Assembly: GCF_004358325.1 (NCBI RefSeq)
Contig: NZ_CP037940.1
Location: forward strand, 1,426,001-1,490,000
Reading direction: 5' to 3'
Origin: Periweissella cryptocerci
Lineage (GTDB): Bacteria; Bacillota; Bacilli; Lactobacillales; Lactobacillaceae
Length of the DNA stretch: 64,000 nucleotides
Below are positions 1-64,000 of the stretch, piece by piece. The notes beneath the pieces are model-generated. The model was not told the origin of the DNA and did not search any database. It was given only the letters and a program-made list of their open reading frames with translations. The position numbers were made by a program, and so were the translations under genes. Every line of letters begins with the position of its first letter. The first letter of the stretch is position 1.

Positions 1-1607
<1,607 letters not shown>

Positions 1608-1751
1608 AATTAGTCCCTACTCTTAAATATTTTTATATTTTCGCTACTTAATAGTAAAAAAGCGCTATCCGCTTATTATTTTACCGCAAATGACGCGCTA
1701 ATAGCTTATTTTTACCCGAATTGTTAATATTTCGACAAATTAGATAGTATT

Positions 1752-2009
1752 GGTCAAAATTTTTCTAGCGTGAAATTTAGGTATGTGTCTCAGATTGATT
1801 CCCACTACGAGGCTGGAAACAGTCTGGACACCGTGATGGAAGACAAGCATTTGAAGCTTGGCTCGCTGACGCGGTAACCATCTTCACAAATCCATAATCA
1901 GTAACGAAACCCGTTACTGATTATGCCATCACGGTGCGAGCTAAAGTCCAGCCTGTTTCCAACCTCTTCGTTAGTTTGAGCAGGCAATCTGACTAGTAAT
2001 ATGCCATAA
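1752..2009. mobile_element. MITE-like element, truncated copy A (left part)
   Basis: This stretch between glmU and purR matches the left portion of the elements at 30670 and 55872. It starts GGTCAAAATTTTTCTAGCGTG and contains the same perfect hairpin (CATAATCAGTAACG with its complement). Pairing arms around GGCTGGAAACAG and CTGTTTCCAACC enclose it. Relative to copy B it lacks one internal hairpin, apparently removed between two GAAGC repeats. Similarity stops near 2009, so the right end is missing. No ORF is present. Confidence 0.75.
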
Positions 2010-2130
2010 TATTTCAACGTTGAGCACTCTGGCCAAATAAAAACGGACACCGCAACTAGCTGCGATGTCCATCTTTGCTATTAATTAAAAAATTGGCTTA
2101 CATCAAATAAGGGCCTAACCCGGCTACTAA

Positions 2131-2958
2131 TTATTCACCAAAAATTTCCGTTTCGTAGTTACCAGGCGCAACAGTAATACCTTCACCATCGGAAGTTAAT
2201 GTATCAACTTGAATCAATGATGTGTATTTCGTAACCACACGTTCGCTAACGAGGCCTTCAGCGAAGACTGCCGCACCAACGACAGTTCCTTCAAATTCAC
2301 CAACAAGGCTCATCATCCCCTTGATAGTTCCACCAGCCTTCATAAAGTCATCGACAACCAACACACTTGAGCCGGTTGGCAATGAACGGCGTGACAATTC
2401 CATTTTTTCAACGCGTTTTGATGAACCCGTCAAATAGTTAACTGACATCGTTGGCCCTTCAGTGATTTTTGAATCATTCCGGACAATCACAAAAGGCACG
2501 TTCAATTCTTCAGCCACAGCTTGGGCGACTGGTACACCCTTCGTTGCGGCAGTCATAACGGCATCAATATTATCGTTCAAGTATTGAGTCGCAATCAAAC
2601 GGCCAACGCGACGCAAAATTTCGGGACGGCCGAGTAAATCTGACAAGAAGACGTAGCCACCAGGTAAAACCCGGGTACCGTCACTAACTTCTTCAACTAA
2701 TTCGTCAATAAATTCAGCGGCATCTTCGCGGGTCATGTATGGTGTAAATCGCGCACCACCGGCAGCTCCAGGTAAAGTTTCCAATAATCCAATTCCGCGT
2801 TCTTGGAAAGTCCGCTTCAAAATCGTTAAATCTTCGGAAATTGATGACTTGGCAGAATCATAGCGTTCAGCAAAGTGGGTCAAAGAAACCAATTTGCGTG
2901 GTCGTTCTAATAAGTAGTTAGTCATATCGACTAAACGGTCGGCACGGCGTATTTTCAT
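2131..2958 (-). CDS. purR: Pur operon repressor PurR
   Basis: The 275-residue protein has the two-part PurR layout of Gram-positive bacteria: an N-terminal winged helix (about residues 1-75) followed by a phosphoribosyltransferase-like domain. The PRPP-binding loop is visible as VLVVDDFMKAGGT near residue 200. In Bacillus and Lactococcus PurR controls purine genes through PurBox sites, with PRPP as effector. Here it is divergent from a purine permease, and PurBox-like sites lie in the shared upstream region, which suggests autoregulation and control of the permease. A 17-bp direct repeat duplicates the region carrying its ribosome binding site. Confidence 0.95.
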   Translation of the reverse strand: MKIRRADRLVDMTNYLLERPRKLVSLTHFAERYDSAKSSISEDLTILKRTFQERGIGLLETLPGAAGGARFTPYMTREDAAEFIDELVEEVSDGTRVLPGGYVFLSDLLGRPEILRRVGRLIATQYLNDNIDAVMTAATKGVPVAQAVAEELNVPFVIVRNDSKITEGPTMSVNYLTGSSKRVEKMELSRRSLPTGSSVLVVDDFMKAGGTIKGMMSLVGEFEGTVVGAAVFAEGLVSERVVTKYTSLIQVDTLTSDGEGITVAPGNYETEIFGE

Positions 2959-2966
2959 AAATATTT

Positions 2967-3020
2967 TCCTCGTAATTGTATTGGACTTAGAAGCTCAAAT
3001 GGCTCCTCGTAATTGTATTG
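2967..3020. repeat. 17-bp direct repeat in the purR leader
   Basis: TCCTCGTAATTGTATTG occurs at 2967-2983 and again at 3004-3020. On the minus strand each copy carries the AGGA ribosome-binding core, so the purR leader holds a duplicated Shine-Dalgarno region; only the copy at 2967 is correctly spaced from the start codon. Confidence 0.8.
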
Positions 3021-3109
3021 ATTTTGGCAGTCTAGTGACGCCGGATAATTTTATTGTTCAAATTCTTAACATTAATTTTTTGACATTAATCACCATTAAT
3101 TATAGCACG

Positions 3110-3122
3110 AACGTTCGGATAT
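3110..3122 (-). promoter_or_regulatory. PurBox-like site upstream of purR
   Basis: On the minus strand the sequence reads ATATCCGAACGTT, close to the Gram-positive PurBox consensus AWWWCCGAACWWT (one mismatch). It lies about 150 bases upstream of purR. The centre, CGAACGTTCG, is palindromic. Confidence 0.55.
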
Positions 3123-3198
3123 GGTTGAATTTTAGCACATTTTGCTAAATAATTTTACATTTGTTATTTTTTTATAATTCTCCGCCATAATTTTAGTT

Positions 3199-3242
3199 AA
3201 TCTCGAACTTTAAAACATCTTTTTATTTCTTTGTTCGCCTTT
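3199..3242. promoter_or_regulatory. Inverted pair of PurBox-like sites upstream of the purine permease
   Basis: AATCTCGAACTTT (3199-3211, plus strand) and AAAGGCGAACAAA (minus strand, 3230-3242) face each other with about 18 bases between them. PurR operators are usually such inverted pairs, so this probably controls the permease at 3418. Each box has one or more mismatches in the CCGAAC core. Confidence 0.5.
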
Positions 3243-3417
3243 TAGTTGGATATCTCCTTCAAATCATGCTAAGATATCAGTATTCATTAATTGTGTATCT
3301 AGTTATTCATACTGTATTTCTGTTAATTGAGTTACCGGTACACACTAACGCATTAGCATTTATCAACGACATTAACTAGTAACATTTATCAAAATCAACT
3401 ATAGAGGTATTGAAATC

Positions 3418-4728
3418 ATGGAAAGCATTAACCGTTATTTCCAAATCAAAGAATCAGGTTCCACGATCCATCGCGAGTTCATCGCTGGCTTAACGACCTT
3501 CTTCTCAATGGCGTACATTCTCTTCGTTAACCCGCAAGTTTTAGGGGCTGCCCACATGGATGCCGGTGCGGTCTTCACAGCAACTGCAATCGCCACTGCC
3601 TTTGGAACATTAGTCATGGGGATTTTTGCTAAATATCCCATCGCGATTGCTCCTGGTCTTGGGGTGAATGCCTTCTTCGCTTACTCAGTTGTTATCGGGA
3701 TGAAAGTTCCTTGGCAAACGGCAATGGCCGGCGTGTTCGTCGCATCCGTTATTTTCTTAATTTTGACATTTTTCCACGTGCGTGAACTCGTTATCAACGC
3801 GATTCCACGTGAAATGAAATTAGCAATCGCCGCCGGGATTGGTTTGTTCATCGCCTTTATCGGCTTACACGAAGGTGGCTTGGTTGTCGCTAACGCTGAT
3901 ACCGTCGTTGCCCTTGGTTCATTAACCGTCCCAACGACTTGGTTAACAATTTTTGGTCTATTAGTTTCATTTATTCTCTTAATCAAACGGGTGCCAGCCG
4001 CTATCTTTATCGGCATGGTTTTAACTTCAATCGTCGGTCTTGTAACTGGTTTGATTAAAGCACCCCACGCTATTGTCTCATTGGCACCAAGCTTGAAGCC
4101 AACGTTTGGCCAAGCGTTGTTCCACATTGGTGACATTAACACCGTTCAACTCGGTATCGTTGTTTTAACCTTCTTATTAGTAACGTTCTTCGATACTGCT
4201 GGGACTTTGGTCGGATTGGCTGAACAAGCAGGCTTCGTGAACGAAAAAGGTGAAATGCCCCGTGTCGGTCGTGCCTTGTTCGCTGATTCATCATCAATGT
4301 TAGTTGGTTCAATCTTAGGTACCTCACCAACTTCAGCTTACATCGAATCATCAGCCGGAATCGCCGTTGGTGGTCGGACTGGCTTGGCTTCTGTTTTCAC
4401 TGGGATTATGTTCTTACTCTCAATGCTCTTCTCACCACTCTTGGCGGTTGTGACTTCTCAAGTTACTGCCCCTGCCCTAATTGTGGTTGGTGTCTTGATG
4501 GCTTCAAGCTTAGCTGGGATTAACTGGCACAAGTTAGAAATCGCCATTCCTGCTTTCTTGATTGTCATCGGGATGCCTTTGACTTACTCAATCTCAGATG
4601 GGATTGCTTTAGGTTTAGTTGCTTACCCAATCACGATGTTAGCAGCCAAGCGCGGTAAAGAAATCAATGTTGTTATGTGGGTCTTGGCGGTCATCTTCTT
4701 AATTTTCTTCTACGTCTTGAACCGTTAA
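3418..4728 (+). CDS. NCS2-family purine permease (guanine/hypoxanthine type)
   Basis: This is a 436-residue integral membrane protein with about 12 hydrophobic segments, belonging to the AzgA-like branch of the NCS2 family (PbuG/PbuO in Bacillus). Recognisable segments are the N-terminal EFIAGLTTFFSMAYILFVNP, the FFDTAGTLVGLAEQAG signature (about residues 260-275) and GTSPTSAYIESSAGIAVGGR (about 303-322), which are substrate-site motifs of this branch. It should import guanine and/or hypoxanthine with protons. It is divergent from purR and preceded by PurBox-like sites rather than a recognisable purine riboswitch. A hairpin terminator follows. Confidence 0.92.
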   Translation: MESINRYFQIKESGSTIHREFIAGLTTFFSMAYILFVNPQVLGAAHMDAGAVFTATAIATAFGTLVMGIFAKYPIAIAPGLGVNAFFAYSVVIGMKVPWQTAMAGVFVASVIFLILTFFHVRELVINAIPREMKLAIAAGIGLFIAFIGLHEGGLVVANADTVVALGSLTVPTTWLTIFGLLVSFILLIKRVPAAIFIGMVLTSIVGLVTGLIKAPHAIVSLAPSLKPTFGQALFHIGDINTVQLGIVVLTFLLVTFFDTAGTLVGLAEQAGFVNEKGEMPRVGRALFADSSSMLVGSILGTSPTSAYIESSAGIAVGGRTGLASVFTGIMFLLSMLFSPLLAVVTSQVTAPALIVVGVLMASSLAGINWHKLEIAIPAFLIVIGMPLTYSISDGIALGLVAYPITMLAAKRGKEINVVMWVLAVIFLIFFYVLNR

Positions 4729-4761
4729 TCTCACACTATCAAATACACTTAAATATACAAA

Positions 4762-4803
4762 AACAGCGATTGTAACTTTTAAATGTTACAATCGCTATTT
4801 TTA
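4762..4803 (+). terminator. Rho-independent terminator after the purine permease
   Basis: A strong stem (AGCGATTGTAAC pairing with GTTACAATCGCT) is followed by a T-rich tract. It may act in both directions, since A-rich sequence precedes it. Confidence 0.85.
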
Positions 4804-4818
4804 AATTCATATATCCAT

Positions 4819-6147
4819 TTAAAGGCGTGTTACCGCGCGATGTGCAACGCTAGGGAAGATGTAAATCAACCGTTCGACTTGTTCAGCTGTTAACCCTAAT
4901 TCAATATATGGTGCCAACGCATTAATCGTGTCCGGAGCATCATCGCTCAAATCAACGACCCCAATTAAGCGATGTTCAGCATTAAATACTAACGTCAATT
5001 CACCACTAGTTTGGTTACCAACTTGGTGATACCAGTCAGTCACATGCGTGAATTTTTGTTGATAATACCCATTCTCTGGTGTCATCTCGGCTGGTGAAAC
5101 GCCTACTTGGGCTAACCGTGGTGATGTGAAAACCGTCGTTGGAATGACCGGATAATCAATCGGTGCGCTTGTTTGACCTGTCAATAATTTAGCTAGATAC
5201 TGTGATTCATAGGCCGCGACTGGTGTGATTTTTGGCTGCCGTTTACCGACCACATCCCCAGTTGCATAGACACCTGGTACATTCGTTTGCATGTATTCAT
5301 CAACGACAATCCCATGTTGATTAGTCGTAACCCCAATTGTTTCCAAACCAAAGCCGGCAACCGTTGCCACACGGCCAGTCGCATCAACGACATAATCCGT
5401 GCGCATATTCAGGTCTTTTTCACTCATGATTACCAAGCCATCTGCATCTTGGGTCACCCCAGCAATTGTTTGGTTATAGAAAAAACGGACACCGCGGGCA
5501 CTCAAGTCCGCCACTAGTTGTTTAACATATGGTTGATAAAACCCCTTCAGCACTTGCGTACCACGCACAATAATATCAACTTGGGCACCTAAAGCATTCG
5601 CAATCGTTGCAAATTCCAGCGCCACGAACCCACCACCCAGAAAGCTGATATGCTTAGGCATCGTTGCTAAATCTAAAAAATCTGAACTATCATGTAGGAA
5701 TTCACTTCCGGGAATATCCAACCGATGTGAGTGTTGCCCAGTGGCGATAACCAATTTGTCGGTGGTATACGTATCGGCACCAACCGTGACTGTACGCTGG
5801 TCGACGATTGTTGCGGTTCCATGAATCGTTGTAACATTATTTTTAACTAATTTGTTTTCATTGTTATATGATTGGCTGTCGATGATTTCATGCTTATGCG
5901 CCATCATATCCGCCCAATTCAACGCTGGGACTTCATTGAAACCGCGGCCAACTAATTGTTGCACTTGGCGTTGTAGTTCTACTGGTCGGTCGAGAATAAT
6001 TTTCGCATTGCACCCATAATTCGAGCACACGCCACCAAATCGATCTTGTTCAATCACGCCAACTTTCAGACCGGCTTGACTCATCGGGATCGCCCCGTTC
6101 CAAGCTGCTTGCCCACTACCAATAAATAATACGTCAAAATCCATCAT
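4819..6147 (-). CDS. FAD-dependent pyridine nucleotide-disulfide oxidoreductase
   Basis: The protein (442 residues from the chosen start) is a class I flavoprotein disulfide reductase related to glutathione and mercuric reductases. It has an FAD-binding GSGQAAWNGA motif near the N-terminus, a redox CSNYGC pair (C-x4-C), an NAD(P)H-binding FLGGGFVALEFA segment, and the second FAD motif VYATGDVVG. The C-terminal dimerisation domain lacks the usual HPT-x-E catalytic motif; the corresponding end reads FPSVAHRAVTRL, so it may not reduce a glutathione-like substrate. ATG at 6147 was chosen because AAGGGGG precedes it; an upstream in-frame ATG at 6177 has no ribosome binding site. The physiological substrate is unknown. 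Confidence 0.85.
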   Translation of the reverse strand: MMDFDVLFIGSGQAAWNGAIPMSQAGLKVGVIEQDRFGGVCSNYGCNAKIILDRPVELQRQVQQLVGRGFNEVPALNWADMMAHKHEIIDSQSYNNENKLVKNNVTTIHGTATIVDQRTVTVGADTYTTDKLVIATGQHSHRLDIPGSEFLHDSSDFLDLATMPKHISFLGGGFVALEFATIANALGAQVDIIVRGTQVLKGFYQPYVKQLVADLSARGVRFFYNQTIAGVTQDADGLVIMSEKDLNMRTDYVVDATGRVATVAGFGLETIGVTTNQHGIVVDEYMQTNVPGVYATGDVVGKRQPKITPVAAYESQYLAKLLTGQTSAPIDYPVIPTTVFTSPRLAQVGVSPAEMTPENGYYQQKFTHVTDWYHQVGNQTSGELTLVFNAEHRLIGVVDLSDDAPDTINALAPYIELGLTAEQVERLIYIFPSVAHRAVTRL

Positions 6148-6347
6148 TATCGCCCCCTTCATAAAACGTCTTTTCATTATTTTAATACACCAATATCGTT
6201 TTTGTCCGGTTTAGCTGCTTATTTTACCGCATTTAGATAAATCCCAATTATCAAAAAAGCGCGACATTAATTGCCTCGCTCCGAAATTAATCAATATTCA
6301 AAATATGATATCGTCAAATGCAAAATTACCGGTGAATGCTTGTGTTG

Positions 6348-6539
6348 CTAGTTACCTATTAAAGTTGTAGCTGACCATACTACTTCACCGTTAATCCTCA
6401 TTTTCAATTCAGTTGCATTAAGTTCCATCACCGGTACGTATTTCGCCAAGTCGCCCGCCATGGTACTAATGGACTTGCGACTTGGCTTGTTAATACATCG
6501 TTGTCTGTCATTTTCAATTGCGTCAGACTGGTACTCCAT
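6348..6539 (-). CDS. Small ORF downstream of the immunity gene, doubtful
   Basis: A 63-codon ORF begins three bases after the stop of the immunity gene at 6542. It has no good ribosome binding site, no recognisable domain and a mixed, mildly basic composition. Position alone suggests possible translational coupling. It may equally be chance, or a remnant of a bacteriocin-locus gene. The rest of the 6148-6541 gap shows nothing else recognisable. Confidence 0.22.
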   Translation of the reverse strand: MEYQSDAIENDRQRCINKPSRKSISTMAGDLAKYVPVMELNATELKMRINGEVVWSATTLIGN

Positions 6540-6541
6540 AC

Positions 6542-6868
6542 CTAAAATTGCGAAACATCCCCGTAATTGGAACGATACCGGCTATTAACCCCAGCTCGAT
6601 TACCAATATCAGTTAATTCGCGAATTATTTGCTGCTGCTCATCAGTAAAGTAATACCCCTCAGTGTATGCGTTAAAGTTGATATAATTGACCAACTTATT
6701 CAGTAAACCTTCGGGCGCTTCACCGGCCTGCAGATGCTTGAATACTTTTAGCAAAACGGCTTTTAATTCAGTCAACTTAGTATTGTTTGTCATGTCGATG
6801 CTATTATACAAAACATCAACTAACTCCTCAGAATTTTTGCCAAGTGCGATTCGTTTTTCATTATGCAT
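6542..6868 (-). CDS. Enterocin A-type (class IIa) bacteriocin immunity protein, orphan
   Basis: The 108-residue product has the length and helical pattern of immunity proteins of pediocin-like bacteriocins. The C-terminal part (NYINFNAYTEGYYFTDEQQQ and then IGNRAGVNSRYRSNYGDVSQF in outline) closely resembles the end of the enterocin A immunity protein as I remember it. Such proteins act in the cytosol, shielding the mannose phosphotransferase when it is bound by the bacteriocin. ATG at 6868 was chosen because AAAGGTGG precedes it; the longer open frame to 7030 has no such signal. No intact class IIa structural gene adjoins it, so it looks like an orphan immunity gene, as is common in lactic acid bacteria. 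Confidence 0.8.
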   Translation of the reverse strand: MHNEKRIALGKNSEELVDVLYNSIDMTNNTKLTELKAVLLKVFKHLQAGEAPEGLLNKLVNYINFNAYTEGYYFTDEQQQIIRELTDIGNRAGVNSRYRSNYGDVSQF

Positions 6869-7069
6869 ACTAATTAGCCACCTTTCAATTGAAACTGGTT
6901 GCCGTGAACGCCTATCAGATACGTAACATCCACTGCTGTGTGTTATTACCATCCCTATTAATGTAAGTATAATCCCCCATAGCTGCAGTAATGACCATAC
7001 TTCGCATTTTATGCTATATACTGCATGCAAAATCCATCACATTAATCTGACTAGGCTGGTAGTGACGTA

Positions 7070-7099
7070 ATTTAAGAGAAAAATGGCTCATTCAAGAGA
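7070..7099. promoter_or_regulatory. Direct repeat, period 20: candidate LytTR-regulator box
   Basis: ATTTAAGAGA at 7070 is repeated as ATTCAAGAGA at 7090. Two-copy direct repeats about two helical turns apart are the usual binding sites of LytTR response regulators controlling bacteriocin genes. Similar pairs occur at 19100, 21147 and 24045. The sequence downstream leads into the small peptide gene at 7247. Confidence 0.4.
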
Positions 7100-7246
7100 A
7101 CGCTCGTACTAAAATAAGCTAAACAACTATTATTAGGCTTATTGATAAGTGAGACCCACTTATCGGTAACTTTTGGGGCGAGTTTTATTTTTTTACCTTT
7201 GTTGTAAAACGACGTAACTCGTCTCTTTTAACACTAAAGGATGGAA

Positions 7247-7351
7247 ATGATGATAAGTGAACACAATTTAATAATTGGATTGGTTATCATTGCTGTACTC
7301 ATTAGCCCATATGATTTATTTTTAATTATTAACAACAATAAGATTAATTAA
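7247..7351 (+). CDS. Small hydrophobic peptide, 34 residues
   Basis: The peptide reads MMISEHNLIIGLVIIAVLIS and continues PYDLFLIINNNKIN. It has one hydrophobic, probably membrane-spanning, segment. AAAGG lies 6-9 bases before two adjacent ATG codons. A degenerate duplicate at 59.5 kb preserves its last nine codons (LIINHNKIN plus stop), which indicates the ORF was once part of a duplicated unit. It could be a small toxin, a bacteriocin-like peptide or a regulatory peptide; nothing in the sequence decides this. Confidence 0.45.
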   Translation: MMISEHNLIIGLVIIAVLISPYDLFLIINNNKIN

Positions 7352-7505
7352 TAGCAAGTGATGCGTTACATCATAGCAATTATGATTTTACCTTACTCGC
7401 TATAAACGTTGATACAGCAACATGTTACACACATGTAACCCCATGCTTTCTAGTCATTTCAATAAAATAGTTCCATAATTGATTACATCAAAAGGAAATG
7501 GAAAT
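7318..7505 (+). repeat. Intergenic segment duplicated in inverted orientation at 59.35-59.54 kb
   Basis: The interval from the end of the small peptide gene to the ribosome binding site of the secreted protein gene recurs on the other strand at about 59354-59537 with few differences. It contains two operator-like palindromes, TGATGCGTTACATCA and GTTACACACATGTAAC, both largely kept in the duplicate. It is probably the promoter region of the gene at 7511. Confidence 0.7.
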
Positions 7506-7510
7506 TTTAT

Positions 7511-8082
7511 ATGCAAGTTGCTAAAATTAAATTAGGAACCATGTTTTTAGCGGCAACATTCTTAGGCACTGTTGGTGTTAATTCGGGAGTTGCATTAGCA
7601 GACATCACCACTACGAGTTCACCTAATTCAAATGTTACAGTATTAGGTGGAGATGCTGATTTTTCATCTACCGGTGGAATTGATCCAAACGACCCCATTA
7701 TTGGGAATAGCGGAGACATTAAATATATTTCAAATGAAGCCATTCTTAATTACATGGCAATTAATTCACCAACCGAATATAAAAATATGCCTAATTCGTT
7801 GAAACAAGAAATCTTGGCTCAAGATGAAATACGTCAAGGTACTACTAAATACGTCAAGCTGAAAAATGGACACTATAAGATTTATATAGCGCCATTGTAA
7901 AAGCTGTTAAGGTTGGTTATATGAGTGCTGGTGCGGGTCCACTTGCTTTAGCTCCTATATCTGCTGCCGTAATTGCTGTAGTCGCAACAGCAATTACGGC
8001 AGCCATCGGATATATCCCAGATTCTCACGGAGCTTGGTTTGAATTTATTGAAAGTGGTTTAATTAAATATGGCAAACAATAA
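7511..8082 (+). pseudogene. Secreted bacteriocin-like protein, frameshifted
   Basis: The first frame (7511-7900) encodes 129 residues. It starts with a Sec signal peptide (basic start, hydrophobic core, likely cleavage after GVALA, about residue 30), then a Thr/Ser/Asn-rich segment, and ends at LKNGHYKIYIAPL. The minus-one frame continues without interruption from about 7885 to 8082: a Gly/Ala-rich hydrophobic stretch (AVIAVVATAITAAIGYI), then HGAWFEFIESGLIKYGKQ. Together they make one coherent protein of about 190 residues: signal peptide, polar part, short linker, membrane-active segment and aromatic tail. That arrangement resembles larger secreted bacteriocins, but I do not recognise a named family. 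The start follows an AAAAGGAAATGG ribosome binding site. Either a mutation or a sequencing error splits it. Confidence 0.6.
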
Positions 8083-8221
8083 TTCAACAAAGAAAAAAAT
8101 TTTAATTGCTCTATTAATAACGCTCATTATTGAAGGCATACTTTACTTTACAAATCTTAATCGACTGTCTTTTGCTCCATTTATCGGATTATCTATCTAC
8201 TTAATCAAATTAATGAAGTAG
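8069..8221 (+). CDS. Small membrane protein, candidate immunity protein
   Basis: A 50-residue protein (MANNNSTKKKILIALLITLI and onward) with a basic start and two hydrophobic segments. Its ATG overlaps the 3' end of the frameshifted secreted-protein gene by 14 bases, a coupling often seen between a bacteriocin gene and its immunity gene. The ribosome binding site is weak. A strong terminator follows. The immunity role is inferred only from position, size and topology. Confidence 0.5.
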   Translation: MANNNSTKKKILIALLITLIIEGILYFTNLNRLSFAPFIGLSIYLIKLMK

Positions 8222-8274
8222 TTTCTAATTGCACAAAATGAACCGAGGTTGGAACATAACTTCCGAGGCAAAAA

Positions 8275-8316
8275 GGGCTTAACCAAGCGCTGAAAATCGC
8301 TTGGTTAAGCCCTTTC
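8275..8316 (+). terminator. Strong rho-independent terminator
   Basis: A perfect 15-bp stem (GGGCTTAACCAAGCG and its complement) followed by TTT closes the secreted-protein operon. Just upstream is a GAGGTTGGAACATAAC motif similar to gene-end motifs at 36.6, 53.5 and 54.2 kb. Confidence 0.85.
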
Positions 8317-8617
8317 TAGTGTAATTATATTTCAAAAATTTTAAAAGGTACTACACGCTCGATTTTTATTTTTGGGGCTGCTATCTTAGTCAGCAATAAA
8401 ATCAGCTGTCAAAGTCTTGGCCTACTCATAATTTTTCGCAACCAAGTTCTTATTTTCATAATTTAGCTCAACATCCTTAAAGATGAAATATATTCACGTT
8501 CATCAAAATTTACATGTTGTTGCCAAATTCCGGCAAAAAAAGCACCACCCCAATCCCGAAAACAAGATTAGTTCAGTGCTTCAAATAACAAAATAATAAA
8601 TAGGTACCCCACCCAAC
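8317..8617. other. Intergenic region, no gene seen
   Basis: A short hairpin at about 8535-8582 (AAGCAC pairing with GTGCTT, T-rich on the minus strand) may terminate the leftward gene at 8618. Nothing else was recognised. Confidence 0.4.
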
Positions 8618-9238
8618 TCAAGCGTGCCGGCCAAATCCTTCATTACCACCTTTTTCAAGGTCACCAGTGTAAGTTGGATAACTAGTTTCAGCAATCAACT
8701 TTTCATATTCATTATCAAGGCGACCCGAAAACTCCGTGCGGTTACTAAAACTTCCGAATCGATCAAGCTCCAAGTCGTCGACGAGGTTCACTTGTTCATG
8801 GAGCTTGCTGTGCAATAAATCAAGACTCAACATCGGATTATTATTCAGGATAACGAGATTCGGTTGTTCAATCCGCTCAATCGAAAACACTGTACTATAT
8901 ACATTCCGCAGCCGACCACCACCATTAACATAGTTACGCACAACACCAACATGCATCGCTGCAATATCCTGATACCGTACCGCGAGTTTTTCTGTATCAT
9001 CCGCTACCACACGAATACTGTCCTGATCAAAAATCACCGTATTTTTCAGTTGGATATCCTTCGGTTGCATCCCATTAAACACCCGTACCACACTGTAAAC
9101 TAAGTGCCCCGCTTTATTCGACTCCATACCATACTTTTTTCCATCAAGTTGTACGTTGGCATGAAAGAAGCGTGCATCTTCCAGCGCTTTACTTAAATTT
9201 TGGGTACTTGGTTCTTTAAAAATTGGTCCATTAATCAT
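8618..9238 (-). CDS. Member A of an unrecognised paralogous family in the bacteriocin island
   Basis: The 206-residue protein has no signal peptide or membrane segment. It shares the central signature of four other proteins in this cluster: here IAAMHVGVVRNY, followed by an R-x-T/V-x-F beta-strand and a stretch ending DDLELDRFG. It diverges most at both ends; the N-terminus carries an extra segment and the C-terminus is glycine-rich (EKGGNEGFGRHA). A good ribosome binding site (GGAGGGG) precedes the ATG. A perfect cre consensus lies about 80 bases upstream. The alternation of short strands with a C-terminal helical part suggests a small beta-rich fold such as a PH-like domain. Role unknown; immunity is one possibility. 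Confidence 0.7.
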   Translation of the reverse strand: MINGPIFKEPSTQNLSKALEDARFFHANVQLDGKKYGMESNKAGHLVYSVVRVFNGMQPKDIQLKNTVIFDQDSIRVVADDTEKLAVRYQDIAAMHVGVVRNYVNGGGRLRNVYSTVFSIERIEQPNLVILNNNPMLSLDLLHSKLHEQVNLVDDLELDRFGSFSNRTEFSGRLDNEYEKLIAETSYPTYTGDLEKGGNEGFGRHA

Positions 9239-9317
9239 GTTATCCCCTCCAAAAATTCCATGCTTTTGGATACCCGCCCGGTTCCAAAAATTGCATACGG
9301 TAATTCACCTGTTCATT

Positions 9318-9331
9318 TGTAACCGCTTACA
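9318..9331. promoter_or_regulatory. cre site (CcpA operator) upstream of family member A
   Basis: TGTAACCGCTTACA matches the consensus TGWAANCGNTNWCA at every position. Confidence 0.7.
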
Positions 9332-9406
9332 TTATATTGCAATAAAAAAATCACGGACACCTCATGATACAAAATGTAACAATTTACCGACGATTGCAGC
9401 ACCACT

Positions 9407-9982
9407 TTAATTTTGTTCACCCGTCAAAGTGTAGCTTTTTACGCGTGTCAAAAAGGGCGTAGCTTCTGCTAATGTTTCAAATCCTCGCTCATTAATTTTC
9501 TCAACTAATTCACGTCCCGCTAGGTTACTATCAAACTTTTTTAACAATTTAAGTTCGTCTACAACCGGATAATGTGTAGCAAGTTGCAATACCTTTAACG
9601 CCAATAAGCTAGTTTCGTTCATAAAATAATAATGGTCATTTTTCGTTTCAACTTCTAAGTAAGTAAAAAAATGATCTTCCGGTTCGTGAATTAATCCCGC
9701 GCTAATACCTTTCCTACGCACCCAACTAACGTGTAATCCAACGATTTCGTCCGCTGCAATATTTTTAAACGTCTCATTATTCGCATTCAAAATCGAAATT
9801 GTATCGACCCCAATTTCCAAAACCCCCTTTGCTGGTTTAGTGTTGAATATCGATTTACTATTGTGCTTTGAGTTTAATGGATACAATTCACCGCTCACCG
9901 TCACATCAATGTCCGTTAATTTATCGTCATCGTTCAGATAGTACACTGTACCATTTTTTAATACATCTTCAATTGGTGTCAT
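9407..9982 (-). CDS. Member B of the unrecognised paralogous family
   Basis: A 191-residue cytosolic-looking protein. Family features in order: an N-terminal VYYLNDDDKLTDIDV segment with a following YPL-x-x-KHN motif, a GVLEIGVDTI strand, the signature IVGLHVSWVRRKG near residue 83, an aromatic strand HYYFMN, and the C-terminal helix region YPVVDELKLLKKF. It is most similar to member C. ATG at 9982 follows AAAGGTG, and a perfect cre consensus overlaps the likely promoter 20 bases upstream. No known family was recognised. Confidence 0.75.
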   Translation of the reverse strand: MTPIEDVLKNGTVYYLNDDDKLTDIDVTVSGELYPLNSKHNSKSIFNTKPAKGVLEIGVDTISILNANNETFKNIAADEIVGLHVSWVRRKGISAGLIHEPEDHFFTYLEVETKNDHYYFMNETSLLALKVLQLATHYPVVDELKLLKKFDSNLAGRELVEKINERGFETLAEATPFLTRVKSYTLTGEQN

Positions 9983-10001
9983 TAGTTATACACCTTTCGA
10001 T

Positions 10002-10015
10002 TGTAATCGCTTACA
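10002..10015. promoter_or_regulatory. cre site (CcpA operator) upstream of family member B
   Basis: TGTAATCGCTTACA matches TGWAANCGNTNWCA exactly and overlaps a plausible minus-strand -10 element (TAAAAT), so CcpA bound here would be expected to repress. Confidence 0.72.
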
Positions 10016-10067
10016 TTTTAGTGAAACAACATCTCACGCAAAACGTATACGTGCCGCCTAAATATAA

Positions 10068-10163
10068 TCAAAATATGGCGTGCCCTGCGTCAATTTTGGT
10101 CAAGCGGTTTGTTGTATTAGGATAGTACATGTCTTGCTTGAGTGCTTGTTCTAAATTTGTCAT
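10068..10163 (-). pseudogene. Truncated N-terminus of the paralogous family
   Basis: After a strong ribosome binding site (TGGGGGC), an ORF of 31 codons reads MTNLEQALKQDMYYPNTTNR and LTKIDAGHAIF before a stop. This matches the first 30 residues of members B and C (MT-x-I, then VYY, then LT-x-IDV). The remainder of the gene is absent, so this is a decayed sixth copy. The 10164-10350 interval next to it shows no further homology or ORF. Confidence 0.7.
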
Positions 10164-10350
10164 ATTGTTGCCCCCATTTTTTCATTCTCCATATATATGA
10201 AATTTACACAATTATCGTCAACCTAAACCGCCCTAATCGCAACATCTGCCACTAATTTAATTATAAGTCGCATGCTTATCAACAATGTACAGTCTTCGCA
10301 TTTTTATTAAATTATTACCACAATACATCAGCTATCCGGCTATAAACTCC

Positions 10351-10920
10351 TCACATTGGTATTCTCTTCATTCGTTCAATGAAATCCGTACCCTCAGTCA
10401 ATTTGTCAAAACCAAATTTTCTGACAAGATCACTCAATTCACCACTTGTAGTCGCCACTGCAAATTTAGTTTTTAAACCTAGCTCATCAACCACTGGATA
10501 ATTTACATCCAGCGCCAATAACTTCATGGCTAAAATAAGCGACATATTCACAAAATGGTAACTTCCGTTTAACGTTTTCAACTCAATAAATGTTCGATAA
10601 TTATCCGTTGGCAGTGAAATGTATGGGACGCCATTACCAGATACTTCACTAACCAAACTAACATGTAACTCAATAATGTCTTCATTTTTAAATGATAAAA
10701 ATAGCTCATCATCTGATTTAAGTATATCAATACCACATTCTGTAAATTTCAATAAACCTACTACTGGTTTAGGCTTCCCAAATGCTACCCACTTACCATT
10801 ATGTTTCGTATGCAATGGATAGTTAGTTTCATCCAAACTAACATCAATCTGTGTTAGTTTTTGCTTGTTATTAGGATAGTACACTACGCCGTTCACTAAA
10901 ATATTCTTTATGTTTGTCAT
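10351..10920 (-). CDS. Member C of the unrecognised paralogous family
   Basis: The 189-residue protein aligns with member B along its whole length: VYYPNNKQKLTQIDV, then YPLHTKHNGKW, then IIELHVSLVSEV (the family signature, with the Arg replaced), YHFVNMSLILAMKLL and YPVVDELGLKTKF. ATG at 10920 was chosen because TTGAGGAATG precedes it and it matches the MTNI/MTPI starts of its relatives. It lies directly downstream of the pediocin-like bacteriocin and its immunity gene, probably in the same transcript. Confidence 0.75.
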   Translation of the reverse strand: MTNIKNILVNGVVYYPNNKQKLTQIDVSLDETNYPLHTKHNGKWVAFGKPKPVVGLLKFTECGIDILKSDDELFLSFKNEDIIELHVSLVSEVSGNGVPYISLPTDNYRTFIELKTLNGSYHFVNMSLILAMKLLALDVNYPVVDELGLKTKFAVATTSGELSDLVRKFGFDKLTEGTDFIERMKRIPM

Positions 10921-10958
10921 GTTCATTCCTCAAAATTAATTATTAACCTGCATAATAA

Positions 10959-11255
10959 TCATAATGTTGCGGTAAATCCAAACATCATGCCATTGTTATT
11001 AGATGAGTGAGCCAAGATGGTTAATTCTTTAAAGGCAGCGTGTCCTTCATCAGTTAAAGAAAATTTTTTCTGAAAAATTAAGGGATTGATTTGCTTAACA
11101 AATTGCAGTAGTAGCACGTGTGGTTCATTTTTTTCGTTATCAAGCTTGGCAAAAGTTTCTTTAATTAATTCTTTTGCTTCATTATTGTCACCAGCTAACG
11201 ATTTGTAAATTGTTGATAGCAATTTTTTTGCCTGATCGTTGATATTATTTTTCAT
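10959..11255 (-). CDS. Bacteriocin immunity protein, class IIa type
   Basis: A 98-residue protein with no membrane segment and predominantly helical composition. Length, the LLSTIYKSLAG start, and the FSLTDEGHAAFKELTILAHS segment (compare FTAEENKVLAAINELAHS of the pediocin immunity protein) support the class IIa immunity family, a four-helix bundle acting from the cytosol. It starts 20 bases after the pediocin-like structural gene with its own GAGGTG ribosome binding site, which is the standard order of such operons. Confidence 0.75.
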   Translation of the reverse strand: MKNNINDQAKKLLSTIYKSLAGDNNEAKELIKETFAKLDNEKNEPHVLLLQFVKQINPLIFQKKFSLTDEGHAAFKELTILAHSSNNNGMMFGFTATL

Positions 11256-11275
11256 AATTTAAGCACCTCAACTTT

Positions 11276-11488
11276 TTAGTAGGCGTGCCCAAGACTATTC
11301 CCGAATGCTCCAAGGATACCTTGAGCGACACCACCCCAATCCACACTAACTTTACCATTAGCAGAAACATGAACGCCATTAGGGTAAGTTTTTGAATTTG
11401 AGGATTTCTTTTTCTTTCCCCCATCAATAGATGCTAATTCCTCTTTTTCAATTTTAGTGTATTTCATAGCCAATTCGTCCAATGCCAT
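11276..11488 (-). CDS. Pediocin-like bacteriocin precursor lacking the disulfide cysteines
   Basis: The 70-residue precursor has a double-glycine leader (MALDELAMKYTKIEKEELAS then IDGG). The predicted mature peptide is 46 residues, starting KKKKSSNSK and then KTYPNGVHVSANGKVSVDWG counted from the last Lys. This copies the pediocin box YGNGV-x-C-x-x-x-x-C-x-V-x-W-G, but Gly is Pro in YPNGV and both conserved cysteines are Val. The C-terminal half is hydrophobic and Gly-rich, ending SLGHAY. It should be cleaved and exported by the C39 transporter encoded upstream. ATG at 11488 follows GGAGGG; an earlier in-frame ATG at 11509 lacks a signal. Confidence 0.85.
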   Translation of the reverse strand: MALDELAMKYTKIEKEELASIDGGKKKKSSNSKTYPNGVHVSANGKVSVDWGGVAQGILGAFGNSLGHAY

Positions 11489-11554
11489 TTTTATTTTCCC
11501 TCCGTACAAACCTTCTAAAAAGCAATTTCTTCGTGTTGACAGTTTGTACCACTA

Positions 11555-11827
11555 TCATCGAATTAATTCATCAACTGTTATCTCAAAAAAATCAGCCATC
11601 TCAATTAATATATCAATTGATGGCGTTCGTACACCACTTTCATAATGCGAAATTGCAGAACGCGCGAGATTCAACTTTTCGGCTAATTCAGTTTGTGACA
11701 TATTAGCACCTTGTCGTAGGCGCTTAATATTCTTACAAATATTTCGTCCATCCCAAATTGGGTTGCCTGCCACCTCATCTTTTTCCGACAATTCATGCCG
11801 ATGTAAGTTTTCAAAATTTTCTTTCAT
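11555..11827 (-). CDS. XRE-family regulator with a leader-like N-terminal extension
   Basis: A 90-residue protein. From about residue 28 it is a typical HTH_3 domain: IKRLRQGANMSQTELAEKLN, the recognition helix LARSAISHYESGVRTPS, then IDILIEMADFFEITVDELI. The 25 residues before it (FENLHRHELSEKDEVAGN) resemble a degenerate double-glycine leader and align with the extension of the other HTH protein at 16083. ATG follows GAGGGA. It sits between the HlyD gene and the bacteriocin gene, so it probably regulates this cluster. The extension is unusual for such short regulators. Confidence 0.8.
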   Translation of the reverse strand: MKENFENLHRHELSEKDEVAGNPIWDGRNICKNIKRLRQGANMSQTELAEKLNLARSAISHYESGVRTPSIDILIEMADFFEITVDELIR

Positions 11828-11855
11828 TTTTATCCCTCACTGCCGTCTGCAATAT

Positions 11856-13220
11856 TCATTTATCAAGTAACTTATCCTTATAATAGTTGAAAAAAGTCTT
11901 CTTGCCGGTAATCACAACAAGCTTTCCTTCTAATCCATACCTTAAATGCGTTAATTGTTTTTTTTCAATCCGGGTCGTTGCCACCACTTTGAATACATTT
12001 CCCTTAGAAGTCGCTGTTGGTGCACTGGCAATTGATTGAATCTTGCCTCGTAAAATTAATGGTTTCGGTAATGATTGATACAAGCTGAGTCGTACTGATT
12101 GCTCATTCTTTAAATTAACTACATCAGCTACTGAAACATACGCTACCATACTAATTTTTGTCTGATCCTTTAGTATTGGGTACAACTCTGCGATAACGCT
12201 CCCAGCGGGAATCATTTGTTGCCCTTTAACTTGTTCATTCTCATGAATAATCCCTGGTGCTGGCGCAACAACTGAATTTTGGTAATTTTCATTATGTTGT
12301 ACTTTTAGTTTTGCTTGCAATTGTTCAAGATTTGCACTTAAAGTAGTTTGTTCCTTACTTGCCGCCAACAGCTGTTCCGACTTCAATGAAGCTAGTTTTG
12401 CAGTCAAATCATCTGACTTATCAGCTTTATCAGCGATACCAGCCACCTGAACTTGGTAACTTGCCTTAGTATCCTGTAGTTGGTCAATCTGTTGTTGGAC
12501 GCCACTAACAGTCGTCGCTTTCAACGCGGCACGATCGTGTTTGGCTGTATTACGTATTTGTTGCTGATATAGCTTGAAATTAGTCTTTAACGAACTACTT
12601 TTAGCTAATACATTTTTATTACTCTTAATTGACTGCAAGAGTAACCGATAGTCATCAATTTTTGCTTGATATCTTTCTAATTGCGCATTAACTTTGCCTT
12701 TAACTTTAGCTGAACTCTGATTTGCTTTATCTATCTGGGTATCACTTTGTGTTTGTGCCGACTTCAATAGTTTAACCTGAGCTAAGTAATCATCTAACAA
12801 GCTTGAATATCCAAATTTGTCAGCGTTTGTAAACGTATTCGTATCGGTTTTTAAGCCTGTTTGTAATAATTCCAGTTTGATTTCTTGCTGCTTCAAATCT
12901 GATAATTGTTCATTCAGCAGTGTCGTTTCACTCACAGCATTTTTAGCGTTATACGTGAGTAACACTGTCCCCTTTTTTACAACTTTATTATCCGCTAAAT
13001 TATTATTAACAATTGGATTACTGCTGGTTGATTGAATCGTGCCAATTACCCGTGTTGGCTGCAATTCCCCCGTTGCTTTAACCACAATTTCTTTCTGACC
13101 AAACAGTGAGAAACCGACAATTAAAATAACAATTAGCAGTATTGGTACAATAATCAATGTCGAAAAATTTTGATAACGGCGGTGATAGAATTCAGCACTC
13201 TCTAATAATTTTGGATCCAT
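11856..13220 (-). CDS. HlyD-family bacteriocin secretion accessory protein
   Basis: The 454-residue protein has a short cytosolic start, one membrane anchor (about residues 20-42, LIIVPILLIVILIVGFSLFG), a biotinyl-lipoyl-like segment, a long helical coiled-coil region (about 90-300) and a second lipoyl/beta-barrel part. This is the layout of LcnD/MesE-type accessory proteins, which work with C39 peptidase ABC exporters to carry double-glycine bacteriocins across the membrane and wall. It starts 9 bases downstream of the ABC transporter gene. Confidence 0.9.
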   Translation of the reverse strand: MDPKLLESAEFYHRRYQNFSTLIIVPILLIVILIVGFSLFGQKEIVVKATGELQPTRVIGTIQSTSSNPIVNNNLADNKVVKKGTVLLTYNAKNAVSETTLLNEQLSDLKQQEIKLELLQTGLKTDTNTFTNADKFGYSSLLDDYLAQVKLLKSAQTQSDTQIDKANQSSAKVKGKVNAQLERYQAKIDDYRLLLQSIKSNKNVLAKSSSLKTNFKLYQQQIRNTAKHDRAALKATTVSGVQQQIDQLQDTKASYQVQVAGIADKADKSDDLTAKLASLKSEQLLAASKEQTTLSANLEQLQAKLKVQHNENYQNSVVAPAPGIIHENEQVKGQQMIPAGSVIAELYPILKDQTKISMVAYVSVADVVNLKNEQSVRLSLYQSLPKPLILRGKIQSIASAPTATSKGNVFKVVATTRIEKKQLTHLRYGLEGKLVVITGKKTFFNYYKDKLLDK

Positions 13221-13229
13221 TGTATTCCC

Positions 13230-15381
13230 CTATTTATTAAATAAATCATAATAGAAACCATGGTTTGCCATTAAATCAGCATGTGAACCTTGCTCAATCA
13301 CGCTACCTTTATCCATGACTATCACTTTCTCTGCACGTTCGGCAATTGTTAATCGGTGTGCAATGAAAATAATTGTTTTATCTGTTAGGTTCAACAAATT
13401 ATCCATAATTTTCTTTTCAGTTAGAACATCAAGGTTACTAGTTGACTCATCAAAGATAATCACCGGTGCCCCTGTAAGAATTGCCCGGGCAATCGCAATT
13501 CGTTGTTTCTGACCACCGGACATGCCACTAGACTCAGATAATTCACTATCGTATTTTAATTGCATTGCCTCAATGTCGTCACGGATTTCAGCGAGTTCCA
13601 CAGCGTGCTTAATATCTTCATCGGTTACACTTGGCTGAGCTCCCAGTGTAAGATTCTCCATGATCGTACCGGTAAAAATAAATGGTTGTTGCGGAACATA
13701 ATTCACGTATTGGCGAATTTGTTTCTTATCAACATCAGCAATATCATTTCCATTAATTAATACTCGTCCACTATTTGGTTGAAAAAAATTAACAAGTAGC
13801 TTAATTAAGGTCGTTTTACCAGATCCACTAATTCCGACTAATGCCACTTTCTCTCCCTGATTAATTTGCGCGCTGACATCATTCAATGTGAGTTTGCCAA
13901 ACCCATAATTAAAGCTAATATTTTCAAAGACAATATCACCAGCCAAATTTTTAGGTGTTATTGGTGCTTGTTTAGTTTTGAATTCTGAATCGACCAGATA
14001 AACTTCATTTAGTCGATTATTAGCGACTTTAGCTGCCTGTAATTTTGTCTGTAAGTTAATAATTGTTTGCAATGGATTAGTGAAATATGCTAACAACGCA
14101 TTGTACGTTACTAGTTCCCAAATACTGATACTACCTTTCATTACTAACTGTGCCCCGACCCATAAAATAACTACGTTTAAAATCAATTCCATCCCATCTT
14201 TAATTGCAGTTTGAATAAGGGTGGCTTTTTGATATTTGAAAGATTTATCTAGTGTTTCGACAAACTCTCGATCAATCTTGGTGTAACTGGCCGCTTCACT
14301 GGTTAATGATTTTATCGTTTCAATCCCATTGATATTTTCAATAATTGAAGAGCTTAACATTGAATTACTCTGCATCACATCATTATTCATTCGCTCAAAA
14401 GGCTTCATAAACAATAGAATGATTGCTGCATAAACTGGAATAGAGACTAGGGTAATTAAAAACAACTTCATATTCTGGACAGCTAGGACTGCGCCCACAA
14501 TGATTAAAATCCATACATCTAAGAACAATGACAACATCGTACTAGCCAATGCATCAATGATTGAATTAGCATCCGTAAATCGTGAAATAATTTCACCAGT
14601 TCTCCTAGTGGCAAAAAAAAGACATTGGCAATTCAAAAATGTGTTTAATGTACGACAAAATAACGTCAATCGACAAACGTTGTCCCATTACCGTTAATAA
14701 ATAATTTTGCGCAAACGTTAAAATTTGCTGAATGATGTACGCTACAATCAACCCCATTGAAATAATACCTAAGGTGCTCTTCATGGCGTTTGGAATGAAA
14801 GAATCAATAATCCCTTGTAGGAAATACGAGCCAATAATACTGATAATTGTGACTAAGACTGAAGCGATAATGATGTTAACAACTAACTGGCGTTGTTTCA
14901 TTAAAATTGGAATAAAGGAAAGTAGCGAACCTTTCGATTCACTCGTAGGTTTATACTCTGGTGTCGGCGCAATAAATAACGCCACGCCTGTCCATTCAGC
15001 TTCAAATGTATCTCGTGGTAACTTTGTAATTCCTACGGTATCATCCGGATCGGCAACTAGCACAGATTTTTTGTACGCCTTAATTACAACATAATAGTGC
15101 GGAGTATCTCCATTTTTTATCACGTGAGCAATAAACGGATATGGTATATCATTCATCTCGAATAACGACATGTCAGCACGTACCGCTCGTGTTTCAAAAC
15201 TTAAATCTTCAGCTGCTTTCACAATCCCTAGTGCAGTTGTTCCCTCCATATCTGTCTTTGCAAGTTCACGTAGATGCGCTAGTGACACGATAGAACCATA
15301 TGTTCTGATAATCATGGCTAATGCTGCAACACCACAATCACGTTCATCAATTTGAGGAATTAGGATAAATTTTTTGAACAT
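13230..15381 (-). pseudogene. C39 peptidase bacteriocin ABC exporter, frameshifted in a T8 tract
   Basis: Two frames together encode a complete exporter of about 716 residues. The first (from 15381) has the C39 cysteine protease domain: DERDCGVAALAM with Cys16 and the His of TPHYYVVI. The first membrane segments follow, stopping at LPMSFFCH near 14605. The second resumes with FFATRRTGEIISRF, more membrane segments and a full ATPase: Walker A GISGSGKTT, signature SGGQKQR, Walker B VIIFDEST. The break is in a run of eight T (minus strand, about 14613-14620); seven T would restore one frame. It would cleave leaders after GG and export the peptides of this cluster. It may be phase-variable, truly broken, or a sequencing error. 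Confidence 0.85.
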
Positions 15382-15433
15382 ATATTCTCCAATCTACACA
15401 AGCAAAAAAGAATCAGACACATCGGAAAATAAA

Positions 15434-16027
15434 TTAGAATGCGGTACCTAACATTGTCATGTATTCTGGATAATTAGTATTTTTGATAATATCTACGTAA
15501 TTTTTATCAAAATAATTTTGTAGCATCCTCTCATCAAATGTCTGTGAGATTGTTTTTAGATTTAACGGATCTTCTACTTTAATTCCATCAAATACTTTGT
15601 TATTTACAATTAGTACAGCCAGGCTAAGTGAGTGACTTACAAAATAATATTCCTTATCGCCCAAATTGAAGTAGATAAATGTCCAGTATTTATTATCTCC
15701 AAAGAGAAGTGGCCCACCGTGACCAAATGTCCGAAATATTCCAACTTCAATCGATTCAATATCAGAATTATAAAATTTATCAAAAATTTCACTAGTTTCG
15801 TCGTAGAGCGATACGACATCATTTTCAATCTTTACCAATCCAGATACTTGAGAGCTTAATGTCTTCATGTAAGTGTAATCAATATATTTTCCAATTTTGT
15901 TTCCATCCTTTTTAGGGTACAAAATACCATCAATATCAAAAATCATAAGAGACAAATTTGTTTGACTTTTCCCAGCGATATTAGCAAAATTTACGATCCT
16001 AGTTGTATCAAAAATATTAACTTTCAT
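15434..16027 (-). CDS. Member D of the unrecognised paralogous family
   Basis: A 197-residue protein, more diverged and more AT-rich than members B and C. Family landmarks are a DIDGILYPKKDG segment, a V-x-L-Y strand, the signature IESIEVGIFRTFG, the aromatic strand KEYYFVSHSLSLAVL, and a C-terminal helix ending NYPEYMTM. ATG at 16027 was chosen because AAAAGGAG precedes it. A cre-like site lies about 50 bases upstream. It is located between a leader-HTH gene and the ABC exporter, in the same direction. Confidence 0.65.
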   Translation of the reverse strand: MKVNIFDTTRIVNFANIAGKSQTNLSLMIFDIDGILYPKKDGNKIGKYIDYTYMKTLSSQVSGLVKIENDVVSLYDETSEIFDKFYNSDIESIEVGIFRTFGHGGPLLFGDNKYWTFIYFNLGDKEYYFVSHSLSLAVLIVNNKVFDGIKVEDPLNLKTISQTFDERMLQNYFDKNYVDIIKNTNYPEYMTMLGTAF

Positions 16028-16073
16028 AATGAATTCTCCTTTTAAGTGTTTTAAGTGTACTATACCCTGCTGT

Positions 16074-16087
16074 TGCAAGCGCTTACA
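16074..16087. promoter_or_regulatory. cre-like site upstream of family member D
   Basis: TGCAAGCGCTTACA matches TGWAANCGNTNWCA with one mismatch (C at the first W). It overlaps the last codons of the HTH gene. Confidence 0.5.
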
Positions 16088-16397
16088 GAAAGCTCTGAAA
16101 GCCCACGCTTGCATCATTTAATGCTAGCAAAATAGATGTTCTATCCCCCAACACTAATACGTCGAGGGAAATATTGACTACTTGACTAATTGTAACAACC
16201 AAATCAATTGAAGGTTCACGAATTCCCCGTTCATATTTGGACAATAGTGCTTGATCAACGTCAATCTCCTCTCCAAATTGCTCTTGAGTGAGCGTTAACG
16301 CATTTCGAATGAGGCGCATATTCTCGCCTAACGAGCCTCCTGAAATATAACTCAGTTCGGAAAGACTGATATTTTCAAACTTATCGAATATATCCAT
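16083..16397 (-). CDS. Double-glycine leader fused to an XRE-family HTH domain
   Basis: A 104-residue protein. Residues 1-21 read MDIFDKFENISLSELSYISG followed by a second G, a textbook double-glycine leader (hydrophobic residues at -4, -7, -12 and acidic/Ser-Leu pattern). Directly after GG comes an HTH_3 domain: ENMRLIRNALTLTQEQFGEE, helix DQALLSKYERGIREPSIDL, then VVTISQVVNISLDVLVL, and a short hydrophobic tail. AAGGAAGG precedes the ATG. The protein could be a DNA-binding regulator that docks on the peptidase domain of the exporter, or one cleaved by it. A chance fusion of a bacteriocin leader to a regulator is also possible. It resembles the HTH protein at 11555. Confidence 0.8.
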   Translation of the reverse strand: MDIFDKFENISLSELSYISGGSLGENMRLIRNALTLTQEQFGEEIDVDQALLSKYERGIREPSIDLVVTISQVVNISLDVLVLGDRTSILLALNDASVGFQSFL

Positions 16398-16430
16398 TCC
16401 AGACCTTCCTTTCGTTTGCGAAAAGAAAAA

Positions 16431-16946
16431 CTATATATACTTAGCATAAATTGTACTTTTGACTAAGTTTTGATATGAGTACTCATCTATTTGTTTCATT
16501 AAATGGCGTAAATCAGTACTTACATTGAACTTTTCAATTAACTTTAAATCATCAATTATTTCATATTGTGAGTTAAAATTAGCTAACGTGAACGATAGGA
16601 TCATTGAATGAACAAGAAAATAATACGATTGAGTATACGTTCTTAGTGTTATCATGGTTCGGTACATTTTTCGCCCGTTTAAATAGTGTTGTCGTATTAT
16701 TCCCACATGTATTGCTTTAATATCTTCAGAAAAAATAGTCCTAGTTTTTTTTTCATCATACTGAATTTTCACTTCTGAACGTTCAAATTCTATTGTGCTC
16801 ATTTTGCGATTTGGCAAATCACCAGTAATTTTTTTCAATTCTGGATAATGCGTATGCCCAATTATGGCATCAACTCTCGTTAATTGAGAGTTTGTATTTA
16901 TTTCATACACTGGATTCCACTTAATTAAATCGTTTAATTTGTCCAT
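16431..16946 (-). CDS. Member E of the unrecognised paralogous family
   Basis: A 171-residue protein. ATG at 16946 was chosen because GGAGGAGCT precedes it, and the start MDKLNDLIKWNPVYEINTNS then aligns with members B and C. Other landmarks are LTRVDAIIGHTHYPEL, the signature IKAIHVGIIRQHYLNGRKMY, the strand TQSYYFLVHSMILSF, and the C-terminal DDLKLIEKFNVS. It follows the glycosyltransferase gene after a terminator and precedes the leader-HTH gene. A likely promoter element, TTATACTGTG, lies near 17030 and resembles one upstream of the peptide gene at 18853. Confidence 0.72.
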   Translation of the reverse strand: MDKLNDLIKWNPVYEINTNSQLTRVDAIIGHTHYPELKKITGDLPNRKMSTIEFERSEVKIQYDEKKTRTIFSEDIKAIHVGIIRQHYLNGRKMYRTMITLRTYTQSYYFLVHSMILSFTLANFNSQYEIIDDLKLIEKFNVSTDLRHLMKQIDEYSYQNLVKSTIYAKYI

Positions 16947-17334
16947 AGCTCCTCCAAAATCAACTGAGAAAATACTGCCAAATGCATTCATTATTGACAA
17001 TCGCTAGCAAAAATCATATCAACACGCACAGTATAAGTCTCTTATGTACTTAAGACAAGTACATATTGTATTTTTTTACGCTTAATGTAAAAGTGTTGTT
17101 GGTTTTTTTGCACTTTGCTAATCTTTTGTGCTATTTCCAATATAACCACTACGTGAAAAGACTAAATAAAATACTTTAAATATAAAATGGCACCTACTTT
17201 TAAAATCTGCGTGAATGCAGAATAAAAGTAAGTGCCAATAATGCATATTCGTATGAGGTCGAGTCAAGCGTTAACGGTCAAGCGAAAACTATTTGTTAAA
17301 TCTTTGCGACGTGCTGGTACACGTTATCGTTTCT
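16947..17334. other. Intergenic region with terminator and promoter
   Basis: It holds the terminator at 17188-17237 and AT-rich sequence. A palindrome-like TGTACTTGTCTTAAGTACA (minus strand, near 17050) sits just upstream of the probable promoter of member E. No gene was seen. Confidence 0.5.
17188..17237 (-). terminator. Terminator after the glycosyltransferase gene
   Basis: Long stem TGGCACTTACTTTTATTCTGC with its complement and a six-base loop; on the minus strand it is followed by a T-rich tract. Confidence 0.8.
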
Positions 17335-18693
17335 TTACGTTAAAAATTCTTCCCAAACCCCGAGAAATCCCAATGCTCTTGAGTCTGTAATCGTTGTTTT
17401 TAATTGTTTTGCCTGTTCAATTTTCCCTTGCATAAGATATAACCGGATAATTAGAGCAGTTATGATATCTGTATTTTCTTGAGAACTACGGTATGCTGCT
17501 TCAGGATCTAAAGCAGCCATAGACGCGACTAATTCAGTAGTTAAATTCATAGCGTCTACTTCTAAAGCATGGAATTTCAAGGAGAATATAGAAAATAATA
17601 TGGTATAGTTTTGCGGGAAAAGCTTATGCGATTCCTCACTAATTCGTAACGCATCAGTGATTTCGTTTTGCGAAATCAAGTATGAAATATATTTTTTTAA
17701 CAAATCTAATAAGTAATCGGAATGGTTCACGTTGTAAACTGAAAATGGAAGATCCTTATTATTAGTAATTGCTTCATATATCGATGGAATGTACTGTTCA
17801 CCTAAACTGGTGTAATTTAACATTTCTGAGTTCAATAATGATAACAGCCTAATATTATGAGGTTCGTCCTTCAGCATCTCCAACAATAATTTATTATAGC
17901 GTTCCTTTTTGTTGAATTTTTCCTCCTGACCTTGAGTTCGTCCCATGTTTACAACGTTTATTTTACTTTCAACTTTGTATATTCCATTGATTTCTGCATC
18001 GGTTTGGTCAATGCTTGGAAGTATTTCTTCATGAACCTTCCCCACAAAACGGGTACCATCTTTCACTCTAATAATGCGGTCAACTTTTGCAAAGGTTTCC
18101 GTCCCATATGCAGTTGTATGGAGCTGTATTACAAGGTTACTTTTAGCTGCATACATATAATCAACCATATTTATAATTATATGCAATAATTTCTTAGACA
18201 TTGGTGGTGTCATTGTTTCATCTGAATCAATAAATAAAATCCAATCCGCATTATCCGAAATTAAATTAATCATGTAATTACGCATTTGTGCATAATCTTC
18301 AATCCAATTTTTTTTAAATAATTTAATGGATGGGTTTACATTTATTTCCGATTTGACAACATCAACTGTTTTATCAGTGGAACCAGTATCTAGAATATAT
18401 ATTGAATCCACAATGTTTGATACACTATTAATCATTTTGCCAATATTGTCTTCTTGATTTTTAACCATAGTGGCAACCGTCAAATTTAATTCATTATTCG
18501 CCACATAATCTATAAGATTTCCCACGTATTCATTAATAGATTGTTCTTTCGGCAAAATATCAGCAAACTGTTCATCAATATATACAAAATTAAGCGCCTC
18601 AATGAGTAAATTTGCGGTAATTTGTTGGTTATAAGAAAAAGACTTCTGACCAGAAGCCAAAAGCCCTTTCAAAAATGTGTTTGTATTTGGCAC
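17335..18693 (-). CDS. SunS-like family 2 glycosyltransferase of a glycocin-type locus
   Basis: The protein (452 residues from the preferred GTG start) has a GT-A family 2 domain: LNLTVATMVKNQEDNIGKMI, then SIYILDTGSTDKTVDVV, the metal-binding FIDSDE, and FVGKVHEEIL. A helical repeat-like C-terminal part follows. Order, spacing and length match SunS, which adds a sugar to the bacteriocin sublancin. GTG at 18693 comes two bases after the stop of the double-glycine peptide gene, so coupling is likely. The open frame extends to GTG 18786, but that would overlap the peptide gene, and the first ATG would remove the first beta strand. The likely substrate is the adjacent peptide, via Ser/Thr since it has no Cys. 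Confidence 0.82.
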   Translation of the reverse strand: MPNTNTFLKGLLASGQKSFSYNQQITANLLIEALNFVYIDEQFADILPKEQSINEYVGNLIDYVANNELNLTVATMVKNQEDNIGKMINSVSNIVDSIYILDTGSTDKTVDVVKSEINVNPSIKLFKKNWIEDYAQMRNYMINLISDNADWILFIDSDETMTPPMSKKLLHIIINMVDYMYAAKSNLVIQLHTTAYGTETFAKVDRIIRVKDGTRFVGKVHEEILPSIDQTDAEINGIYKVESKINVVNMGRTQGQEEKFNKKERYNKLLLEMLKDEPHNIRLLSLLNSEMLNYTSLGEQYIPSIYEAITNNKDLPFSVYNVNHSDYLLDLLKKYISYLISQNEITDALRISEESHKLFPQNYTILFSIFSLKFHALEVDAMNLTTELVASMAALDPEAAYRSSQENTDIITALIIRLYLMQGKIEQAKQLKTTITDSRALGFLGVWEEFLT

Positions 18694-18694
18694 A

Positions 18695-18853
18695 CTAGTT
18701 ACCAGACCGTTCGTTAAAAAGTAAACCGGCAACGCTGACAATATCACGTGCAAGTGCAAGGGCACCTGTTGGCTTCTTTTTACCACCTACTGTTTGTTGC
18801 AACTCTACATTTGAAAGTTCAGTGTAGAGTGAAGCAAAATCATTCATCTTCAT
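18695..18853 (-). CDS. Double-glycine bacteriocin-like precursor peptide
   Basis: 52 codons after GGAGGAT. Leader MKMNDFASLYTELSNVELQQ then TVGG; predicted mature peptide of 28 residues, KKKPTGALALARDIVSVAGL then LFNERSGN. It is cationic at the start with an amphipathic middle, and it contains no cysteine. The glycosyltransferase gene follows immediately, so the peptide may be O-glycosylated on Thr or Ser, but it could also be an inducing peptide. Export by the C39 transporter at 13.2-15.4 kb is likely. Confidence 0.8.
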   Translation of the reverse strand: MKMNDFASLYTELSNVELQQTVGGKKKPTGALALARDIVSVAGLLFNERSGN

Positions 18854-19333
18854 AATCCATCCTCCAAAATAAAAACTAGAAATTACTAACGACAATAACA
18901 ATTTGAATCAGTTTCGTTCCTTTTTCATTGGAACAAGTACAGTATAAAGCCGTTCATAACACTAATTCCATGACAACATGTACTATGAATCCCAAAATGC
19001 CAAATTGTCATATTTTTTCTAGCAATAGTATTTTCTAACAGGAACTAACCAAATTATTTTATTTTTTTGATGGTGATTAGCTAAGCACACGGAGTTCGTA
19101 CATAAGACGACATCTATTCATCTTAAGAAACAAGCTACAATTTTATTTATTGTCGCATTTCTATTAATTTCGAGACTGAAGTATTCAAATTAATATCGTA
19201 CCCACAAACATCCATAACAACGCTACGTTTATGCAACCAGTAGTTCCTAGACATCGCGTTAAATAGCACCGTATACTTGGCACCGTTGGATTGATAAAAT
19301 TTATCCAAACAAGCATGAAAGGAGAATACTCAT
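18854..19333. other. Divergent promoter region between two bacteriocin operons
   Basis: 480 bases without a convincing gene. On the minus side a probable -10 (TATACT near 18940) serves the peptide gene at 18853. On the plus side a direct repeat at 19100-19130 and a palindromic TTGGATTGATAAAATTTATC near 19290 precede the two-peptide operon. Confidence 0.5.
19100..19130. promoter_or_regulatory. Direct repeat, period about 21: candidate LytTR box
   Basis: ACATAAGACG at 19100 is followed by ATCTTAAGAA at 19120, sharing TAAGA at a 21-base period. It resembles the pairs at 7070, 21147 and 24045 and lies about 200 bases upstream of the two-peptide bacteriocin genes. Confidence 0.35.
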
Positions 19334-19534
19334 ATGTCGAATAATATGGATAGGTTTACTACTTTGGGCTCTGCTCAATTGTCAGTCATTTATGGTGGCA
19401 GCAAGAAGGATTATAATTTTTTCTATAACATCGGTAAATCGGTTCGTAAAGTCGCAAAAAAGCCACTAATCCAGATTGGTGGTTTCCATCTGCTTCATAA
19501 TTCACAAATATTCAGAGGGACTATATTTTGTTAA
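19334..19534 (+). CDS. Two-peptide bacteriocin precursor, first peptide
   Basis: 66 codons with AAAGGAG before the ATG. Double-glycine leader MSNNMDRFTTLGSAQLSVIY then GG. The mature part is 44 residues, SKKDYNFFYNIGKSVRKVAK then KPLIQIGGFHLL and a hydrophobic tail ending FRGTIFC. It is strongly cationic and amphipathic. The stop overlaps the next precursor gene. Class IIb (two-peptide) assignment rests on the adjacent second precursor and the downstream CPBP gene. Confidence 0.8.
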   Translation: MSNNMDRFTTLGSAQLSVIYGGSKKDYNFFYNIGKSVRKVAKKPLIQIGGFHLLHNSQIFRGTIFC

Positions 19535-19704
19535 ATAACTTTAAGTCAATGACACATGAAGAATTGCAAGAAGTTAGTGGTGGTAAATTTGGTTTTAGTA
19601 TTAGCATTAATATCTCTGGAACCTTCCATCAAGTTGAAGATGGTATTGATGGCTTCGTAGCCGGCGTTACTGGTAAGAAACGCCACTATCGTAAAAACAG
19701 CTAA
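19528..19704 (+). CDS. Two-peptide bacteriocin precursor, second peptide (TTG start)
   Basis: 58 codons from TTG at 19528, preceded by AGAGGG. Leader LLNNFKSMTHEELQEVSGG (first residue Met in practice), then 39 residues beginning KFGFSISINISGTFHQVEDG and ending KKRHYRKNS. The gene overlaps the preceding precursor by 7 bases and shares TAATG with the CPBP gene. A GxxxG-like spacing (GIDGFVAGVTG) fits class IIb peptides, which pair through such motifs. Easily missed because of its non-ATG start. Confidence 0.75.
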   Translation: MLNNFKSMTHEELQEVSGGKFGFSISINISGTFHQVEDGIDGFVAGVTGKKRHYRKNS

Positions 19705-20372
19705 TGGCAATTAAATCAATTTTTAGCTTCGTCTTGAACATCATCGGTATCGCTTTTCTTCAATTTTTCATTCAATTGCGAATCATTCCAATTATGCCAG
19801 ACATGAACAATAGCTCACTTAACGCAATCGTATGGTTCACTTTAATTAGTGTATTCACGGTTGTAGTTATGCTTTACATTTTTTCAAATTACGAAACCAA
19901 CTGGCGTACTTTCTTAAACCCCAAGACAATCAATTGGAAAACTGTGTTCATTGGCTTATTACTAGTTACGTTCGTTTCGATTATTGCTGGGATTCAAATA
20001 ACAATCGGTCACACTCCTGTTGTCAACCAACACAGTTTTACCAAGCTTTTCGGTATGACTAATACCACCAAAATTATCTTAACCACGATTTCGATGGTTG
20101 TGGTCGGGCCATTTTTAGAAGAAGTATTATTTCGCGGTGTTATCTTTTCGTTTATTGAAAGGTATGTTTCGATTGATTGGCTTACGATTATTCTTACGGC
20201 AGCTATTTTTTCACTGGCCCACGGTTGGACTGATTTACAAACATTTGTTAGTCACTTTTTCGTTGGCTTAATCACTGGTTGGATTCGTTGTAACCAGCGT
20301 AACCTATTATCGTCAACCTTGGTTCATGGCCTATGTAATGGGATATTGATAATTATTGATTCTACTGTGTAA
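19704..20372 (+). CDS. CPBP-family intramembrane protein, probable bacteriocin self-immunity
   Basis: A 222-residue protein with about six membrane segments and the CPBP (Abi/CAAX-like) motifs: FLEEVLFRG (EExxxR) near residue 138, FSLAHG near 172, and HFFVGLITG near 190. CPBP proteins downstream of two-peptide bacteriocins (for example PlnI-type) give producers immunity. The ATG overlaps the stop of the second peptide gene, which ties it to this operon. A terminator follows. Confidence 0.88.
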   Translation: MAIKSIFSFVLNIIGIAFLQFFIQLRIIPIMPDMNNSSLNAIVWFTLISVFTVVVMLYIFSNYETNWRTFLNPKTINWKTVFIGLLLVTFVSIIAGIQITIGHTPVVNQHSFTKLFGMTNTTKIILTTISMVVVGPFLEEVLFRGVIFSFIERYVSIDWLTIILTAAIFSLAHGWTDLQTFVSHFFVGLITGWIRCNQRNLLSSTLVHGLCNGILIIIDSTV

Positions 20373-20376
20373 TGAC

Positions 20377-20422
20377 AAAAGGATCCTAAAGCGCACTTAA
20401 TTGCGCCTTAGAATCCTTTTTA
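20377..20422 (+). terminator. Terminator of the two-peptide bacteriocin operon
   Basis: Stem AAAAGGATCCTAAAGCGCA pairing imperfectly with TGCGCCTTAGAATCCTTTTT, followed by a T-rich tract. Confidence 0.85.
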
Positions 20423-20574
20423 ATTTATTTTATGGGGCCGGTTAAACAGCGAACATATACTTAATACAGTAACCAGCAATTCTTGCATAACAGACTTCCG
20501 CAATAACTAATATAACCGTGCTTCTTCCAATCACTACTGTAAAAATGCCTATCTCGCCAATATCAAAAGGCATT

Positions 20575-20916
20575 TTATAATCCAAAATTCTGCTTAATCT
20601 TATTTACAACTACTACCGTGTTATTTTCAAAAAAATCACTCGCACTTACATCAATCACCGCCGAATTCACTAATTTTTGCTTGTCAATCCAACGCATAGC
20701 ATGACTAGTCACAACAACAATATCAAAATTTTTAAGTTCTTGCTCATCGCCATAACTAGTGTCGACTACAAAATTGATGTGTTCCTTTGCCAATTCGACA
20801 TTCAACCGTGCGCTGAACTTTTTTGGATCTCCACCCCACAACTTTTTCGATGCATAAAACATCATATTAACACCCGCGCTAGGATTTGCTTCAAAAACAA
20901 TAACACCACTTAACAT
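20575..20916 (-). CDS. Hypothetical protein, possible PTS IIB-like fold
   Basis: A 113-residue soluble protein with alternating strands and helices (GVIVFEANPSAGVNMMF, then INFVVDTSYGDE, then FDIVVVTSHAM and TVVVVNKI). The pattern recalls lactose/cellobiose PTS IIB domains, but the phosphorylatable Cys is not present at the expected first loop. A ribosome binding site (CAGGTGA) precedes the ATG. It stands alone between the bacteriocin operon and the first Rgg/MFS module. The function is not recognised. Confidence 0.5.
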   Translation of the reverse strand: MLSGVIVFEANPSAGVNMMFYASKKLWGGDPKKFSARLNVELAKEHINFVVDTSYGDEQELKNFDIVVVTSHAMRWIDKQKLVNSAVIDVSASDFFENNTVVVVNKIKQNFGL

Positions 20917-21146
20917 ATTTCACCTGACAATCTGCATACGTTCTTAGCAACAAATTAATTCTAGTTCATTAGTGTACTACTCCATACATGTGAATATTCA
21001 CGAAAATACAACCTGACAAATAATCATCAGCACAACTGTAACTCCACACATGAGTTACTTGGTAAAAAACAACAAACATATAAAAACTGCGAAAAAAATA
21101 TTATTAAATTAATAATAACTCCGAAATTCACATTTGTGACCAAAAT

Positions 21147-21177
21147 TTCTTAAGAGGCAACTATCCTTCTTAAAGCA
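21147..21177. promoter_or_regulatory. Direct repeat, period 20: candidate LytTR box
   Basis: TTCTTAAGAG at 21147 and TTCTTAAAGC at 21167. The flanking CACATTTGTGACCAAAATT is also similar to sequence at 24.03 kb. Confidence 0.4.
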
Positions 21178-21214
21178 CAAAAATCATCGACTCCGTCCTT
21201 CCGGTATCAACGCA

Positions 21215-21264
21215 AAAAAGGGACTTGAAACGACTTGAGATACTAGCCGTTTCAGATCCCTTTA
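21215..21264. terminator. Hairpin terminator, probably leftward transcript of the MFS gene region
   Basis: AAAAGGGACTTGAAACG pairs with CGTTTCAGATCCCTTT around a 15-base loop. Confidence 0.6.
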
Positions 21265-21295
21265 AAGTTTGTGAATGCGCAAAATCTTACTAACT

Positions 21296-21375
21296 TTTCC
21301 AGCGTGGTGCGCCAAGTAATTTACTGGCACGCAGTGGCCAAGTTTCTTCAATCCCGTGTTAGACGAAATAGAGCT
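21296..21375. mobile_element. MITE right-end fragment (copy E)
   Basis: Sequence from TCCAGCGTGGTGCGCCAAGT to GAAATAGAGCT matches the right end of copies B and C. Read inward the terminus is AGCTCTATTTCGTCTAACACG, a variant of the family's right inverted repeat. Confidence 0.7.
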
Positions 21376-21385
21376 AAAAATCTTA

Positions 21386-22651
21386 CTAATTTTCCACTGT
21401 TTTCAATTTTGCGTTTGAATATAATACAACAATTACCGTAATCACAATAACAATTGCGAGAGTAATCCACGTAACTTGTACTGAAACCAGATTAGCAATT
21501 CCCAAAAATATAATTTGACTAACTGGACCACCAATAACAATCAAGGTATTAACCGTCCCAGCCGTAATTGCCATTCGTTTTGGATTTGAGTTTTTCATGA
21601 GCATTGCCGAGAAACGAGGCCCTAACTTACCAAAGACGTATCCAATAAAGAACATTCCAGCAAAGAATACAATCACAGACTTAACCACTACAAAGTTAAC
21701 AACGACAATCATCACAAATGCTAACAATACATTTGTCACAGTAGCAAACGACTTTTTCATCAACGGATCTTTACGAATAATAGAGCCGAAAATTGTCCCG
21801 ACAGACGTAGTAACACCGAAAAGTGCCATTGTAGTACTATATGATGAAATCCATAATGTCGGTGAATGTAACAGTCCAATTGCCGAAACGGCTTCTGTAA
21901 CAGTTAAGATGTTATTCACTAAAAAGAACCAGAAGATAAGTTGCAGCAAGCCATTGGAATTACGCAAATCGGCAATCATGCGCTTTACATTTTTAACAAA
22001 TCCAACATCTACTTCACGTTCTTCACTGTTTTCAGTTGTGTCCGTGCCCACCGGAACTGCTTCGTTTAATCCGCGGTATTTAACTAAAATCAACATAAAT
22101 GAAATAACAAAAGTAAACACATTTACGGCAGCGATGATACTAAAATTATATTTAACTAACGTGAGCAATGCCACCCCTGCTGCTTGTCCAACAATCATAA
22201 TTAATTGTGCAAACGCTGTTGAAATAGACAATGCCTCGTTTAATTTTTCTTCAGGTACAATATGTTTCAAAATCGTCAATTCAGCGCCATTACTATACTC
22301 GCCGAGTAAATCTGATGCCAAGTTAATTACTAAAAGCACAATAAAGATTGTTAAAACTTGCTTATCTTGCACAAAATAGGTTAGCATCCCAAACAAAACA
22401 ATTTGAATCAGTCGGGTCCGAAGAGTCGCCCTAATCTTATTCTTACTCTTATCTGCCCAATACCCCGTAAACATTTGAAAGACTGTGGGAATTGTCGTTA
22501 CAACTGTTGCCAATGATACAGCAAGGGTTTTATACGGCAATGTAGAGGCATATATAATGAATACCAAATTATAAAGACTTGTACCCAATTGATTAACATA
22601 TGCTGATGCAGCTACAGACCTAAATAACTTATTGTGTAAAAATTCATTCAT
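21386..22651 (-). CDS. MFS transporter of the first Rgg/MFS module
   Basis: A 421-residue protein with about 12 membrane segments, of the MFS type often annotated as drug or peptide exporters (LASDLLGEYSNGAEL after segment 4, a GYWADKSKNK cytoplasmic loop). It is clearly paralogous to the MFS protein at 25748: both share NLVF-x-IYA-x-x-LP-x-K, the GY-x-x-DK loop and SDLLGE. It is divergent from a frameshifted Rgg regulator. The substrate is unknown; export of a peptide product is plausible from context. Confidence 0.85.
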   Translation of the reverse strand: MNEFLHNKLFRSVAASAYVNQLGTSLYNLVFIIYASTLPYKTLAVSLATVVTTIPTVFQMFTGYWADKSKNKIRATLRTRLIQIVLFGMLTYFVQDKQVLTIFIVLLVINLASDLLGEYSNGAELTILKHIVPEEKLNEALSISTAFAQLIMIVGQAAGVALLTLVKYNFSIIAAVNVFTFVISFMLILVKYRGLNEAVPVGTDTTENSEEREVDVGFVKNVKRMIADLRNSNGLLQLIFWFFLVNNILTVTEAVSAIGLLHSPTLWISSYSTTMALFGVTTSVGTIFGSIIRKDPLMKKSFATVTNVLLAFVMIVVVNFVVVKSVIVFFAGMFFIGYVFGKLGPRFSAMLMKNSNPKRMAITAGTVNTLIVIGGPVSQIIFLGIANLVSVQVTWITLAIVIVITVIVVLYSNAKLKTVEN

Positions 22652-22762
22652 TCACATCACCTTTACCCTTGCCTTTACTGATACAATGAAGTCTATAACT
22701 TAATTGTCATTAGAGTACTATATTTTTCATATAGAACAATCACAGCTTACCCGGGGGGGACT

Positions 22763-23631
22763 ATGAAAAAAAATTTGGACAAATTGTTCGTGACCTACGC
22801 ACAGCTAAGCAATTAACTTTATCTGAAACTGCCAAAGGAATAGTCTCGATATCCTTTTTATCAAAGTTTGAACGTGGCGATAACGAAATCTCTATTGATC
22901 ATCTACTGCAAATCCTTGACCGTTTGAATGTTTCACTTGATGAACTAAATTTTATTGCCAATGACTTTGAACTAGATGAACAGCACTACTTCACTTCAGA
23001 GTTAAAAAATGGCGTTGAAGCCAACAATATTACCAAATTAGAATCCTTATTAAAAAGCCAAGACAAAATCTATTCACTTACTGGTAATTTTAGAAATCGC
23101 CACAACATGGCTCTAATCAACATTCATATCGCCCATTTAAATCATTCGACGCCATCACACGATGCCATCGAAACAATTGAGCAATACCTATTAACTGTTG
23201 ACGCTTGGGGATATTATGAGTTTTTGCTGTACACCAATTCATTGGTAGCACTACCTACGGATATAATCTTATTGCTTTCCAAACAAGCTTATCAACGTGG
23301 GGTACTGTATTCGCCTATTAACATTATTCAAAATCAACAGGTGGCAGTGTTAATTAACACTATCTCAGCAGTATTAAAACGTCATGAATTTTCACAAGTA
23401 AATCTCTTTATTAAATTAGCTGAAAATGATCTTGCTTCCTCTAATTGGCTTTTTGAAATATTAATCGTTAAATTTTTCAAATCTTGTTATCTTTTAATGA
23501 AAGATCCTGCTTCCGCAGAAGGCAAGCAAGGAACTGAGGCCGCCCTAGATATTTTGATAACGCTTGGTAAATCATCATATGCTGATAGTTTAAAAAAATA
23601 TAAGGCCGAACTACTCAATTCCACTATATGA
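22763..23631 (+). pseudogene. Rgg-family regulator, frameshifted in an A8 tract
   Basis: The HTH domain lies in one frame (FGQIVRDLRTAKQLTLSETA, then SFLSKFERGDNEISIDHLLQ) and continues into an alpha-helical Rgg-type C-terminal domain to 23631. The only well-placed ATG (22763, after GGGGGGG) is in another frame. The offset lies in ATGAAAAAAAATTTGG; nine A instead of eight would give MKKKFGQIV and an intact protein of about 290 residues. Related to the Rgg at 29620 in helical C-terminal pattern. It is divergent from the MFS gene it presumably controls. Phase variation or sequencing error are both possible. Confidence 0.8.
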
Positions 23632-23694
23632 AAAAATATCCACCGATATGCTTAATGGCGTTGCAGTATGTACAAAACTTCATTCCTAATGTAT

Positions 23695-23733
23695 GCAAAA
23701 GTGGCCAGCAAGAAATTTACTGACCACTTTTGC
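23695..23733 (+). terminator. Terminator after the first Rgg gene
   Basis: GCAAAAGTGGCCAGCA with its near-complement GACCACTTTTGC; a very similar hairpin occurs at 25626. Confidence 0.8.
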
Positions 23734-24044
23734 GTTTATTTTCATCCTACGACAAACCATTACTTTTTTACTCTTTTTACATACATCATGCATAACAACA
23801 TAACCGAGAATGACAGCTATCACTGGAACAACTACGCTTCATAAAATCACTGTAACCGAATTCCCTGTTCCAGTGACGCAAATATGTTCAGCCTTGTGGT
23901 TCCCTTTTTGAAGTCATCAAAGCGTGCCCATAGTAATGGCAGCAATAACGCCACCAGATATAAAACCATTTACTAATTATGTAATCTCTATACATTTGTG
24001 CTACCAACAATCGTATGCCCAAAACTAAAATCTGTGGCCAAAAT

Positions 24045-24075
24045 TTCTTAAAAGGCATCAATTACTCTTAAAGCA
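24045..24075. promoter_or_regulatory. Direct repeat, period 20: candidate LytTR box
   Basis: TTCTTAAAAG at 24045 and CTCTTAAAGC at 24065, in a context (GTGGCCAAAATT) like that at 21147. No bacteriocin gene follows; the LysR gene begins 137 bases downstream. Confidence 0.35.
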
Positions 24076-24211
24076 ACATCACACGAAGCGTAACAGCTAA
24101 TTACTTAAAATTTCAGTTTACTCGCACTAAACATTTGGGCACCTTATTATTGCTTTCACCATCAATCTCCCCTAAACTAAAACCAACTAATCACTCGAAA
24201 GGACCAAGCCG

Positions 24212-25123
24212 ATGGCAACCTATCCCTATCAAGTTTTCGCCACTGTCGTAGATACTAAAACTTATTACCGCGCTGCTGAATTATTAAATGTCACCCCTTC
24301 AGCTGTGAGTCACTCAATTACCCAGCTTGAAAATGAGCTCGGATTTCCCCTCTTTATTCGGAATCGTAACGGAAGTGAACTCACGCCAAATGGTGCCCAA
24401 ATTTTACCGTTTGTCCGTGATATTTTAAACGCTGAAAGCCGTTTGCACCAAGAAGTTGATAGCATTAATGGTTTATTGCGCGGTACCTTACGCATCGGTG
24501 CCTTTAGTTCAGCTTCCATGACTTGGTTACCTAAAATTCTGCAAAATTTCCGCAAAAAATACCCCGAAATCACCATTCAGTTGGCACAAGGGAGTCTGAA
24601 TGATATTGCGGAACGTTTACGTCAAGGACAGCTTGACGTTGGTTTTACAGCTTTGCCGGTTGATGAGCATCTCGTCACCTACCCCCTCATTAATGACGAA
24701 CTTTACACGATTACACCAAAGGATTTCCAGCCCGCGACCGCAAAAGTCGTAACTGAAGCCGATATTCACGACAAAATCTTTATTTTACAAGAAGCCGATT
24801 ATGAACGGGCCATCAAGACGACATTAGACCAATACAATGTGACTCAAAATTCATTGTCCTACACGATTGATGACCCCAGTATCATTGCGATGGTCGAATC
24901 TGGTTTGGGTTTTGGTATCATGCCCGACTTAACGCTCGCCAGCTTTCCAACCTATCACGATAAAGTTAACGTTTATCATTTTGACAAAGACGTCTATCGC
25001 ACGCTGGTTGTTGCCACACCCAAAACGCATAGTAGTGCCCCTGCCGTTAAAGCCTTCTTAGATGAAGCACACTCGTTCATGCTCGCGCAGTATGGCGACA
25101 AACTCCTCTGGCCAAACGACTAG
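24212..25123 (+). CDS. LysR-family transcriptional regulator
   Basis: A 303-residue protein with an N-terminal winged helix (ELLNVTPSAVSHSITQLENE, residues 23-42, then LGFPLFIRNRNG) and the periplasmic-binding-like effector domain from about residue 90 (GTLRIGAFSSASMTWLPKIL; LDVGFTALP; MVESGLGFGIMP). Ribosome binding site AAAGGA. The effector and targets are unknown. The neighbouring VOC gene, 45 bases downstream in the same direction, may belong to the same transcript. Confidence 0.92.
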   Translation: MATYPYQVFATVVDTKTYYRAAELLNVTPSAVSHSITQLENELGFPLFIRNRNGSELTPNGAQILPFVRDILNAESRLHQEVDSINGLLRGTLRIGAFSSASMTWLPKILQNFRKKYPEITIQLAQGSLNDIAERLRQGQLDVGFTALPVDEHLVTYPLINDELYTITPKDFQPATAKVVTEADIHDKIFILQEADYERAIKTTLDQYNVTQNSLSYTIDDPSIIAMVESGLGFGIMPDLTLASFPTYHDKVNVYHFDKDVYRTLVVATPKTHSSAPAVKAFLDEAHSFMLAQYGDKLLWPND

Positions 25124-25168
25124 GTTCGTGGCATTTTTAATTTATAATGAAAACACGAGGAATGTATT

Positions 25169-25573
25169 ATGCCCATCAATGGAACTATTAATCACTTTGA
25201 AATGAACGTTTCCAACTTAGCTAAGACAATTGCCTTTTGGGAACCCTTACTACTTAAGCTCAATTACACTGTTTTTCAAGAATGGCCTGAAGGACGCAGT
25301 TATTTACTTGGCGATACCTACCTCGTCTTCGTACAAACAGAATCACGTTTTCTTGATGTCGTCTTTCACCGCAAACGTACTGGCTTAAATCACATTGCTT
25401 TCCACGTTGATTCTTTGGCGACCCTCGCCGAATTCAAAACTTGGTTAACTGAACGTAACACAACCTTCTTGTACCCTGAGCGCTACCCACACGCCGGTGG
25501 CAATGAAGTTTACACCTTATTTTTTGAAGATCCCGACCGCATTAAGGTGGAGTTGGTCGCACCGACCGAATAG
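25169..25573 (+). CDS. VOC-superfamily (glyoxalase/bleomycin-resistance type) protein
   Basis: A 134-residue single VOC domain. Candidate metal ligands typical of the fold are His9 (INHFEMNV), His in LNHIAFHVD near residue 72, and Glu near the end in IKVELVAP. Such proteins are small metal-dependent lyases or dioxygenases, or antibiotic-binding proteins; no specific substrate is evident. Follows the LysR gene and ends at a terminator. Confidence 0.85.
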   Translation: MPINGTINHFEMNVSNLAKTIAFWEPLLLKLNYTVFQEWPEGRSYLLGDTYLVFVQTESRFLDVVFHRKRTGLNHIAFHVDSLATLAEFKTWLTERNTTFLYPERYPHAGGNEVYTLFFEDPDRIKVELVAPTE

Positions 25574-25625
25574 CCACTCTAAACATATTAACTTAGTACC
25601 GCGTTTAAGTACAAACATCCAACCC

Positions 25626-25662
25626 CAAAAATGGTCAGCAAGAAATTTGCTGACCATTTTTG
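25626..25662 (+). terminator. Terminator after the VOC gene
   Basis: AAAAATGGTCAGCA with its complement around AGAAATT; T-rich on both sides, so it may also serve the converging MFS gene. Nearly the same as the hairpin at 23695. Confidence 0.8.
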
Positions 25663-25747
25663 CATTTCATTTTCATCTACGGCACGGCATCCCACTCACT
25701 AGCTCTTGCTATTACTAAGCCACAAATTGTTTGTCGCATATGAAACA

Positions 25748-27007
25748 TTAACCAATGGCCTTCCGCTTTTTCATTGTCATCAGTAGTAAATATCCCAATA
25801 ACATAATTGAAATTACTAATTCAGTTAACCACGCAATGGTTAGCGTTAACGTATTACCGATAACTAACAAGAGGGCCTGCGCAATTGGCACCCCAATTGT
25901 CAGCACGGTTGTTAATGCTCCCCCAACTAACGCGATATTATCATCAGCGACTGATTGCAGAATAAATGTATTCAGTTTGGGCATGACTAACCCTGAGGCA
26001 ATTCCACTGATTCCAAGCACAATGAGCGTTATGCCCACTGAAAATTGTAGTAATAGCACCATTGAAATGCCTAAAATCGAGCCAATTGCAAAGCCAACCG
26101 CTCCATGTAAGCTCATCTTTTTTAACAACGTCCCCGCAAAAATTGAACCCATTATCATCGCGGTGGCAAATACCACATTAAAAACCGTAATGGTCAAACC
26201 GAAATTTCCGGCAATTAGTAAATTTTCCCGATTGGCTAAGCTGAGATTTATCAGCGGATCAATTGGTGCACTTAATGAAAATGCAAATATCATAATCACA
26301 ATCGTAGTAACCGCATACGGCTTCACCTTTAGGGTGTTGTATGCCTTAACAAGTTGATATCTGAAATCCTTTAATGACAGCTTAGTATTAACTTGCCGAT
26401 TCGCGCTTTGACTTGACTTAAAATACTTGCGTCCTTGTAAAAAAAATAATCCAGATGCCAAAAAACTAATTGCATTAATCAAGCCAATCACCGCAAAACT
26501 ATTCCCAATCAGACTAAGTAACCCCACACCAACTACTTGCGTAATCAATTCTAATAGCTGGGCAAGTGATGCATTTATGGACATTGCCGTTGGAATATCT
26601 TCATCAGCAACATTCTGTTTGATGAGTGGCAATTGCGCATTTCTAGTAAACTCGCCCAACAGGTCCGAAACGATATTAATTCCAAGTACTAGTGCAAATA
26701 TTCCTACATTTGCATTTTGATTAATAAACCACGCTAGTATTAGAAATAACCCCGTTTGGCCAACTCGAATTAAGATTGTTAAATTAACTAATGATTTTGT
26801 TTGTTTATCGACAATATAGCCGGCAATTAATGATACAAGGCTCGGAACAGTATTGGCAATCGCAACTAAAGAAATTGCGATGTTTTTAAAGGGTAATTGT
26901 TGCGCATAAATCAAAAATACTAAATTAAAAATACTTAACCCGACTAAATTGAATATGCTTGCACCTTGTATCGCCCTGAACGCCGGATTCCGCTTGATTA
27001 GATTCAT
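25748..27007 (-). CDS. MFS transporter of the second Rgg/MFS module
   Basis: A 419-residue protein with about 12 membrane segments. ATG at 27007 was chosen because GGAGGTG precedes it. It is a paralogue of the MFS protein at 21386 (shared NLVFLIYAQQLPFKNIAISL region, GYIVDKQTK loop, SDLLGE motif). It is the last gene of a tightly packed leftward operon that starts with a 60-codon peptide gene, so export of a modified peptide or immunity against it is the best guess. Confidence 0.85.
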   Translation of the reverse strand: MNLIKRNPAFRAIQGASIFNLVGLSIFNLVFLIYAQQLPFKNIAISLVAIANTVPSLVSLIAGYIVDKQTKSLVNLTILIRVGQTGLFLILAWFINQNANVGIFALVLGINIVSDLLGEFTRNAQLPLIKQNVADEDIPTAMSINASLAQLLELITQVVGVGLLSLIGNSFAVIGLINAISFLASGLFFLQGRKYFKSSQSANRQVNTKLSLKDFRYQLVKAYNTLKVKPYAVTTIVIMIFAFSLSAPIDPLINLSLANRENLLIAGNFGLTITVFNVVFATAMIMGSIFAGTLLKKMSLHGAVGFAIGSILGISMVLLLQFSVGITLIVLGISGIASGLVMPKLNTFILQSVADDNIALVGGALTTVLTIGVPIAQALLLVIGNTLTLTIAWLTELVISIMLLGYLLLMTMKKRKAIG

Positions 27008-27012
27008 ATATT

Positions 27013-27552
27013 TCACCTCCGATTATTTAATAGTTTCTCGTATACCTGGGCGTAAATAGAACAAGTGATAATAAAGGTGTTTTCATCAATATCAGCATTA
27101 TCACTCAACGGATTCAAATATCCAAACAGGCCACCGCCTCTTTGTTGTCGATCCAGAAATACTTTACCATCGAACATATCACTTTGATCTGCGCCAAATA
27201 ATTCTAGTACTATCATTAACAAACAAACCTGCGGTAAATTATTAACCTGGGCGTAATACAACATTAAACCGCGCAGTTGTAGCATTGCGCTGCCGCGAAT
27301 TCCTACTACACCATTTACAGTTATTCCCTTAATATTCACCATCAATTGTCCCGTCAAACTATTGTCATCCAAAAACATGTAGCTTTCGAAGCCACTTTTT
27401 TTATTTACCTTAACGCTGTCAAACCTATGAAAATTAACAATATTTAGTAACATCTCGACCTCTTTATCAGTTAAGTATGCCGCCATCTCATCGGAATTAA
27501 GTACTTGAATAATTTCATGTTGTGCCAACAATCGTATAATATTATTCACCAT
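27013..27552 (-). CDS. Unknown protein, third protein gene of the peptide operon
   Basis: A 179-residue soluble protein, mostly helical, with a glycine-rich loop near the end (RQQRGGGLFGYLNP) followed by a helix (TFIITCSIYAQVYEKLL). ATG at 27552 follows GGAGGT and overlaps the preceding gene by 11 bases; the MFS start is 5 bases downstream. The glycine-rich aromatic loop before a terminal helix is reminiscent of proteins with a helical barrel, and of the end of the protein at 28224, but no family was recognised with confidence. Confidence 0.6.
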   Translation of the reverse strand: MVNNIIRLLAQHEIIQVLNSDEMAAYLTDKEVEMLLNIVNFHRFDSVKVNKKSGFESYMFLDDNSLTGQLMVNIKGITVNGVVGIRGSAMLQLRGLMLYYAQVNNLPQVCLLMIVLELFGADQSDMFDGKVFLDRQQRGGGLFGYLNPLSDNADIDENTFIITCSIYAQVYEKLLNNRR

Positions 27553-28237
27553 CTGCAGCACCTCCGAATTCAGCTGACAATAATGCCAAACTAATTAACT
27601 CACTAATTGATAACTGTTTATAATTCAAATTTTCCACTAAGATATTAATCAATGTTTGGTTGTCACACGTAACTGACAGTAATTCTAAAAGTTCTGTATA
27701 TCGTTCCATTCGATACAAATACACGGAATAAACAATACCGTTTTCAATTGGATTCCCACTTCTCATCGCGCCCAGATAAAGTAATTCAATATCATCAACC
27801 GTTACCTGCCCTGGCACAATTTCCACTTTTTTTATTTGAACATCACTATCTTGCAATAAACTGTGTAGTAATTGCAGTTGCTCATGCTTAACACCATCGT
27901 ATTCACTATTTTTAATTAGTTCCGAATTCAAAAAATAATGTAAATACTTTTCTCTATTTCCAGCGTCAAGGCTCATCGAATATGCAGCCGCGATCACGAA
28001 GCCAACTTTCACCCCTAACTTTGGATTTGTTTGTAGCAGCGCCACAATTTCAAACTGCTTAAAAAATTTTTCAAGCAACTGCGCTACCAGCGTTTCCGCC
28101 TCATTCAAATTGAATTTAAATTGGACATTCAATGCAACTTTGGCAATATGATAAATGACATCGATATACCTAATACCGGTTAACTGCACACTCAATTTTT
28201 TATTTATTTCTTGCATTAATTTGTTATTCATAGCCAT
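27542..28237 (-). CDS. Unknown protein, second protein gene of the peptide operon
   Basis: A 231-residue, mostly helical soluble protein. No signal peptide, membrane segment or catalytic motif is evident. It overlaps the gene before it by 14 bases and the gene after by 11, so the operon is translationally coupled. The end reads LLSAEFGGAADGE. The function is not recognised. Context suggests maturation of, or immunity to, the product of the 60-codon peptide gene. Confidence 0.6.
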   Translation of the reverse strand: MAMNNKLMQEINKKLSVQLTGIRYIDVIYHIAKVALNVQFKFNLNEAETLVAQLLEKFFKQFEIVALLQTNPKLGVKVGFVIAAAYSMSLDAGNREKYLHYFLNSELIKNSEYDGVKHEQLQLLHSLLQDSDVQIKKVEIVPGQVTVDDIELLYLGAMRSGNPIENGIVYSVYLYRMERYTELLELLSVTCDNQTLINILVENLNYKQLSISELISLALLSAEFGGAADGE

Positions 28238-29048
28238 ATAATCTCCCTACCAATGACATTATCAGTAACGGATGATATACCTCTGCGAATGTAATTTTTT
28301 CACTTTTTAGATTGCGCTCAATGCCATCTAAAAAATCTGTTTCGATATGCGCCAATATGCTGGCAACCAAATCCCGTTCATCATTTGTAAGCTTTCTTAG
28401 ATTATAGATACAAATTAGCACCTCCCCTAACAAATCAAAATGCTGATCCTTGTAGGCAAATACCATTATATTAAAGAGCAACCTTAAAATTTCATCCTCA
28501 TTTTCCCCTTGTAACAGCTCACTCAGTGAATAGCGATTGAGATATGTACTATAAAACACGGTGTGTGTAATACTATACATATCGGCATAATCGCTAACTA
28601 CTAAACTTTGCCGTCTTCCAAGTGCGGAGGTTATATATGCCTCATCCCTAACCAATGCATCAAAATCGTTTCTTGCAAAATTCCGTATCATTTTATGCTG
28701 TAACCGCATGTACGGTAATTCAAGCCGTTCCGCTACTCGTTCGCTAGCCTCAACTTCAACCGGCAAGCCTAAAAAAATTTGTAACAACAAATATGAATCC
28801 AAATAAACCGGGAAAACTTGCACCATTGGCTTGTTAATATACTCGGTTGCTCGCTTTGCTAAGGGCATTAAGCCAATCCGATATAAGGATTTACGATGCG
28901 TATAAAATAAATTTGTCAAAATTAACTCTGAAAATGCCTTTTGTTTTTCTGCGACTCCTGCTTTCAATTCAAAAAAAGACAGATTACTAGAAATACTAGT
29001 ATCCGCCTTCCTTTGAATTGACAGAGCGATATTAGTTACTTTGTCCAT
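28224..29048 (-). CDS. Unknown helical protein, first protein gene of the peptide operon
   Basis: A 274-residue protein, entirely helical in appearance. ATG at 29048 follows GGCAGGTG; an upstream TTG is less likely. The central motif MYSITHTVFYSTYLNRYSL resembles the THxxFYxTDFG-type motif of a helical domain family (DUF6895, from memory, uncertain) found near peptide natural-product genes. A conserved His-Thr-x-x-Phe-Tyr could be structural or catalytic. It begins 37 bases after the 60-codon peptide gene. Confidence 0.6.
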   Translation of the reverse strand: MDKVTNIALSIQRKADTSISSNLSFFELKAGVAEKQKAFSELILTNLFYTHRKSLYRIGLMPLAKRATEYINKPMVQVFPVYLDSYLLLQIFLGLPVEVEASERVAERLELPYMRLQHKMIRNFARNDFDALVRDEAYITSALGRRQSLVVSDYADMYSITHTVFYSTYLNRYSLSELLQGENEDEILRLLFNIMVFAYKDQHFDLLGEVLICIYNLRKLTNDERDLVASILAHIETDFLDGIERNLKSEKITFAEVYHPLLIMSLVGRLYGYE

Positions 29049-29085
29049 GTTCGCACCTGCCAATTTGTGCTATTCCTGTTTTTAT

Positions 29086-29268
29086 TTATAACAAATCAAA
29101 AGTGTTAGCTTGTTTTGCATGTGCTGGCTTAAGTTCAGCAGCATAGACGGTACTAACCAGTTTAATTGCTAAAATATAGCCGCGCTGAACTGTGATTTGA
29201 TTATTTTCATCATTAATTGCTGACGATGAAACATTTGATTCTTTGATACGTGAAAATTTAAGTTTCAT
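29086..29268 (-). CDS. Candidate precursor peptide, 60 residues
   Basis: The ORF has an excellent ribosome binding site (AGGAGG, 7 bases before ATG). It encodes MKLKFSRIKESNVSSSAIND, then a middle with NNQITVQRGYILAIKLVSTV, then YAAELKPAHAKQANTFDLL. No GG leader, signal peptide or cysteine. It is first in an operon with three unknown proteins and an MFS exporter, and divergent from an Rgg regulator. That is the layout expected for a ribosomally made, modified and exported peptide, although none of the usual modifying enzymes is present. The Ser-rich segment and the Lys/Ala-rich tail are the likeliest sites of processing. Confidence 0.65.
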   Translation of the reverse strand: MKLKFSRIKESNVSSSAINDENNQITVQRGYILAIKLVSTVYAAELKPAHAKQANTFDLL

Positions 29269-29619
29269 AACAAATCCTCCTACATCATAAACTGTAATAA
29301 CATTATCAACTAGAATTGATAAATTTTATTCCTTACCAATTCATGCCATAACTATATACCGCATCCCTCACAAACCACCAAATTCGTCATATATATTGTA
29401 AATATTTAGTTGCTAATCTTAACTATCCTGTCCAAATTTCCCCGCCAACAAGCCAATAATATTTAATGAATCGTATCCGATCAGGCATATCAATGAATTT
29501 TTAGAACTAGTTTATTATTATTTAGGCTTAATTGGTTCTTTTCGACTCCATATATTGTAGAATGAATTATGAGAATTTTATAATATATATTGGGGATTTA
29601 TTTCAATTGGGGGGCTAAT
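29269..29619. other. Divergent promoter region of the second Rgg/MFS module
   Basis: AT-rich, no convincing gene. A minus-strand ORF of 21 codons near 29455-29520 (ending WLVGGEIWTG) resembles a short hydrophobic signalling peptide in composition but has no ribosome binding site. Confidence 0.4.
29555..29584 (+). promoter_or_regulatory. Promoter of the second Rgg gene
   Basis: TTGTAG, an 18-base spacer and a perfect TATAAT lie 36 bases before the ATG at 29620. Confidence 0.5.
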
Positions 29620-30483
29620 ATGGATAATTTTACTGGAATCGTCTTAAAAAACATGCGCATTGATAAGGGCATATCCTTAGAATCAGCGGCAAAAGATGTC
29701 ATCACGCCATCATATCTGGCAAAAGTTGAACATGGAGATAACGAGCTTTCTTTTTTCAAAATATTGCTTATCCTTAAAAACCTTAATATTATGGTGATTG
29801 AATATATGGTCGAGTATCGTAAGTTTGTACCTGATATCGAAGTGCATTTCAGTGAATCCTTACAAATCGCATATGATGCGCAAAATCTAACACAACTTCA
29901 CACAATTCAAAAACAGGTTCTCGTGGAATGGCAACGCCAACAGGATCCGAATCTTTACAATCAATACCTCATTTCAAAAGCATTATTAGCAGATTTAACT
30001 GATGGGACGCTCTCCCAAAGTGACATTGATTATATTCAAAATTACCTATTTGGCGTAGAACATTGGTCAAAATATGAATATCTATTTTTTACAAATACGT
30101 TGGTCCACTTACCCGAAAATGTTGTTTTAACCTTAGCAAAAAATTTATTACTTAATTCCGAATACGCAGCTAGTCCCGAAATCACTGACATTTCCACTAG
30201 GCTATTAATAAATATTGCAATTAAAGGAATTTACAACAATAATTTTCAATTAATTAAACTAGTTTTACCAACTGCAAAAAGCCAAGCATTTTTGCATAAT
30301 AATCACCAACATCGCTTGATTGTTTTGTACCTTGAAGGTCTATATTTCATTCATCAAGGCTTTGTCGTCACTGGAAAAGCGCAAGTCGAAAAAACTTTGG
30401 ATACAATGCGTTTTATGGATGAATCTGCTTTAGCTGACCAGTTTACAGGCTACTATGCTGCCTTTATTGCAACCACAACTTAA
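29620..30483 (+). CDS. Rgg-family transcriptional regulator
   Basis: A 287-residue protein with an N-terminal HTH (IVLKNMRIDKGISLESAAKD, then SYLAKVEHGDNELSFFKIL) and a long helical repeat domain, the layout of Rgg peptide-sensing regulators. ATG at 29620 follows TTGGGGGG; an in-frame ATG at 29590 has a weaker context. Divergent from the operon starting with the 60-codon peptide gene, which it probably controls. The helical part shares a pattern with the frameshifted Rgg at 22763 (for example YEYLFFTNTLVHLPENVVL against YEFLLYTNSLVALPTDIIL). Confidence 0.88.
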   Translation: MDNFTGIVLKNMRIDKGISLESAAKDVITPSYLAKVEHGDNELSFFKILLILKNLNIMVIEYMVEYRKFVPDIEVHFSESLQIAYDAQNLTQLHTIQKQVLVEWQRQQDPNLYNQYLISKALLADLTDGTLSQSDIDYIQNYLFGVEHWSKYEYLFFTNTLVHLPENVVLTLAKNLLLNSEYAASPEITDISTRLLINIAIKGIYNNNFQLIKLVLPTAKSQAFLHNNHQHRLIVLYLEGLYFIHQGFVVTGKAQVEKTLDTMRFMDESALADQFTGYYAAFIATTT

Positions 30484-30618
30484 AAAGAGGAAGTGGAACA
30501 AAAGGCGGTTTGCAACCTTGATATAATGAAACTTAATTCGTCAGCGATAGTGAGCAAAGCGAACGTGGTGATGAATTAAGTGAGTTATATCAATGGTTGC
30601 AGCCTTTTGTTCCACGTT

Positions 30619-30668
30619 AATAAGCCGGATTTCTACCTTACTAAGATAAGGAGAAATCCGGCTTATTT
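30619..30668. repeat. Dispersed 50-bp palindromic hairpin, copy 1
   Basis: AATAAGCCGGATTTCTACCTT pairs with its near-complement to form a long stem around ACTAAG. The same hairpin occurs at 36628-36675, and a degenerate one at about 38199-38246. Each lies just after a gene, so it probably doubles as a terminator. Confidence 0.75.
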
Positions 30669-30669
30669 T

Positions 30670-31359
30670 GGCTAAAATTTTTCTAGCGTGGACTTTGAAT
30701 AGGTGTCTCAGATTGATTCCCACTACGAGGCTGGAACCAGTCTGGACACCGTGATGGAAGACAAGCATTTGAAGCCACAGTGCGGTCTTCAAATGTTTAC
30801 GAAGCTTGGTTCGCTAACGCGGTAACCATCTTCACAAATCCATAATCAGTAACGAAACCCGTTACTGATTATGCCATCACGGTGCGAGCTAAAGTCCAGC
30901 CAGTTTCCAGCCTCTTCGTTAGTTTGAGCAGGCAATCTGACTAGTAATATGCCGTAACCCTTGTCGCTGCAAGTTTAGCGGTAATCAATAATTCCACGCT
31001 TATCTAGCGGAGTGCCGGTAAATTGCTTGGCGGGCGTAGCCTTTACACCGCGACTGGGGGAATATGTGTGAAGCACATATTTTCGCTGAGGATAAGCTGG
31101 GACTCTTAGGAATTTATTCCTTAGAGTCCCAGCTTATCCGAGTTTGCCAAGACAGACATCCAGCCTGCAAGGCTAATCTAATCGTGTTAGGATTAGATTC
31201 AGTATTTTGTACAACAAAATGCTGGGATGTTTTGCGTTGCCGGTTCGCAGGCATAAGCACAGACTGGCTTGGCAATGTGCTTCCAGCGTGGTGCGCCAAG
31301 TAATTTGCCGGTACGCAGTGGCCAAATTTATTCGATCCCACGCCAGCCGGAATAGAACC
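30670..31359. mobile_element. MITE-like element, full-length copy B
   Basis: 690 bases from GGCTAAAATTTTTCTAGCGT to CCAGCCGGAATAGAACC, with imperfect terminal inverted repeats (read inward from the right end: GGTTCTATTCCGGCTGGCGTG). Several nested hairpins: CATTTGAAG/CTTCAAATG, a perfect 14-bp stem CATAATCAGTAACG, and GGACTCTTAGGAATTTATTC with its complement. No ORF of note and no clear target duplication at this copy. Confidence 0.75.
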
Positions 31360-31362
31360 ATT

Positions 31363-31396
31363 AAAAAGAGGTCGGAGAAATTTCTCCGACCTCTTT
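31363..31396 (-). terminator. Terminator after the ABC transporter gene
   Basis: Perfect stem AAAAGAGGTCGGAGAAA with its complement; leftward transcript of the gene at 31411. Confidence 0.85.
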
Positions 31397-31410
31397 TCTT
31401 TTATTTAACT

Positions 31411-33402
31411 TTAATCCCCTGAAGCCAAACTCTTAATAGGGTCTAACTTAGCGGCTGCATGTGATGGTGCCAAGGCAGCAATCAAGCTGATTACCACGCT
31501 GACAATCACTGCGAAGAGGACATTACCGACTGAAATTTGGACGATGTTGTAGTGAATCATCCCCTTAAACGCCGTATTAATAATGAACTCAACCAGGTAT
31601 GCACCGATTAATCCAAGCACTGCACTGAATAAACCGATGAAGAATGATTCAGAAGTAAACAACCGACTGATATCCTTACGACGACCACCCAAGGCACGGA
31701 TAATCCCAATTTCCTTGGTCCGTTCTGAAACTGAGATGTACAGAACCACGATAATCATAATCGCTGAAACCAATAGTGAAATACCGGCAATCGCAGCCAA
31801 GACGCCTGAAGCCAATGAGATGTACGTGTTAATCGTGCTCAACATTGAACCAACTGAGATAACTTGGTAATCCTTCTTACCCTTGTCATTCTTGATGGCC
31901 TTCAATTCCTTAACTGTCTTATCAACGTTATCCAAATTGTTAACGCTCAAAGCAATAAAGTTAGCCTTGAAAGTGATTTTGTTATCCTTGAAAATCTTTT
32001 GAAGATCCTTGTATTGCATTGACGTTGAACCACCATCTAAGACACCTGAAACCTTCAATTGCATCTTAACAGTCTTAGGCTTAGCTGTTGGTTGTGCAGC
32101 AGCCAACGCTGGGTTAACTTGTGCTTGAGCCGCCTTAGCAGCAGCCACTGGGTCAATGAATTCAAACGTAATCTTCTTACCAACTAGGCTCTTGTAGTTC
32201 TTAGATAGCTTCTTGGCATCATCCTTTGAAAGTAAGATTTCACCAGTTTTGGCTTTCTTACCAACAACGAATTTTTGTCCCGTCAAGCTAGCATTCCAAG
32301 TCATCAATTGGTTGTTAACTTTCTTGTTACCATACTTGTAAGTAGCTTGGGTCAACATGTATGCCAACTTAGCATCCGAAATGTCCTTGCTGTTCTTGAT
32401 GGCTTTCACTTTATCCAAGTCTTTTTGTTCCATGATGGCTTTGCTTGGGTCAGCTGCGGCCCGGCCAGTCACTTGCTTGTTCAAAGTCACGGTGCGCGGA
32501 TTAACTAATGAAGTAATTTGATCATTCATGTAGCCCTTAATCCCGTTACCAAGACCTAGGAACAGAATAACCGCAAAAATACCAATTGAACCACCGAAAA
32601 TAATCAGTAAGTTCCGTTTCAAATTGTAGCGCACGTGTTCCCAAGCCATCCGGATGTTTGCACTGTATGACAAAGCCTTGGGAGTTGTTGCTTGTGGCTT
32701 ATCCACGACGTCAAACGCAGGCTTGTTACGGTCATCGCCATCGATTTTACCGTCGGCCATGTGCACAATTCGTGTACCGTAATTAGCAACGTCTTGTGAG
32801 TGCGTCACGGCGATAACTAACTTACCATCGGCCGCAATGCTGTCCAAAATTTCCAAAACTTCTTGGGTATTTTTTGAATCAAGTGCCCCTGTTGGTTCAT
32901 CAGCGATGATGATTTCAGGATCACTAGCCAAAGCCCGAGCGATAGCGACCCGTTGCTTTTGGCCACCAGACAATTGGTTAGGGTGCTTCTTGATATGATC
33001 ACCCAAGCCCACCCGAATCAATAATTCCGTCGCGCGTTTTTCTTGTTCGGCTTTAGATAAAGTCGTCATCTTTAATGAGATTAAAACATTTTCCAAAATC
33101 GTTAAGTGACTAATCAAGTTAAATGATTGGAAAATAAAACCAATCGTACCCCGACGGTAGTTATCAAAATCTTTTTCATTAGCGTGGGCCAATGATTTGC
33201 CGTCCAAGACAACATCACCTTCAAATTGGTGATCAAGACCACCGATGATGTTCATCAAAGTTGACTTACCACCACCAGATTCACCTAAAATTGAAACAAA
33301 TTCTCCCCGTTCAAATTCTAGGTTAATTCCCTTTAAGACCGGAAATTCTTCTTTGCCAAGATAATATGACTTCTTGATATTCTTTAATTCTAAGAATGCC
33401 AT
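31411..33402 (-). CDS. MacB-like ABC transporter, ATPase and FtsX permease fused
   Basis: A 663-residue protein. Residues 1-225 form an ATPase: Walker [10 protein letters not shown], signature LSGGQKQR, Walker [10 protein letters not shown]. One membrane segment follows near residue 265, then a large extracellular domain (about 290-530), and three C-terminal membrane segments with the FtsX motif [15 protein letters not shown]. This is the MacB arrangement. In Gram-positives such proteins export antimicrobials, peptides or lipoproteins, or act in envelope-stress mechanotransmission. No periplasmic partner or two-component system adjoins it, so the substrate cannot be inferred. Confidence 0.88.
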
Positions 33403-33765
33403 TCTATGTCCTCTTTTTCTATGCTGAGTTTAAGTTTGATTCTGCTAAGTTTGATAAATTTTTTCAACTTCCACCGTATCAACATTTCACACTAGGTGCT
33501 TTACAATACGGGGCGTTTATTTATGACTAGCAAAACCTTAAGTTTTAAAATATAGCCTTCATTATACATGACTAATATCGAAATAGCTCAACAATTGTCC
33601 ACTTAGTTGACAAGCTTCACAAAAAACTCACATTTTCGCTTACAAATACTCAATACATACATTGACGGTAGCCCCTAGATAGTCTAATATTACTTATGTT
33701 TATGGTAATCATTCGCAGTACCTATAAACACCAAATAATAACTTGTTTTTGAAAGGGAAAATCAA
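33403..33765. other. Divergent intergenic region, nothing specific seen
   Basis: AT-rich region between the MacB-like gene and the solute-binding protein gene, presumably with both promoters. No gene, riboswitch or strong repeat was recognised. Confidence 0.4.
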
Positions 33766-34560
33766 ATGAAATCTACTTTACGTAACCTATTCCTAGCCAC
33801 TTTTGCAATTGTTATTGTCGTTGTATTGGCTGGTTGCGGTAAAAGCTCAACAACCACTAACGCTAGCAACACCATCACTACCGGTAAATTAACCATCGGT
33901 CTTGAAGGTACCTACGCTCCATACAGCTACCGCCAAAACGGTAAGTTAACCGGTTTTGATGTTGAAGTTGCTACCAATGTCGCTAAAAAATTGGATTTGA
34001 AGCCTGTTTTTGTCCAATCAAAGTGGGATTCGTTGATTGCGGGTCTTGATGTTAAAAAATATGACGTGGTTTTCAATAACGTCGTTGTAACACCTAGCCG
34101 TGAAAAGTCTTACAACTTTACCAAGCCATATATGTATTCTAAATCTGGCTTAGTTGTTAAGAAGACTTCAACAATCACCGCCGTATCACAAATCAAGGGC
34201 AAAAAAACTGCTGAAACGGCTTCATCAAACAACGCTGTTGATGCCAAGCGCATTGGTTCCGAAGTTGTCCCTGTCCCTGGCTTCGCTGAAGCTTTAGACT
34301 TAGTCCAATCTGGTCAAGTCGTTGGGACAATCAACTCACGTGAAGCCTTCTTAACTTACGAAAAGGCTAACCCTAAGAACAACTTAGTTTACATCAACGC
34401 TGGTCAAGAAATTCCAATCCAAAAGATTGCGGGTATCTTAAGCAAGAGTAACCCTAAACTCAAGACTAAAATTGATAAAGCTTTAATCGAGTTACGCGAA
34501 GACGGTACACTTGAAAAATTATCAAAGAAATACTTTAACGGCGACGTTACAAATAACTAA
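33766..34560 (+). CDS. Amino acid ABC transporter substrate-binding lipoprotein (cystine type)
   Basis: A 264-residue family 3 solute-binding protein. The lipobox VLAGC puts the lipidated Cys near residue 24. The binding domain follows: LTIGLEGTYAPYSYRQNGKL, TGFDVEVATNVAKKL, and FTKPYMYSKSGLVV. Closest in pattern to cystine/polar amino acid binders such as TcyA and FliY. The permease gene follows after a hairpin at about 34571-34597, but no ATPase gene is adjacent, so a separate ATPase must serve it. Confidence 0.88.
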   Translation: MKSTLRNLFLATFAIVIVVVLAGCGKSSTTTNASNTITTGKLTIGLEGTYAPYSYRQNGKLTGFDVEVATNVAKKLDLKPVFVQSKWDSLIAGLDVKKYDVVFNNVVVTPSREKSYNFTKPYMYSKSGLVVKKTSTITAVSQIKGKKTAETASSNNAVDAKRIGSEVVPVPGFAEALDLVQSGQVVGTINSREAFLTYEKANPKNNLVYINAGQEIPIQKIAGILSKSNPKLKTKIDKALIELREDGTLEKLSKKYFNGDVTNN

Positions 34561-34635
34561 TATCAACTTCAGGTCGGTGACACACGTGTCCCGGCCTGAA
34601 ATTTTATCTATTACAATTACGATGAGAGGAATCCT

Positions 34636-35316
34636 ATGCTTATTGAAATATTCAAAGCTAACTTCGGTGAACTATTAAAAGCGGGGTTTATGTATACCGT
34701 TCCGCTGGCAATTATCGCTTTTACAATTAGTTTGCTTTTGGCTGTCACTTCCGCTTTTATCGGTATGTCAGAAAGTAAGAATTTTTTTATTCATTGGATC
34801 TTACAACCACTGAATAAATTCTACGTCTGGTTATTCCGTAGTACGCCATTACTATTGCAATTATTCATCATTTTCTACGGTATTCCCAAAGCCTTCCCTG
34901 GTTTTTCACTCAGTACATGGGCCGCTGCTATCATCGGTTTCTCCTTGAACACCGGTGCCTACTCGTCTGAAATCATCCGTGGTGCGATTCTTGGGGTACC
35001 ACAAGGACAATTTGAATCAGCCCGGTCACTTGGCTTAAGCCCACTAAAAACCTTCCGCTACGTTGTCTTACCACAGGCATTCCGGATTGCAATTCCACCT
35101 TTGAGTAACTCTTTCATTGCTTTGGTAAAGGACACCTCACTGGCATCAGCAATTACGATGGTCGAAATCATGCAAACGGCACAACAAATTGCCGCGGCAA
35201 ACTTCCAGCCACTCGATACCTACCTGATTGCCGCTTTCATTTATGCAATCTTCTCAACGGTCCTATCACAACTACAAAAAGTCTTAGAAAAGCATTTCAA
35301 AAAATTCGATTCATAG
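34636..35316 (+). CDS. Amino acid ABC transporter permease (cystine type)
   Basis: A 226-residue inner-membrane permease of the HisM/TcyB type with about five membrane segments, the conserved STPLLLQL segment, and the EAA loop FESARSLGLSPLKTFRYVVL that docks with the ATPase. It forms an uptake system with the binding protein encoded 75 bases upstream. The cysteine synthesis genes lie elsewhere in the window, at 54-56 kb. Confidence 0.9.
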   Translation: MLIEIFKANFGELLKAGFMYTVPLAIIAFTISLLLAVTSAFIGMSESKNFFIHWILQPLNKFYVWLFRSTPLLLQLFIIFYGIPKAFPGFSLSTWAAAIIGFSLNTGAYSSEIIRGAILGVPQGQFESARSLGLSPLKTFRYVVLPQAFRIAIPPLSNSFIALVKDTSLASAITMVEIMQTAQQIAAANFQPLDTYLIAAFIYAIFSTVLSQLQKVLEKHFKKFDS

Positions 35317-35348
35317 TCCACGTAGTTAGCATGGCATTATTTCAAGTG

Positions 35349-35392
35349 AAAAGCAGCTCGATTTCAAACAAAGAAATCGGGTTGCTTTTTTC
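35349..35392 (+). terminator. Terminator of the amino acid transporter operon
   Basis: AAAAGCAGCTCGATTTC with its near-complement and a T run. Confidence 0.85.
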
Positions 35393-35576
35393 TTAACTAC
35401 ACATCGTAATTTAATAGAAAATGGGGCATTGACGCAGATACAGGTTACTAAACATCATATAAATAACATCCCCATCCATTCTACAAACAATTCGTTACCG
35501 CCATACTTAAAAAAGGCGTATACTTCGATAATGTAATTATTAATACTGTTATTCAGCAATTCATTAGGAGTCAAAC

Positions 35577-36572
35577 ATGCAAAAAAAATACGGGATACTT
35601 CCCGGTTTAGCTTTAAGTTTTGGGGTGGCCATCATTGCCCAATTCTTGAGTAAGTTCATCCCCCATTTAGGGGCAGCCACCATTGCCATTTTCTTAGGTA
35701 TTATCCTTGGTAACACCGTGATTAAGCAATTATTATGGAAAGTCGGCACCGGCTTTGCTGAGAAAAAATTATTGGAAGGTTCCGTTGTCCTCTTGGGCGC
35801 CACGGTAACTTTTCAAACCATCGCCGAACTACGGTTACAAGGTGTGGTGCTAATCATTATCCAAATGGCAGCCACTATCGCCTTTGTCTACTGGCTGGGT
35901 AAACGTCTCCTGTTCAATCGCGAAACTGCCCTACTCATGTCGACTGGGAACGCCATCTGTGGGTCTTCAGCCATTGCGTCAGTAGCGCCGGTCATCAAAG
36001 CGAAAGACGATGATCGCCGGACCGCCATCATGATGGTTAACTTGATGGGAACTGTCTTGATGATGATTTTACCAATTATCGGGCCACTGGTTTTTGGGCA
36101 TAACAACCTCCTCATTGGTGGTTTAATTGGGGCAACCGTCCAATCCGTTGGTCAAGTTATCGCAAGTGGCTTGATGGTCAATCACATGGTCGCAACCTAC
36201 GCAACTTTGTTCAAAATCATGCGTATTATCTTGTTAATCGTCGTCGTTTTGCTTTTCAGTAAAATGCAAAAAAATTACGATGCCAAACAAGGTGTCGTGA
36301 CTGAAACAAAAGCCAAAATTGGGGTTCCTTGGTACGTCTTAGGTTTCTTCATTCTCTGTATTTTAAACAGTTCCCTTCACTTCCCAACAATTATTAGTGG
36401 TACCGCACATACTATTAGTAGTTGGTTTGAAGTCACGGCCTTAGCTGCCATTGGTTTGAACCTTAACTTGGTTGCCTTCATTAAATCTGGTAAGAACCTG
36501 GCGATTTACGGCGCCGTGGTCATGGTCTTCCAAGTCGCCCTCGCAATTATATTGTTAAAAACGTTATTCTAA
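35577..36572 (+). CDS. YeiH-family (UPF0324) putative sulfate/anion exporter
   Basis: A 331-residue membrane protein with about ten hydrophobic segments. The family signature is visible: LLMSTGNAICGSSAIASVAPV (in outline, about residues 119-139) and GGLIGATVQSVGQVIASG. Members are called putative sulfate exporters, but the substrate has rarely been tested. It is monocistronic with a ribosome binding site TTAGGAG. A parS-like palindrome follows the stop codon within a few bases. Confidence 0.88.
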   Translation: MQKKYGILPGLALSFGVAIIAQFLSKFIPHLGAATIAIFLGIILGNTVIKQLLWKVGTGFAEKKLLEGSVVLLGATVTFQTIAELRLQGVVLIIIQMAATIAFVYWLGKRLLFNRETALLMSTGNAICGSSAIASVAPVIKAKDDDRRTAIMMVNLMGTVLMMILPIIGPLVFGHNNLLIGGLIGATVQSVGQVIASGLMVNHMVATYATLFKIMRIILLIVVVLLFSKMQKNYDAKQGVVTETKAKIGVPWYVLGFFILCILNSSLHFPTIISGTAHTISSWFEVTALAAIGLNLNLVAFIKSGKNLAIYGAVVMVFQVALAIILLKTLF

Positions 36573-36576
36573 AATA

Positions 36577-36592
36577 TGTTTCATGTGAAACA
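36577..36592. promoter_or_regulatory. parS-like palindrome, copy 1
   Basis: TGTTTCATGTGAAACA, a perfect 16-bp palindrome one base pair step from the ParB site consensus TGTTNCACGTGAAACA. The same 16-mer occurs at 43506. Confidence 0.55.
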
Positions 36593-36627
36593 CAAAAGGG
36601 CTAGGACATAAATTGTCCAGCCCACAA

Positions 36628-36675
36628 AATAAGCCGGATTTCTCCTTATCTAGTAAGGTGGAAATCCGGCTTATT
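36628..36675. repeat. Dispersed 50-bp palindromic hairpin, copy 2
   Basis: AATAAGCCGGATTTCTCCTT and its near-complement, inverted relative to copy 1. It lies between the converging YeiH-type and DUF454 genes, so it is probably a two-way terminator. Confidence 0.75.
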
Positions 36676-36719
36676 AACATGCGAAAAATGGCTGTAACTG
36701 TTGATATAACTCACTTAAT

Positions 36720-37112
36720 TCATTCTGCTTCTTCAGCAACTGGCGCCCGCAACATATCACGGAAGTACCAGCGCATCCCAACAATATGTCCAACGAACAA
36801 GAATGCCATCATCAGACTGAACCATGTTTGTCGCACCAGTAATGTTGAAATCAACATCATCGCGCCAACGCCGATGTGCATCTTCAATAATGATTTCGGC
36901 TGCATTTTGCGTTCAATAAATGGGCGTTGGACATATTTTTGATAGGCTGGGCGGCTTAACAAATAATTGTTCAAACGTTCTGAACTCCGACTCCATAGCC
37001 AAGCCGCTAATAAGTACAGCGGTGTTGTTGGCAACCCAGGTACCCAAATACCTAACGTCCCAAATCCAAAGGCAATTGCACCTAAGGCAATATAAATTAT
37101 CTTTTTAATCAT
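36720..37112 (-). CDS. DUF454 (YbaN-like) inner membrane protein
   Basis: A 130-residue protein with about three membrane segments and the DUF454 signature: GIWVPGLPTTPLYLLAAWLW (about residues 20-39), WSRSSERLNNYL and a PF-I/x-ERKMQPKS loop. Function unknown in all species I know of. ATG at 37112 was chosen for its GGAG ribosome binding site. The stop codon is embedded in the short repeat (ATTAAGTGAGTTATATCAAC) that also occurs at 30.57 kb. Confidence 0.85.
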   Translation of the reverse strand: MIKKIIYIALGAIAFGFGTLGIWVPGLPTTPLYLLAAWLWSRSSERLNNYLLSRPAYQKYVQRPFIERKMQPKSLLKMHIGVGAMMLISTLLVRQTWFSLMMAFLFVGHIVGMRWYFRDMLRAPVAEEAE

Positions 37113-37290
37113 CCGCAACTCCATTCCAAGCTTTTGAACCTATTCTAACAGTCATTTGCGAACAACTTATGAAGATAATCAACTTTTGCTTATTTTTTAT
37201 TATCAAAACACTTGCCTTGGAGTGAACTCTAAGTGTTATTATAAGCTTATTGAAAAGTCACTCACCTTATTTATGGAGGATTTTAAAACT

Positions 37291-38139
37291 ATGTCATTAA
37301 CTGATACTTACACTTTAGCAAACGATGTCAAAATTCCAGTTGTGGGTTTTGGTACTTGGCAAACCCCTGATGGTGATGTTGCCTACCAAGCAACTTTGGA
37401 TGCAATCAAGGCCGGCTACCGTCACATTGATACTGCCGCTGCTTACGGTAACGAAGAATCCGTTGGTAAGGCCATCGCTGATTCTGGCGTTGCCCGCGAA
37501 GATTTATTCGTAACTACTAAGCTCTGGAACGATGATCACGGCTACGAAGAAACTAAAGCTGCCTTTGCCGTTTCATTGAAGAAGCTTGGCTTGGACTACG
37601 TTGATCTTTACTTGATTCACTGGCCAAATCCTAAGGCACTCCGTTCTGAATGGGCTGCTCGTAACGCCGGCTCATGGCGTGCAATGGAAGAAGTTTACAA
37701 TGCTGGTCAAGCTAAGGCTATCGGTGTTTCAAATTTCCAAATCGAACACTTAGAAGAATTATTCAAGACGGCAGTAATCAAGCCAATGGTTAACCAACTT
37801 TTCTTGAACCCTTCTGATGTTCAAGCTGAATTGGTTGCCTTCGATAACGAACACAACATCTTGAACGAAGCTTACTCACCACTTGGTACCGGTCGAATCT
37901 TCGACGTGCCAGAAGTGAAGGCTGTTGCTGACAAGCTCAACAAGTCAGTTGCTCAAGTAGTCTTGCGTTGGAGCTTGGACAAGGGCTTCTTACCATTGCC
38001 TAAGTCAACTCACGAAGCCCGTATCATTGAAAACGGTGAACTCTTCGACTTTGTTTTATCAGCCGATGACACTGCTGTTATTGACGGTCTTACTGGTAAG
38101 TTCGGTTCACACTTGAACCCCAACGAAGCCGAATTTTAA
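37291..38139 (+). CDS. Aldo/keto reductase (2,5-diketogluconate reductase type)
   Basis: A 282-residue NADPH-dependent oxidoreductase of the AKR superfamily. Visible motifs are the DTAAAYGNE region with the catalytic Asp and Tyr (about residues 46-54), the LIHWPNP segment with the catalytic His, AIGVSNFQ, and LPKSTHEARIIEN for cofactor binding. ATG at 37291 was chosen because GGAGGA precedes it; the open frame extends further upstream without a signal. Probably reduces small aldehydes or ketones. A terminator follows. Confidence 0.92.
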   Translation: MSLTDTYTLANDVKIPVVGFGTWQTPDGDVAYQATLDAIKAGYRHIDTAAAYGNEESVGKAIADSGVAREDLFVTTKLWNDDHGYEETKAAFAVSLKKLGLDYVDLYLIHWPNPKALRSEWAARNAGSWRAMEEVYNAGQAKAIGVSNFQIEHLEELFKTAVIKPMVNQLFLNPSDVQAELVAFDNEHNILNEAYSPLGTGRIFDVPEVKAVADKLNKSVAQVVLRWSLDKGFLPLPKSTHEARIIENGELFDFVLSADDTAVIDGLTGKFGSHLNPNEAEF

Positions 38140-38160
38140 GCTACATTAATAAGTTAAAGG

Positions 38161-38190
38161 AACCGTCAGCAAACATGCTGGCGGTTTTTT
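38161..38190 (+). terminator. Terminator after the aldo/keto reductase
   Basis: AACCGTCAGCA with TGCTGGCGGTT and a T run. Confidence 0.85.
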
Positions 38191-38372
38191 CGTACGTTAA
38201 CAAGGAAGACTTCTCCTTACCAAGATAAGGAGAAGTCCGACTTGTTTTGCAGGCCGGACATTGTATACCCCGACCCCAAAAATCATTATTTCATTAAAAA
38301 TGCTCGTAATCCCCCTTACCTAATGGTTAAATATGGCATACTAAAGATTAGCCAAGTAACAGTCCCACTTTT

Positions 38373-38393
38373 TTATCCACAAAGTTATCCACC
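38373..38393 (+). promoter_or_regulatory. Two DnaA-box-like 9-mers
   Basis: TTATCCACA (perfect match to the DnaA box) and TTATCCACC are 12 bases apart on the same strand. Two boxes are too few for a replication origin; they could titrate DnaA or affect local transcription. Confidence 0.35.
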
Positions 38394-38438
38394 GTTGCCA
38401 GCATTATTTCCCAGCAAACCAATTCCCACACATTTAAC

Positions 38439-38459
38439 CTTTGTGATATTTTCACAAAG
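38439..38459. promoter_or_regulatory. Operator-like palindrome upstream of the nitroreductase
   Basis: CTTTGTGA and TCACAAAG are separated by five A/T bases, about 70 bases before the ATG at 38527. The regulator is unknown. Confidence 0.4.
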
Positions 38460-38526
38460 ACTTGCATAGAGCTTGTGCAAAGAGTTACAATGACTACATA
38501 CAAAAAATAAGGAAATATACGATAAA

Positions 38527-39282
38527 ATGACAAATCCAACAATTGATTTAATGATGAAACATCGCACGATTCGTTCATTCACCGACCAACCTGTCACTGA
38601 TGAACAAATCGCTACAATTATCGGCGCTGCGCAAATGGCTTCTACTTCAATGAATCAACAAGCTTATTCTTTCATCGAAATAACTGACCAAGCATTCCGC
38701 GATGAACTCGCCCAAGCCGTTAAAAAGCCTTCAATCAGCAATGCCGCTCGTTTCTTTATTGTGGCAGTCGACTTTACTAAGTTGATGTTACCTCAATCAG
38801 ATGCCCAACAAGCAGTGATGCACAGTAACTTTGGTAACACCCAAATGACTGAGTGGGCTGTTTTCAGCGCCGGCATGGCGGTGCAAAATGCCCACTTGGC
38901 AGCTGAATCAATCGGCTTAGGCGCAGTTGAACTCGGTGCCGCATTAATGAGCGTTGATTCCATTGATGCCAAACTTCAATTGCCAGCAATGGTGAAGCCA
39001 GTAATCGGTTTTGCATTAGGTTACCCTGATACAGAACACATGCCTGATTTAAAGCCACGCTTAAGTTTAGATGGTGTGTTGATGACTGATACTTACCAAC
39101 CTACCCAAGCTGAAAATGCCGTCGCTGAATACAATGACCGCATGACTAAATATTATGCCGAACGTGGTGAAGCCGTACCACGCAACTGGTCTGACTGGTT
39201 TGGCGTTGCTTTTGGTTCCGAAGAAAAACCATTAGTTCACTTAACCAATTATTCCAAACAAAAAGGCCTCTACAAAAATTAA
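38527..39282 (+). CDS. NADPH-dependent oxidoreductase, nitroreductase family (NfrA/Frp type)
   Basis: A 251-residue FMN-dependent flavin/nitro reductase. Family features are the start MMKHRTIRSFTDQPVTDEQI with the FMN-contacting RTIR, SMNQQAYSFIEI, WAVFSAGMAVQNAHLAAESIG (in outline) and GFALGYPD. The C-terminal extension (NRKMT-like YNDRMTKYYAERGEA) is characteristic of the NfrA branch. It transfers electrons from NADPH to flavins, quinones or nitro compounds. A palindrome upstream may be a redox-dependent operator. Confidence 0.9.
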   Translation: MTNPTIDLMMKHRTIRSFTDQPVTDEQIATIIGAAQMASTSMNQQAYSFIEITDQAFRDELAQAVKKPSISNAARFFIVAVDFTKLMLPQSDAQQAVMHSNFGNTQMTEWAVFSAGMAVQNAHLAAESIGLGAVELGAALMSVDSIDAKLQLPAMVKPVIGFALGYPDTEHMPDLKPRLSLDGVLMTDTYQPTQAENAVAEYNDRMTKYYAERGEAVPRNWSDWFGVAFGSEEKPLVHLTNYSKQKGLYKN

Positions 39283-39296
39283 ACTGCACAAACTCA

Positions 39297-39332
39297 ACCG
39301 ATTTAGATGATTTTTCGTCTAAATCGGTTTTC
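39297..39332 (+). terminator. Terminator after the nitroreductase
   Basis: AACCGATTTAGATGA with TCGTCTAAATCGGTTTT and trailing T-rich sequence. Confidence 0.88.
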
Positions 39333-39486
39333 TTTATTAGCCGATTAATTTGTGAAGCAAACAATAAGTCGTACATGCCTGCCAACTGTCGTAATTCGGG
39401 GTATAATAAACTTGTATTTACTTTTTGTGAGTTAATCACTCAGCTGTTCGTTGTGAACTTTGTACCCTATCAGAAAAGGAGCCATC

Positions 39487-40965
39487 ATGGCCTACCAAAA
39501 TAATAATAATTCTTACGGCAAGAGCGATAATCGTTCTTCTCGTCCTTTTAATTCACGTAACGATCGTCGTAATTCATACGATCGTCGTGATGCTGAACCT
39601 GAACCAGAGGTTGAAGTTGGTCAACGTTTTCCATTGACCATCAAGCGCCTTGGTATTAACGGGGAAGGTATCGGCTACTACAAGCGCAAGATTACCTTCA
39701 TCCCCGGCGCTTTGCCTGATGAAGTCGTCATCGCCGAAGTTACGAAAGTTCACCCTAAGTACCTCTCTGCTAAAATCCACAAAATCCGTGAAGCTTCACC
39801 TGATCGCGTTGATACTGTGGACGAATACGCAGGTATCGTGGGCGGGTTTGATTTGGAACACATGAACTACGACGCTCAACTCAAATTCAAAGTTGACGTA
39901 ATTCTCCAATCATTGGAAAAATTCAAACCACGCGGCTACCAAAACTACAAATTATTGCCAACCATCGGCATGGATAAGCCGTTCCACTACCGGAACAAGG
40001 CGCAATTCCCTGTCCGCATGATTGACGGTCGGGTTGCGACTGGAATGTTCAAAATGGGTACCCACGAACTTGTGGACTTACCTGAAGTTTCAACACAACA
40101 CCCTGCAACGATGAAGGCTGTGCGGGTTATCCGTTCAATTCTCGAAGACCTTGGCACGCCAATCTACAACGAAGAAGCAAAATCTGGGATTGTTAAGACC
40201 ATCATTGCGCGGGTTTCTGAAAGTACCCACGAAGTTCAAGTAACCTTGGTAACGAACTCAAAGAAGTTGCCTGGTTCACGTAAAATCATTGAAGCTATTC
40301 ACGAAAAGCTCCCCGAAGTGACTTCAATCAACCAAAACATCAACCCTGGTGAAACTTCCTTAATTTGGGGCGACGAAACGGTCTTACTTGATGGTAACCC
40401 ATACATCACCGAAACAATTAACGGTAAGCAATTCCAACTTTCACCACGGGCGTTCTTGCAATTGAATCCCAAGCAAACAGCACGTTTATACAACGAAGCA
40501 ATCAGTGCCTTAGATTTGACCCATGCTGATAACTTAATCGATGCTTACTCTGGTGTTGGTACCCTTGGTATCTCATTAGCGGATAAAGCTGGTTTTGTCC
40601 GTGGTATGGATACAATTGCTGAATCAATCGACGACGCTAACCGCAATGCTGAATTGAACGGGATTACCAATGCCCGCTACGAAGTCGGTGCGGCTGAAGA
40701 CTTGATTCCGCAATGGATTCAAGAAGGTTGGCGGCCGGATGCATTGATTGTCGATCCACCACGTACTGGACTTGATGAATACTTACGTGATGCAATCTTA
40801 GCCGTTGAACCAGAAAAATTTGTTTACATTTCATGTAACCCCTCAACCCTTGCCCGCGATTTAGTGGACTTGGTGGAGGTTTACAATGTGGAATATATTC
40901 AATCAATCGACATGTTCCCACAAACTTCACGCGTTGAAGCAATTGTGAAGTTCACCCGTCGTTAA
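39487..40965 (+). CDS. 23S rRNA (uracil-5-)-methyltransferase, RlmCD/RumA type
   Basis: A 492-residue SAM-dependent RNA methyltransferase. After a low-complexity Asn/Arg/Ser-rich tail (about residues 1-45, positively charged) comes a TRAM RNA-binding domain (LTIKRLGINGEGIGYYKRK). The catalytic domain carries the SAM motif DAYSGVGTLGISLADKA, the DPPRTGLD motif, and the nucleophilic Cys in YISCNPSTLARD. It makes 5-methyluridine in 23S rRNA; Bacillus RlmCD modifies two sites. The Fe-S cluster Cys pattern of E. coli RumA is not evident. ATG at 39487 was chosen because AAGGAG precedes it. The disordered basic N-terminus is longer than usual. Confidence 0.9.
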   Translation: MAYQNNNNSYGKSDNRSSRPFNSRNDRRNSYDRRDAEPEPEVEVGQRFPLTIKRLGINGEGIGYYKRKITFIPGALPDEVVIAEVTKVHPKYLSAKIHKIREASPDRVDTVDEYAGIVGGFDLEHMNYDAQLKFKVDVILQSLEKFKPRGYQNYKLLPTIGMDKPFHYRNKAQFPVRMIDGRVATGMFKMGTHELVDLPEVSTQHPATMKAVRVIRSILEDLGTPIYNEEAKSGIVKTIIARVSESTHEVQVTLVTNSKKLPGSRKIIEAIHEKLPEVTSINQNINPGETSLIWGDETVLLDGNPYITETINGKQFQLSPRAFLQLNPKQTARLYNEAISALDLTHADNLIDAYSGVGTLGISLADKAGFVRGMDTIAESIDDANRNAELNGITNARYEVGAAEDLIPQWIQEGWRPDALIVDPPRTGLDEYLRDAILAVEPEKFVYISCNPSTLARDLVDLVEVYNVEYIQSIDMFPQTSRVEAIVKFTRR

Positions 40966-41006
40966 AAATACTCGACAAACATTTTATTAAAGAGGATTTA
41001 AATACT

Positions 41007-42695
41007 ATGACAGACACAAAAAAGCACGGTGCTGACATCGTCGTGGATAGCTTGACTAACCACGGCGTCGATTTAATTTTCGGAATTCCTGGTGCCAAGA
41101 TTGACCGCTTGTTTGAAACATTAGAACACCCTGCCGATGGCCAAAAGGCACCTAAGTTAGTGGTTACCCGTCATGAACAAAACGCTGCCTTTATGGCACA
41201 AGCTTTTGCCCGAATTACTGGTAAAACTGGTGCGATGATTGCAACTTCAGGTCCTGGTGTTGGTAATTTGGTAACTGGTTTGATGACTGCCAACGCTGAA
41301 GGTGACGCCGTGATTGCCATCGGTGGTCAAGTACCACGTAAAGACTTGTACCGTTTGACACACCAAAGCACCCCGGCAGCTCAATTATTTGCACCAATCA
41401 CTCGTTACAGCGTGGAAATTCAAGATCCAAATAACATTTCAGAAATCATGGGTAACGCTTTTGCAGCGGCTAATGGGCCAAAGCCTGGGGCAGCTTTCAT
41501 TAGCTTGCCACAAGACGTTGACGATGCTGAAGTTACTACCAGCGCCTTACCAGCTGCCGCTGACCCTAAAATGGGGGCTGCTGCTACGACAGATTTAGCT
41601 AACTTAGCCGACCGTATCAAGCAAGCTAAGTTACCAGTTTTCTTAGTTGGTATGCGGGGCTCTAGTGATGAAGCTGTGGCTGCCTTGCAAGAATTGCTGG
41701 CCGTAATTCCGTTCCCAGTTGTTGAAACTTTCCAAGGTTCTGGTGCCATTTCACGCGAACTCGAAGCCGAAACATTCTTTGGCCGCGTCGGCTTATTCCG
41801 TAACCAAATTGGTGATAAGTTACTCCAACAAAGTGATTTGGTAATTACTTTAGGTTACGATGCCATCGAATACGAACCTCGTAACTGGAACAAGGAAGCG
41901 AACTTACACATCGTCACCCTTGATACTACCGCTGCTCAAATTGACAATAACTTCCTGCCTGAAGCTCAATTGATTGGTGACATGGCTGCCAGTTTACGTC
42001 AATTAAAGACGGACCTCGTTGGTCACACTTTGCCAGCCGAAACTGTTGCTAAGTTAGGTGAATTCAAAGCTGAATTATTAGCTGCTGACGAACCTAACTA
42101 CACACCAGCTGAAGCTCACTTGAACCATCCTTTAGCCGTTGTTAAGGCAATTCAAGAACACGTCACCGATGATATGACCGTCTCACTCGATATTGGTTCC
42201 CACTATATCTGGATGGCGCGCCACTTCCGTTCATACGTTCCACGTCACTTGTTGATTAGTAACGGTATGCAAACGCTTGGTGTCGGTTTACCATGGGCGA
42301 TGACTGCCGCGTTAGTTCGTCCAGACGCTAAGTCGGTTTCTGTTTCTGGTGATAGTGGTTTCTTCTTCTCAGGCCCTGAACTCGAAACCGCCGTCCGTCT
42401 TGGTTTGAACACCGTTTCAATCGTTTGGAACGATAACTACCATTACAACATGGTTGAATTCCAAGAAGAAATGAAATACGATCGTTCAGCCGGCGTGAAG
42501 CTTGGACCCATCGACATTGTTAAGTTCGCCGAAAGTATGGGCGCAACTGGGTTACGTGTTGATAGCCCTGATCAATTACAATCTGTTTTGGATCAAGCCT
42601 TTGCAACTGAAGGACCGGTTGTCGTTGATATTCCAGTGGATTACTCACACAACTACGAATTAGGTGGCCAATTAATTGGCTCACAAATGGGTTAA
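41007..42695 (+). CDS. alsS: Catabolic acetolactate synthase
   Basis: A 562-residue thiamine-diphosphate enzyme that condenses two pyruvates to 2-acetolactate. The catalytic Glu is in the RHEQNAAFMAQAFAR segment (about residues 56-70); the ThDP/metal site reads GDSGFFFSGPELETAVRLGL. The FAD-binding and regulatory features of the biosynthetic enzyme are reduced, as in AlsS. The adjacent decarboxylase gene shows it works in the acetoin route, which disposes of pyruvate and neutralises acid. The two genes are separated by a hairpin. Confidence 0.95.
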   Translation: MTDTKKHGADIVVDSLTNHGVDLIFGIPGAKIDRLFETLEHPADGQKAPKLVVTRHEQNAAFMAQAFARITGKTGAMIATSGPGVGNLVTGLMTANAEGDAVIAIGGQVPRKDLYRLTHQSTPAAQLFAPITRYSVEIQDPNNISEIMGNAFAAANGPKPGAAFISLPQDVDDAEVTTSALPAAADPKMGAAATTDLANLADRIKQAKLPVFLVGMRGSSDEAVAALQELLAVIPFPVVETFQGSGAISRELEAETFFGRVGLFRNQIGDKLLQQSDLVITLGYDAIEYEPRNWNKEANLHIVTLDTTAAQIDNNFLPEAQLIGDMAASLRQLKTDLVGHTLPAETVAKLGEFKAELLAADEPNYTPAEAHLNHPLAVVKAIQEHVTDDMTVSLDIGSHYIWMARHFRSYVPRHLLISNGMQTLGVGLPWAMTAALVRPDAKSVSVSGDSGFFFSGPELETAVRLGLNTVSIVWNDNYHYNMVEFQEEMKYDRSAGVKLGPIDIVKFAESMGATGLRVDSPDQLQSVLDQAFATEGPVVVDIPVDYSHNYELGGQLIGSQMG

Positions 42696-42707
42696 TAAAT
42701 AATTTTC

Positions 42708-42740
42708 TGACAAGCTAATCGTTACTTCATTAGCTTGTCA
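42708..42740 (+). other. Hairpin between alsS and alsD
   Basis: TGACAAGCTAA pairs perfectly with TTAGCTTGTCA around an 11-base loop. Without a following T run it is more likely an mRNA-stability or processing element than a terminator. Confidence 0.55.
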
Positions 42741-42778
42741 GCTTACATAGCTTTTACATTCACTTAGGAGGAAAATAT

Positions 42779-43501
42779 ATGAGTACAAATACACTTTATG
42801 AACATGGAACCTTAGCAATGCTGATGGCCGGTGATATGGAAGGTAGTATTACGGTGGCTGATTTACTTAAGCACGGCGATACTGGCATTGGGACGTTACA
42901 TGGTTTGAACGGTGAAGTGATTATTGTTGATGGTGAAGTTTATCAAGCTGACGAAACTGGTACTGTTAACCACATCACCGATTCAACGACTACCCTGCCA
43001 TTTGCCTCAGTGCACTACATGGAAAGTGATAAAGCAATTGATTTTGAAACATGTAGTTTCGATGTTTTAACGCATAAATTAGTTGATTTAGAAAACTTGC
43101 AAAATGTTTTTGCCTCAGTTAAATTACACGGAACTTTTTCACACGTCAAAGTTCGCGTAGCACCGAAGCAATTCCCACCTTACCCAAGTCTCTTGGAAGT
43201 TACCGAAAACCAACCAGTTTTTGAAACTGATAATGTCACTGGTACAATAATCGGTTATTTCTCACCTGAACTTTTCGGAGGCTTAACTGCAGCCGGTTGG
43301 CACCTGCACTTCTTAAGTGATGACCGCCAATTTGGTGGGCACATTCTTGATTTTGCCGGTACAAACATCAAAGGTGAACTCCAAATTTTTGAAAACTTTG
43401 AACAACACTTCCCAATTGCTAACCAAGCCTTCCGTGACCACACGGTTGATTTAGACACGTTGAAGGATGACGTGGCCCAATCAGAAGGTAATAACGACTA
43501 G
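42779..43501 (+). CDS. alsD: Alpha-acetolactate decarboxylase
   Basis: A 240-residue zinc enzyme (also named BudA or AldB) that converts 2-acetolactate to acetoin. The metal-binding His residues are visible in WHLHFLSDDRQFGGHILDF (two His of HLH plus the GGH His). Length is typical. AGGAGG precedes the ATG. It completes the acetoin pathway with alsS upstream. Diversion of acetolactate here also limits branched-chain amino acid synthesis. Confidence 0.95.
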   Translation: MSTNTLYEHGTLAMLMAGDMEGSITVADLLKHGDTGIGTLHGLNGEVIIVDGEVYQADETGTVNHITDSTTTLPFASVHYMESDKAIDFETCSFDVLTHKLVDLENLQNVFASVKLHGTFSHVKVRVAPKQFPPYPSLLEVTENQPVFETDNVTGTIIGYFSPELFGGLTAAGWHLHFLSDDRQFGGHILDFAGTNIKGELQIFENFEQHFPIANQAFRDHTVDLDTLKDDVAQSEGNND

Positions 43502-43505
43502 CAAA

Positions 43506-43521
43506 TGTTTCATGTGAAACA
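43506..43521. promoter_or_regulatory. parS-like palindrome, copy 2
   Basis: TGTTTCATGTGAAACA, identical to the site at 36577, directly after the alsD stop codon. Confidence 0.55.
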
Positions 43522-43534
43522 TTTGTGGTTTTGT

Positions 43535-43566
43535 AAGCGTAGCCCCCAACGGCTACGCTTTTTTTT
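43535..43566 (+). terminator. Terminator of the alsS-alsD operon
   Basis: AAGCGTAGCC and GGCTACGCTT stem followed by eight T. Confidence 0.92.
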
Positions 43567-43694
43567 GCTCTAAATTTTCACCCTACGCCTATCTGGTCAA
43601 TTCGTCTCCGAAAACAGAAAAAATATTTTAACCAAAAAAGGACTCGCAAAATGCGAATCCTCCCTCATATCCAAATAATCGTTATCGCTGAAAA

Positions 43695-45116
43695 TTACTT
43701 CAGTTTAATCTTATTAGTCAACATAAATGCTGGAATCAAAATGATAAGCACTAAGATTGTTGACCACAGGAACCCTTGTTGATAGGCACCGGCAAGTTGC
43801 GTTGCTTGGGTAACGTGGTGTGTACTAATGTAGCCTGCGACCACTGTCGACAGCAGTGCTGCGCCAAAACCACCACCAACTTGTTGTAGCATCCGGGTGC
43901 CCATTGATGCTGATGCCGAATCAGCTTTAGGTATACCGACGAATGCATCCGCCATCAGTGCCGATACGACCGCTGCACCACCGATACCACGGATGAACAT
44001 GATAATGCCAATTAACCAATATGCTGATTTTGCATCAAAATACACGAATGGCAATGTCCCGACAATATCGATCAAGACACCGATAATTACAACCCACCGA
44101 GCTCCAATTGAATCAATCATGCGGCCAATAATCCCACGTGAGATGAGCATCCCCACGCTTTGAGGAATTAGGGCAATCGCCGCTATTACGACACTTGCGC
44201 CGCGGACATCTTGAAAGAACAGTGGCAATAGAATCATTGGTCCACTGGTGATAAATCCAGCTAGAAATAAACCAACCATTGATCCCGTAAAGTTACGGTA
44301 CTTAAACAAGTGCAGCGGAAGCGTGGCTTTGTCCTTGCGTATGATCGCATAAATGATGTAGACCACTAGCAATACCACCCCAGCACCGATATAACTTAAG
44401 GTGTCACGATTAGTAAAGTTACCGTAGTTGCTGGCTTGTACAACACCGTAAACAATCATTCCCGAAATTGCTGCGAGTAAGAACACGCCTAGGCCATCGA
44501 ATTTGGCTTCTCGATTTTTAGGGGCGATTGCAGGTACTTTCTTTATCATCAAAATTGAAGCAATGATGACGATTGGGACGTTGATGAAGAAAATCCAGCG
44601 CCAAGAACTAGATTGCACGATTATCCCACCGATAATTGGTCCGAGCATCGGCCCTAACGTCATTGGCACACCGACAATGGCCATCACGCGGCCCATTTTG
44701 TCGCCGCCCACCGCGTCAACAAGCAGCGTAGTTAAGAGTGGCATAATTAATCCCGCTGCAAAACCTTGGAGCAACCGGAAAACAATTAAGGAATCAATAT
44801 TCCATGCCATGCCTGCCATTAGTGAAGTGATTCCAAAGGCCACCTCCGCCCATAAATACACTAATTTACCGGAGAAACGGTTGACCAACCAGCCAGAAAA
44901 TGGAATTGCGCCACCCATAGCAAGTGCAAAACCAGTGATTGTCCATTGAACAACGGCTAATTTGGTGTGAAAATCGACACTCAGTGTGTTCACTGCGATA
45001 TTCACCATCGTCGAATCTAGCATCGGTGCCATTGACCCCAGCACCAGAATCCAGGCGATTGTCAGCAAGGGCTTTGGAATCGCCGCTTGCTTAGTTTGAG
45101 TAGTTTGTTGAGTCAT
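43695..45116 (-). CDS. DHA2-family multidrug efflux MFS transporter (EmrB/QacA type)
   Basis: A 473-residue protein with about 14 membrane segments. DHA2 motifs include LDSTMVNIAVNTLS in segment 1, GWLVNRFSGKLVYLW after segment 2, and motif C-like MTLGPMLGPIIGG in segment 5. It is expected to export cationic or lipophilic drugs with protons. It is divergent from a TetR regulator with an inverted-repeat operator candidate between them, the usual arrangement for inducible efflux. Confidence 0.92.
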   Translation of the reverse strand: MTQQTTQTKQAAIPKPLLTIAWILVLGSMAPMLDSTMVNIAVNTLSVDFHTKLAVVQWTITGFALAMGGAIPFSGWLVNRFSGKLVYLWAEVAFGITSLMAGMAWNIDSLIVFRLLQGFAAGLIMPLLTTLLVDAVGGDKMGRVMAIVGVPMTLGPMLGPIIGGIIVQSSSWRWIFFINVPIVIIASILMIKKVPAIAPKNREAKFDGLGVFLLAAISGMIVYGVVQASNYGNFTNRDTLSYIGAGVVLLVVYIIYAIIRKDKATLPLHLFKYRNFTGSMVGLFLAGFITSGPMILLPLFFQDVRGASVVIAAIALIPQSVGMLISRGIIGRMIDSIGARWVVIIGVLIDIVGTLPFVYFDAKSAYWLIGIIMFIRGIGGAAVVSALMADAFVGIPKADSASASMGTRMLQQVGGGFGAALLSTVVAGYISTHHVTQATQLAGAYQQGFLWSTILVLIILIPAFMLTNKIKLK

Positions 45117-45159
45117 GATATATACCTCGTAATAGATTATTGAGGATACATACTACGTG

Positions 45160-45204
45160 TATCTACCTGACAAATATGCTTCACTTAAATTCACCAGGTA
45201 GATA
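45160..45204. promoter_or_regulatory. Inverted repeat, candidate TetR operator
   Basis: TATCTACCTG (45160-45169) and CAGGTAGATA (45195-45204) are perfect complements 25 bases apart. Related TATCTA-type half-sites occur near 45232 and 45310. Located in the divergent promoter region of the efflux pump and the TetR gene. Confidence 0.6.
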
Positions 45205-45405
45205 TTTTTCGTCTGTTATTAAGCTACAAACTGTATCTATCTACAAAAATCATCATACACCCTCATTTTCAACATTACAACCATTTTGTGCGTTTTTAGC
45301 TACAAAACGTATCTTAATCACCAAATATCCACATACTCCGTGTTATAATCTAACATAGTACATAACCTGCACTACACCGAATTATATCCTGAAGGAGCTA
45401 AAATA

Positions 45406-46008
45406 ATGTCAGATAATATTACCGATAAAAAAAATACGACCCGGCGCTCTGGCGAGGCCCTCACCCGCGCAATTTATACCGCTGCGCTCGATATTTTGAA
45501 TACGGCTGGTTTTGAAAAAGTAACTTTTGCCAACGTTGCCCGCCAGGCTGAAACCGCCCGAACGGTACTATATAAGCGCTGGGATAGCCCCTTCGCCATG
45601 CTTTTCGACGCCGTCCAATATTTCTCACACGATGGTAGCGACGATGCTCCTGCGGTTGATTTTACCGGTCATACTTTGCGCGAAAATTTAATTAGTATCG
45701 TCAACCACTTTCACGTCTCGAATCCATTTATGCGGGCGTTATTATTTGAACTCGGTCGTAACAGTCCCGAAGTTCAAAAGATTTTTGAGGACATGCGCCA
45801 ACAAGAATTATTCTATATGGAACGCGTTCTGAGCCAAGCGCAACTTACAGGTGAAATCAAACACACCGTGACTGATTACGTCAAACTCATGCCGTTTAAC
45901 TTGGTGCTTTATCAGGCTATCATTAGCCAAACCGATCTCACACCAGGGTTTGGCATTGAATTAGTTGATAGTGTGGTATTACCCGCCATTATGGCACAAC
46001 AAAACTAA
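45406..46008 (+). CDS. TetR-family transcriptional regulator
   Basis: A 200-residue protein with an N-terminal TetR HTH (LTRAIYTAALDILNTAGFEK, then VTFANVARQAETARTVLYKR) and a helical ligand-binding domain. The C-terminal domain resembles the TetR_C_11-like group seen next to drug exporters. It probably represses the divergent DHA2 pump and itself. Ribosome binding site AAGGAG. Confidence 0.92.
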   Translation: MSDNITDKKNTTRRSGEALTRAIYTAALDILNTAGFEKVTFANVARQAETARTVLYKRWDSPFAMLFDAVQYFSHDGSDDAPAVDFTGHTLRENLISIVNHFHVSNPFMRALLFELGRNSPEVQKIFEDMRQQELFYMERVLSQAQLTGEIKHTVTDYVKLMPFNLVLYQAIISQTDLTPGFGIELVDSVVLPAIMAQQN

Positions 46009-46021
46009 GCCTGTTACACGC

Positions 46022-46068
46022 AACCTAAATAGCTCGATGTCTTTTGGCGACATCGGGCTATTTAGGTT
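46022..46068. terminator. Bidirectional terminator, repeated at 51.46 kb
   Basis: AACCTAAATAGCTCGATGTC pairs with GACATCGGGCTATTTAGGTT around TTTTGGC. The same hairpin core and its flank GGTTGGCTTAG recur at 51462, so the two copies bracket the whole signalling/ABC locus. Confidence 0.85.
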
Positions 46069-46089
46069 GGCTTAGAATGGTTTTAAAAC

Positions 46090-46815
46090 TCATATTAATT
46101 TCATGTAATGCTTGCTAGCCGGAACATTAATATTATCACTTAGATATAGGACTTTTTCTTTCGCATCAAAACGCTTTATTTTTTCTTTGTTAACCACTAT
46201 TCCCCTTTGAACTTGTACTAAAAATTCATTATCGGCTAAGAATAATTTCAAATCACCATTAATTTGTACTACTTCATCTTGTAGATGGAGCAGTAATTTG
46301 TGATCCCCATAATCCGTTTCTAAGTAAAAAAAACGATCTATATTTGCAGAATATTGGATTGAATTAATGAAATATATAAATTGCTGTTGCGTCTCGTGTG
46401 CCACAATCATATGTCTAGTCACAGCAGCCCCTAAATCATCACCAATACGCCGCTGAATCATTTCTTGACCCATTGACTTTATAATGTAATCTAAAATTTC
46501 AACCCGCGCTTCAAGCGCAGTCATAACTAGTTCATCATGCGACGTAATAAAAACAATAAATGCCTGACTATCCAATTCTCTAACTCTTACAGCTAAATCA
46601 ATGCCATTTATTTCTACGTCGTCATACTCAATATCCAAAAAATAAATGCCGCCGCTCACAACATTATTTTGAAGATATTCAATTACATCATAAGGAGTAT
46701 TTGTGTTACACGTAACATCCGCATCGTAAGCTTCAATCAACACTTTATTCCTTATATATTGTAAATATATCTTTGACAACTGCGGATTATCCTCACATAA
46801 AAAAATATCAACCAT
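46090..46815 (-). CDS. LytTR-family response regulator (AgrA/ComE type)
   Basis: A 241-residue protein with an N-terminal receiver domain (start VDIFLCEDNPQLSKIYLQYI with the acidic pocket; phospho-acceptor Asp in IYFLDIEYDD; Thr in FITSHDE; Lys in YIIKS) and a C-terminal LytTR DNA-binding domain. Members bind pairs of about 9-bp direct repeats upstream of bacteriocin or competence genes. It follows the histidine kinase gene by 10 bases. The direct repeats in the bacteriocin island are plausible targets. Confidence 0.93.
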   Translation of the reverse strand: MVDIFLCEDNPQLSKIYLQYIRNKVLIEAYDADVTCNTNTPYDVIEYLQNNVVSGGIYFLDIEYDDVEINGIDLAVRVRELDSQAFIVFITSHDELVMTALEARVEILDYIIKSMGQEMIQRRIGDDLGAAVTRHMIVAHETQQQFIYFINSIQYSANIDRFFYLETDYGDHKLLLHLQDEVVQINGDLKLFLADNEFLVQVQRGIVVNKEKIKRFDAKEKVLYLSDNINVPASKHYMKLI

Positions 46816-46825
46816 ATTAACCCCT

Positions 46826-48127
46826 CTATATGTTATTCATTTTAATTGTAAATCGACCGGCTTTTGTTGAAATACTAAATGAAGAATTGGGATATGCACT
46901 GAAAATTTTCTGAACATTAACCAAGCCCTGCCCTTCATGATTTTTCTTAGTTGTGTAACCTTTTGCCAAAATTTTCGTAGAATCAACCTTTGAATCCACC
47001 ACGTTACTAATAATTATTGAATTTCCACGATTAGTATTTAATAGAACTAGCTCAATCAATTGATTTTGTTCGCTCATAGTCTTCAAATTTTCTAACGCAT
47101 TATCCATCACATTTCCAATAATTCGTACAATATCAACAGCGTCTAATATTGTGTCAAATCCTTCATCCACACTAACTCGAACTGTAACATTATTTTGAAG
47201 CAGCTCACTAACTTTAGCCTGTAAAATTTCTTTTAAGATTACTGACCTAATTTTGCTTAATTCACCCCAAATGCTTAATCCAATAAAAGACTGACTAAGC
47301 GTTTTAATAGTCCCGTCTAAGTAATTTGTCAATTCTTCAACTTCTTCATCTACTGCCATTTGATGAGCAACAACAAGTATATTGTTCATGTCATGCTTCA
47401 ATGCTCTCGCTTGATTATTCGTATTACGCAGTAAAACATTGTATTTTTGGAGATAACGATACTCCACCTGTAATGACTCCGCATTGACAAACTCACTAGC
47501 AATAACATCCATTTTTCGAATGTAACTTAAAAGTGCCCCTATCAATATAAGTGAAACCGTAGTTGCTATTATTTCATATTTTTGTTGTATTCCATATATT
47601 TGGAGAACAATTACCAATCCAGAAATGATAATCATATATAATCGAATACTACTTACCGTAATATTTTCAATTTTTTTATCAAAAATAGCTCGCGTCACGT
47701 TTGTCAAATTAAGAATTTTTTTGAACCACACTGCAACCCCAATACCAATTATTAACGCAATAACGTTTGTTGCTAGCACAAACTCAATGTTATTTCTCAC
47801 GTATTTTCCTGTCATCATTAGCGTAATGACATCACCAACCATCGAAGACATTAGCAAAATCACGAATGAAAGATAATAGCCAATCTCAATTACCCTAGCA
47901 TTTTTTAAATTTTTTGTTATTAAAACACAGACCAATAAATAGAAATAATAAAATAAGGTAGATTCTCCCGTTAGTAACGGAGAAACAACCCAGAACCCTA
48001 AATTTACCACATGAATTAATCGACTATGTCGTATATACCGCCAATTAAAAATATACACTACAACAAGCAATACAAAATTATTGAGGTACTCATTGGCAAA
48101 TAAATTCCCCACAGAAATATAATTCAT
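46826..48127 (-). CDS. HPK10-type peptide-sensing histidine kinase (AgrC/ComD type)
   Basis: A 433-residue protein with about six to seven N-terminal membrane segments (to about residue 205), a short coiled coil, the phospho-acceptor region RALKHDMNNILVVAHQ (His near 245), the N-box DNALENL, and a GHKL ATPase end with KNHEGQGLVNVQKI. Such kinases sense secreted peptides. The ATG overlaps the stop codon of a 47-codon ORF (ATGA), pointing to that ORF as the signal peptide gene. The response regulator gene follows. Confidence 0.92.
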   Translation of the reverse strand: MNYISVGNLFANEYLNNFVLLVVVYIFNWRYIRHSRLIHVVNLGFWVVSPLLTGESTLFYYFYLLVCVLITKNLKNARVIEIGYYLSFVILLMSSMVGDVITLMMTGKYVRNNIEFVLATNVIALIIGIGVAVWFKKILNLTNVTRAIFDKKIENITVSSIRLYMIIISGLVIVLQIYGIQQKYEIIATTVSLILIGALLSYIRKMDVIASEFVNAESLQVEYRYLQKYNVLLRNTNNQARALKHDMNNILVVAHQMAVDEEVEELTNYLDGTIKTLSQSFIGLSIWGELSKIRSVILKEILQAKVSELLQNNVTVRVSVDEGFDTILDAVDIVRIIGNVMDNALENLKTMSEQNQLIELVLLNTNRGNSIIISNVVDSKVDSTKILAKGYTTKKNHEGQGLVNVQKIFSAYPNSSFSISTKAGRFTIKMNNI

Positions 48128-48267
48128 CCGAATAGAATTTTCCAGATGCTTTTTTTAGTTGTACTTGAATTTGCGGCAAAAGCCGAAACATTTTGGCTAT
48201 CGGCAGATACTACCGCTGTTTTACCCATTGCAATACTGGCTGTAGTCCCCACCAGCAAACCAACCAT
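48124..48267 (-). CDS. Small ORF coupled to the kinase gene, candidate pheromone precursor
   Basis: 47 codons: MVGLLVGTTASIAMGKTAVV, then SADSQNVSAFAANSSTTKKS, then IWKILFG. The N-terminal half looks like the hydrophobic core of a Sec signal peptide with small residues near SA or FAA for cleavage; the C-terminus is basic and aromatic. The stop codon shares ATGA with the kinase start. No good ribosome binding site precedes the ATG. An overlapping frame just upstream encodes a basic stretch (KHNTAKFIRNG) that would make a complete signal peptide if one base were removed from AGAAATGG, so the gene may be frameshifted. No AgrB-like processing enzyme is present. Confidence 0.5.
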   Translation of the reverse strand: MVGLLVGTTASIAMGKTAVVSADSQNVSAFAANSSTTKKSIWKILFG

Positions 48268-48360
48268 TTCTAATAAATTTAGCGGTATTGTGTTTCAAAA
48301 AAGCTGGCTTGTTATAATTCTATCATTAATTGAATTAAGATAGGTTTTTTCTTATATTAT

Positions 48361-49254
48361 TTATCCTAGGTTAACCTCATGTCGAAAAATTTCATCTAAA
48401 CTTGGATAATGTTGATCAAACACTGGTACATAACCCGTTGAAACCACCTTATCATAAATTAATTTCCCAACTTCTTCATTGGCTAACTTTAAATTTGCGA
48501 CACCTTGGTTATCAATCGTACATTCAAGCACGCTTTTATATTGCTTTAATAGCGCAATATCTTTATACCCATCAATCCGTAATTCCAAGCGACCGTACTT
48601 TTTTTGTATCTCATCCGGACGTCCATCTAAAACAGTTTTACCATTCTTAAGCATTATAATTTTGTCAGATATATGCTCCACGTTTGCCATGTTATGGTCA
48701 GAAAATATTATCATTGTTCCTTCATCTCGTAAGCGGAGCACTTCATTCATTAATAATTCAACATTCACTGGATCTAATCCCGAAAATGGCTCATCCAATA
48801 TAAGTAACTTAGGATGTGCAAACATACTCACAATTAATTGCACTTTTTGCGCATTTCCTTTTGACAACGACTCCACCCGATCGGTCATTTTTCCAACAAC
48901 ATTTAATCGATCCATCCAAATTTTTAATTCATGCCTTACTTCCGCTCTTTTCATTCCGTGTAATGCACCAAAGTAAATCATTTGGCTTTCAATACTTTCT
49001 TTCTGGTACAACCCTCGCTCTTCTGGCATAAAGCTAATTTCTCTATAATTTTTTTCAGTTAGCTTATTATTATTCCATAAAATTTCACCCGAACTGGGCT
49101 GAATAAAATTGAGAATCGTCCGAAATGTTGTCGATTTTCCCGCGCCATTCTGGCCAATAAGGCCTAAAATCTCGTCTTCTTTCAGCGAAAAGGATAAATT
49201 TAATAACGCTTGTTTATTACCAAATTGTTTACTAACGTTTTTTAACTCAATCAT
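48361..49254 (-). CDS. ABC transporter ATP-binding protein (NatA/bacteriocin-immunity type)
   Basis: A 297-residue ATPase: Walker A GQNGAGKST (about residues 38-46), signature VESLSKGNAQKVQL (LSKGN variant), Walker B LLILDEPFSGLD, and a C-terminal extension typical of DUF4162-containing ATPases. ATG at 49254 was chosen because GGGGTGG precedes it. It works with the two permeases encoded upstream and is followed by the signalling genes. Likely roles are self-protection or export of a peptide. The operon is bracketed by two copies of one terminator. Confidence 0.9.
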   Translation of the reverse strand: MIELKNVSKQFGNKQALLNLSFSLKEDEILGLIGQNGAGKSTTFRTILNFIQPSSGEILWNNNKLTEKNYREISFMPEERGLYQKESIESQMIYFGALHGMKRAEVRHELKIWMDRLNVVGKMTDRVESLSKGNAQKVQLIVSMFAHPKLLILDEPFSGLDPVNVELLMNEVLRLRDEGTMIIFSDHNMANVEHISDKIIMLKNGKTVLDGRPDEIQKKYGRLELRIDGYKDIALLKQYKSVLECTIDNQGVANLKLANEEVGKLIYDKVVSTGYVPVFDQHYPSLDEIFRHEVNLG

Positions 49255-49435
49255 CGTAACCACCCCATATATTGCCTACGTATTTGTTTTATTAATTTAT
49301 AATCCATATAAAAATTAATAAGAAATTCGGCTGAAATTTCATATTGTGCTGTTTAGTTAATATCCAATAAACGACAATAAACAGTACTAGCTAACCCGTA
49401 TACATCGTCTATACCCCTTCATTATCAACCTCTTT

Positions 49436-50332
49436 TCACTCAGTAGTATCATGTGCAATAATTTTCAATTCATTATTAAATGCTTGCATATAAGGGCTGC
49501 TTGTTTTCTTGCTTAAATAAGCTATCTTATATTGCTTCGGGAGCATCCATACTATAAGAAAAACCGCCTCTAGTAGATTAATCATTAATGCAATCCAGGC
49601 AAATACATAATCTATCTCCCCATCTACTAAACTTGTTGGTAAGCAAATTGGCCCTACTAACGGCGAAAGCAAGCATACTTTATAGAACCACCCCATACCC
49701 GCTTCACTCCAAGCTGACATTGGCATCAGCGCTAACGAAATCGCCATTCCGATTGCTAACACAAAAGGAAATATCGATCCTTGAACCTGCTTTTTTTGAC
49801 TGACATACATTCCAACTTCGGTTCCTGCTTCAATTAGCCAAAGCATCGCACCTAGAATATCCACTACTAGAAACATCACCTTTGGAGCGCTCAATTCTTG
49901 TACCACTTTTTGAAAAACTAACAATTTTGGCGTGAATATAAATATCAATTTGAAAGACACTAAATAAATTCCTGTATTGATTAATAACAGACCAATAACC
50001 CCCGTTATTTTTCCAAAAAGCTGAGCCTTCGTGGAACTAAATGATAAAATTAATTCCATTAACTTTGATGTTTTCTCTTCTGAAATTTCTACTGCACTAA
50101 TATTGCAATACATATAACTCATAATCAGCAGATAAAAAGCAAGCATGCCATTAGTAAGCGTTATTATATCTTGGTGGGATAAACTTCCCTTCGACGATCC
50201 TTGTGTAACTAACATTCCAACTATGATTATCACGATTGGCAAAAGCATTGCTTGCCAAAAAAATGGCTTTTTAAGCCACTTAGTTATCGTCCGTTGTGCC
50301 ACAATTAAAATTTGCGTTCTATTATTAGGCAT
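49436..50332 (-). CDS. ABC-2 type permease (NatB-like), second subunit
   Basis: A 298-residue protein with about six membrane segments; the region ISEEKTSKLMELILSFSSTK near residue 85 is the characteristic cytoplasmic coupling motif of NatB/YhaP-type permeases, followed by AQLFGKITGVIGLLLIN. It follows the first permease by 15 bases and should form a heterodimer with it. Confidence 0.85.
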   Translation of the reverse strand: MPNNRTQILIVAQRTITKWLKKPFFWQAMLLPIVIIIVGMLVTQGSSKGSLSHQDIITLTNGMLAFYLLIMSYMYCNISAVEISEEKTSKLMELILSFSSTKAQLFGKITGVIGLLLINTGIYLVSFKLIFIFTPKLLVFQKVVQELSAPKVMFLVVDILGAMLWLIEAGTEVGMYVSQKKQVQGSIFPFVLAIGMAISLALMPMSAWSEAGMGWFYKVCLLSPLVGPICLPTSLVDGEIDYVFAWIALMINLLEAVFLIVWMLPKQYKIAYLSKKTSSPYMQAFNNELKIIAHDTTE

Positions 50333-50347
50333 CTTATACTCCTTATC

Positions 50348-51166
50348 TCAATGCTTGCTAAGAATGTGTACGCTGTAATACCGAATAACATACTTCAAGC
50401 TAAGCGACAAAATTACTATGTGAATTCCATACATTACTACAGCCATATACCATTTGACAGAAATAGTACTGCCTATAAAAATGTCACCAATGCCTGGAAT
50501 AATCATACTAATGTATTGAAAAAACAAATTATTAGCTACATTAGATTTAATTAAGCTTGTGGCAAATACTACAATTACCATAGCCACAACAACCGAATCC
50601 CATGTAGTTTTACTAAGTTGTTCCTCATCACGATAATTTGCAGAACGCCAAATTGACAACACTAGCGTGAACCCAACCGTAAGCAGTATTGACATCGTTA
50701 AATTAATTACTTGCCAGCCAGCGTAATAATGAATTAGATTTCTAATAATTTGTGAATGTAAATATTTATCAACCCACAATAAGACAACAAAAGTACTCAA
50801 TAAATTACCGCAAACTAGTAAAAGTGTTGCATAAAATTTACCCAATACCTGGGCCTTAAAACCCGTTTGTGCAATTAATAATTCTGACAACTTCGATGTT
50901 TTATCTTCAACAATACTCGCTGCAATCATCCCCATGTACGGGATAATCAACATAACTGTAAGCAATGGTGCCATGATTTGTGGTAAAAATTTACTTGCAA
51001 ATGCTATTCCAACATCAGAGTCACCATACTTAATCACTACATATGAAACCAGTAACAACATGCTCGTTATTGGCCATAGTGCTGAAGTCCAAAAAGCGGA
51101 CGTTTTTATCTGTTCCTTAATACTATGTTGCGCAATAACCCGCGTCCTCTTAAAATCAAACACCAT
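50348..51166 (-). CDS. ABC-2 type permease (NatB-like), first subunit
   Basis: A 272-residue protein with about six membrane segments and the same coupling motif (IVEDKTSKLSELLIAQTGFK) as its neighbour, so the two are paralogues. It begins the ABC operon just downstream of a hairpin terminator, with AGGAGAAA before the ATG. Sodium or peptide efflux is possible; the kinase/regulator pair downstream argues for an antimicrobial peptide or pheromone. Confidence 0.85.
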   Translation of the reverse strand: MVFDFKRTRVIAQHSIKEQIKTSAFWTSALWPITSMLLLVSYVVIKYGDSDVGIAFASKFLPQIMAPLLTVMLIIPYMGMIAASIVEDKTSKLSELLIAQTGFKAQVLGKFYATLLLVCGNLLSTFVVLLWVDKYLHSQIIRNLIHYYAGWQVINLTMSILLTVGFTLVLSIWRSANYRDEEQLSKTTWDSVVVAMVIVVFATSLIKSNVANNLFFQYISMIIPGIGDIFIGSTISVKWYMAVVMYGIHIVILSLSLKYVIRYYSVHILSKH

Positions 51167-51180
51167 ATCTTTTTCTCCTA

Positions 51181-51210
51181 AAAAACCCGCATACGTAGTT
51201 GTATGCGGAT
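51181..51210 (-). terminator. Hairpin terminator upstream of the ABC operon
   Basis: CCGCATAC and GTATGCGG stem followed on the minus strand by a T run. It would end the transcript of the small ORF at 51241 or attenuate transcription into the ABC operon. Confidence 0.7.
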
Positions 51211-51240
51211 TTCATCACAATGCATTAGTTATGAAATGTA

Positions 51241-51366
51241 TTACTTCTTCTTTGTTGCTACATAAAGCCCCAAAGTACCAACAATTGTTTCCGCAAGTGG
51301 AATTGTTAAGGTTGATGTTGAATAACTTTCAACACCAACCCATGATACAACCAATTTACCAAACAA
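51241..51366 (-). CDS. Small hydrophobic ORF, doubtful
   Basis: From a TTG codon the minus strand encodes 41 residues: LFGKLVVSWVGVESYSTSTL, then TIPLAETIVGTLGLYVATKK and K. It has two hydrophobic stretches and a lysine tail, like small membrane peptides. The frame is open for only a few codons further upstream and no good ribosome binding site or ATG exists, so it may be a gene remnant. Its own terminator follows at 51210. Nothing else was seen in 51167-51542 apart from the repeated terminator. Confidence 0.28.
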   Translation of the reverse strand: MFGKLVVSWVGVESYSTSTLTIPLAETIVGTLGLYVATKKK

Positions 51367-51461
51367 AATGTTATTTTTCTTAAAACACCATTTCAGCTCT
51401 TAAAACCACCAAAATTCAATTTCAAGCAACGCGATAACCACTTTATTACACGGAAGCAAAA

Positions 51462-51498
51462 AAATAGCTCGATGTCTTTTGGCGACATCGGGCTATTT
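51462..51498. terminator. Second copy of the 46.02 kb terminator
   Basis: AAATAGCTCGATGTC and GACATCGGGCTATTT around TTTTGGC, with the same right flank (AGGTTGGCTTAG). It probably terminates the LCP gene on the minus strand or marks the edge of an inserted segment. Confidence 0.8.
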
Positions 51499-51542
51499 AG
51501 GTTGGCTTAGGACGAGTCCCTCAGCCGATTTGAAGTTAGTTT

Positions 51543-52679
51543 TTAATTTCCGCCACCAACAGTTGGGAACTCGGGAATTTGCACGCCGTTTGTTACTTGA
51601 CCCGCAAAACGGTTACCAGTTGGTTTAGCTTGTAAGCCTAAGCTTTTACGTAAAATATTAGTGGCTTCTTGACGGTTACCATCAGGAATCACTTGGAATG
51701 ATTGGCCATTGTACATGTAGCCAACCCCTTGCATGTGTTCAGACTTAATTGTCTTAGTTGCGACACGATACTTAGAAGCCATCGTCATCAAATCGTTGAA
51801 TGACAAGTTGGTTTGCACATTCTTTGACATTGATTCAAAGAACCCAGGGGTCAACAAGTTTGCCAAATCATCAGCTTGCTTAGCTAATGCCGTTAAGACC
51901 AAACGTTGACGCTTTTGACGACCGTAGTCACCCAATGGGTCAGTATAACGCATCCGTGAGAAGGCCAACGCTGCAGCCCCATTCATGACAGTGTGTGGCT
52001 TGAAGTTCTTGCCATCTGGTGCATACTTATATTCGGTCTTACCCTTGTAGAACTTGTACGTGTTAGGTTTCTTATTATTTGGTTTGTATGTGAACGTAAG
52101 TGGTGATTTAACGGTCACACCACCAACTTTATCAACCATCGTTTGCAAACCACCCATGTTGATCAACGCGTAGAAATCAATTGGCACGTTCAAGAAATCT
52201 TGCAACGTTTTAATTGTTGTTTCAGGGTGTCCCTTCCCATCAGTTGTTGGGAATTCATAGGCGGCATTAATCTTCATTGGGAAAGTTTGTTCAAACCCAG
52301 GAATTGAGACCATTGAGTCACGGGGAATTGATTCCAACGTTGTGGTCTTCGTTTTAGGGTTAACAGTCGCAATCATCACTGAGTCTGTCCGACCTGTGTA
52401 GCTGCGATCCAATGAACCGGTATCAGTCCCTAACAAGAGAATCGAAATGGGCTTACCGTCCTTCAAAACTTGTGAAACATCACGAGCTGGTTTGAAATTA
52501 GGATCAAGTGGGTTATACGTATCTTTCAAAGCCACCTTGGCATTGTGATATGTATACGCTCCATACGCTCCGGCAGCTACGAGTAATGCAACAATGACTG
52601 CAATAATAATTTTCATTTTTGATTTTTTGTGTTTTTTTGGTTTATCCGCATCACGGCGAGTTCGTGTTTGATTATCCAT
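51543..52679 (-). CDS. LytR-CpsA-Psr (LCP) family cell wall polymer transferase
   Basis: A 378-residue protein: basic cytosolic start, one membrane anchor (about residues 24-45), then the LCP domain with ISILLLGTDTGSLDRSYTGR, TDSVMIATVNPKTK, SIPRDSMVSIPG and the later ALAFSRMRYTDPLGDYGRQK, RQRLV motifs. The Asp and Arg residues that bind the lipid-linked polymer pyrophosphate are present. It attaches teichoic acid or polysaccharide to peptidoglycan at the outer face of the membrane. Confidence 0.92.
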   Translation of the reverse strand: MDNQTRTRRDADKPKKHKKSKMKIIIAVIVALLVAAGAYGAYTYHNAKVALKDTYNPLDPNFKPARDVSQVLKDGKPISILLLGTDTGSLDRSYTGRTDSVMIATVNPKTKTTTLESIPRDSMVSIPGFEQTFPMKINAAYEFPTTDGKGHPETTIKTLQDFLNVPIDFYALINMGGLQTMVDKVGGVTVKSPLTFTYKPNNKKPNTYKFYKGKTEYKYAPDGKNFKPHTVMNGAAALAFSRMRYTDPLGDYGRQKRQRLVLTALAKQADDLANLLTPGFFESMSKNVQTNLSFNDLMTMASKYRVATKTIKSEHMQGVGYMYNGQSFQVIPDGNRQEATNILRKSLGLQAKPTGNRFAGQVTNGVQIPEFPTVGGGN

Positions 52680-52938
52680 TATTTATTTCCCCAACATTTT
52701 GTATTTAGACTAACGAACGAATTATAGCCCGTTCTGTGCTATGTTTCAAAGAAATGGTGCTAAAATCACGCAAATTACTAAATTCTTAATTATTCAACAT
52801 CGCTAGAAAGCTGTGCTGGAGCAAAAATTCTAAGCCTCCAATTAACAATTTTTCCTAGTACCATATATCGTTTATTTTTTTAGTTACACAATCCGTCACA
52901 AATGCTAAAGTAATTATACTAACACGATAGGAATGCAA

Positions 52939-53463
52939 ATGGCTAAAACACAGCAAACTAAAAACCTCGAAAAATGGCTCTGGCAGAATAAAGCTACCAA
53001 GCACAGTACTTGGGGCGTATATGAAGTAACCTTTGGTGATCGTGACTTACGCAAAAAGGATGGTTTTCGCGAACGGGTTGACTTCATGACGGCCGAAAAC
53101 TCTGCCAAAGGTATGGTTTTCCGGACATATGAATTAAAAATTTCGCTTGAAGATTTTCGCACGAAGGCGGCTAAATCCTTTGTCGGTGACTACGGTTATT
53201 TTGTCATGCCCTATGCTGTCTGGCAAGTAATTCCAGTCGCCGAACTGCAACCGTACTACGACCAAGGTATTGGTGTGATTACCCCTGATGCGCCCGATGG
53301 CAAAGTTGGCGTCATCAAAGCCAAACACTTAAAGGCTGCTAACCGCGAAGCCCAAGGGTTACCACTTTATTCCACCCAAGATTTAATGGAAACGATGATG
53401 AAATCCGCCGTCCGTGAACAGAATAAATTATACAAATTAAAAGGTCGTGGCTATTGGGAATAA
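52939..53463 (+). CDS. Hypothetical protein, possible PD-(D/E)XK-like fold
   Basis: A 174-residue soluble protein. VYEVTFG, RVDFMTA, RTYELKISLEDF and GYFVMPYAVW follow the order of strands in restriction-endonuclease-like nucleases, where VDF and ELK would supply the Asp and Glu-x-Lys catalytic residues; this is tentative. ATG at 52939 is preceded by AGGAATGC. It stands alone between the LCP gene and a terminator and may be a small phage-type nuclease-like protein. Confidence 0.55.
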   Translation: MAKTQQTKNLEKWLWQNKATKHSTWGVYEVTFGDRDLRKKDGFRERVDFMTAENSAKGMVFRTYELKISLEDFRTKAAKSFVGDYGYFVMPYAVWQVIPVAELQPYYDQGIGVITPDAPDGKVGVIKAKHLKAANREAQGLPLYSTQDLMETMMKSAVREQNKLYKLKGRGYWE

Positions 53464-53520
53464 CATTCTTCCACACTACAAAAAGGGGCTGGGACAAAAC
53501 CTAGTGCCAAAAAACTAAAT

Positions 53521-53559
53521 GAGCCTCAAGATTTCGATTTTTGAAATCTTGAGGCTCAT
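53521..53559 (+). terminator. Strong terminator after the hypothetical gene
   Basis: Perfect stem GAGCCTCAAGATTTC with its complement, followed by TTTTT. The upstream AAAAAGGGGCTGGGAC is the left member of an inverted pair around the GNAT gene. Confidence 0.9.
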
Positions 53560-53615
53560 TTTTCTATATAAGCTAGGAGAAGAGTTTTTTCGTTTTTTGA
53601 CTTACATATTCGAAC

Positions 53616-54095
53616 TCATTCAAATTTTGAGGAGTTATTTACAATAAAAATCTCCAGCTCATTATTTTTTTCAATAAATCCATGTTCTTTGTATAATGCT
53701 AGTCCATTGTCACTACTACTTAACCATAATCTATTGATTTGATTTTGCTTGGCATATTCCTTCATCTCACTTAAAAGTTGTGACGCAATACCTTGCTTTC
53801 GATAATTTGAACAAGTATAGATATTTAAAATATAGCCTTCTTTTCCTGTCAAATTTTCTTGGTATGGAATGCGATTAAATAAACATAAGGAACTTGAAGC
53901 AATGATTTTATTTTCAATTATTACGCCCCAACAAATTAAATCTTTATTTATATGTGATAAGTAAAATTCTTTCGTTGTATTTTCTAATTTCTGTGTATCT
54001 TCAAGAGATGTAATTTCATTTAATTCTTCAAACAACTGCTTTCTTAGCTGCCAAAAATCATTTACTGATTTTTCATCCATCCTAATAATTTTCAT
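53616..54095 (-). CDS. GNAT-family N-acetyltransferase, AT-rich insert
   Basis: A 159-residue GNAT domain: VIIENKIIASSSLCLFN, the acetyl-CoA-binding motif YRKQGIASQLLSEM (R-x-x-G-x-A, about residues 97-110), and LYKEHGFIEK. Substrate unknown. Codon use is visibly more A/T-rich than in flanking cysK and the gene at 52939. It is bracketed by inverted copies of AAAAAGGGGCTGGGAC (53480 and 54242), suggesting later insertion. GGGGGGG-type ribosome binding site before the ATG. Confidence 0.88.
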   Translation of the reverse strand: MKIIRMDEKSVNDFWQLRKQLFEELNEITSLEDTQKLENTTKEFYLSHINKDLICWGVIIENKIIASSSLCLFNRIPYQENLTGKEGYILNIYTCSNYRKQGIASQLLSEMKEYAKQNQINRLWLSSSDNGLALYKEHGFIEKNNELEIFIVNNSSKFE

Positions 54096-54279
54096 TATCT
54101 ATTCCCCCCCGATGGTGACTTTACTTATTTTTTTCTCGTTCCAATCTACTATTAAAAATACGTTTCAAAGTATACGCCTCAGTATGCGGATTGTCCAAGC
54201 ACCCAGACAAAATATTTACCTAAAGTGCGGGTCTGAGTTATGTCCCAGCCCCTTTTTAATTTTATTTCAATTACTTAAC

Positions 54280-55194
54280 TTAGGCAAATAAATCCGTAGA
54301 CAAGTAACGTTCACCATTGTCAGGTGCCAAGGCGAGGACTGAATGACCAGCACCTAATTCCTTGGCGTGTTCAATGGCGGCATAAATCGCAGCTCCTGAT
54401 GAGAAGCCCAACAAGATACCTTCCTTAGCACCAACCAAACGGGCCATTTGCCGGGCTTGGTCGCTTGTTACCATATCAACTTTTTCATAAACCTTTTGAT
54501 CCAAAATTTCAGCGGCAAAACCGGCCCCAATCCCTTGGATAGCGTGTGGACCGGCAGCCTTACCATTCAAGACTGCAGATTCAGCTGGTTCAACCCCAAT
54601 AATTTCGATTGCTGGGTTTTGTTCCTTTAAATAGTGACCAGCACCTGTGATTGTACCACCAGTACCGATACCTGCAACGAAGACATCAGGCGTCTTGCCA
54701 TCAAAGAATTCCACGATTTCAGGACCAGTTGTTTCATAGTGTGCTTGTGGGTTAGCTTGGTTAATGAATTGACCTAGTTGCAAATAACCACCCTTGGCCA
54801 AGTATTCATCAACAACAGCCATTGAGCCTTTCATACCGTCAGCTTTTGGTGTCGTGATTAATTCCGCACCGTATGCTTTAACCAGCATTTTGCGCTCTGC
54901 TGAGGCAGATTCAGGCATCACGATAATTGCCTTGTAACCCTTCGCAGCAGCCACAGCGGCAATCCCAATCCCGGTATTACCAGAAGTAGGTTCAATCAAC
55001 GTCATGTCTTTAGTCAAGCGCCCGGTTGCTTCAGCGTCTTCAATCAACTTCAAAGCGACCCGGTCCTTCACGGAACCACCCATGTTGAAGTATTCCAACT
55101 TAACGTACACGTCGGCGGCGCCCTCAGGAACAATGTTTTGTAACTTAACGATTGGTGTGTGTCCGATATAATCTAAAATGTTTGCTGATTTCAT
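54280..55194 (-). CDS. cysK: Cysteine synthase (O-acetylserine sulfhydrylase)
   Basis: A 304-residue PLP enzyme making cysteine from O-acetylserine and sulfide. The PLP lysine is in GGSVKDRVALKLI (about residue 40), the acetate/substrate loop is PTSGNTGIGIAAVAAAKGY, and the phosphate-binding GTGGTITG lies near residue 170. It follows cysE by 19 bases in one operon. Confidence 0.95.
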   Translation of the reverse strand: MKSANILDYIGHTPIVKLQNIVPEGAADVYVKLEYFNMGGSVKDRVALKLIEDAEATGRLTKDMTLIEPTSGNTGIGIAAVAAAKGYKAIIVMPESASAERKMLVKAYGAELITTPKADGMKGSMAVVDEYLAKGGYLQLGQFINQANPQAHYETTGPEIVEFFDGKTPDVFVAGIGTGGTITGAGHYLKEQNPAIEIIGVEPAESAVLNGKAAGPHAIQGIGAGFAAEILDQKVYEKVDMVTSDQARQMARLVGAKEGILLGFSSGAAIYAAIEHAKELGAGHSVLALAPDNGERYLSTDLFA

Positions 55195-55213
55195 TATCTA
55201 ATATCCTCTTTTT

Positions 55214-55711
55214 TTAATTAATAATTCGCGCTGCATTCCCAACAACTGTTTTACCAGCCGCCACATCTTTAACCACGACACTCCCGGCACCGATTTTGGC
55301 ATCATCATGAACTTCAATTGCCCCCAAAACCAATGCGTTCGCGCCGATTAAAACTCGGTTACCAATTTTCGGATGACGTCGATTGACGATTTCTTTGCGT
55401 CCCCCCAACGTCACTGCATGGTGCATTGTCACGTCATCCCCAACAATCGCAGTTTCACCAATCACGACACCATAGCCGTGATCGATAAACAACCGCTTGC
55501 CAAGTTGTGCTCCTGGATGGATTTCGACCCCCGTTAATTGTTTCGCCACATGTGCCACCAAATCAGCCATTAATAACCGGTGGTGCCGGTGTAGCCAATG
55601 ACTAACTCGATGAGCAACCTCAGCTTGGTATCCACTATAAGTCAAAATGACTTGGATACGTGAACGAGCCGCTGGATCGCGTTCGATAATACTATCAATT
55701 GTGGCAAACAT
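55214..55711 (-). CDS. cysE: Serine O-acetyltransferase (short form)
   Basis: A 165-residue left-handed beta-helix acetyltransferase that supplies O-acetylserine to CysK. Features are DPAARSRIQVILTYSGYQAE, HPGAQLGKRLFIDHGYGVVI, ETAIVGDDVTMHHAVTLGG with the catalytic His, and hexapeptide repeats to the end. It lacks the long N-terminal helical domain of E. coli CysE, as is usual for Lactobacillales. An AGGAGG-like site (ATGGAGGA) precedes the ATG. A mobile element sits about 160 bases upstream. Confidence 0.94.
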   Translation of the reverse strand: MFATIDSIIERDPAARSRIQVILTYSGYQAEVAHRVSHWLHRHHRLLMADLVAHVAKQLTGVEIHPGAQLGKRLFIDHGYGVVIGETAIVGDDVTMHHAVTLGGRKEIVNRRHPKIGNRVLIGANALVLGAIEVHDDAKIGAGSVVVKDVAAGKTVVGNAARIIN

Positions 55712-55871
55712 CAGTCTTAATCCTCCATTCTACTTATTGTTTGGTGCTTTGTTGAAATATGTCAGAAAACTAACATTAGTCCCTCCAATATTTTACAACT
55801 AACACCTAAATTATTAACTTTCAACGTACTAAATATCACCATTTCAAAAACGTGGCGCTACAACAAATTAT

Positions 55872-56583
55872 GGCTAAAATTTTTCTAGCGTGGAATTTGG
55901 ATATGCGTCTCAGATCGATTCCCACTACGTGTCTGGAAACAGTCTGGACACCGTGATGGAAGACAAGCATTTGAAGCCACAGTGCGGTCTTCAAATGCTT
56001 GCGAAGCTTGGTTCGCTAACGCGGTAACCATCTTCACAAATCCATAATCAGTAACGAGCCCCGTTACTGATTATGCCATCACGGTGCGAGCTAAAGTCCA
56101 GCCTGTTTCCAGCCTCTTCGTTAGTTTGAGCGGGCAGTCTGACTAGTAGTATGCCGTAATCCTTGTCGCTGCAAGTTTAGCGGTAATCAATAGTTCAACG
56201 CTTATCTAGCGGAGTGACTGAAAATCACATTGTGGCCGCCAGGCTTTACACCGAAATGGGACGAACTTGACACCATGTGTCAGGTTTGTCGCTGAGGGTA
56301 GATGAGCAGTCTTTTGGCTTTAGCCATTAAACTGCCAGCTATCCCGAATTGCCCAAGACAGACATTCAGCCTGGAAGGCTAATCTAATCGGGTTTTGATT
56401 AGATTCAGTTGTTTGTTGCAAACAAACTGCTGGAATGTTTTGCGTTGCCGTACCTCAGGCATAAGCACGTGGCTTGGGCATGTGCTTCCATCTCGGTGCA
56501 CAATGTGATTTTCAGGCACACAGTGGCATCATACATCTCATCTCATCGCATTTTATAAATTCCACGTCAGACGGAATAGAGCC
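55872..56583. mobile_element. MITE-like element, full-length copy C with target duplication
   Basis: 712 bases bounded by GGCT at both ends. Left end GGCTAAAATTTTTCTAGCGT, right end read inward GGCTCTATTCCGTCTGACGT; both continue GGAATTT, giving imperfect terminal repeats of about 27 bp. CAAATTAT occurs directly outside each end (55864-55871 and 56584-56591), an 8-bp target site duplication. GGCTCT termini with 8-bp duplications are typical of ISL3-family insertion sequences. The interior has nested hairpins and no transposase. Confidence 0.85.
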
Positions 56584-56593
56584 CAAATTATGC

Positions 56594-56630
56594 AAATAAA
56601 AAACGGACTCGTAGTTTACCTACTAGTCCG
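56594..56630 (-). terminator. Terminator of the structured-RNA candidate
   Basis: CGGACTAGTAG / CTACGAGTCCG stem with a loop GTAAA and a following T run on the minus strand. Confidence 0.8.
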
Positions 56631-56975
56631 CTGAAGTATTCAGTCGATTAGCCAGCAACTTTAACAAGGAAAACAAACCTGTTAAAGTCGCTGACCGGGG
56701 AATTCAGTCTACACGCTAACAAGTCTGCATTATCATTTGACATTGACAGGTACGGGTTTGCATCGACTGATTCTCCTTCATAATTTCATTGCATCAGGTA
56801 GCCCGGACAGCTCCTTCATAATTTCATTGTAGTGACGCGTGAAGCACCACCATTTGTACGTAAAAGTTAATAGTCTTAGCTTACCACCCGCCTTCTCTTT
56901 CAGCAAGACCATTCTGTACAAATTTTCACAAAGCTAAATTCATTCGTGAACTTGATATTCTATTTAAAATCTAAC
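56594..56975 (-). ncRNA. Candidate structured RNA or leader, minus strand
   Basis: Read on the minus strand: a repeated CAATGAAATTATGAAGGAG (twice, 31 bases apart), a helix CAGTCGAT/ATCGACTG enclosing about 115 bases, an internal hairpin AGCGACTTTAACAGG with its near-complement, then a strong terminator (56594-56630: CGGACTAGTAG, loop, CTACGAGTCCG, TTTTTT). The layout fits a regulatory leader or small RNA ending in a terminator. The next gene in this direction is cysE, now separated by the mobile element. I could not assign a known riboswitch or T-box class. Confidence 0.4.
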
Positions 56976-57336
56976 TTAGGTTCCCTTTATCGCTCGTTAT
57001 CCATCGGTGATTTTCCATCCGCAAGCATCGCGTTCCATTATGTAACAGCGTTGGTACATCGACACCCACAGAAAAATTAAAAATCACCACCTCCACTTGT
57101 TTATCTGGTAGAATTTATTGACTACCAATGAAAATAAAATTCTGCTAATATTTTGACAGTTTTAATGCTGGTTGCTACTAGCTAAGAACGCCATCAATTG
57201 CGGCACGTACGTTAACATTTTTGCAACGTATATGCTTTATACCATGGCAATCAAAAGGTATTAATACAACTGCCATCGATATTGGTTTTTAAATTTGATA
57301 TAATGTTAATCACAATGTTACAAAAGGAGATAACCC

Positions 57337-58359
57337 GTGGATAATATACAACAATTACTAAATCAATATGGCTTAATCCTCACCAATTATGAACTCAACT
57401 CTGAAATGGTTGCTTTAATGCCTAGCGCCTTACGTGACCATATTACGATGGCTAATGTGACGATTAACAATGAAGAATTAGTCCTCATCGACACTGATGA
57501 CGATCTCAATGACGACCGTTTTATTCAACTAATTAAGTTGCTTAAGAACGTGCCAATGTCAATTTTATTCATCACTGACCACCTGTCAGCGGACACGCAA
57601 TTACTCCTAACTCAAAATAAATTTGGCTTTATTAGTGAAAACGGAATGTACTTACCATCATTAGCTAAACCAAAAACAGTCGTCCCAACAATGCAATTAA
57701 TTTCTTTGTCGAAGAATCAGCACATTATTATCATCGCCCTGCTTTACTGGAAACTGCTCCACGATGATACTAGTAACACCTTCCATATCAAAGTCCGCCA
57801 ATTGGCTGAGTTATTAGGAATCACGCCAATGACCATTTCACGGACTTTGACAACCTTCGTTGATGCCGGCTGGCTCACAACATCTGGCTACACTCGTAAT
57901 TATAGTTTTGCTATCCCTGAAGGTTATGACCTCAATACTTGGATGCAAGCTATTCTGCGCCTCTTGCCAAGTCCTGTGCAAAAAACTTTGTATTTGCCAA
58001 CTGAAGCTATTAACGCTGTACAAAATAAACGTATGGCCGGCGTTACCGCACTTAGCAAATTCACATTAGTCCCATCAACCAAGCTAGTTAGCTGGGCTAT
58101 GCCAAACAAAGCAATCACGACTGCATTAACTTCAGTAAAGGTTGATCAATTCATGGCGACTTTGCAGCCTAAAAAATATGTAGCTGTCGAAGCTTGGAAA
58201 TTTGATCCACAAATTTTCAGCCAATTGTTGCCCGCAAACTACCAAATCACAGTTGATCCGATTTCACTGTATTTAACGTTGCATAACACAAACGACCGCC
58301 AAGTCGCTGAACAGCTCAATAATTTGCTGAATCAGTTAGTTAAAGCAAAACAAAGCTAA
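57337..58359 (+). CDS. Hypothetical protein with a winged-helix domain
   Basis: A 340-residue protein with a GTG start after AAAAGGAG. The middle (about residues 150-190) contains a MarR-like winged helix: KVRQLAELLGITPMTISRTL, then TTFVDAGWLTTSG. The flanking parts are alpha/beta and not recognised. The composition suggests a sensor-type transcriptional regulator, similar in organisation to large single-gene regulators of lactobacilli. It stands alone and is followed by a terminator. Confidence 0.6.
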   Translation: MDNIQQLLNQYGLILTNYELNSEMVALMPSALRDHITMANVTINNEELVLIDTDDDLNDDRFIQLIKLLKNVPMSILFITDHLSADTQLLLTQNKFGFISENGMYLPSLAKPKTVVPTMQLISLSKNQHIIIIALLYWKLLHDDTSNTFHIKVRQLAELLGITPMTISRTLTTFVDAGWLTTSGYTRNYSFAIPEGYDLNTWMQAILRLLPSPVQKTLYLPTEAINAVQNKRMAGVTALSKFTLVPSTKLVSWAMPNKAITTALTSVKVDQFMATLQPKKYVAVEAWKFDPQIFSQLLPANYQITVDPISLYLTLHNTNDRQVAEQLNNLLNQLVKAKQS

Positions 58360-58686
58360 ATCGAAACAGTAATTGGATGCCAGCGTCCACGGTGTCCTTA
58401 ACCATTTGTGAGTCGTAAAAAAATGTGTATTTAATCTAAAAGGCTCCAAGCAAGTTAGACAATCTAACTGACTTGGAGTCTTTTTATTGTAACTATCTCC
58501 CAAAAATCCGAGTGCATCCTAGGTTGAGTTTATGTGAATTGTATTGACTTTTTTCTAATCTCACTTAACTTAATGAGACTGGTTTTTCATTAGAATCCAA
58601 AAAAATTTGCGGCAATTTCATTCAACTCTGAATACATTAATTCCTGTCTATTATCCGTAAATTATACCAATAACTCCATAATAGAT
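58360..58686. other. Intergenic region with terminator
   Basis: The terminator at 58441-58487 serves the gene at 57337. Nothing else recognisable. Confidence 0.5.
58441..58487 (+). terminator. Terminator after the winged-helix protein gene
   Basis: AGGCTCCAAGCAAGTTAGA with TCTAACTGACTTGGAGTCT and a T run. Confidence 0.88.
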
Positions 58687-58971
58687 TTAGTTACGACTTT
58701 TAGTTTCATTCGTCCACGTTTCGGGCAGAGCTTTCCCAATTACCCAGTAAATTACAAATAATATTAAGACACTTGCCACGACAATCCCGATACGTTGCAA
58801 TCCCACCGCGCCTCTTAATAATTGGCCATATTTCAATTCATTAGCCATGAGCACCGCAATTGCTAACGTTATCATGCTGCGAAATTCCTTCCCCCGTTTT
58901 AACGAAGCAACATGTACTCCACTTGCCATAAGTACAATTGCAATCAACACTCCACCCCAAATCATAGCCAT
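58687..58971 (-). CDS. Small membrane protein, 94 residues
   Basis: Three hydrophobic segments (WGGVLIAIVLMASGVHVASL; MITLAIAVLMANEL; IGIVVASVLILFVIYWVIG) and a charged C-terminus. Strong GAGGAG ribosome binding site. Lies 66 bases after another small membrane protein gene in the same direction. No family recognised. Confidence 0.6.
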   Translation of the reverse strand: MAMIWGGVLIAIVLMASGVHVASLKRGKEFRSMITLAIAVLMANELKYGQLLRGAVGLQRIGIVVASVLILFVIYWVIGKALPETWTNETKSRN

Positions 58972-59037
58972 TTTCTCCTCTTCAGCTCACATATCATCCA
59001 AAAAACTACAACACCCCCCGTTATATCAAATTGGCAT

Positions 59038-59229
59038 TTACTTTTCGGTGCGTAAAATGTACCGCATCCGGCCAATAAAATTAACTAATAAATATCCATT
59101 ACCCCACACCCCACAGAATAAACTCATTAGCAAAACTACTTCATAGTGATACATTTTGCTGTATAGCACCCCAAACGCTGCCGTCAATAAGATTAACACT
59201 AACCAAAGTGTGTAATTAAATTTTTTCAT
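59038..59229 (-). CDS. Small membrane protein, 63 residues
   Basis: Two hydrophobic segments starting MKKFNYTLWLVLILLTAAFG. ATG at 59229 follows GGAGGGATGG; an earlier in-frame ATG overlaps that signal. Probably cotranscribed with the gene at 58687. Function unknown. Confidence 0.6.
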   Translation of the reverse strand: MKKFNYTLWLVLILLTAAFGVLYSKMYHYEVVLLMSLFCGVWGNGYLLVNFIGRMRYILRTEK

Positions 59230-59296
59230 TATCACCATCCCTCCTAACATGATTTATTTGTATTCTAAATACGTTATCGAATCTGAAGTTATGTCC

Positions 59297-59537
59297 TCAA
59301 GCCCCGTGAGAATCCGGAATATATCCGATGGCGCTATTGATATAAACCTAAACCTCCATTTCCTTTTGATGTAATCAATTATTGAACTATTCTATTGAAA
59401 TAACCAGAAAGTATAGGGTTACATATGCGTAACATGCTGCTGTATCAACGTTTATAGCGAGTAATGTAAAACAATAATTGCTATGATGTAATGCATTACT
59501 TACTACTAATTAATCTTATTGTGGTTAATAATTAAGA
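59297..59537 (-). pseudogene. Degenerate duplicate of the 7.2-8.1 kb module
   Basis: Read on the minus strand it contains, in order, the last nine codons of the 34-residue peptide (LIINHNKIN), then the intergenic segment with its palindromes and the AAAAGGAAATGG ribosome binding site. After a large internal deletion comes the end of the secreted protein (AIGYIPDSHGA) followed by a stop. Similarity to 7318-7505 is high throughout, and orientation is inverted. The remaining 59538-59733 shows nothing recognisable. Confidence 0.75.
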
Positions 59538-59733
59538 AATCGCGAACTTTACCGTGGAATGACTACACAAAAGAAAATTGTGACTCAACATGCGGATTAC
59601 ACCGTGCAGTATTTTTCTGGGCATGCCACCTCATATCTGCAATCACTACCGAAAAATCCTTCGAACATAGATTGAGATTCCATTATTAATGGGTATACTT
59701 AACTTAATTCAAAATTTTCTTGGGGGAGATATT

Positions 59734-60240
59734 ATGACCGAATTAGGTTCAACACTAAAACAAGCACGTGAAACGATGGGGCTTTCACAGACATCGGTAG
59801 CTGATTCGTTACATGTTTCTCGTCAAGCAATTTCACGGTGGGAAAACGATCGTGGTTATCCTGATATTGATAATCTTACTGAGCTCGCTACTTTATATAA
59901 TGTAACTGTTGATCAACTTTTGGGGCACAAGACTGATTCCACAAATATCATACCTGCACAAACCGACAAATTAGCCCAAATTACGCACGTATCTCAACAT
60001 GAAGCCGCTGATAATAGCCTGATTTTAATTATTCTGGCTGTCATTGCAAGTTTGGCCACACCCATTGGATTAATCCTAGGGCCATTAGTACTCAAATTGA
60101 ATAAAAAAAGAAACAGTCTTTTCAAGATTGTCCTGTTTCTGGCAATCATCGCTATTCTAATTAACGTCTATGATTTATTTCTCATTCTAAATAATTACTT
60201 TGATTGGTTTTCGGTTAGTCATGTAAACGGCCCCAATTAG
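59734..60240 (+). CDS. XRE-family regulator with C-terminal membrane segments
   Basis: A 168-residue protein: HTH_3 domain at residues 3-60 (LGSTLKQARETMGLSQTSVA, recognition helix VSRQAISRWENDRGYPDIDN), a linker, and two hydrophobic segments (about 100-125 and 130-155). Membrane-linked XRE regulators of this kind are common in Firmicutes. ATG at 59734 follows GGGGGAG. Its stop overlaps the converging gene at 60237. Confidence 0.88.
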   Translation: MTELGSTLKQARETMGLSQTSVADSLHVSRQAISRWENDRGYPDIDNLTELATLYNVTVDQLLGHKTDSTNIIPAQTDKLAQITHVSQHEAADNSLILIILAVIASLATPIGLILGPLVLKLNKKRNSLFKIVLFLAIIAILINVYDLFLILNNYFDWFSVSHVNGPN

Positions 60241-60794
60241 CTAACTTTTAGACTGCTTCCTTTAATTGTGGCTACTATACTTGGCGTAGTCGTCACCTGC
60301 CCAATTTTATGCGTTAACCGATATTCAGCTTTCTTTGCACTGACAATTTTTAATTTTTTACTTGTGATTGATCCAATAAATGCAGTGGCTGAACCTTTCT
60401 TGGCAGCAATAATACAATCCTTATTCACAACAACTTTGTAGCTGGCCTTCCATGACAAAGATTTTTTTGAGACTGTATATGTCCCATTCGCTAATGCTCC
60501 GGTCCGCACATCAATATCTGATACAGCATCATTATCTAAATCCGCTGATACGGTAACTTGCACAGCTTCCTCATTGCTATCAAGCAACTCATACGTTTGT
60601 TCCGCCCCATTGACCCCTGGATTATATGTAATCGATGGGGTTTTTGCGTCGTTAAAAAAATCCGCAATCTGCGCTGGCGTCCAATTATTTGGATTACTAT
60701 TTTCTATTGTGTCAGCGTTTATTCCATTCATACCCAAGCCTAATGCAACTACTGCCACTCCCAATACAACAATACCCTTAGTTTTCATTGTCAT
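60237..60794 (-). CDS. Secreted protein, 185 residues (DUF5626-like, tentative)
   Basis: A Sec signal peptide (basic start, GIVVLGVAVVALGLGM core, cleavage near NA-D, about residue 28) is followed by a polar region and a C-terminal domain of about 80 residues rich in Lys and beta-strand patterns (GTYTVSKKSLSWKASYKVVV; AFIGSITSKKLKIVSAKKAE; IVATIKGSSLKVS). This C-terminal pattern recalls a domain of secreted Lactobacillales proteins that I remember as DUF5626. The role is unknown; it may be surface-associated. It converges with the HTH gene. Confidence 0.65.
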   Translation of the reverse strand: MTMKTKGIVVLGVAVVALGLGMNGINADTIENSNPNNWTPAQIADFFNDAKTPSITYNPGVNGAEQTYELLDSNEEAVQVTVSADLDNDAVSDIDVRTGALANGTYTVSKKSLSWKASYKVVVNKDCIIAAKKGSATAFIGSITSKKLKIVSAKKAEYRLTHKIGQVTTTPSIVATIKGSSLKVS

Positions 60795-61879
60795 CCTCCA
60801 TTTATATCCTTAATTATTGCGTTGTTTCATCCCCTTGACGAGAACGGGGCGTGTTACATACCAGCAAGCATTGGGTTACATCTTAAATAAGGACCTAGTT
60901 TATATCTCTATTGCCGTCAATTTAAATAAATACTTGCCAGTGGGTAATTACGTCTACGAATCCGGCAACGCAAAATTAATTGAACATTTAATAGATGTTT
61001 CTTACTTCTTATACCTATCGCAACCACTGTTATGTTCGTTTCGATTATATTTGCCAGTTGTCATAAGATTGACGCTTTGGGTCCATTTATTAATCACATC
61101 GTTTTTAGTGTTGTCGTTTGCCTTCTTCGTATAAAACCCCTTGTATCCGGGGATTGTCATTCACATCTTAAATAATTTATTGTCGATACTTTTATTAACT
61201 TGATAAATCATAGGTCAAAAAATAACCCGCTCAAAATTTCCGTATTTTGGCCCGATTCCGTCTGACGTGAGATTCTCATTTCTGTACTTTTGTTTAAGAC
61301 TCACGTATCACGGAATATACCTTAAGCACTAGTTTTGAGCACATCACAAAATCAGTGATAACCGATTTGATTGAATCTGCACCCCACCGAATGGTCTGAA
61401 ATCAATATTTAATCTCGGACAATGTACCACTGTAAAAACGCAGATACCCATAACATATCGATTTCACGAACCAATTTTTATTAGTATTTTTTTACATATT
61501 ATAAATTCTGAACAACCGCCGAATTACTGATTGATTGAACTTGTGCATTATTTCAACGTACTTCAGCCCACAACGACTGTTTTTTACTAGTTTGAGTATT
61601 ATTCCTAACTAACGAAGTGCCGGTAAATTACTTGGCGGGCGTAGCCTTTACACCGCGACTGGGGTGATATGTGTGCAACACATGTCGCCGCCGAGGATGA
61701 GATGAGGACTCTTGGGGATTTATTCCCCTAGAGTCCCAGCTTATCCGAGTTTGCCAAGACCGCACTTTGGCTTGGCAATGTGCTTCCAGCGTGGTGCGCC
61801 AAGTAATTTGCTGGCATGTAGTGTCCTATTTTATTCAATTCCATGTCAGACGGAATAGGGCCCATTAATATTCTAGAAT
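60795..61879. other. Large intergenic region, MITE copy D in its right part
   Basis: The first 450 bases are AT-rich with no convincing gene; a plus-strand open frame at 60817-61134 has no ribosome binding site or recognisable product. A MITE variant occupies 61249-61862. Confidence 0.55.
61249..61862. mobile_element. MITE-like element, variant copy D
   Basis: Left end GGCCCGATTCCGTCTGACGT, right end read inward GGCCCTATTCCGTCTGACAT: closely matching terminal repeats, 614 bases apart. The right 250 bases (from about 61612) match copies B and C with one internal deletion; the left interior is unrelated AT-rich sequence. No target duplication was seen. This looks like a recombinant member of the family. 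Confidence 0.65.
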
Positions 61880-62059
61880 CTAACTCCACTTCCCCGGATT
61901 CCAAATGCGCCCGTCCAACTCACCACTGCTCTGGTCAATTCGCTCAAGTTGTTCTTGGGCTACCGCCTGCAATCCATGCAAAAGTGCGCGCTCGTTAAAG
62001 CCAACTGCCCCATCTTCAAGTTCTTTAATCGTTGTAAGTAGCCATACTTGTTCATCCAT
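61880..62059 (-). CDS. Small hypothetical protein downstream of the quinone reductase
   Basis: A 59-residue, acidic, helical protein starting MDEQVWLLTTIKELEDGAVG. The ATG lies one base after the stop codon of the gene upstream, with GAGGAGGG inside the end of that gene, so the two are coupled. Function unknown. Confidence 0.6.
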   Translation of the reverse strand: MDEQVWLLTTIKELEDGAVGFNERALLHGLQAVAQEQLERIDQSSGELDGRIWNPGKWS

Positions 62060-62060
62060 T

Positions 62061-62756
62061 TTAGTAGCCCTCCTCTTCATTTTTAATCATATCAACCGTC
62101 CAATGCAGTTCAGTCAGATCATCGCGATTCGCAAGCATTTGCTCGTAGACGGCTTCTAACTTAGCTTGGGCTAATTCACTGTCAGTCTGAGCAATTAGCG
62201 TTGCCAGTTGCGCTAAGTACCATTCTTGAGTTGCTGCGAAGCCCGTCCCCGCTTGCGTCAGGTAACGTTGATACTCCATAATCAGTGCCAAACGTTCTTC
62301 GTCATTTTTGTAGGCAAACTGGCTTATCATCAACGGTGTGCGATATTGCCATCCTAATTTATGTGCCATTGCTTGCAGCGGCCGTAAAATTTCAGAAATG
62401 GTATATTGTTCCTGCCCACCTGCTTGATATTCGCGCAACGCATCACTAAATGACACGACAATCCCAAACTCTTTGCCGTTCAAAACTGCGCCCGCGCCAA
62501 AGGCAAAGCCCTGCGTTAAAACTTGATCCTGCCAGTTCCGCAGACTTGTTGGTGTGCTATACCAATATAAAGGAAATTGAAAAATAATCCGATCGTGTTC
62601 ACGTAGCAACTGCTGTTCGACCGTCACATCTAGTTCACTTAACTTATCTAAATGGTGCCGCGTGACATCCTCCCCACTTGGCAATCCATGATACAAAAAT
62701 TGTTGCGTCGCTGAATGTTCAAAATCTGGGTGAGCGACAATCACTAATGTTTTCAT
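62061..62756 (-). CDS. NAD(P)H quinone oxidoreductase, flavodoxin-2 family
   Basis: A 231-residue FMN/FAD reductase of the KefF/YheR/MdaB-like group: start MKTLVIVAHPDFEHSATQQF, substrate-side FQFPLYWYSTPTSLRNWQDQ, then VLTQGFAFG. It reduces quinones or azo compounds with NAD(P)H. The C-terminal extension of about 40 residues is longer than in many relatives. First gene of a two-gene unit; AAAGGAG ribosome binding site. Confidence 0.88.
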   Translation of the reverse strand: MKTLVIVAHPDFEHSATQQFLYHGLPSGEDVTRHHLDKLSELDVTVEQQLLREHDRIIFQFPLYWYSTPTSLRNWQDQVLTQGFAFGAGAVLNGKEFGIVVSFSDALREYQAGGQEQYTISEILRPLQAMAHKLGWQYRTPLMISQFAYKNDEERLALIMEYQRYLTQAGTGFAATQEWYLAQLATLIAQTDSELAQAKLEAVYEQMLANRDDLTELHWTVDMIKNEEEGY

Positions 62757-62823
62757 ATACTTCTCCTTTGTTTTAGAATAGAGTTAGCTAAATAATAACT
62801 CTAAAAATCAATTGGTGACCAAC

Positions 62824-63417
62824 ATGGAAAATAAAATTAAAACTCATAAAATCATCGCTTGGGCTAGTTATCTCGTACTAGCTATAATTATCGCACTAGG
62901 CGTTTATCTCTGGTATATCGGCGCCTTTACGCACATTGAAGTGCTACGGCGGATTGTTGGTGTCGATACGCACCCAATCCTAGCACCGATAATTTTCTTT
63001 ATCCTGCAAATAATTCAAATCATCATCCCCATCATCCCTGGCTCATTAATTTTATCAGCTGGTGTCGTCCTCTTTGGCCCTTGGATGGGTTTCGTTTATA
63101 ACTATACTTCAATTGTCCTTGGTTCTATTTTAGCATTTATGCTCGGGCGTTATTTCGGCCACAAACTATTAAAGCACCTCGTTTCACCCGAAAAACAAAT
63201 GAAATATCTCAAATGGCTCGATGACGAAAAACGCTTTGCCAAAATTTTCTTCCTAGCAATTCTGTTACCCGGTGCCCCCGATGACATTTTATCAATGATG
63301 GCTGGATTATCAAAAATGACCCCACGGACATTTATCATCATTATGATTGTTGGCAAACCACTCTCAATCGCCGCCTACTCTGGCTTATTCAGATTCATTG
63401 AAAATTTCTGGCACTAA
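62824..63417 (+). CDS. VTT-domain (TVP38/TMEM64 family) membrane protein
   Basis: A 197-residue protein with about five membrane segments and the VTT/SNARE-associated signature: IIIPIIPGSLILSAGVVLFG, then MGFVYNYTSIVLGSILAFML and GRYFGH. The later LPGAPDDILSMMAGLSKM segment is characteristic. Members are thought to act in lipid transport across the membrane. ATG at 62824 was preferred over an upstream TTG. Divergent from the quinone reductase. Confidence 0.88.
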   Translation: MENKIKTHKIIAWASYLVLAIIIALGVYLWYIGAFTHIEVLRRIVGVDTHPILAPIIFFILQIIQIIIPIIPGSLILSAGVVLFGPWMGFVYNYTSIVLGSILAFMLGRYFGHKLLKHLVSPEKQMKYLKWLDDEKRFAKIFFLAILLPGAPDDILSMMAGLSKMTPRTFIIIMIVGKPLSIAAYSGLFRFIENFWH

Positions 63418-63428
63418 CCAATGATACA

Positions 63429-63473
63429 CAAAAATCCGCAAATTGACCAAGCTGGTCAGTCTGCGGATTTTTA
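63429..63473. terminator. Bidirectional terminator between the VTT gene and htrA
   Basis: AAAAATCCGCAAATTGACCA with TGGTCAGTCTGCGGATTTTT around AGC; T-rich on both strands. Confidence 0.88.
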
Positions 63474-63474
63474 T

Positions 63475-64000
63475 TTACTTTTTCGTAGTTTCTTTATCTA
63501 AGGTTTTCGTATCAGCAGTTAATTTAATTTCACCAGTCTTCAACTTATCACCACGGTAGTATTTAACCGAAATGGTGTCACCGACCTTGTGGCTGTATAG
63601 AATATCCCGTAACGTTGCTTGATCGGGAGTTTTCTTTCCATCAAGTTCCGTAATTACGTCATACTTCTTGATACCCGCATTCTTAGCGGGACTCGTCTTC
63701 AACGTTTGCATGATAACGACCCCGTCTTTAACGGACGTTGGTAATTTCAGGACGCTCTTTTGGGAAGCGGCATCAATGTTACTCAAGTCAACTAACGTCA
63801 CACCTAAAGCTGGGCGTTGCACGCTACCATCCTTAACCAACAAATTGATAATCCGCACCACTTCATTTGATGGAATTGAAAAGCCCATTCCTTCAACGCT
63901 TGTTCCATTCGCATCGCTCGCCAACTTCATTGAATTAATTCCAATGACTTGACCAGCCAAATTAATCAACGGACCACCTGAGTTACCGGGGTTAATTGCG
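63475..64000 (-). CDS. htrA: HtrA/DegP-type serine protease, C-terminal part (cut by window edge)
   Basis: The visible 174 residues start within the protease domain at the catalytic-serine motif (INPGNSGGPLINLAGQVIGI) and continue GMGFSIPSNEV, a hallmark of the family. They end with one PDZ domain (RPALGVTLVDL; PAKNAGIKKYDVITELDGKK). The catalytic His and Asp lie beyond the right edge. HtrA is a membrane-anchored surface protease that removes misfolded proteins. The C-terminal tail is Lys/Thr-rich. Confidence 0.93.
   Translation of the reverse strand, partial: AINPGNSGGPLINLAGQVIGINSMKLASDANGTSVEGMGFSIPSNEVVRIINLLVKDGSVQRPALGVTLVDLSNIDAASQKSVLKLPTSVKDGVVIMQTLKTSPAKNAGIKKYDVITELDGKKTPDQATLRDILYSHKVGDTISVKYYRGDKLKTGEIKLTADTKTLDKETTKK

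What the first reader, a model, noticed from the sequence alone, without database searches (positions are those of the whole stretch)
16083..16397. Double-glycine leader fused directly to an XRE HTH regulator
The protein begins with a canonical double-glycine bacteriocin leader (FENISLSELSYISGG) and continues with a complete HTH_3 domain. A second regulator in the same cluster (11555-11827) has a matching but degenerate extension (FENLHRHELSEKDEVAGN), so this is a repeated architecture and not one accident. C39 peptidase domains recognise such leaders, so the regulator may dock on the exporter and report its load, may be cleaved or secreted by it, or may compete with real precursors. I know of no described leader-HTH regulator of this type.
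Basis: partly seen in the sequence, partly recalled or inferred. Interest (0 to 1): 0.82.

Follow-up and report, generated by a model that had tools for sequence, protein, structure and literature searches.

The report
DNA-binding regulators wearing bacteriocin export leaders
Small gene-regulator proteins in some lactic acid bacteria begin with the same address label that sends antibacterial peptides to an export pump that cuts the label off, which suggests, though it is untested, that the pump or its protease directly controls the regulator.

Summary
The protein at 16397-16083 (minus strand) is a 21-residue double-glycine leader joined to a complete XRE (HTH_3) domain, with a ribosome-binding site before the leader's ATG. 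No close relative was found, but the architecture is not a one-off: I read leader-HTH genes in 19 of 397 Lactobacillaceae genomes, 6 of 40 genera (profile search; loci read). In 26 aligned proteins (a chosen set) the positions a C39 peptidase reads are conserved: Gly -1 26 of 26, I/V -4 26 of 26, L/M/I -7 26 of 26, I/L/M/V -12 25 of 26. The genes recur in the order C39-ABC exporter, HlyD protein, leader-HTH, usually then a double-glycine peptide. In three Leuconostoc genomes the only strong C39 match is a stand-alone peptidase beside the leader-HTH, and no Bacteriocin_IIc match was found. The second window regulator (11555-11827) sits in the conserved slot but its leader has decayed. Best reading: a C39 substrate whose DNA binding is gated by leader cleavage, possibly with export. 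Cleavage, direction and target are untested. Seven paper searches aimed at it found no description.

The parts
16083..16397 (-). leader-HTH regulator 1: 21-residue double-glycine leader (codons 16397-16335) followed by an XRE/HTH_3 domain and a short tail
11555..11827 (-). XRE regulator 2 in the conserved HlyD / bacteriocin slot, with a decayed leader (3-residue insertion, GN for GG)
14605..15381 (-). C39 peptidase domain and start of the membrane part of a C39-ABC exporter; this frame ends early after an 8-T run at 14613-14620
   Evidence: Pfam PF03412 146.7 bits; frames listed
13230..14669 (-). remainder of the C39-ABC exporter in another frame (gene interrupted as sequenced)
11856..13220 (-). 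HlyD-type bacteriocin export accessory protein
   Evidence: similar to the accessory proteins of L149 and L153; Pfam HlyD_3 was run only on the L072 protein of the same slot
11276..11509 (-). double-glycine bacteriocin-like peptide (leader KYTKIEKEELASIDGG)
   Evidence: PF10439 E 3.1e-4, below cut-off; bactofencin-like E 1.5e-3, below cut-off
10959..11255 (-). EntA_Immun-like immunity protein
   Evidence: PF08951 E 9.5e-4, below cut-off
17043..17065 (.). perfect 9-bp palindrome overlapping a promoter-like -35 (17058) upstream of the probable operon; candidate operator, weak
   Evidence: 14 of 300 shuffles reach it; promoter-like site, where such sites are no more frequent than in shuffles
16431..17000 (-). 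first gene of the probable operon, member of a five-copy unknown family
   Evidence: operon inferred from spacing
15434..16027 (-). member of the same unknown family, directly after the leader-HTH (start placed by me at 16027)
19334..19534 (+). double-glycine peptide (leader RFTTLGSAQLSVIYGG)
19528..19704 (+). double-glycine peptide (leader NFKSMTHEELQEVSGG)
   Evidence: TIGR01847 18.1 bits over cut-off 15.7
18695..18901 (-). double-glycine peptide (leader LYTELSNVELQQTVGG)

Best explanation
These are small XRE DNA-binding regulators made as substrates of the C39 peptidase of their own bacteriocin cluster. SHOWN: leader and HTH are one open frame with the start before the leader; the leader keeps the residues C39 domains read; the genes recur with exporter, accessory protein and bacteriocin genes, or beside a lone C39 peptidase. 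INFERRED: C39 binds the leader and cuts after the second Gly, leaving a near-natural XRE N-terminus; this switches the regulator's control of the operon off (or, less likely, on). With a full exporter the freed domain may also be pumped out, so regulator level reports export capacity: with no free exporter, uncut repressor accumulates and precursor synthesis falls; with free exporter, repressor is removed and synthesis proceeds. With a stand-alone C39 the control is proteolysis alone. The direction (repressor, inactivation) is the least supported step.
For: Leader conservation: 26 of 26 Gly -1, 22 Gly + 4 Ala at -2, 26 of 26 I/V -4, 26 of 26 L/M/I -7, 25 of 26 I/L/M/V -12, with the positions between variable. 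PCAT1 and LahT read -12, -7, -4 and GG (PMC6959990 and PMC10885120, passages). PCAT1's substrate is a 24-residue leader plus 66-residue cargo (PMC6959990 passage), the size of a leader-HTH, and its leader helix spans -10 to -4; the AlphaFold model of the window protein has a helix at residues 12-18, that is -10 to -4, at low pLDDT of about 56. Order C39-ABC > HlyD > leader-HTH: L069, L072, L118, L190 (HlyD in two pieces), L191, L192, and for regulator 2 in the window. Of the 19 leader-HTH loci given to, 18 have a strict double-glycine peptide within 3 kb or a C39 piece within 8 kb; 0 of 9 leaderless XRE loci do. In 19 Leuconostoc genomes all 11 with an intact leader-HTH have a C39 match, one of them a fragment. 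Stand-alone C39 in G366, G344, G304: Cys, His and Asp of the catalytic triad (assignment partly recalled) line up with ComA (run on L073; for the other two); dN/dS in G366-G304 about 0.2 for C39, 0.11 leader, 0.04 HTH; no Bacteriocin_IIc match at E 0.1 in these three genomes, against 6 of 7 others. XRE relatives include ImmR and DdrO; ImmR is inactivated by a partner protease (PMC8960796 passages).
Against: No cleavage, binding, export or DNA-binding data. The window's own exporter is interrupted by a frame change at an 8-T run; an uninterrupted 719-codon C39 frame lies elsewhere in the genome. No C39 gene was seen in the stretch fetched for L038, L068, L070, L076, L080, L120, L148, L150, L188 and L189; in G057, G356 and G257 it lies about 15-16 kb off, so the exporter would act in trans. 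Two Leuconostoc genomes have C39 matches without a leader-HTH at the threshold used (G240 with a whole C39-ABC gene, G152 with fragments), and two have a leader-HTH with a lost C-terminus and no C39 (G126, G386). In G175 the C39 is a fragment while leaders persist. Leaders change faster than the HTH in other pairs: dN/dS 0.52/0.80 against 0.12/0.93 in G318-G020b, 0.38/1.0 in G257-G020a. Operator evidence is weak. Members were partly chosen with leader-bearing profiles and a leader regex, so conservation counts are not blind. A folded XRE domain may resist export.
Confidence: 0.55

Rival explanations
1. Docking without cleavage: the leader tethers the regulator to the exporter's C39 domain and is displaced by real precursors, so free regulator reports precursor load.
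For: Conserved -4, -7, -12 could serve docking alone; regulator and exporter are encoded together in several loci.
Against: Gly at -1 in 26 of 26 and Gly/Ala at -2 in 26 of 26, which docking would not need; catalytic residues kept in the stand-alone C39s.
Confidence: 0.13
2. The regulator is mainly an exported cargo: the XRE domain acts outside the producer or is discarded, and its DNA-binding fold is incidental.
For: The size matches a known PCAT cargo (PMC6959990, passages).
Against: HTH is the best conserved part (dN/dS 0.04 in G366-G304); the stand-alone C39 genes have no ABC part.
Confidence: 0.07
3. An accident of gene fusion: a bacteriocin leader joined in frame to an XRE gene and kept as a neutral N-terminal tail of an ordinary repressor.
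For: The HTH tree puts leader-HTHs in at least two groups with poor resolution; leaders change faster than the HTH in several pairs; a C39-HTH deletion scar in L075 shows recombination.
Against: The C39-read positions are the conserved ones across 17 clusters at 80%; leader dN/dS about 0.1 in G366-G304; association 18 of 19 versus 0 of 9.
Confidence: 0.12
4. Wrong start codon: the XRE protein really begins after GG and the leader is an untranslated reading of upstream DNA.
For: This artefact is real elsewhere: in ordinary XRE genes of other families the Shine-Dalgarno sequence often reads as GG a few codons before the true Met, e.g. L104, L113, L114, L115. In the window the Gly codons form AGGAGG.
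Against: No start codon within 8 codons after the leader in 20 of 27 leader-HTH genes; a Shine-Dalgarno match of 4 nt or more before the leader start in 23 of 25 correctly placed rows; protein-level conservation at -12, -7, -4.
Confidence: 0.03
5. Cleavage activates: the leader blocks dimerisation or DNA binding and C39 releases an active regulator (activator or repressor).
For: The cut would leave an XRE with about its natural start; works with a stand-alone C39.
Against: Leader is predicted flexible, at low confidence; no direct data.
Confidence: 0.1

Closest known systems
Double-glycine substrates of C39 peptidase-containing ABC transporters (class II bacteriocins, ComC-type pheromones, CtA/PCAT1)
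   Same: Same leader positions, same operon as exporter and HlyD protein in several loci, same precursor size as CtA.
   Different: Cargo is a DNA-binding XRE domain instead of a secreted peptide.
ImmR/ImmA of ICEBs1 and DdrO/IrrE (XRE repressor with partner protease)
   Same: Small XRE regulator paired with a specific protease; ImmR is the top PDB sequence match of the profile.
   Different: Partner is a C39 cysteine peptidase and the predicted cut is at the N-terminal leader; ImmA cuts ImmR in the C-terminal linker (PMC8960796 passages). The DdrO/IrrE pairing is recalled.
FlgM and type III secretion regulators such as LcrQ and ExsE (recalled)
   Same: Idea of a regulator that uses the export machine's own signal so that expression follows export capacity.
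   Different: Those are anti-sigma or accessory factors of type III systems; here a DNA-binding protein and a C39-ABC exporter.
CylR2, XRE regulator of enterococcal cytolysin
   Same: Small XRE regulator of a bacteriocin-type cluster (PDB 1utx; biology recalled).
   Different: No leader: the match begins at residue 2 of its 66-residue chain.

Membership tests
C39/PCAT double-glycine substrate | GG (or GA, GS) at -2/-1 | tested here: met
   window GG; set 22 GG + 4 AG of 26; AG is atypical
C39/PCAT double-glycine substrate | hydrophobic residues at -4, -7, -12 | tested here: met
   25 of 26, and 17 of 17 clusters at 80%
C39/PCAT double-glycine substrate | encoded with a C39 exporter or peptidase | tested here: met
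   10 of 19 loci with a C39 piece within 8 kb; 11 of 11 intact Leuconostoc genomes have a C39 match, one a fragment; in the window the exporter gene is interrupted
C39/PCAT double-glycine substrate | cut by C39 after GG and exported | not testable with these tools
   needs biochemistry
XRE/HTH_3 DNA-binding proteins | HTH_3 domain over cut-off and XRE fold | tested here: met
   51.9 bits, cut-off 23; P22 c2 repressor E 6.7e-4, TM 0.83 of target
XRE/HTH_3 DNA-binding proteins | binds an operator of its cluster | tested here: inconclusive
   palindrome 17043-17065, 14 of 300 shuffles
class II bacteriocin | bacteriocin-type core after the leader | tested here: not met
   core is HTH_3; no bacteriocin family among the hits of this protein
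ImmR/ImmA-type pair | partner is a metallopeptidase | tested here: not met
   the adjacent peptidase in L073, L074, L077 is C39; a metallopeptidase elsewhere was not searched for
FlgM-type exported regulator | export shown, anti-sigma activity | not testable with these tools
   fold is DNA-binding, so not an anti-sigma factor by fold; export untested

The most novel reading that the evidence does not exclude
A family of transcription factors that are themselves cargo of bacteriocin C39 exporters: the exporter removes its own operon's repressor from the cytoplasm, so bacteriocin synthesis is tied to free export capacity, and some Leuconostoc have reduced the device to a two-gene switch of leader-HTH plus lone C39 protease.
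Probability: 0.33. Interest if true: 0.92.

Novelty: new variant of a known kind. Interest (0 to 1): 0.8.

Why it matters
As far as I know (recalled, not searched for), how bacteriocin producers match precursor synthesis to export is not explained by the known pheromone circuits. A regulator carrying the export leader would be a direct load sensor and is testable with isolated C39 domains. It also suggests a cytosolic job for stand-alone C39 peptidases and a new class of protease-gated regulator, and it warns that leader-based genome mining can pick up regulators as false bacteriocins.

Tried and rejected
Close relatives: the window protein finds itself and one weak relative (P0002, no leader) among 6 candidates in the protein database, 12 plasmid records below 60% identity and 5 distant XRE loci in species genomes. 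One search gave hits in 89 of 100 genomes; of the 29 loci fetched there besides the window's own, only L016 had a leader. So conservation was tested on homologues found by profile.

Chance leader: rejected, with the caveat that the matrix was trained on peptides chosen by a leader pattern from the same loci. Five of 28 leader-HTH rows did not exceed all controls: G283 2.1, G020b -0.9, P0021 and P0025 (GS type, long N-termini) and G356 (start placed too early by me).

Wrong start: rejected for this family, but in other families the Shine-Dalgarno sequence read in frame imitates GG before the true Met (L104 even passed my leader pattern).

Spread: of the 31 genomes matching I read a leader in 19; 11 of the other 12 were read and have none, one (G058) was not read. 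Class: 1 of 299 genomes at E 1e-19. Order (395 genomes): of the 30 loci fetched, five carry a leader (G000, G057, G175, G020, G126), all of the own family; further listed rows were not read. An XRE-based profile would miss leaders fused to other HTH types.

Operator search: 9 of 14 upstream regions gave palindromes reached by 50 or more of 300 shuffles; G376b was 0 of 300, the window 14, G257 20; the G318 and L158 repeats (0 of 300) look like terminators. Tree of HTH parts: 67 columns; leader-HTHs form one group of 21, one group of 8 with one leaderless protein, and one (L072 7671-7958) among ordinary XREs; one or several origins unresolved. Unknown 190-aa family: model pLDDT 71, no PDB match at E 0.001.

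Papers: searches aimed at the finding were (the last listed 20 of 47 papers); one search looked for one plasmid accession, for comparison systems. I saw listings with starts of abstracts, and passages of PMC10885120, PMC6959990, PMC8960796 and PMC7595303; no paper was read whole. Most subscription journals are not held.

Full report
WHAT IS THERE. The ORF at 16397-16083 (minus) encodes 104 residues: a textbook double-glycine leader (F-15, I-12, L-7, I-4, G-2, G-1) directly followed by a complete HTH_3 domain, 51.9 bits against a cut-off of 23. AAAGGAAGG stands 6 nt before the ATG. A matrix built from 40 double-glycine peptides of related loci scores its N-terminus 25.1; the N-termini of 255 long control proteins have mean -10.5 and maximum 2.2.

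THE CLUSTER. Reading leftward from about 17.0 kb: an unknown 189-aa protein, the leader-HTH, a second member of the unknown family, a C39-ABC exporter (15381-13230, interrupted by a frame change at an 8-T run, 14613-14620), a HlyD-type protein (13220-11856), a second XRE regulator (11827-11555), a double-glycine peptide (11509-11276), an EntA_Immun-like protein and three further members of the unknown family. More double-glycine peptides lie at 18.7-19.7 kb. A second C39 gene with an open frame of 719 residues lies elsewhere in the genome.

THE ARCHITECTURE RECURS. The window protein itself has no close relative. But one distant hit (L016, read) proved to be a second leader-HTH, on a contig whose length equals that of a Leuconostoc protein record (2,026,850). 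A profile of the two found a family in Leuconostoc, Latilactobacillus sakei and unnamed Lactobacillaceae. With a 26-row profile, 31 of 397 family genomes match at E 1e-19. I read a leader in 19 of them, in 6 of 40 genera (g1, g2, g4, g8, g17, g19); 11 of the other 12 were read and have none. The five further loci that I picked all carried a leader. In the class, 1 of 299 genomes matches, the window's own.

WHAT IS CONSERVED. In the 26 aligned proteins Gly -1 is invariant, -2 is Gly (22) or Ala (4), -4 is I/V (26), -7 L/M/I (26), -12 I/L/M/V (25), -15 F/Y (22); positions between vary; 17 clusters at 80% give the same picture. This is the C39 recognition code: PCAT1 and LahT read -12, -7, -4 and GG, and the leader helix runs from -10 to -4 (PMC6959990 passages; PMC10885120 passages). 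The AlphaFold model of the window protein puts a low-confidence helix at -10 to -4 and a confident XRE fold after it. CtA, the PCAT1 substrate, has a 24-residue leader and a 66-residue cargo, much like leader-HTHs. Members were partly chosen by leader-bearing profiles, so these counts are not blind. A caution: in ordinary XRE genes a Shine-Dalgarno sequence read in frame can imitate GG before the true Met; in the leader-HTH family 20 of 27 genes have no start codon within 8 codons after the leader, and 23 of 25 have a Shine-Dalgarno match of at least 4 nt before the leader start.

WHERE THE GENES SIT. C39-ABC, HlyD, leader-HTH is a recurrent order (L069, L072, L118, L190, L191, L192; for regulator 2 in the window), usually with a double-glycine peptide next. 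Of the 19 leader-HTH loci given to, 13 have a strict double-glycine peptide within 1 kb and 10 a C39 piece within 8 kb; 18 have a peptide within 3 kb or a C39 piece within 8 kb. Of 9 control loci from an earlier search without a leader, none has either. The exception is L070, which has an AG-ended peptide nearby, comes from a genome with no C39 match, and whose regulator has an unrecognisable C-terminus. In Leuconostoc (19 genomes) 13 have C39 matches and 13 a leader-HTH; the 11 with an intact one all have a C39 match, one only a fragment; G240 and G152 have C39 matches without a leader-HTH at the threshold used. Named records: an L. curvatus plasmid (AP018701) with a class IIa-type (YGNGV, motif recalled) precursor, a short double-glycine peptide, kinase, response regulator, SunT and PlnH, where the leader-HTH is annotated hypothetical, and an L. 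mesenteroides plasmid (CP088903) where an AG-type member follows the accessory protein.

THE STAND-ALONE C39 VERSION. In G366, G344 and G304 the leader-HTH is followed within 100 bp by a C39 peptidase gene of about 145-160 codons that ends where the ABC part would start. It is the only strong C39 match in each genome; Cys, His and Asp align to the ComA peptidase domain; no Bacteriocin_IIc match at E 0.1 was found in these genomes, while 6 of 7 others searched had one. Between G366 and G304 dN/dS is about 0.11 for the leader, 0.04 for the HTH and 0.2 for the peptidase (ratios). In other pairs leaders change faster (0.52/0.80 in G318-G020b, 0.38/1.0 in G257-G020a). So the lone peptidase most plausibly serves the regulator.

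MECHANISM. The invariant Gly -1 favours cleavage over mere docking. Cleavage leaves an XRE domain with about its usual start. Whether this inactivates (as ImmA does to ImmR, PMC8960796 passages) or activates, and whether the domain is exported, is inferred. I favour a repressor withdrawn by the exporter or peptidase. A perfect palindrome overlaps a promoter-like site at 17043-17065, but 14 of 300 shuffles reach it, so it is only a candidate operator.

STATUS OF REGULATOR 2. It lies in the conserved slot but its leader is decayed. In G020 a third regulator with a CG-ended leader lies about 2 kb from an exporter with an internal stop. Leader decay and exporter decay may go together; this is two cases, not a test, and the window's first regulator keeps its leader beside the interrupted exporter.

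NOVELTY. Seven paper searches aimed at it gave no description. Each principle is known (C39 leaders, protease-gated XRE repressors, export-coupled regulators); their union in one small protein is, as far as I could find, new.

Noticed in passing
L073 9989-10765, L074 9388-10164, L077 9484-10262: Two-gene cassette of leader-HTH plus stand-alone C39 peptidase beside a divergent XRE regulator of about 245-285 aa, in three Leuconostoc genomes.
   Followed up: yes
L075 12824-13060: A C39 fragment whose last residues (LDVEINDLIF) equal the end of a leader-HTH protein (P0020): looks like a deletion scar between an exporter gene and a leader-HTH gene.
   Followed up: partly
window 14613-14620: Eight-T run where the C39-ABC exporter changes frame; real interruption, phase variation or assembly error not resolved.
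   Followed up: partly
window 8618-9238, 9407-9982, 10351-10926, 15434-16027, 16431-17000: Five-copy family of about 190 aa; no Pfam family over its cut-off in the four scanned, beta-rich model, no PDB fold match at E 0.001; not matched in the other loci annotated.
   Followed up: partly
window 17335-18786: SunS-like peptide S-glycosyltransferase (TIGR04195 84.7 bits, far below cut-off 350) whose listed start overlaps a double-glycine peptide gene; a possible glycocin part.
   Followed up: no
L038 8860-9594, L068 8740-9531, L148 6606-7397, L150 6860-7651, L080 2284-3072, L118 6671-7519, L075 4654-5445: A similar XRE regulator of about 245-285 aa recurs near the leader-HTH in Leuconostoc loci; relation unknown.
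   Followed up: no
L069 3984-4184: Pediocin-like (YGNGV) precursor directly after a leader-HTH.
   Followed up: no
L078, L079, L081, L082, L180-L187: A separate small XRE family (...LMHESGFNI.KNLK...) seen in several genus g4 genomes, scoring close to leader-HTHs but without a double-glycine leader.
   Followed up: partly
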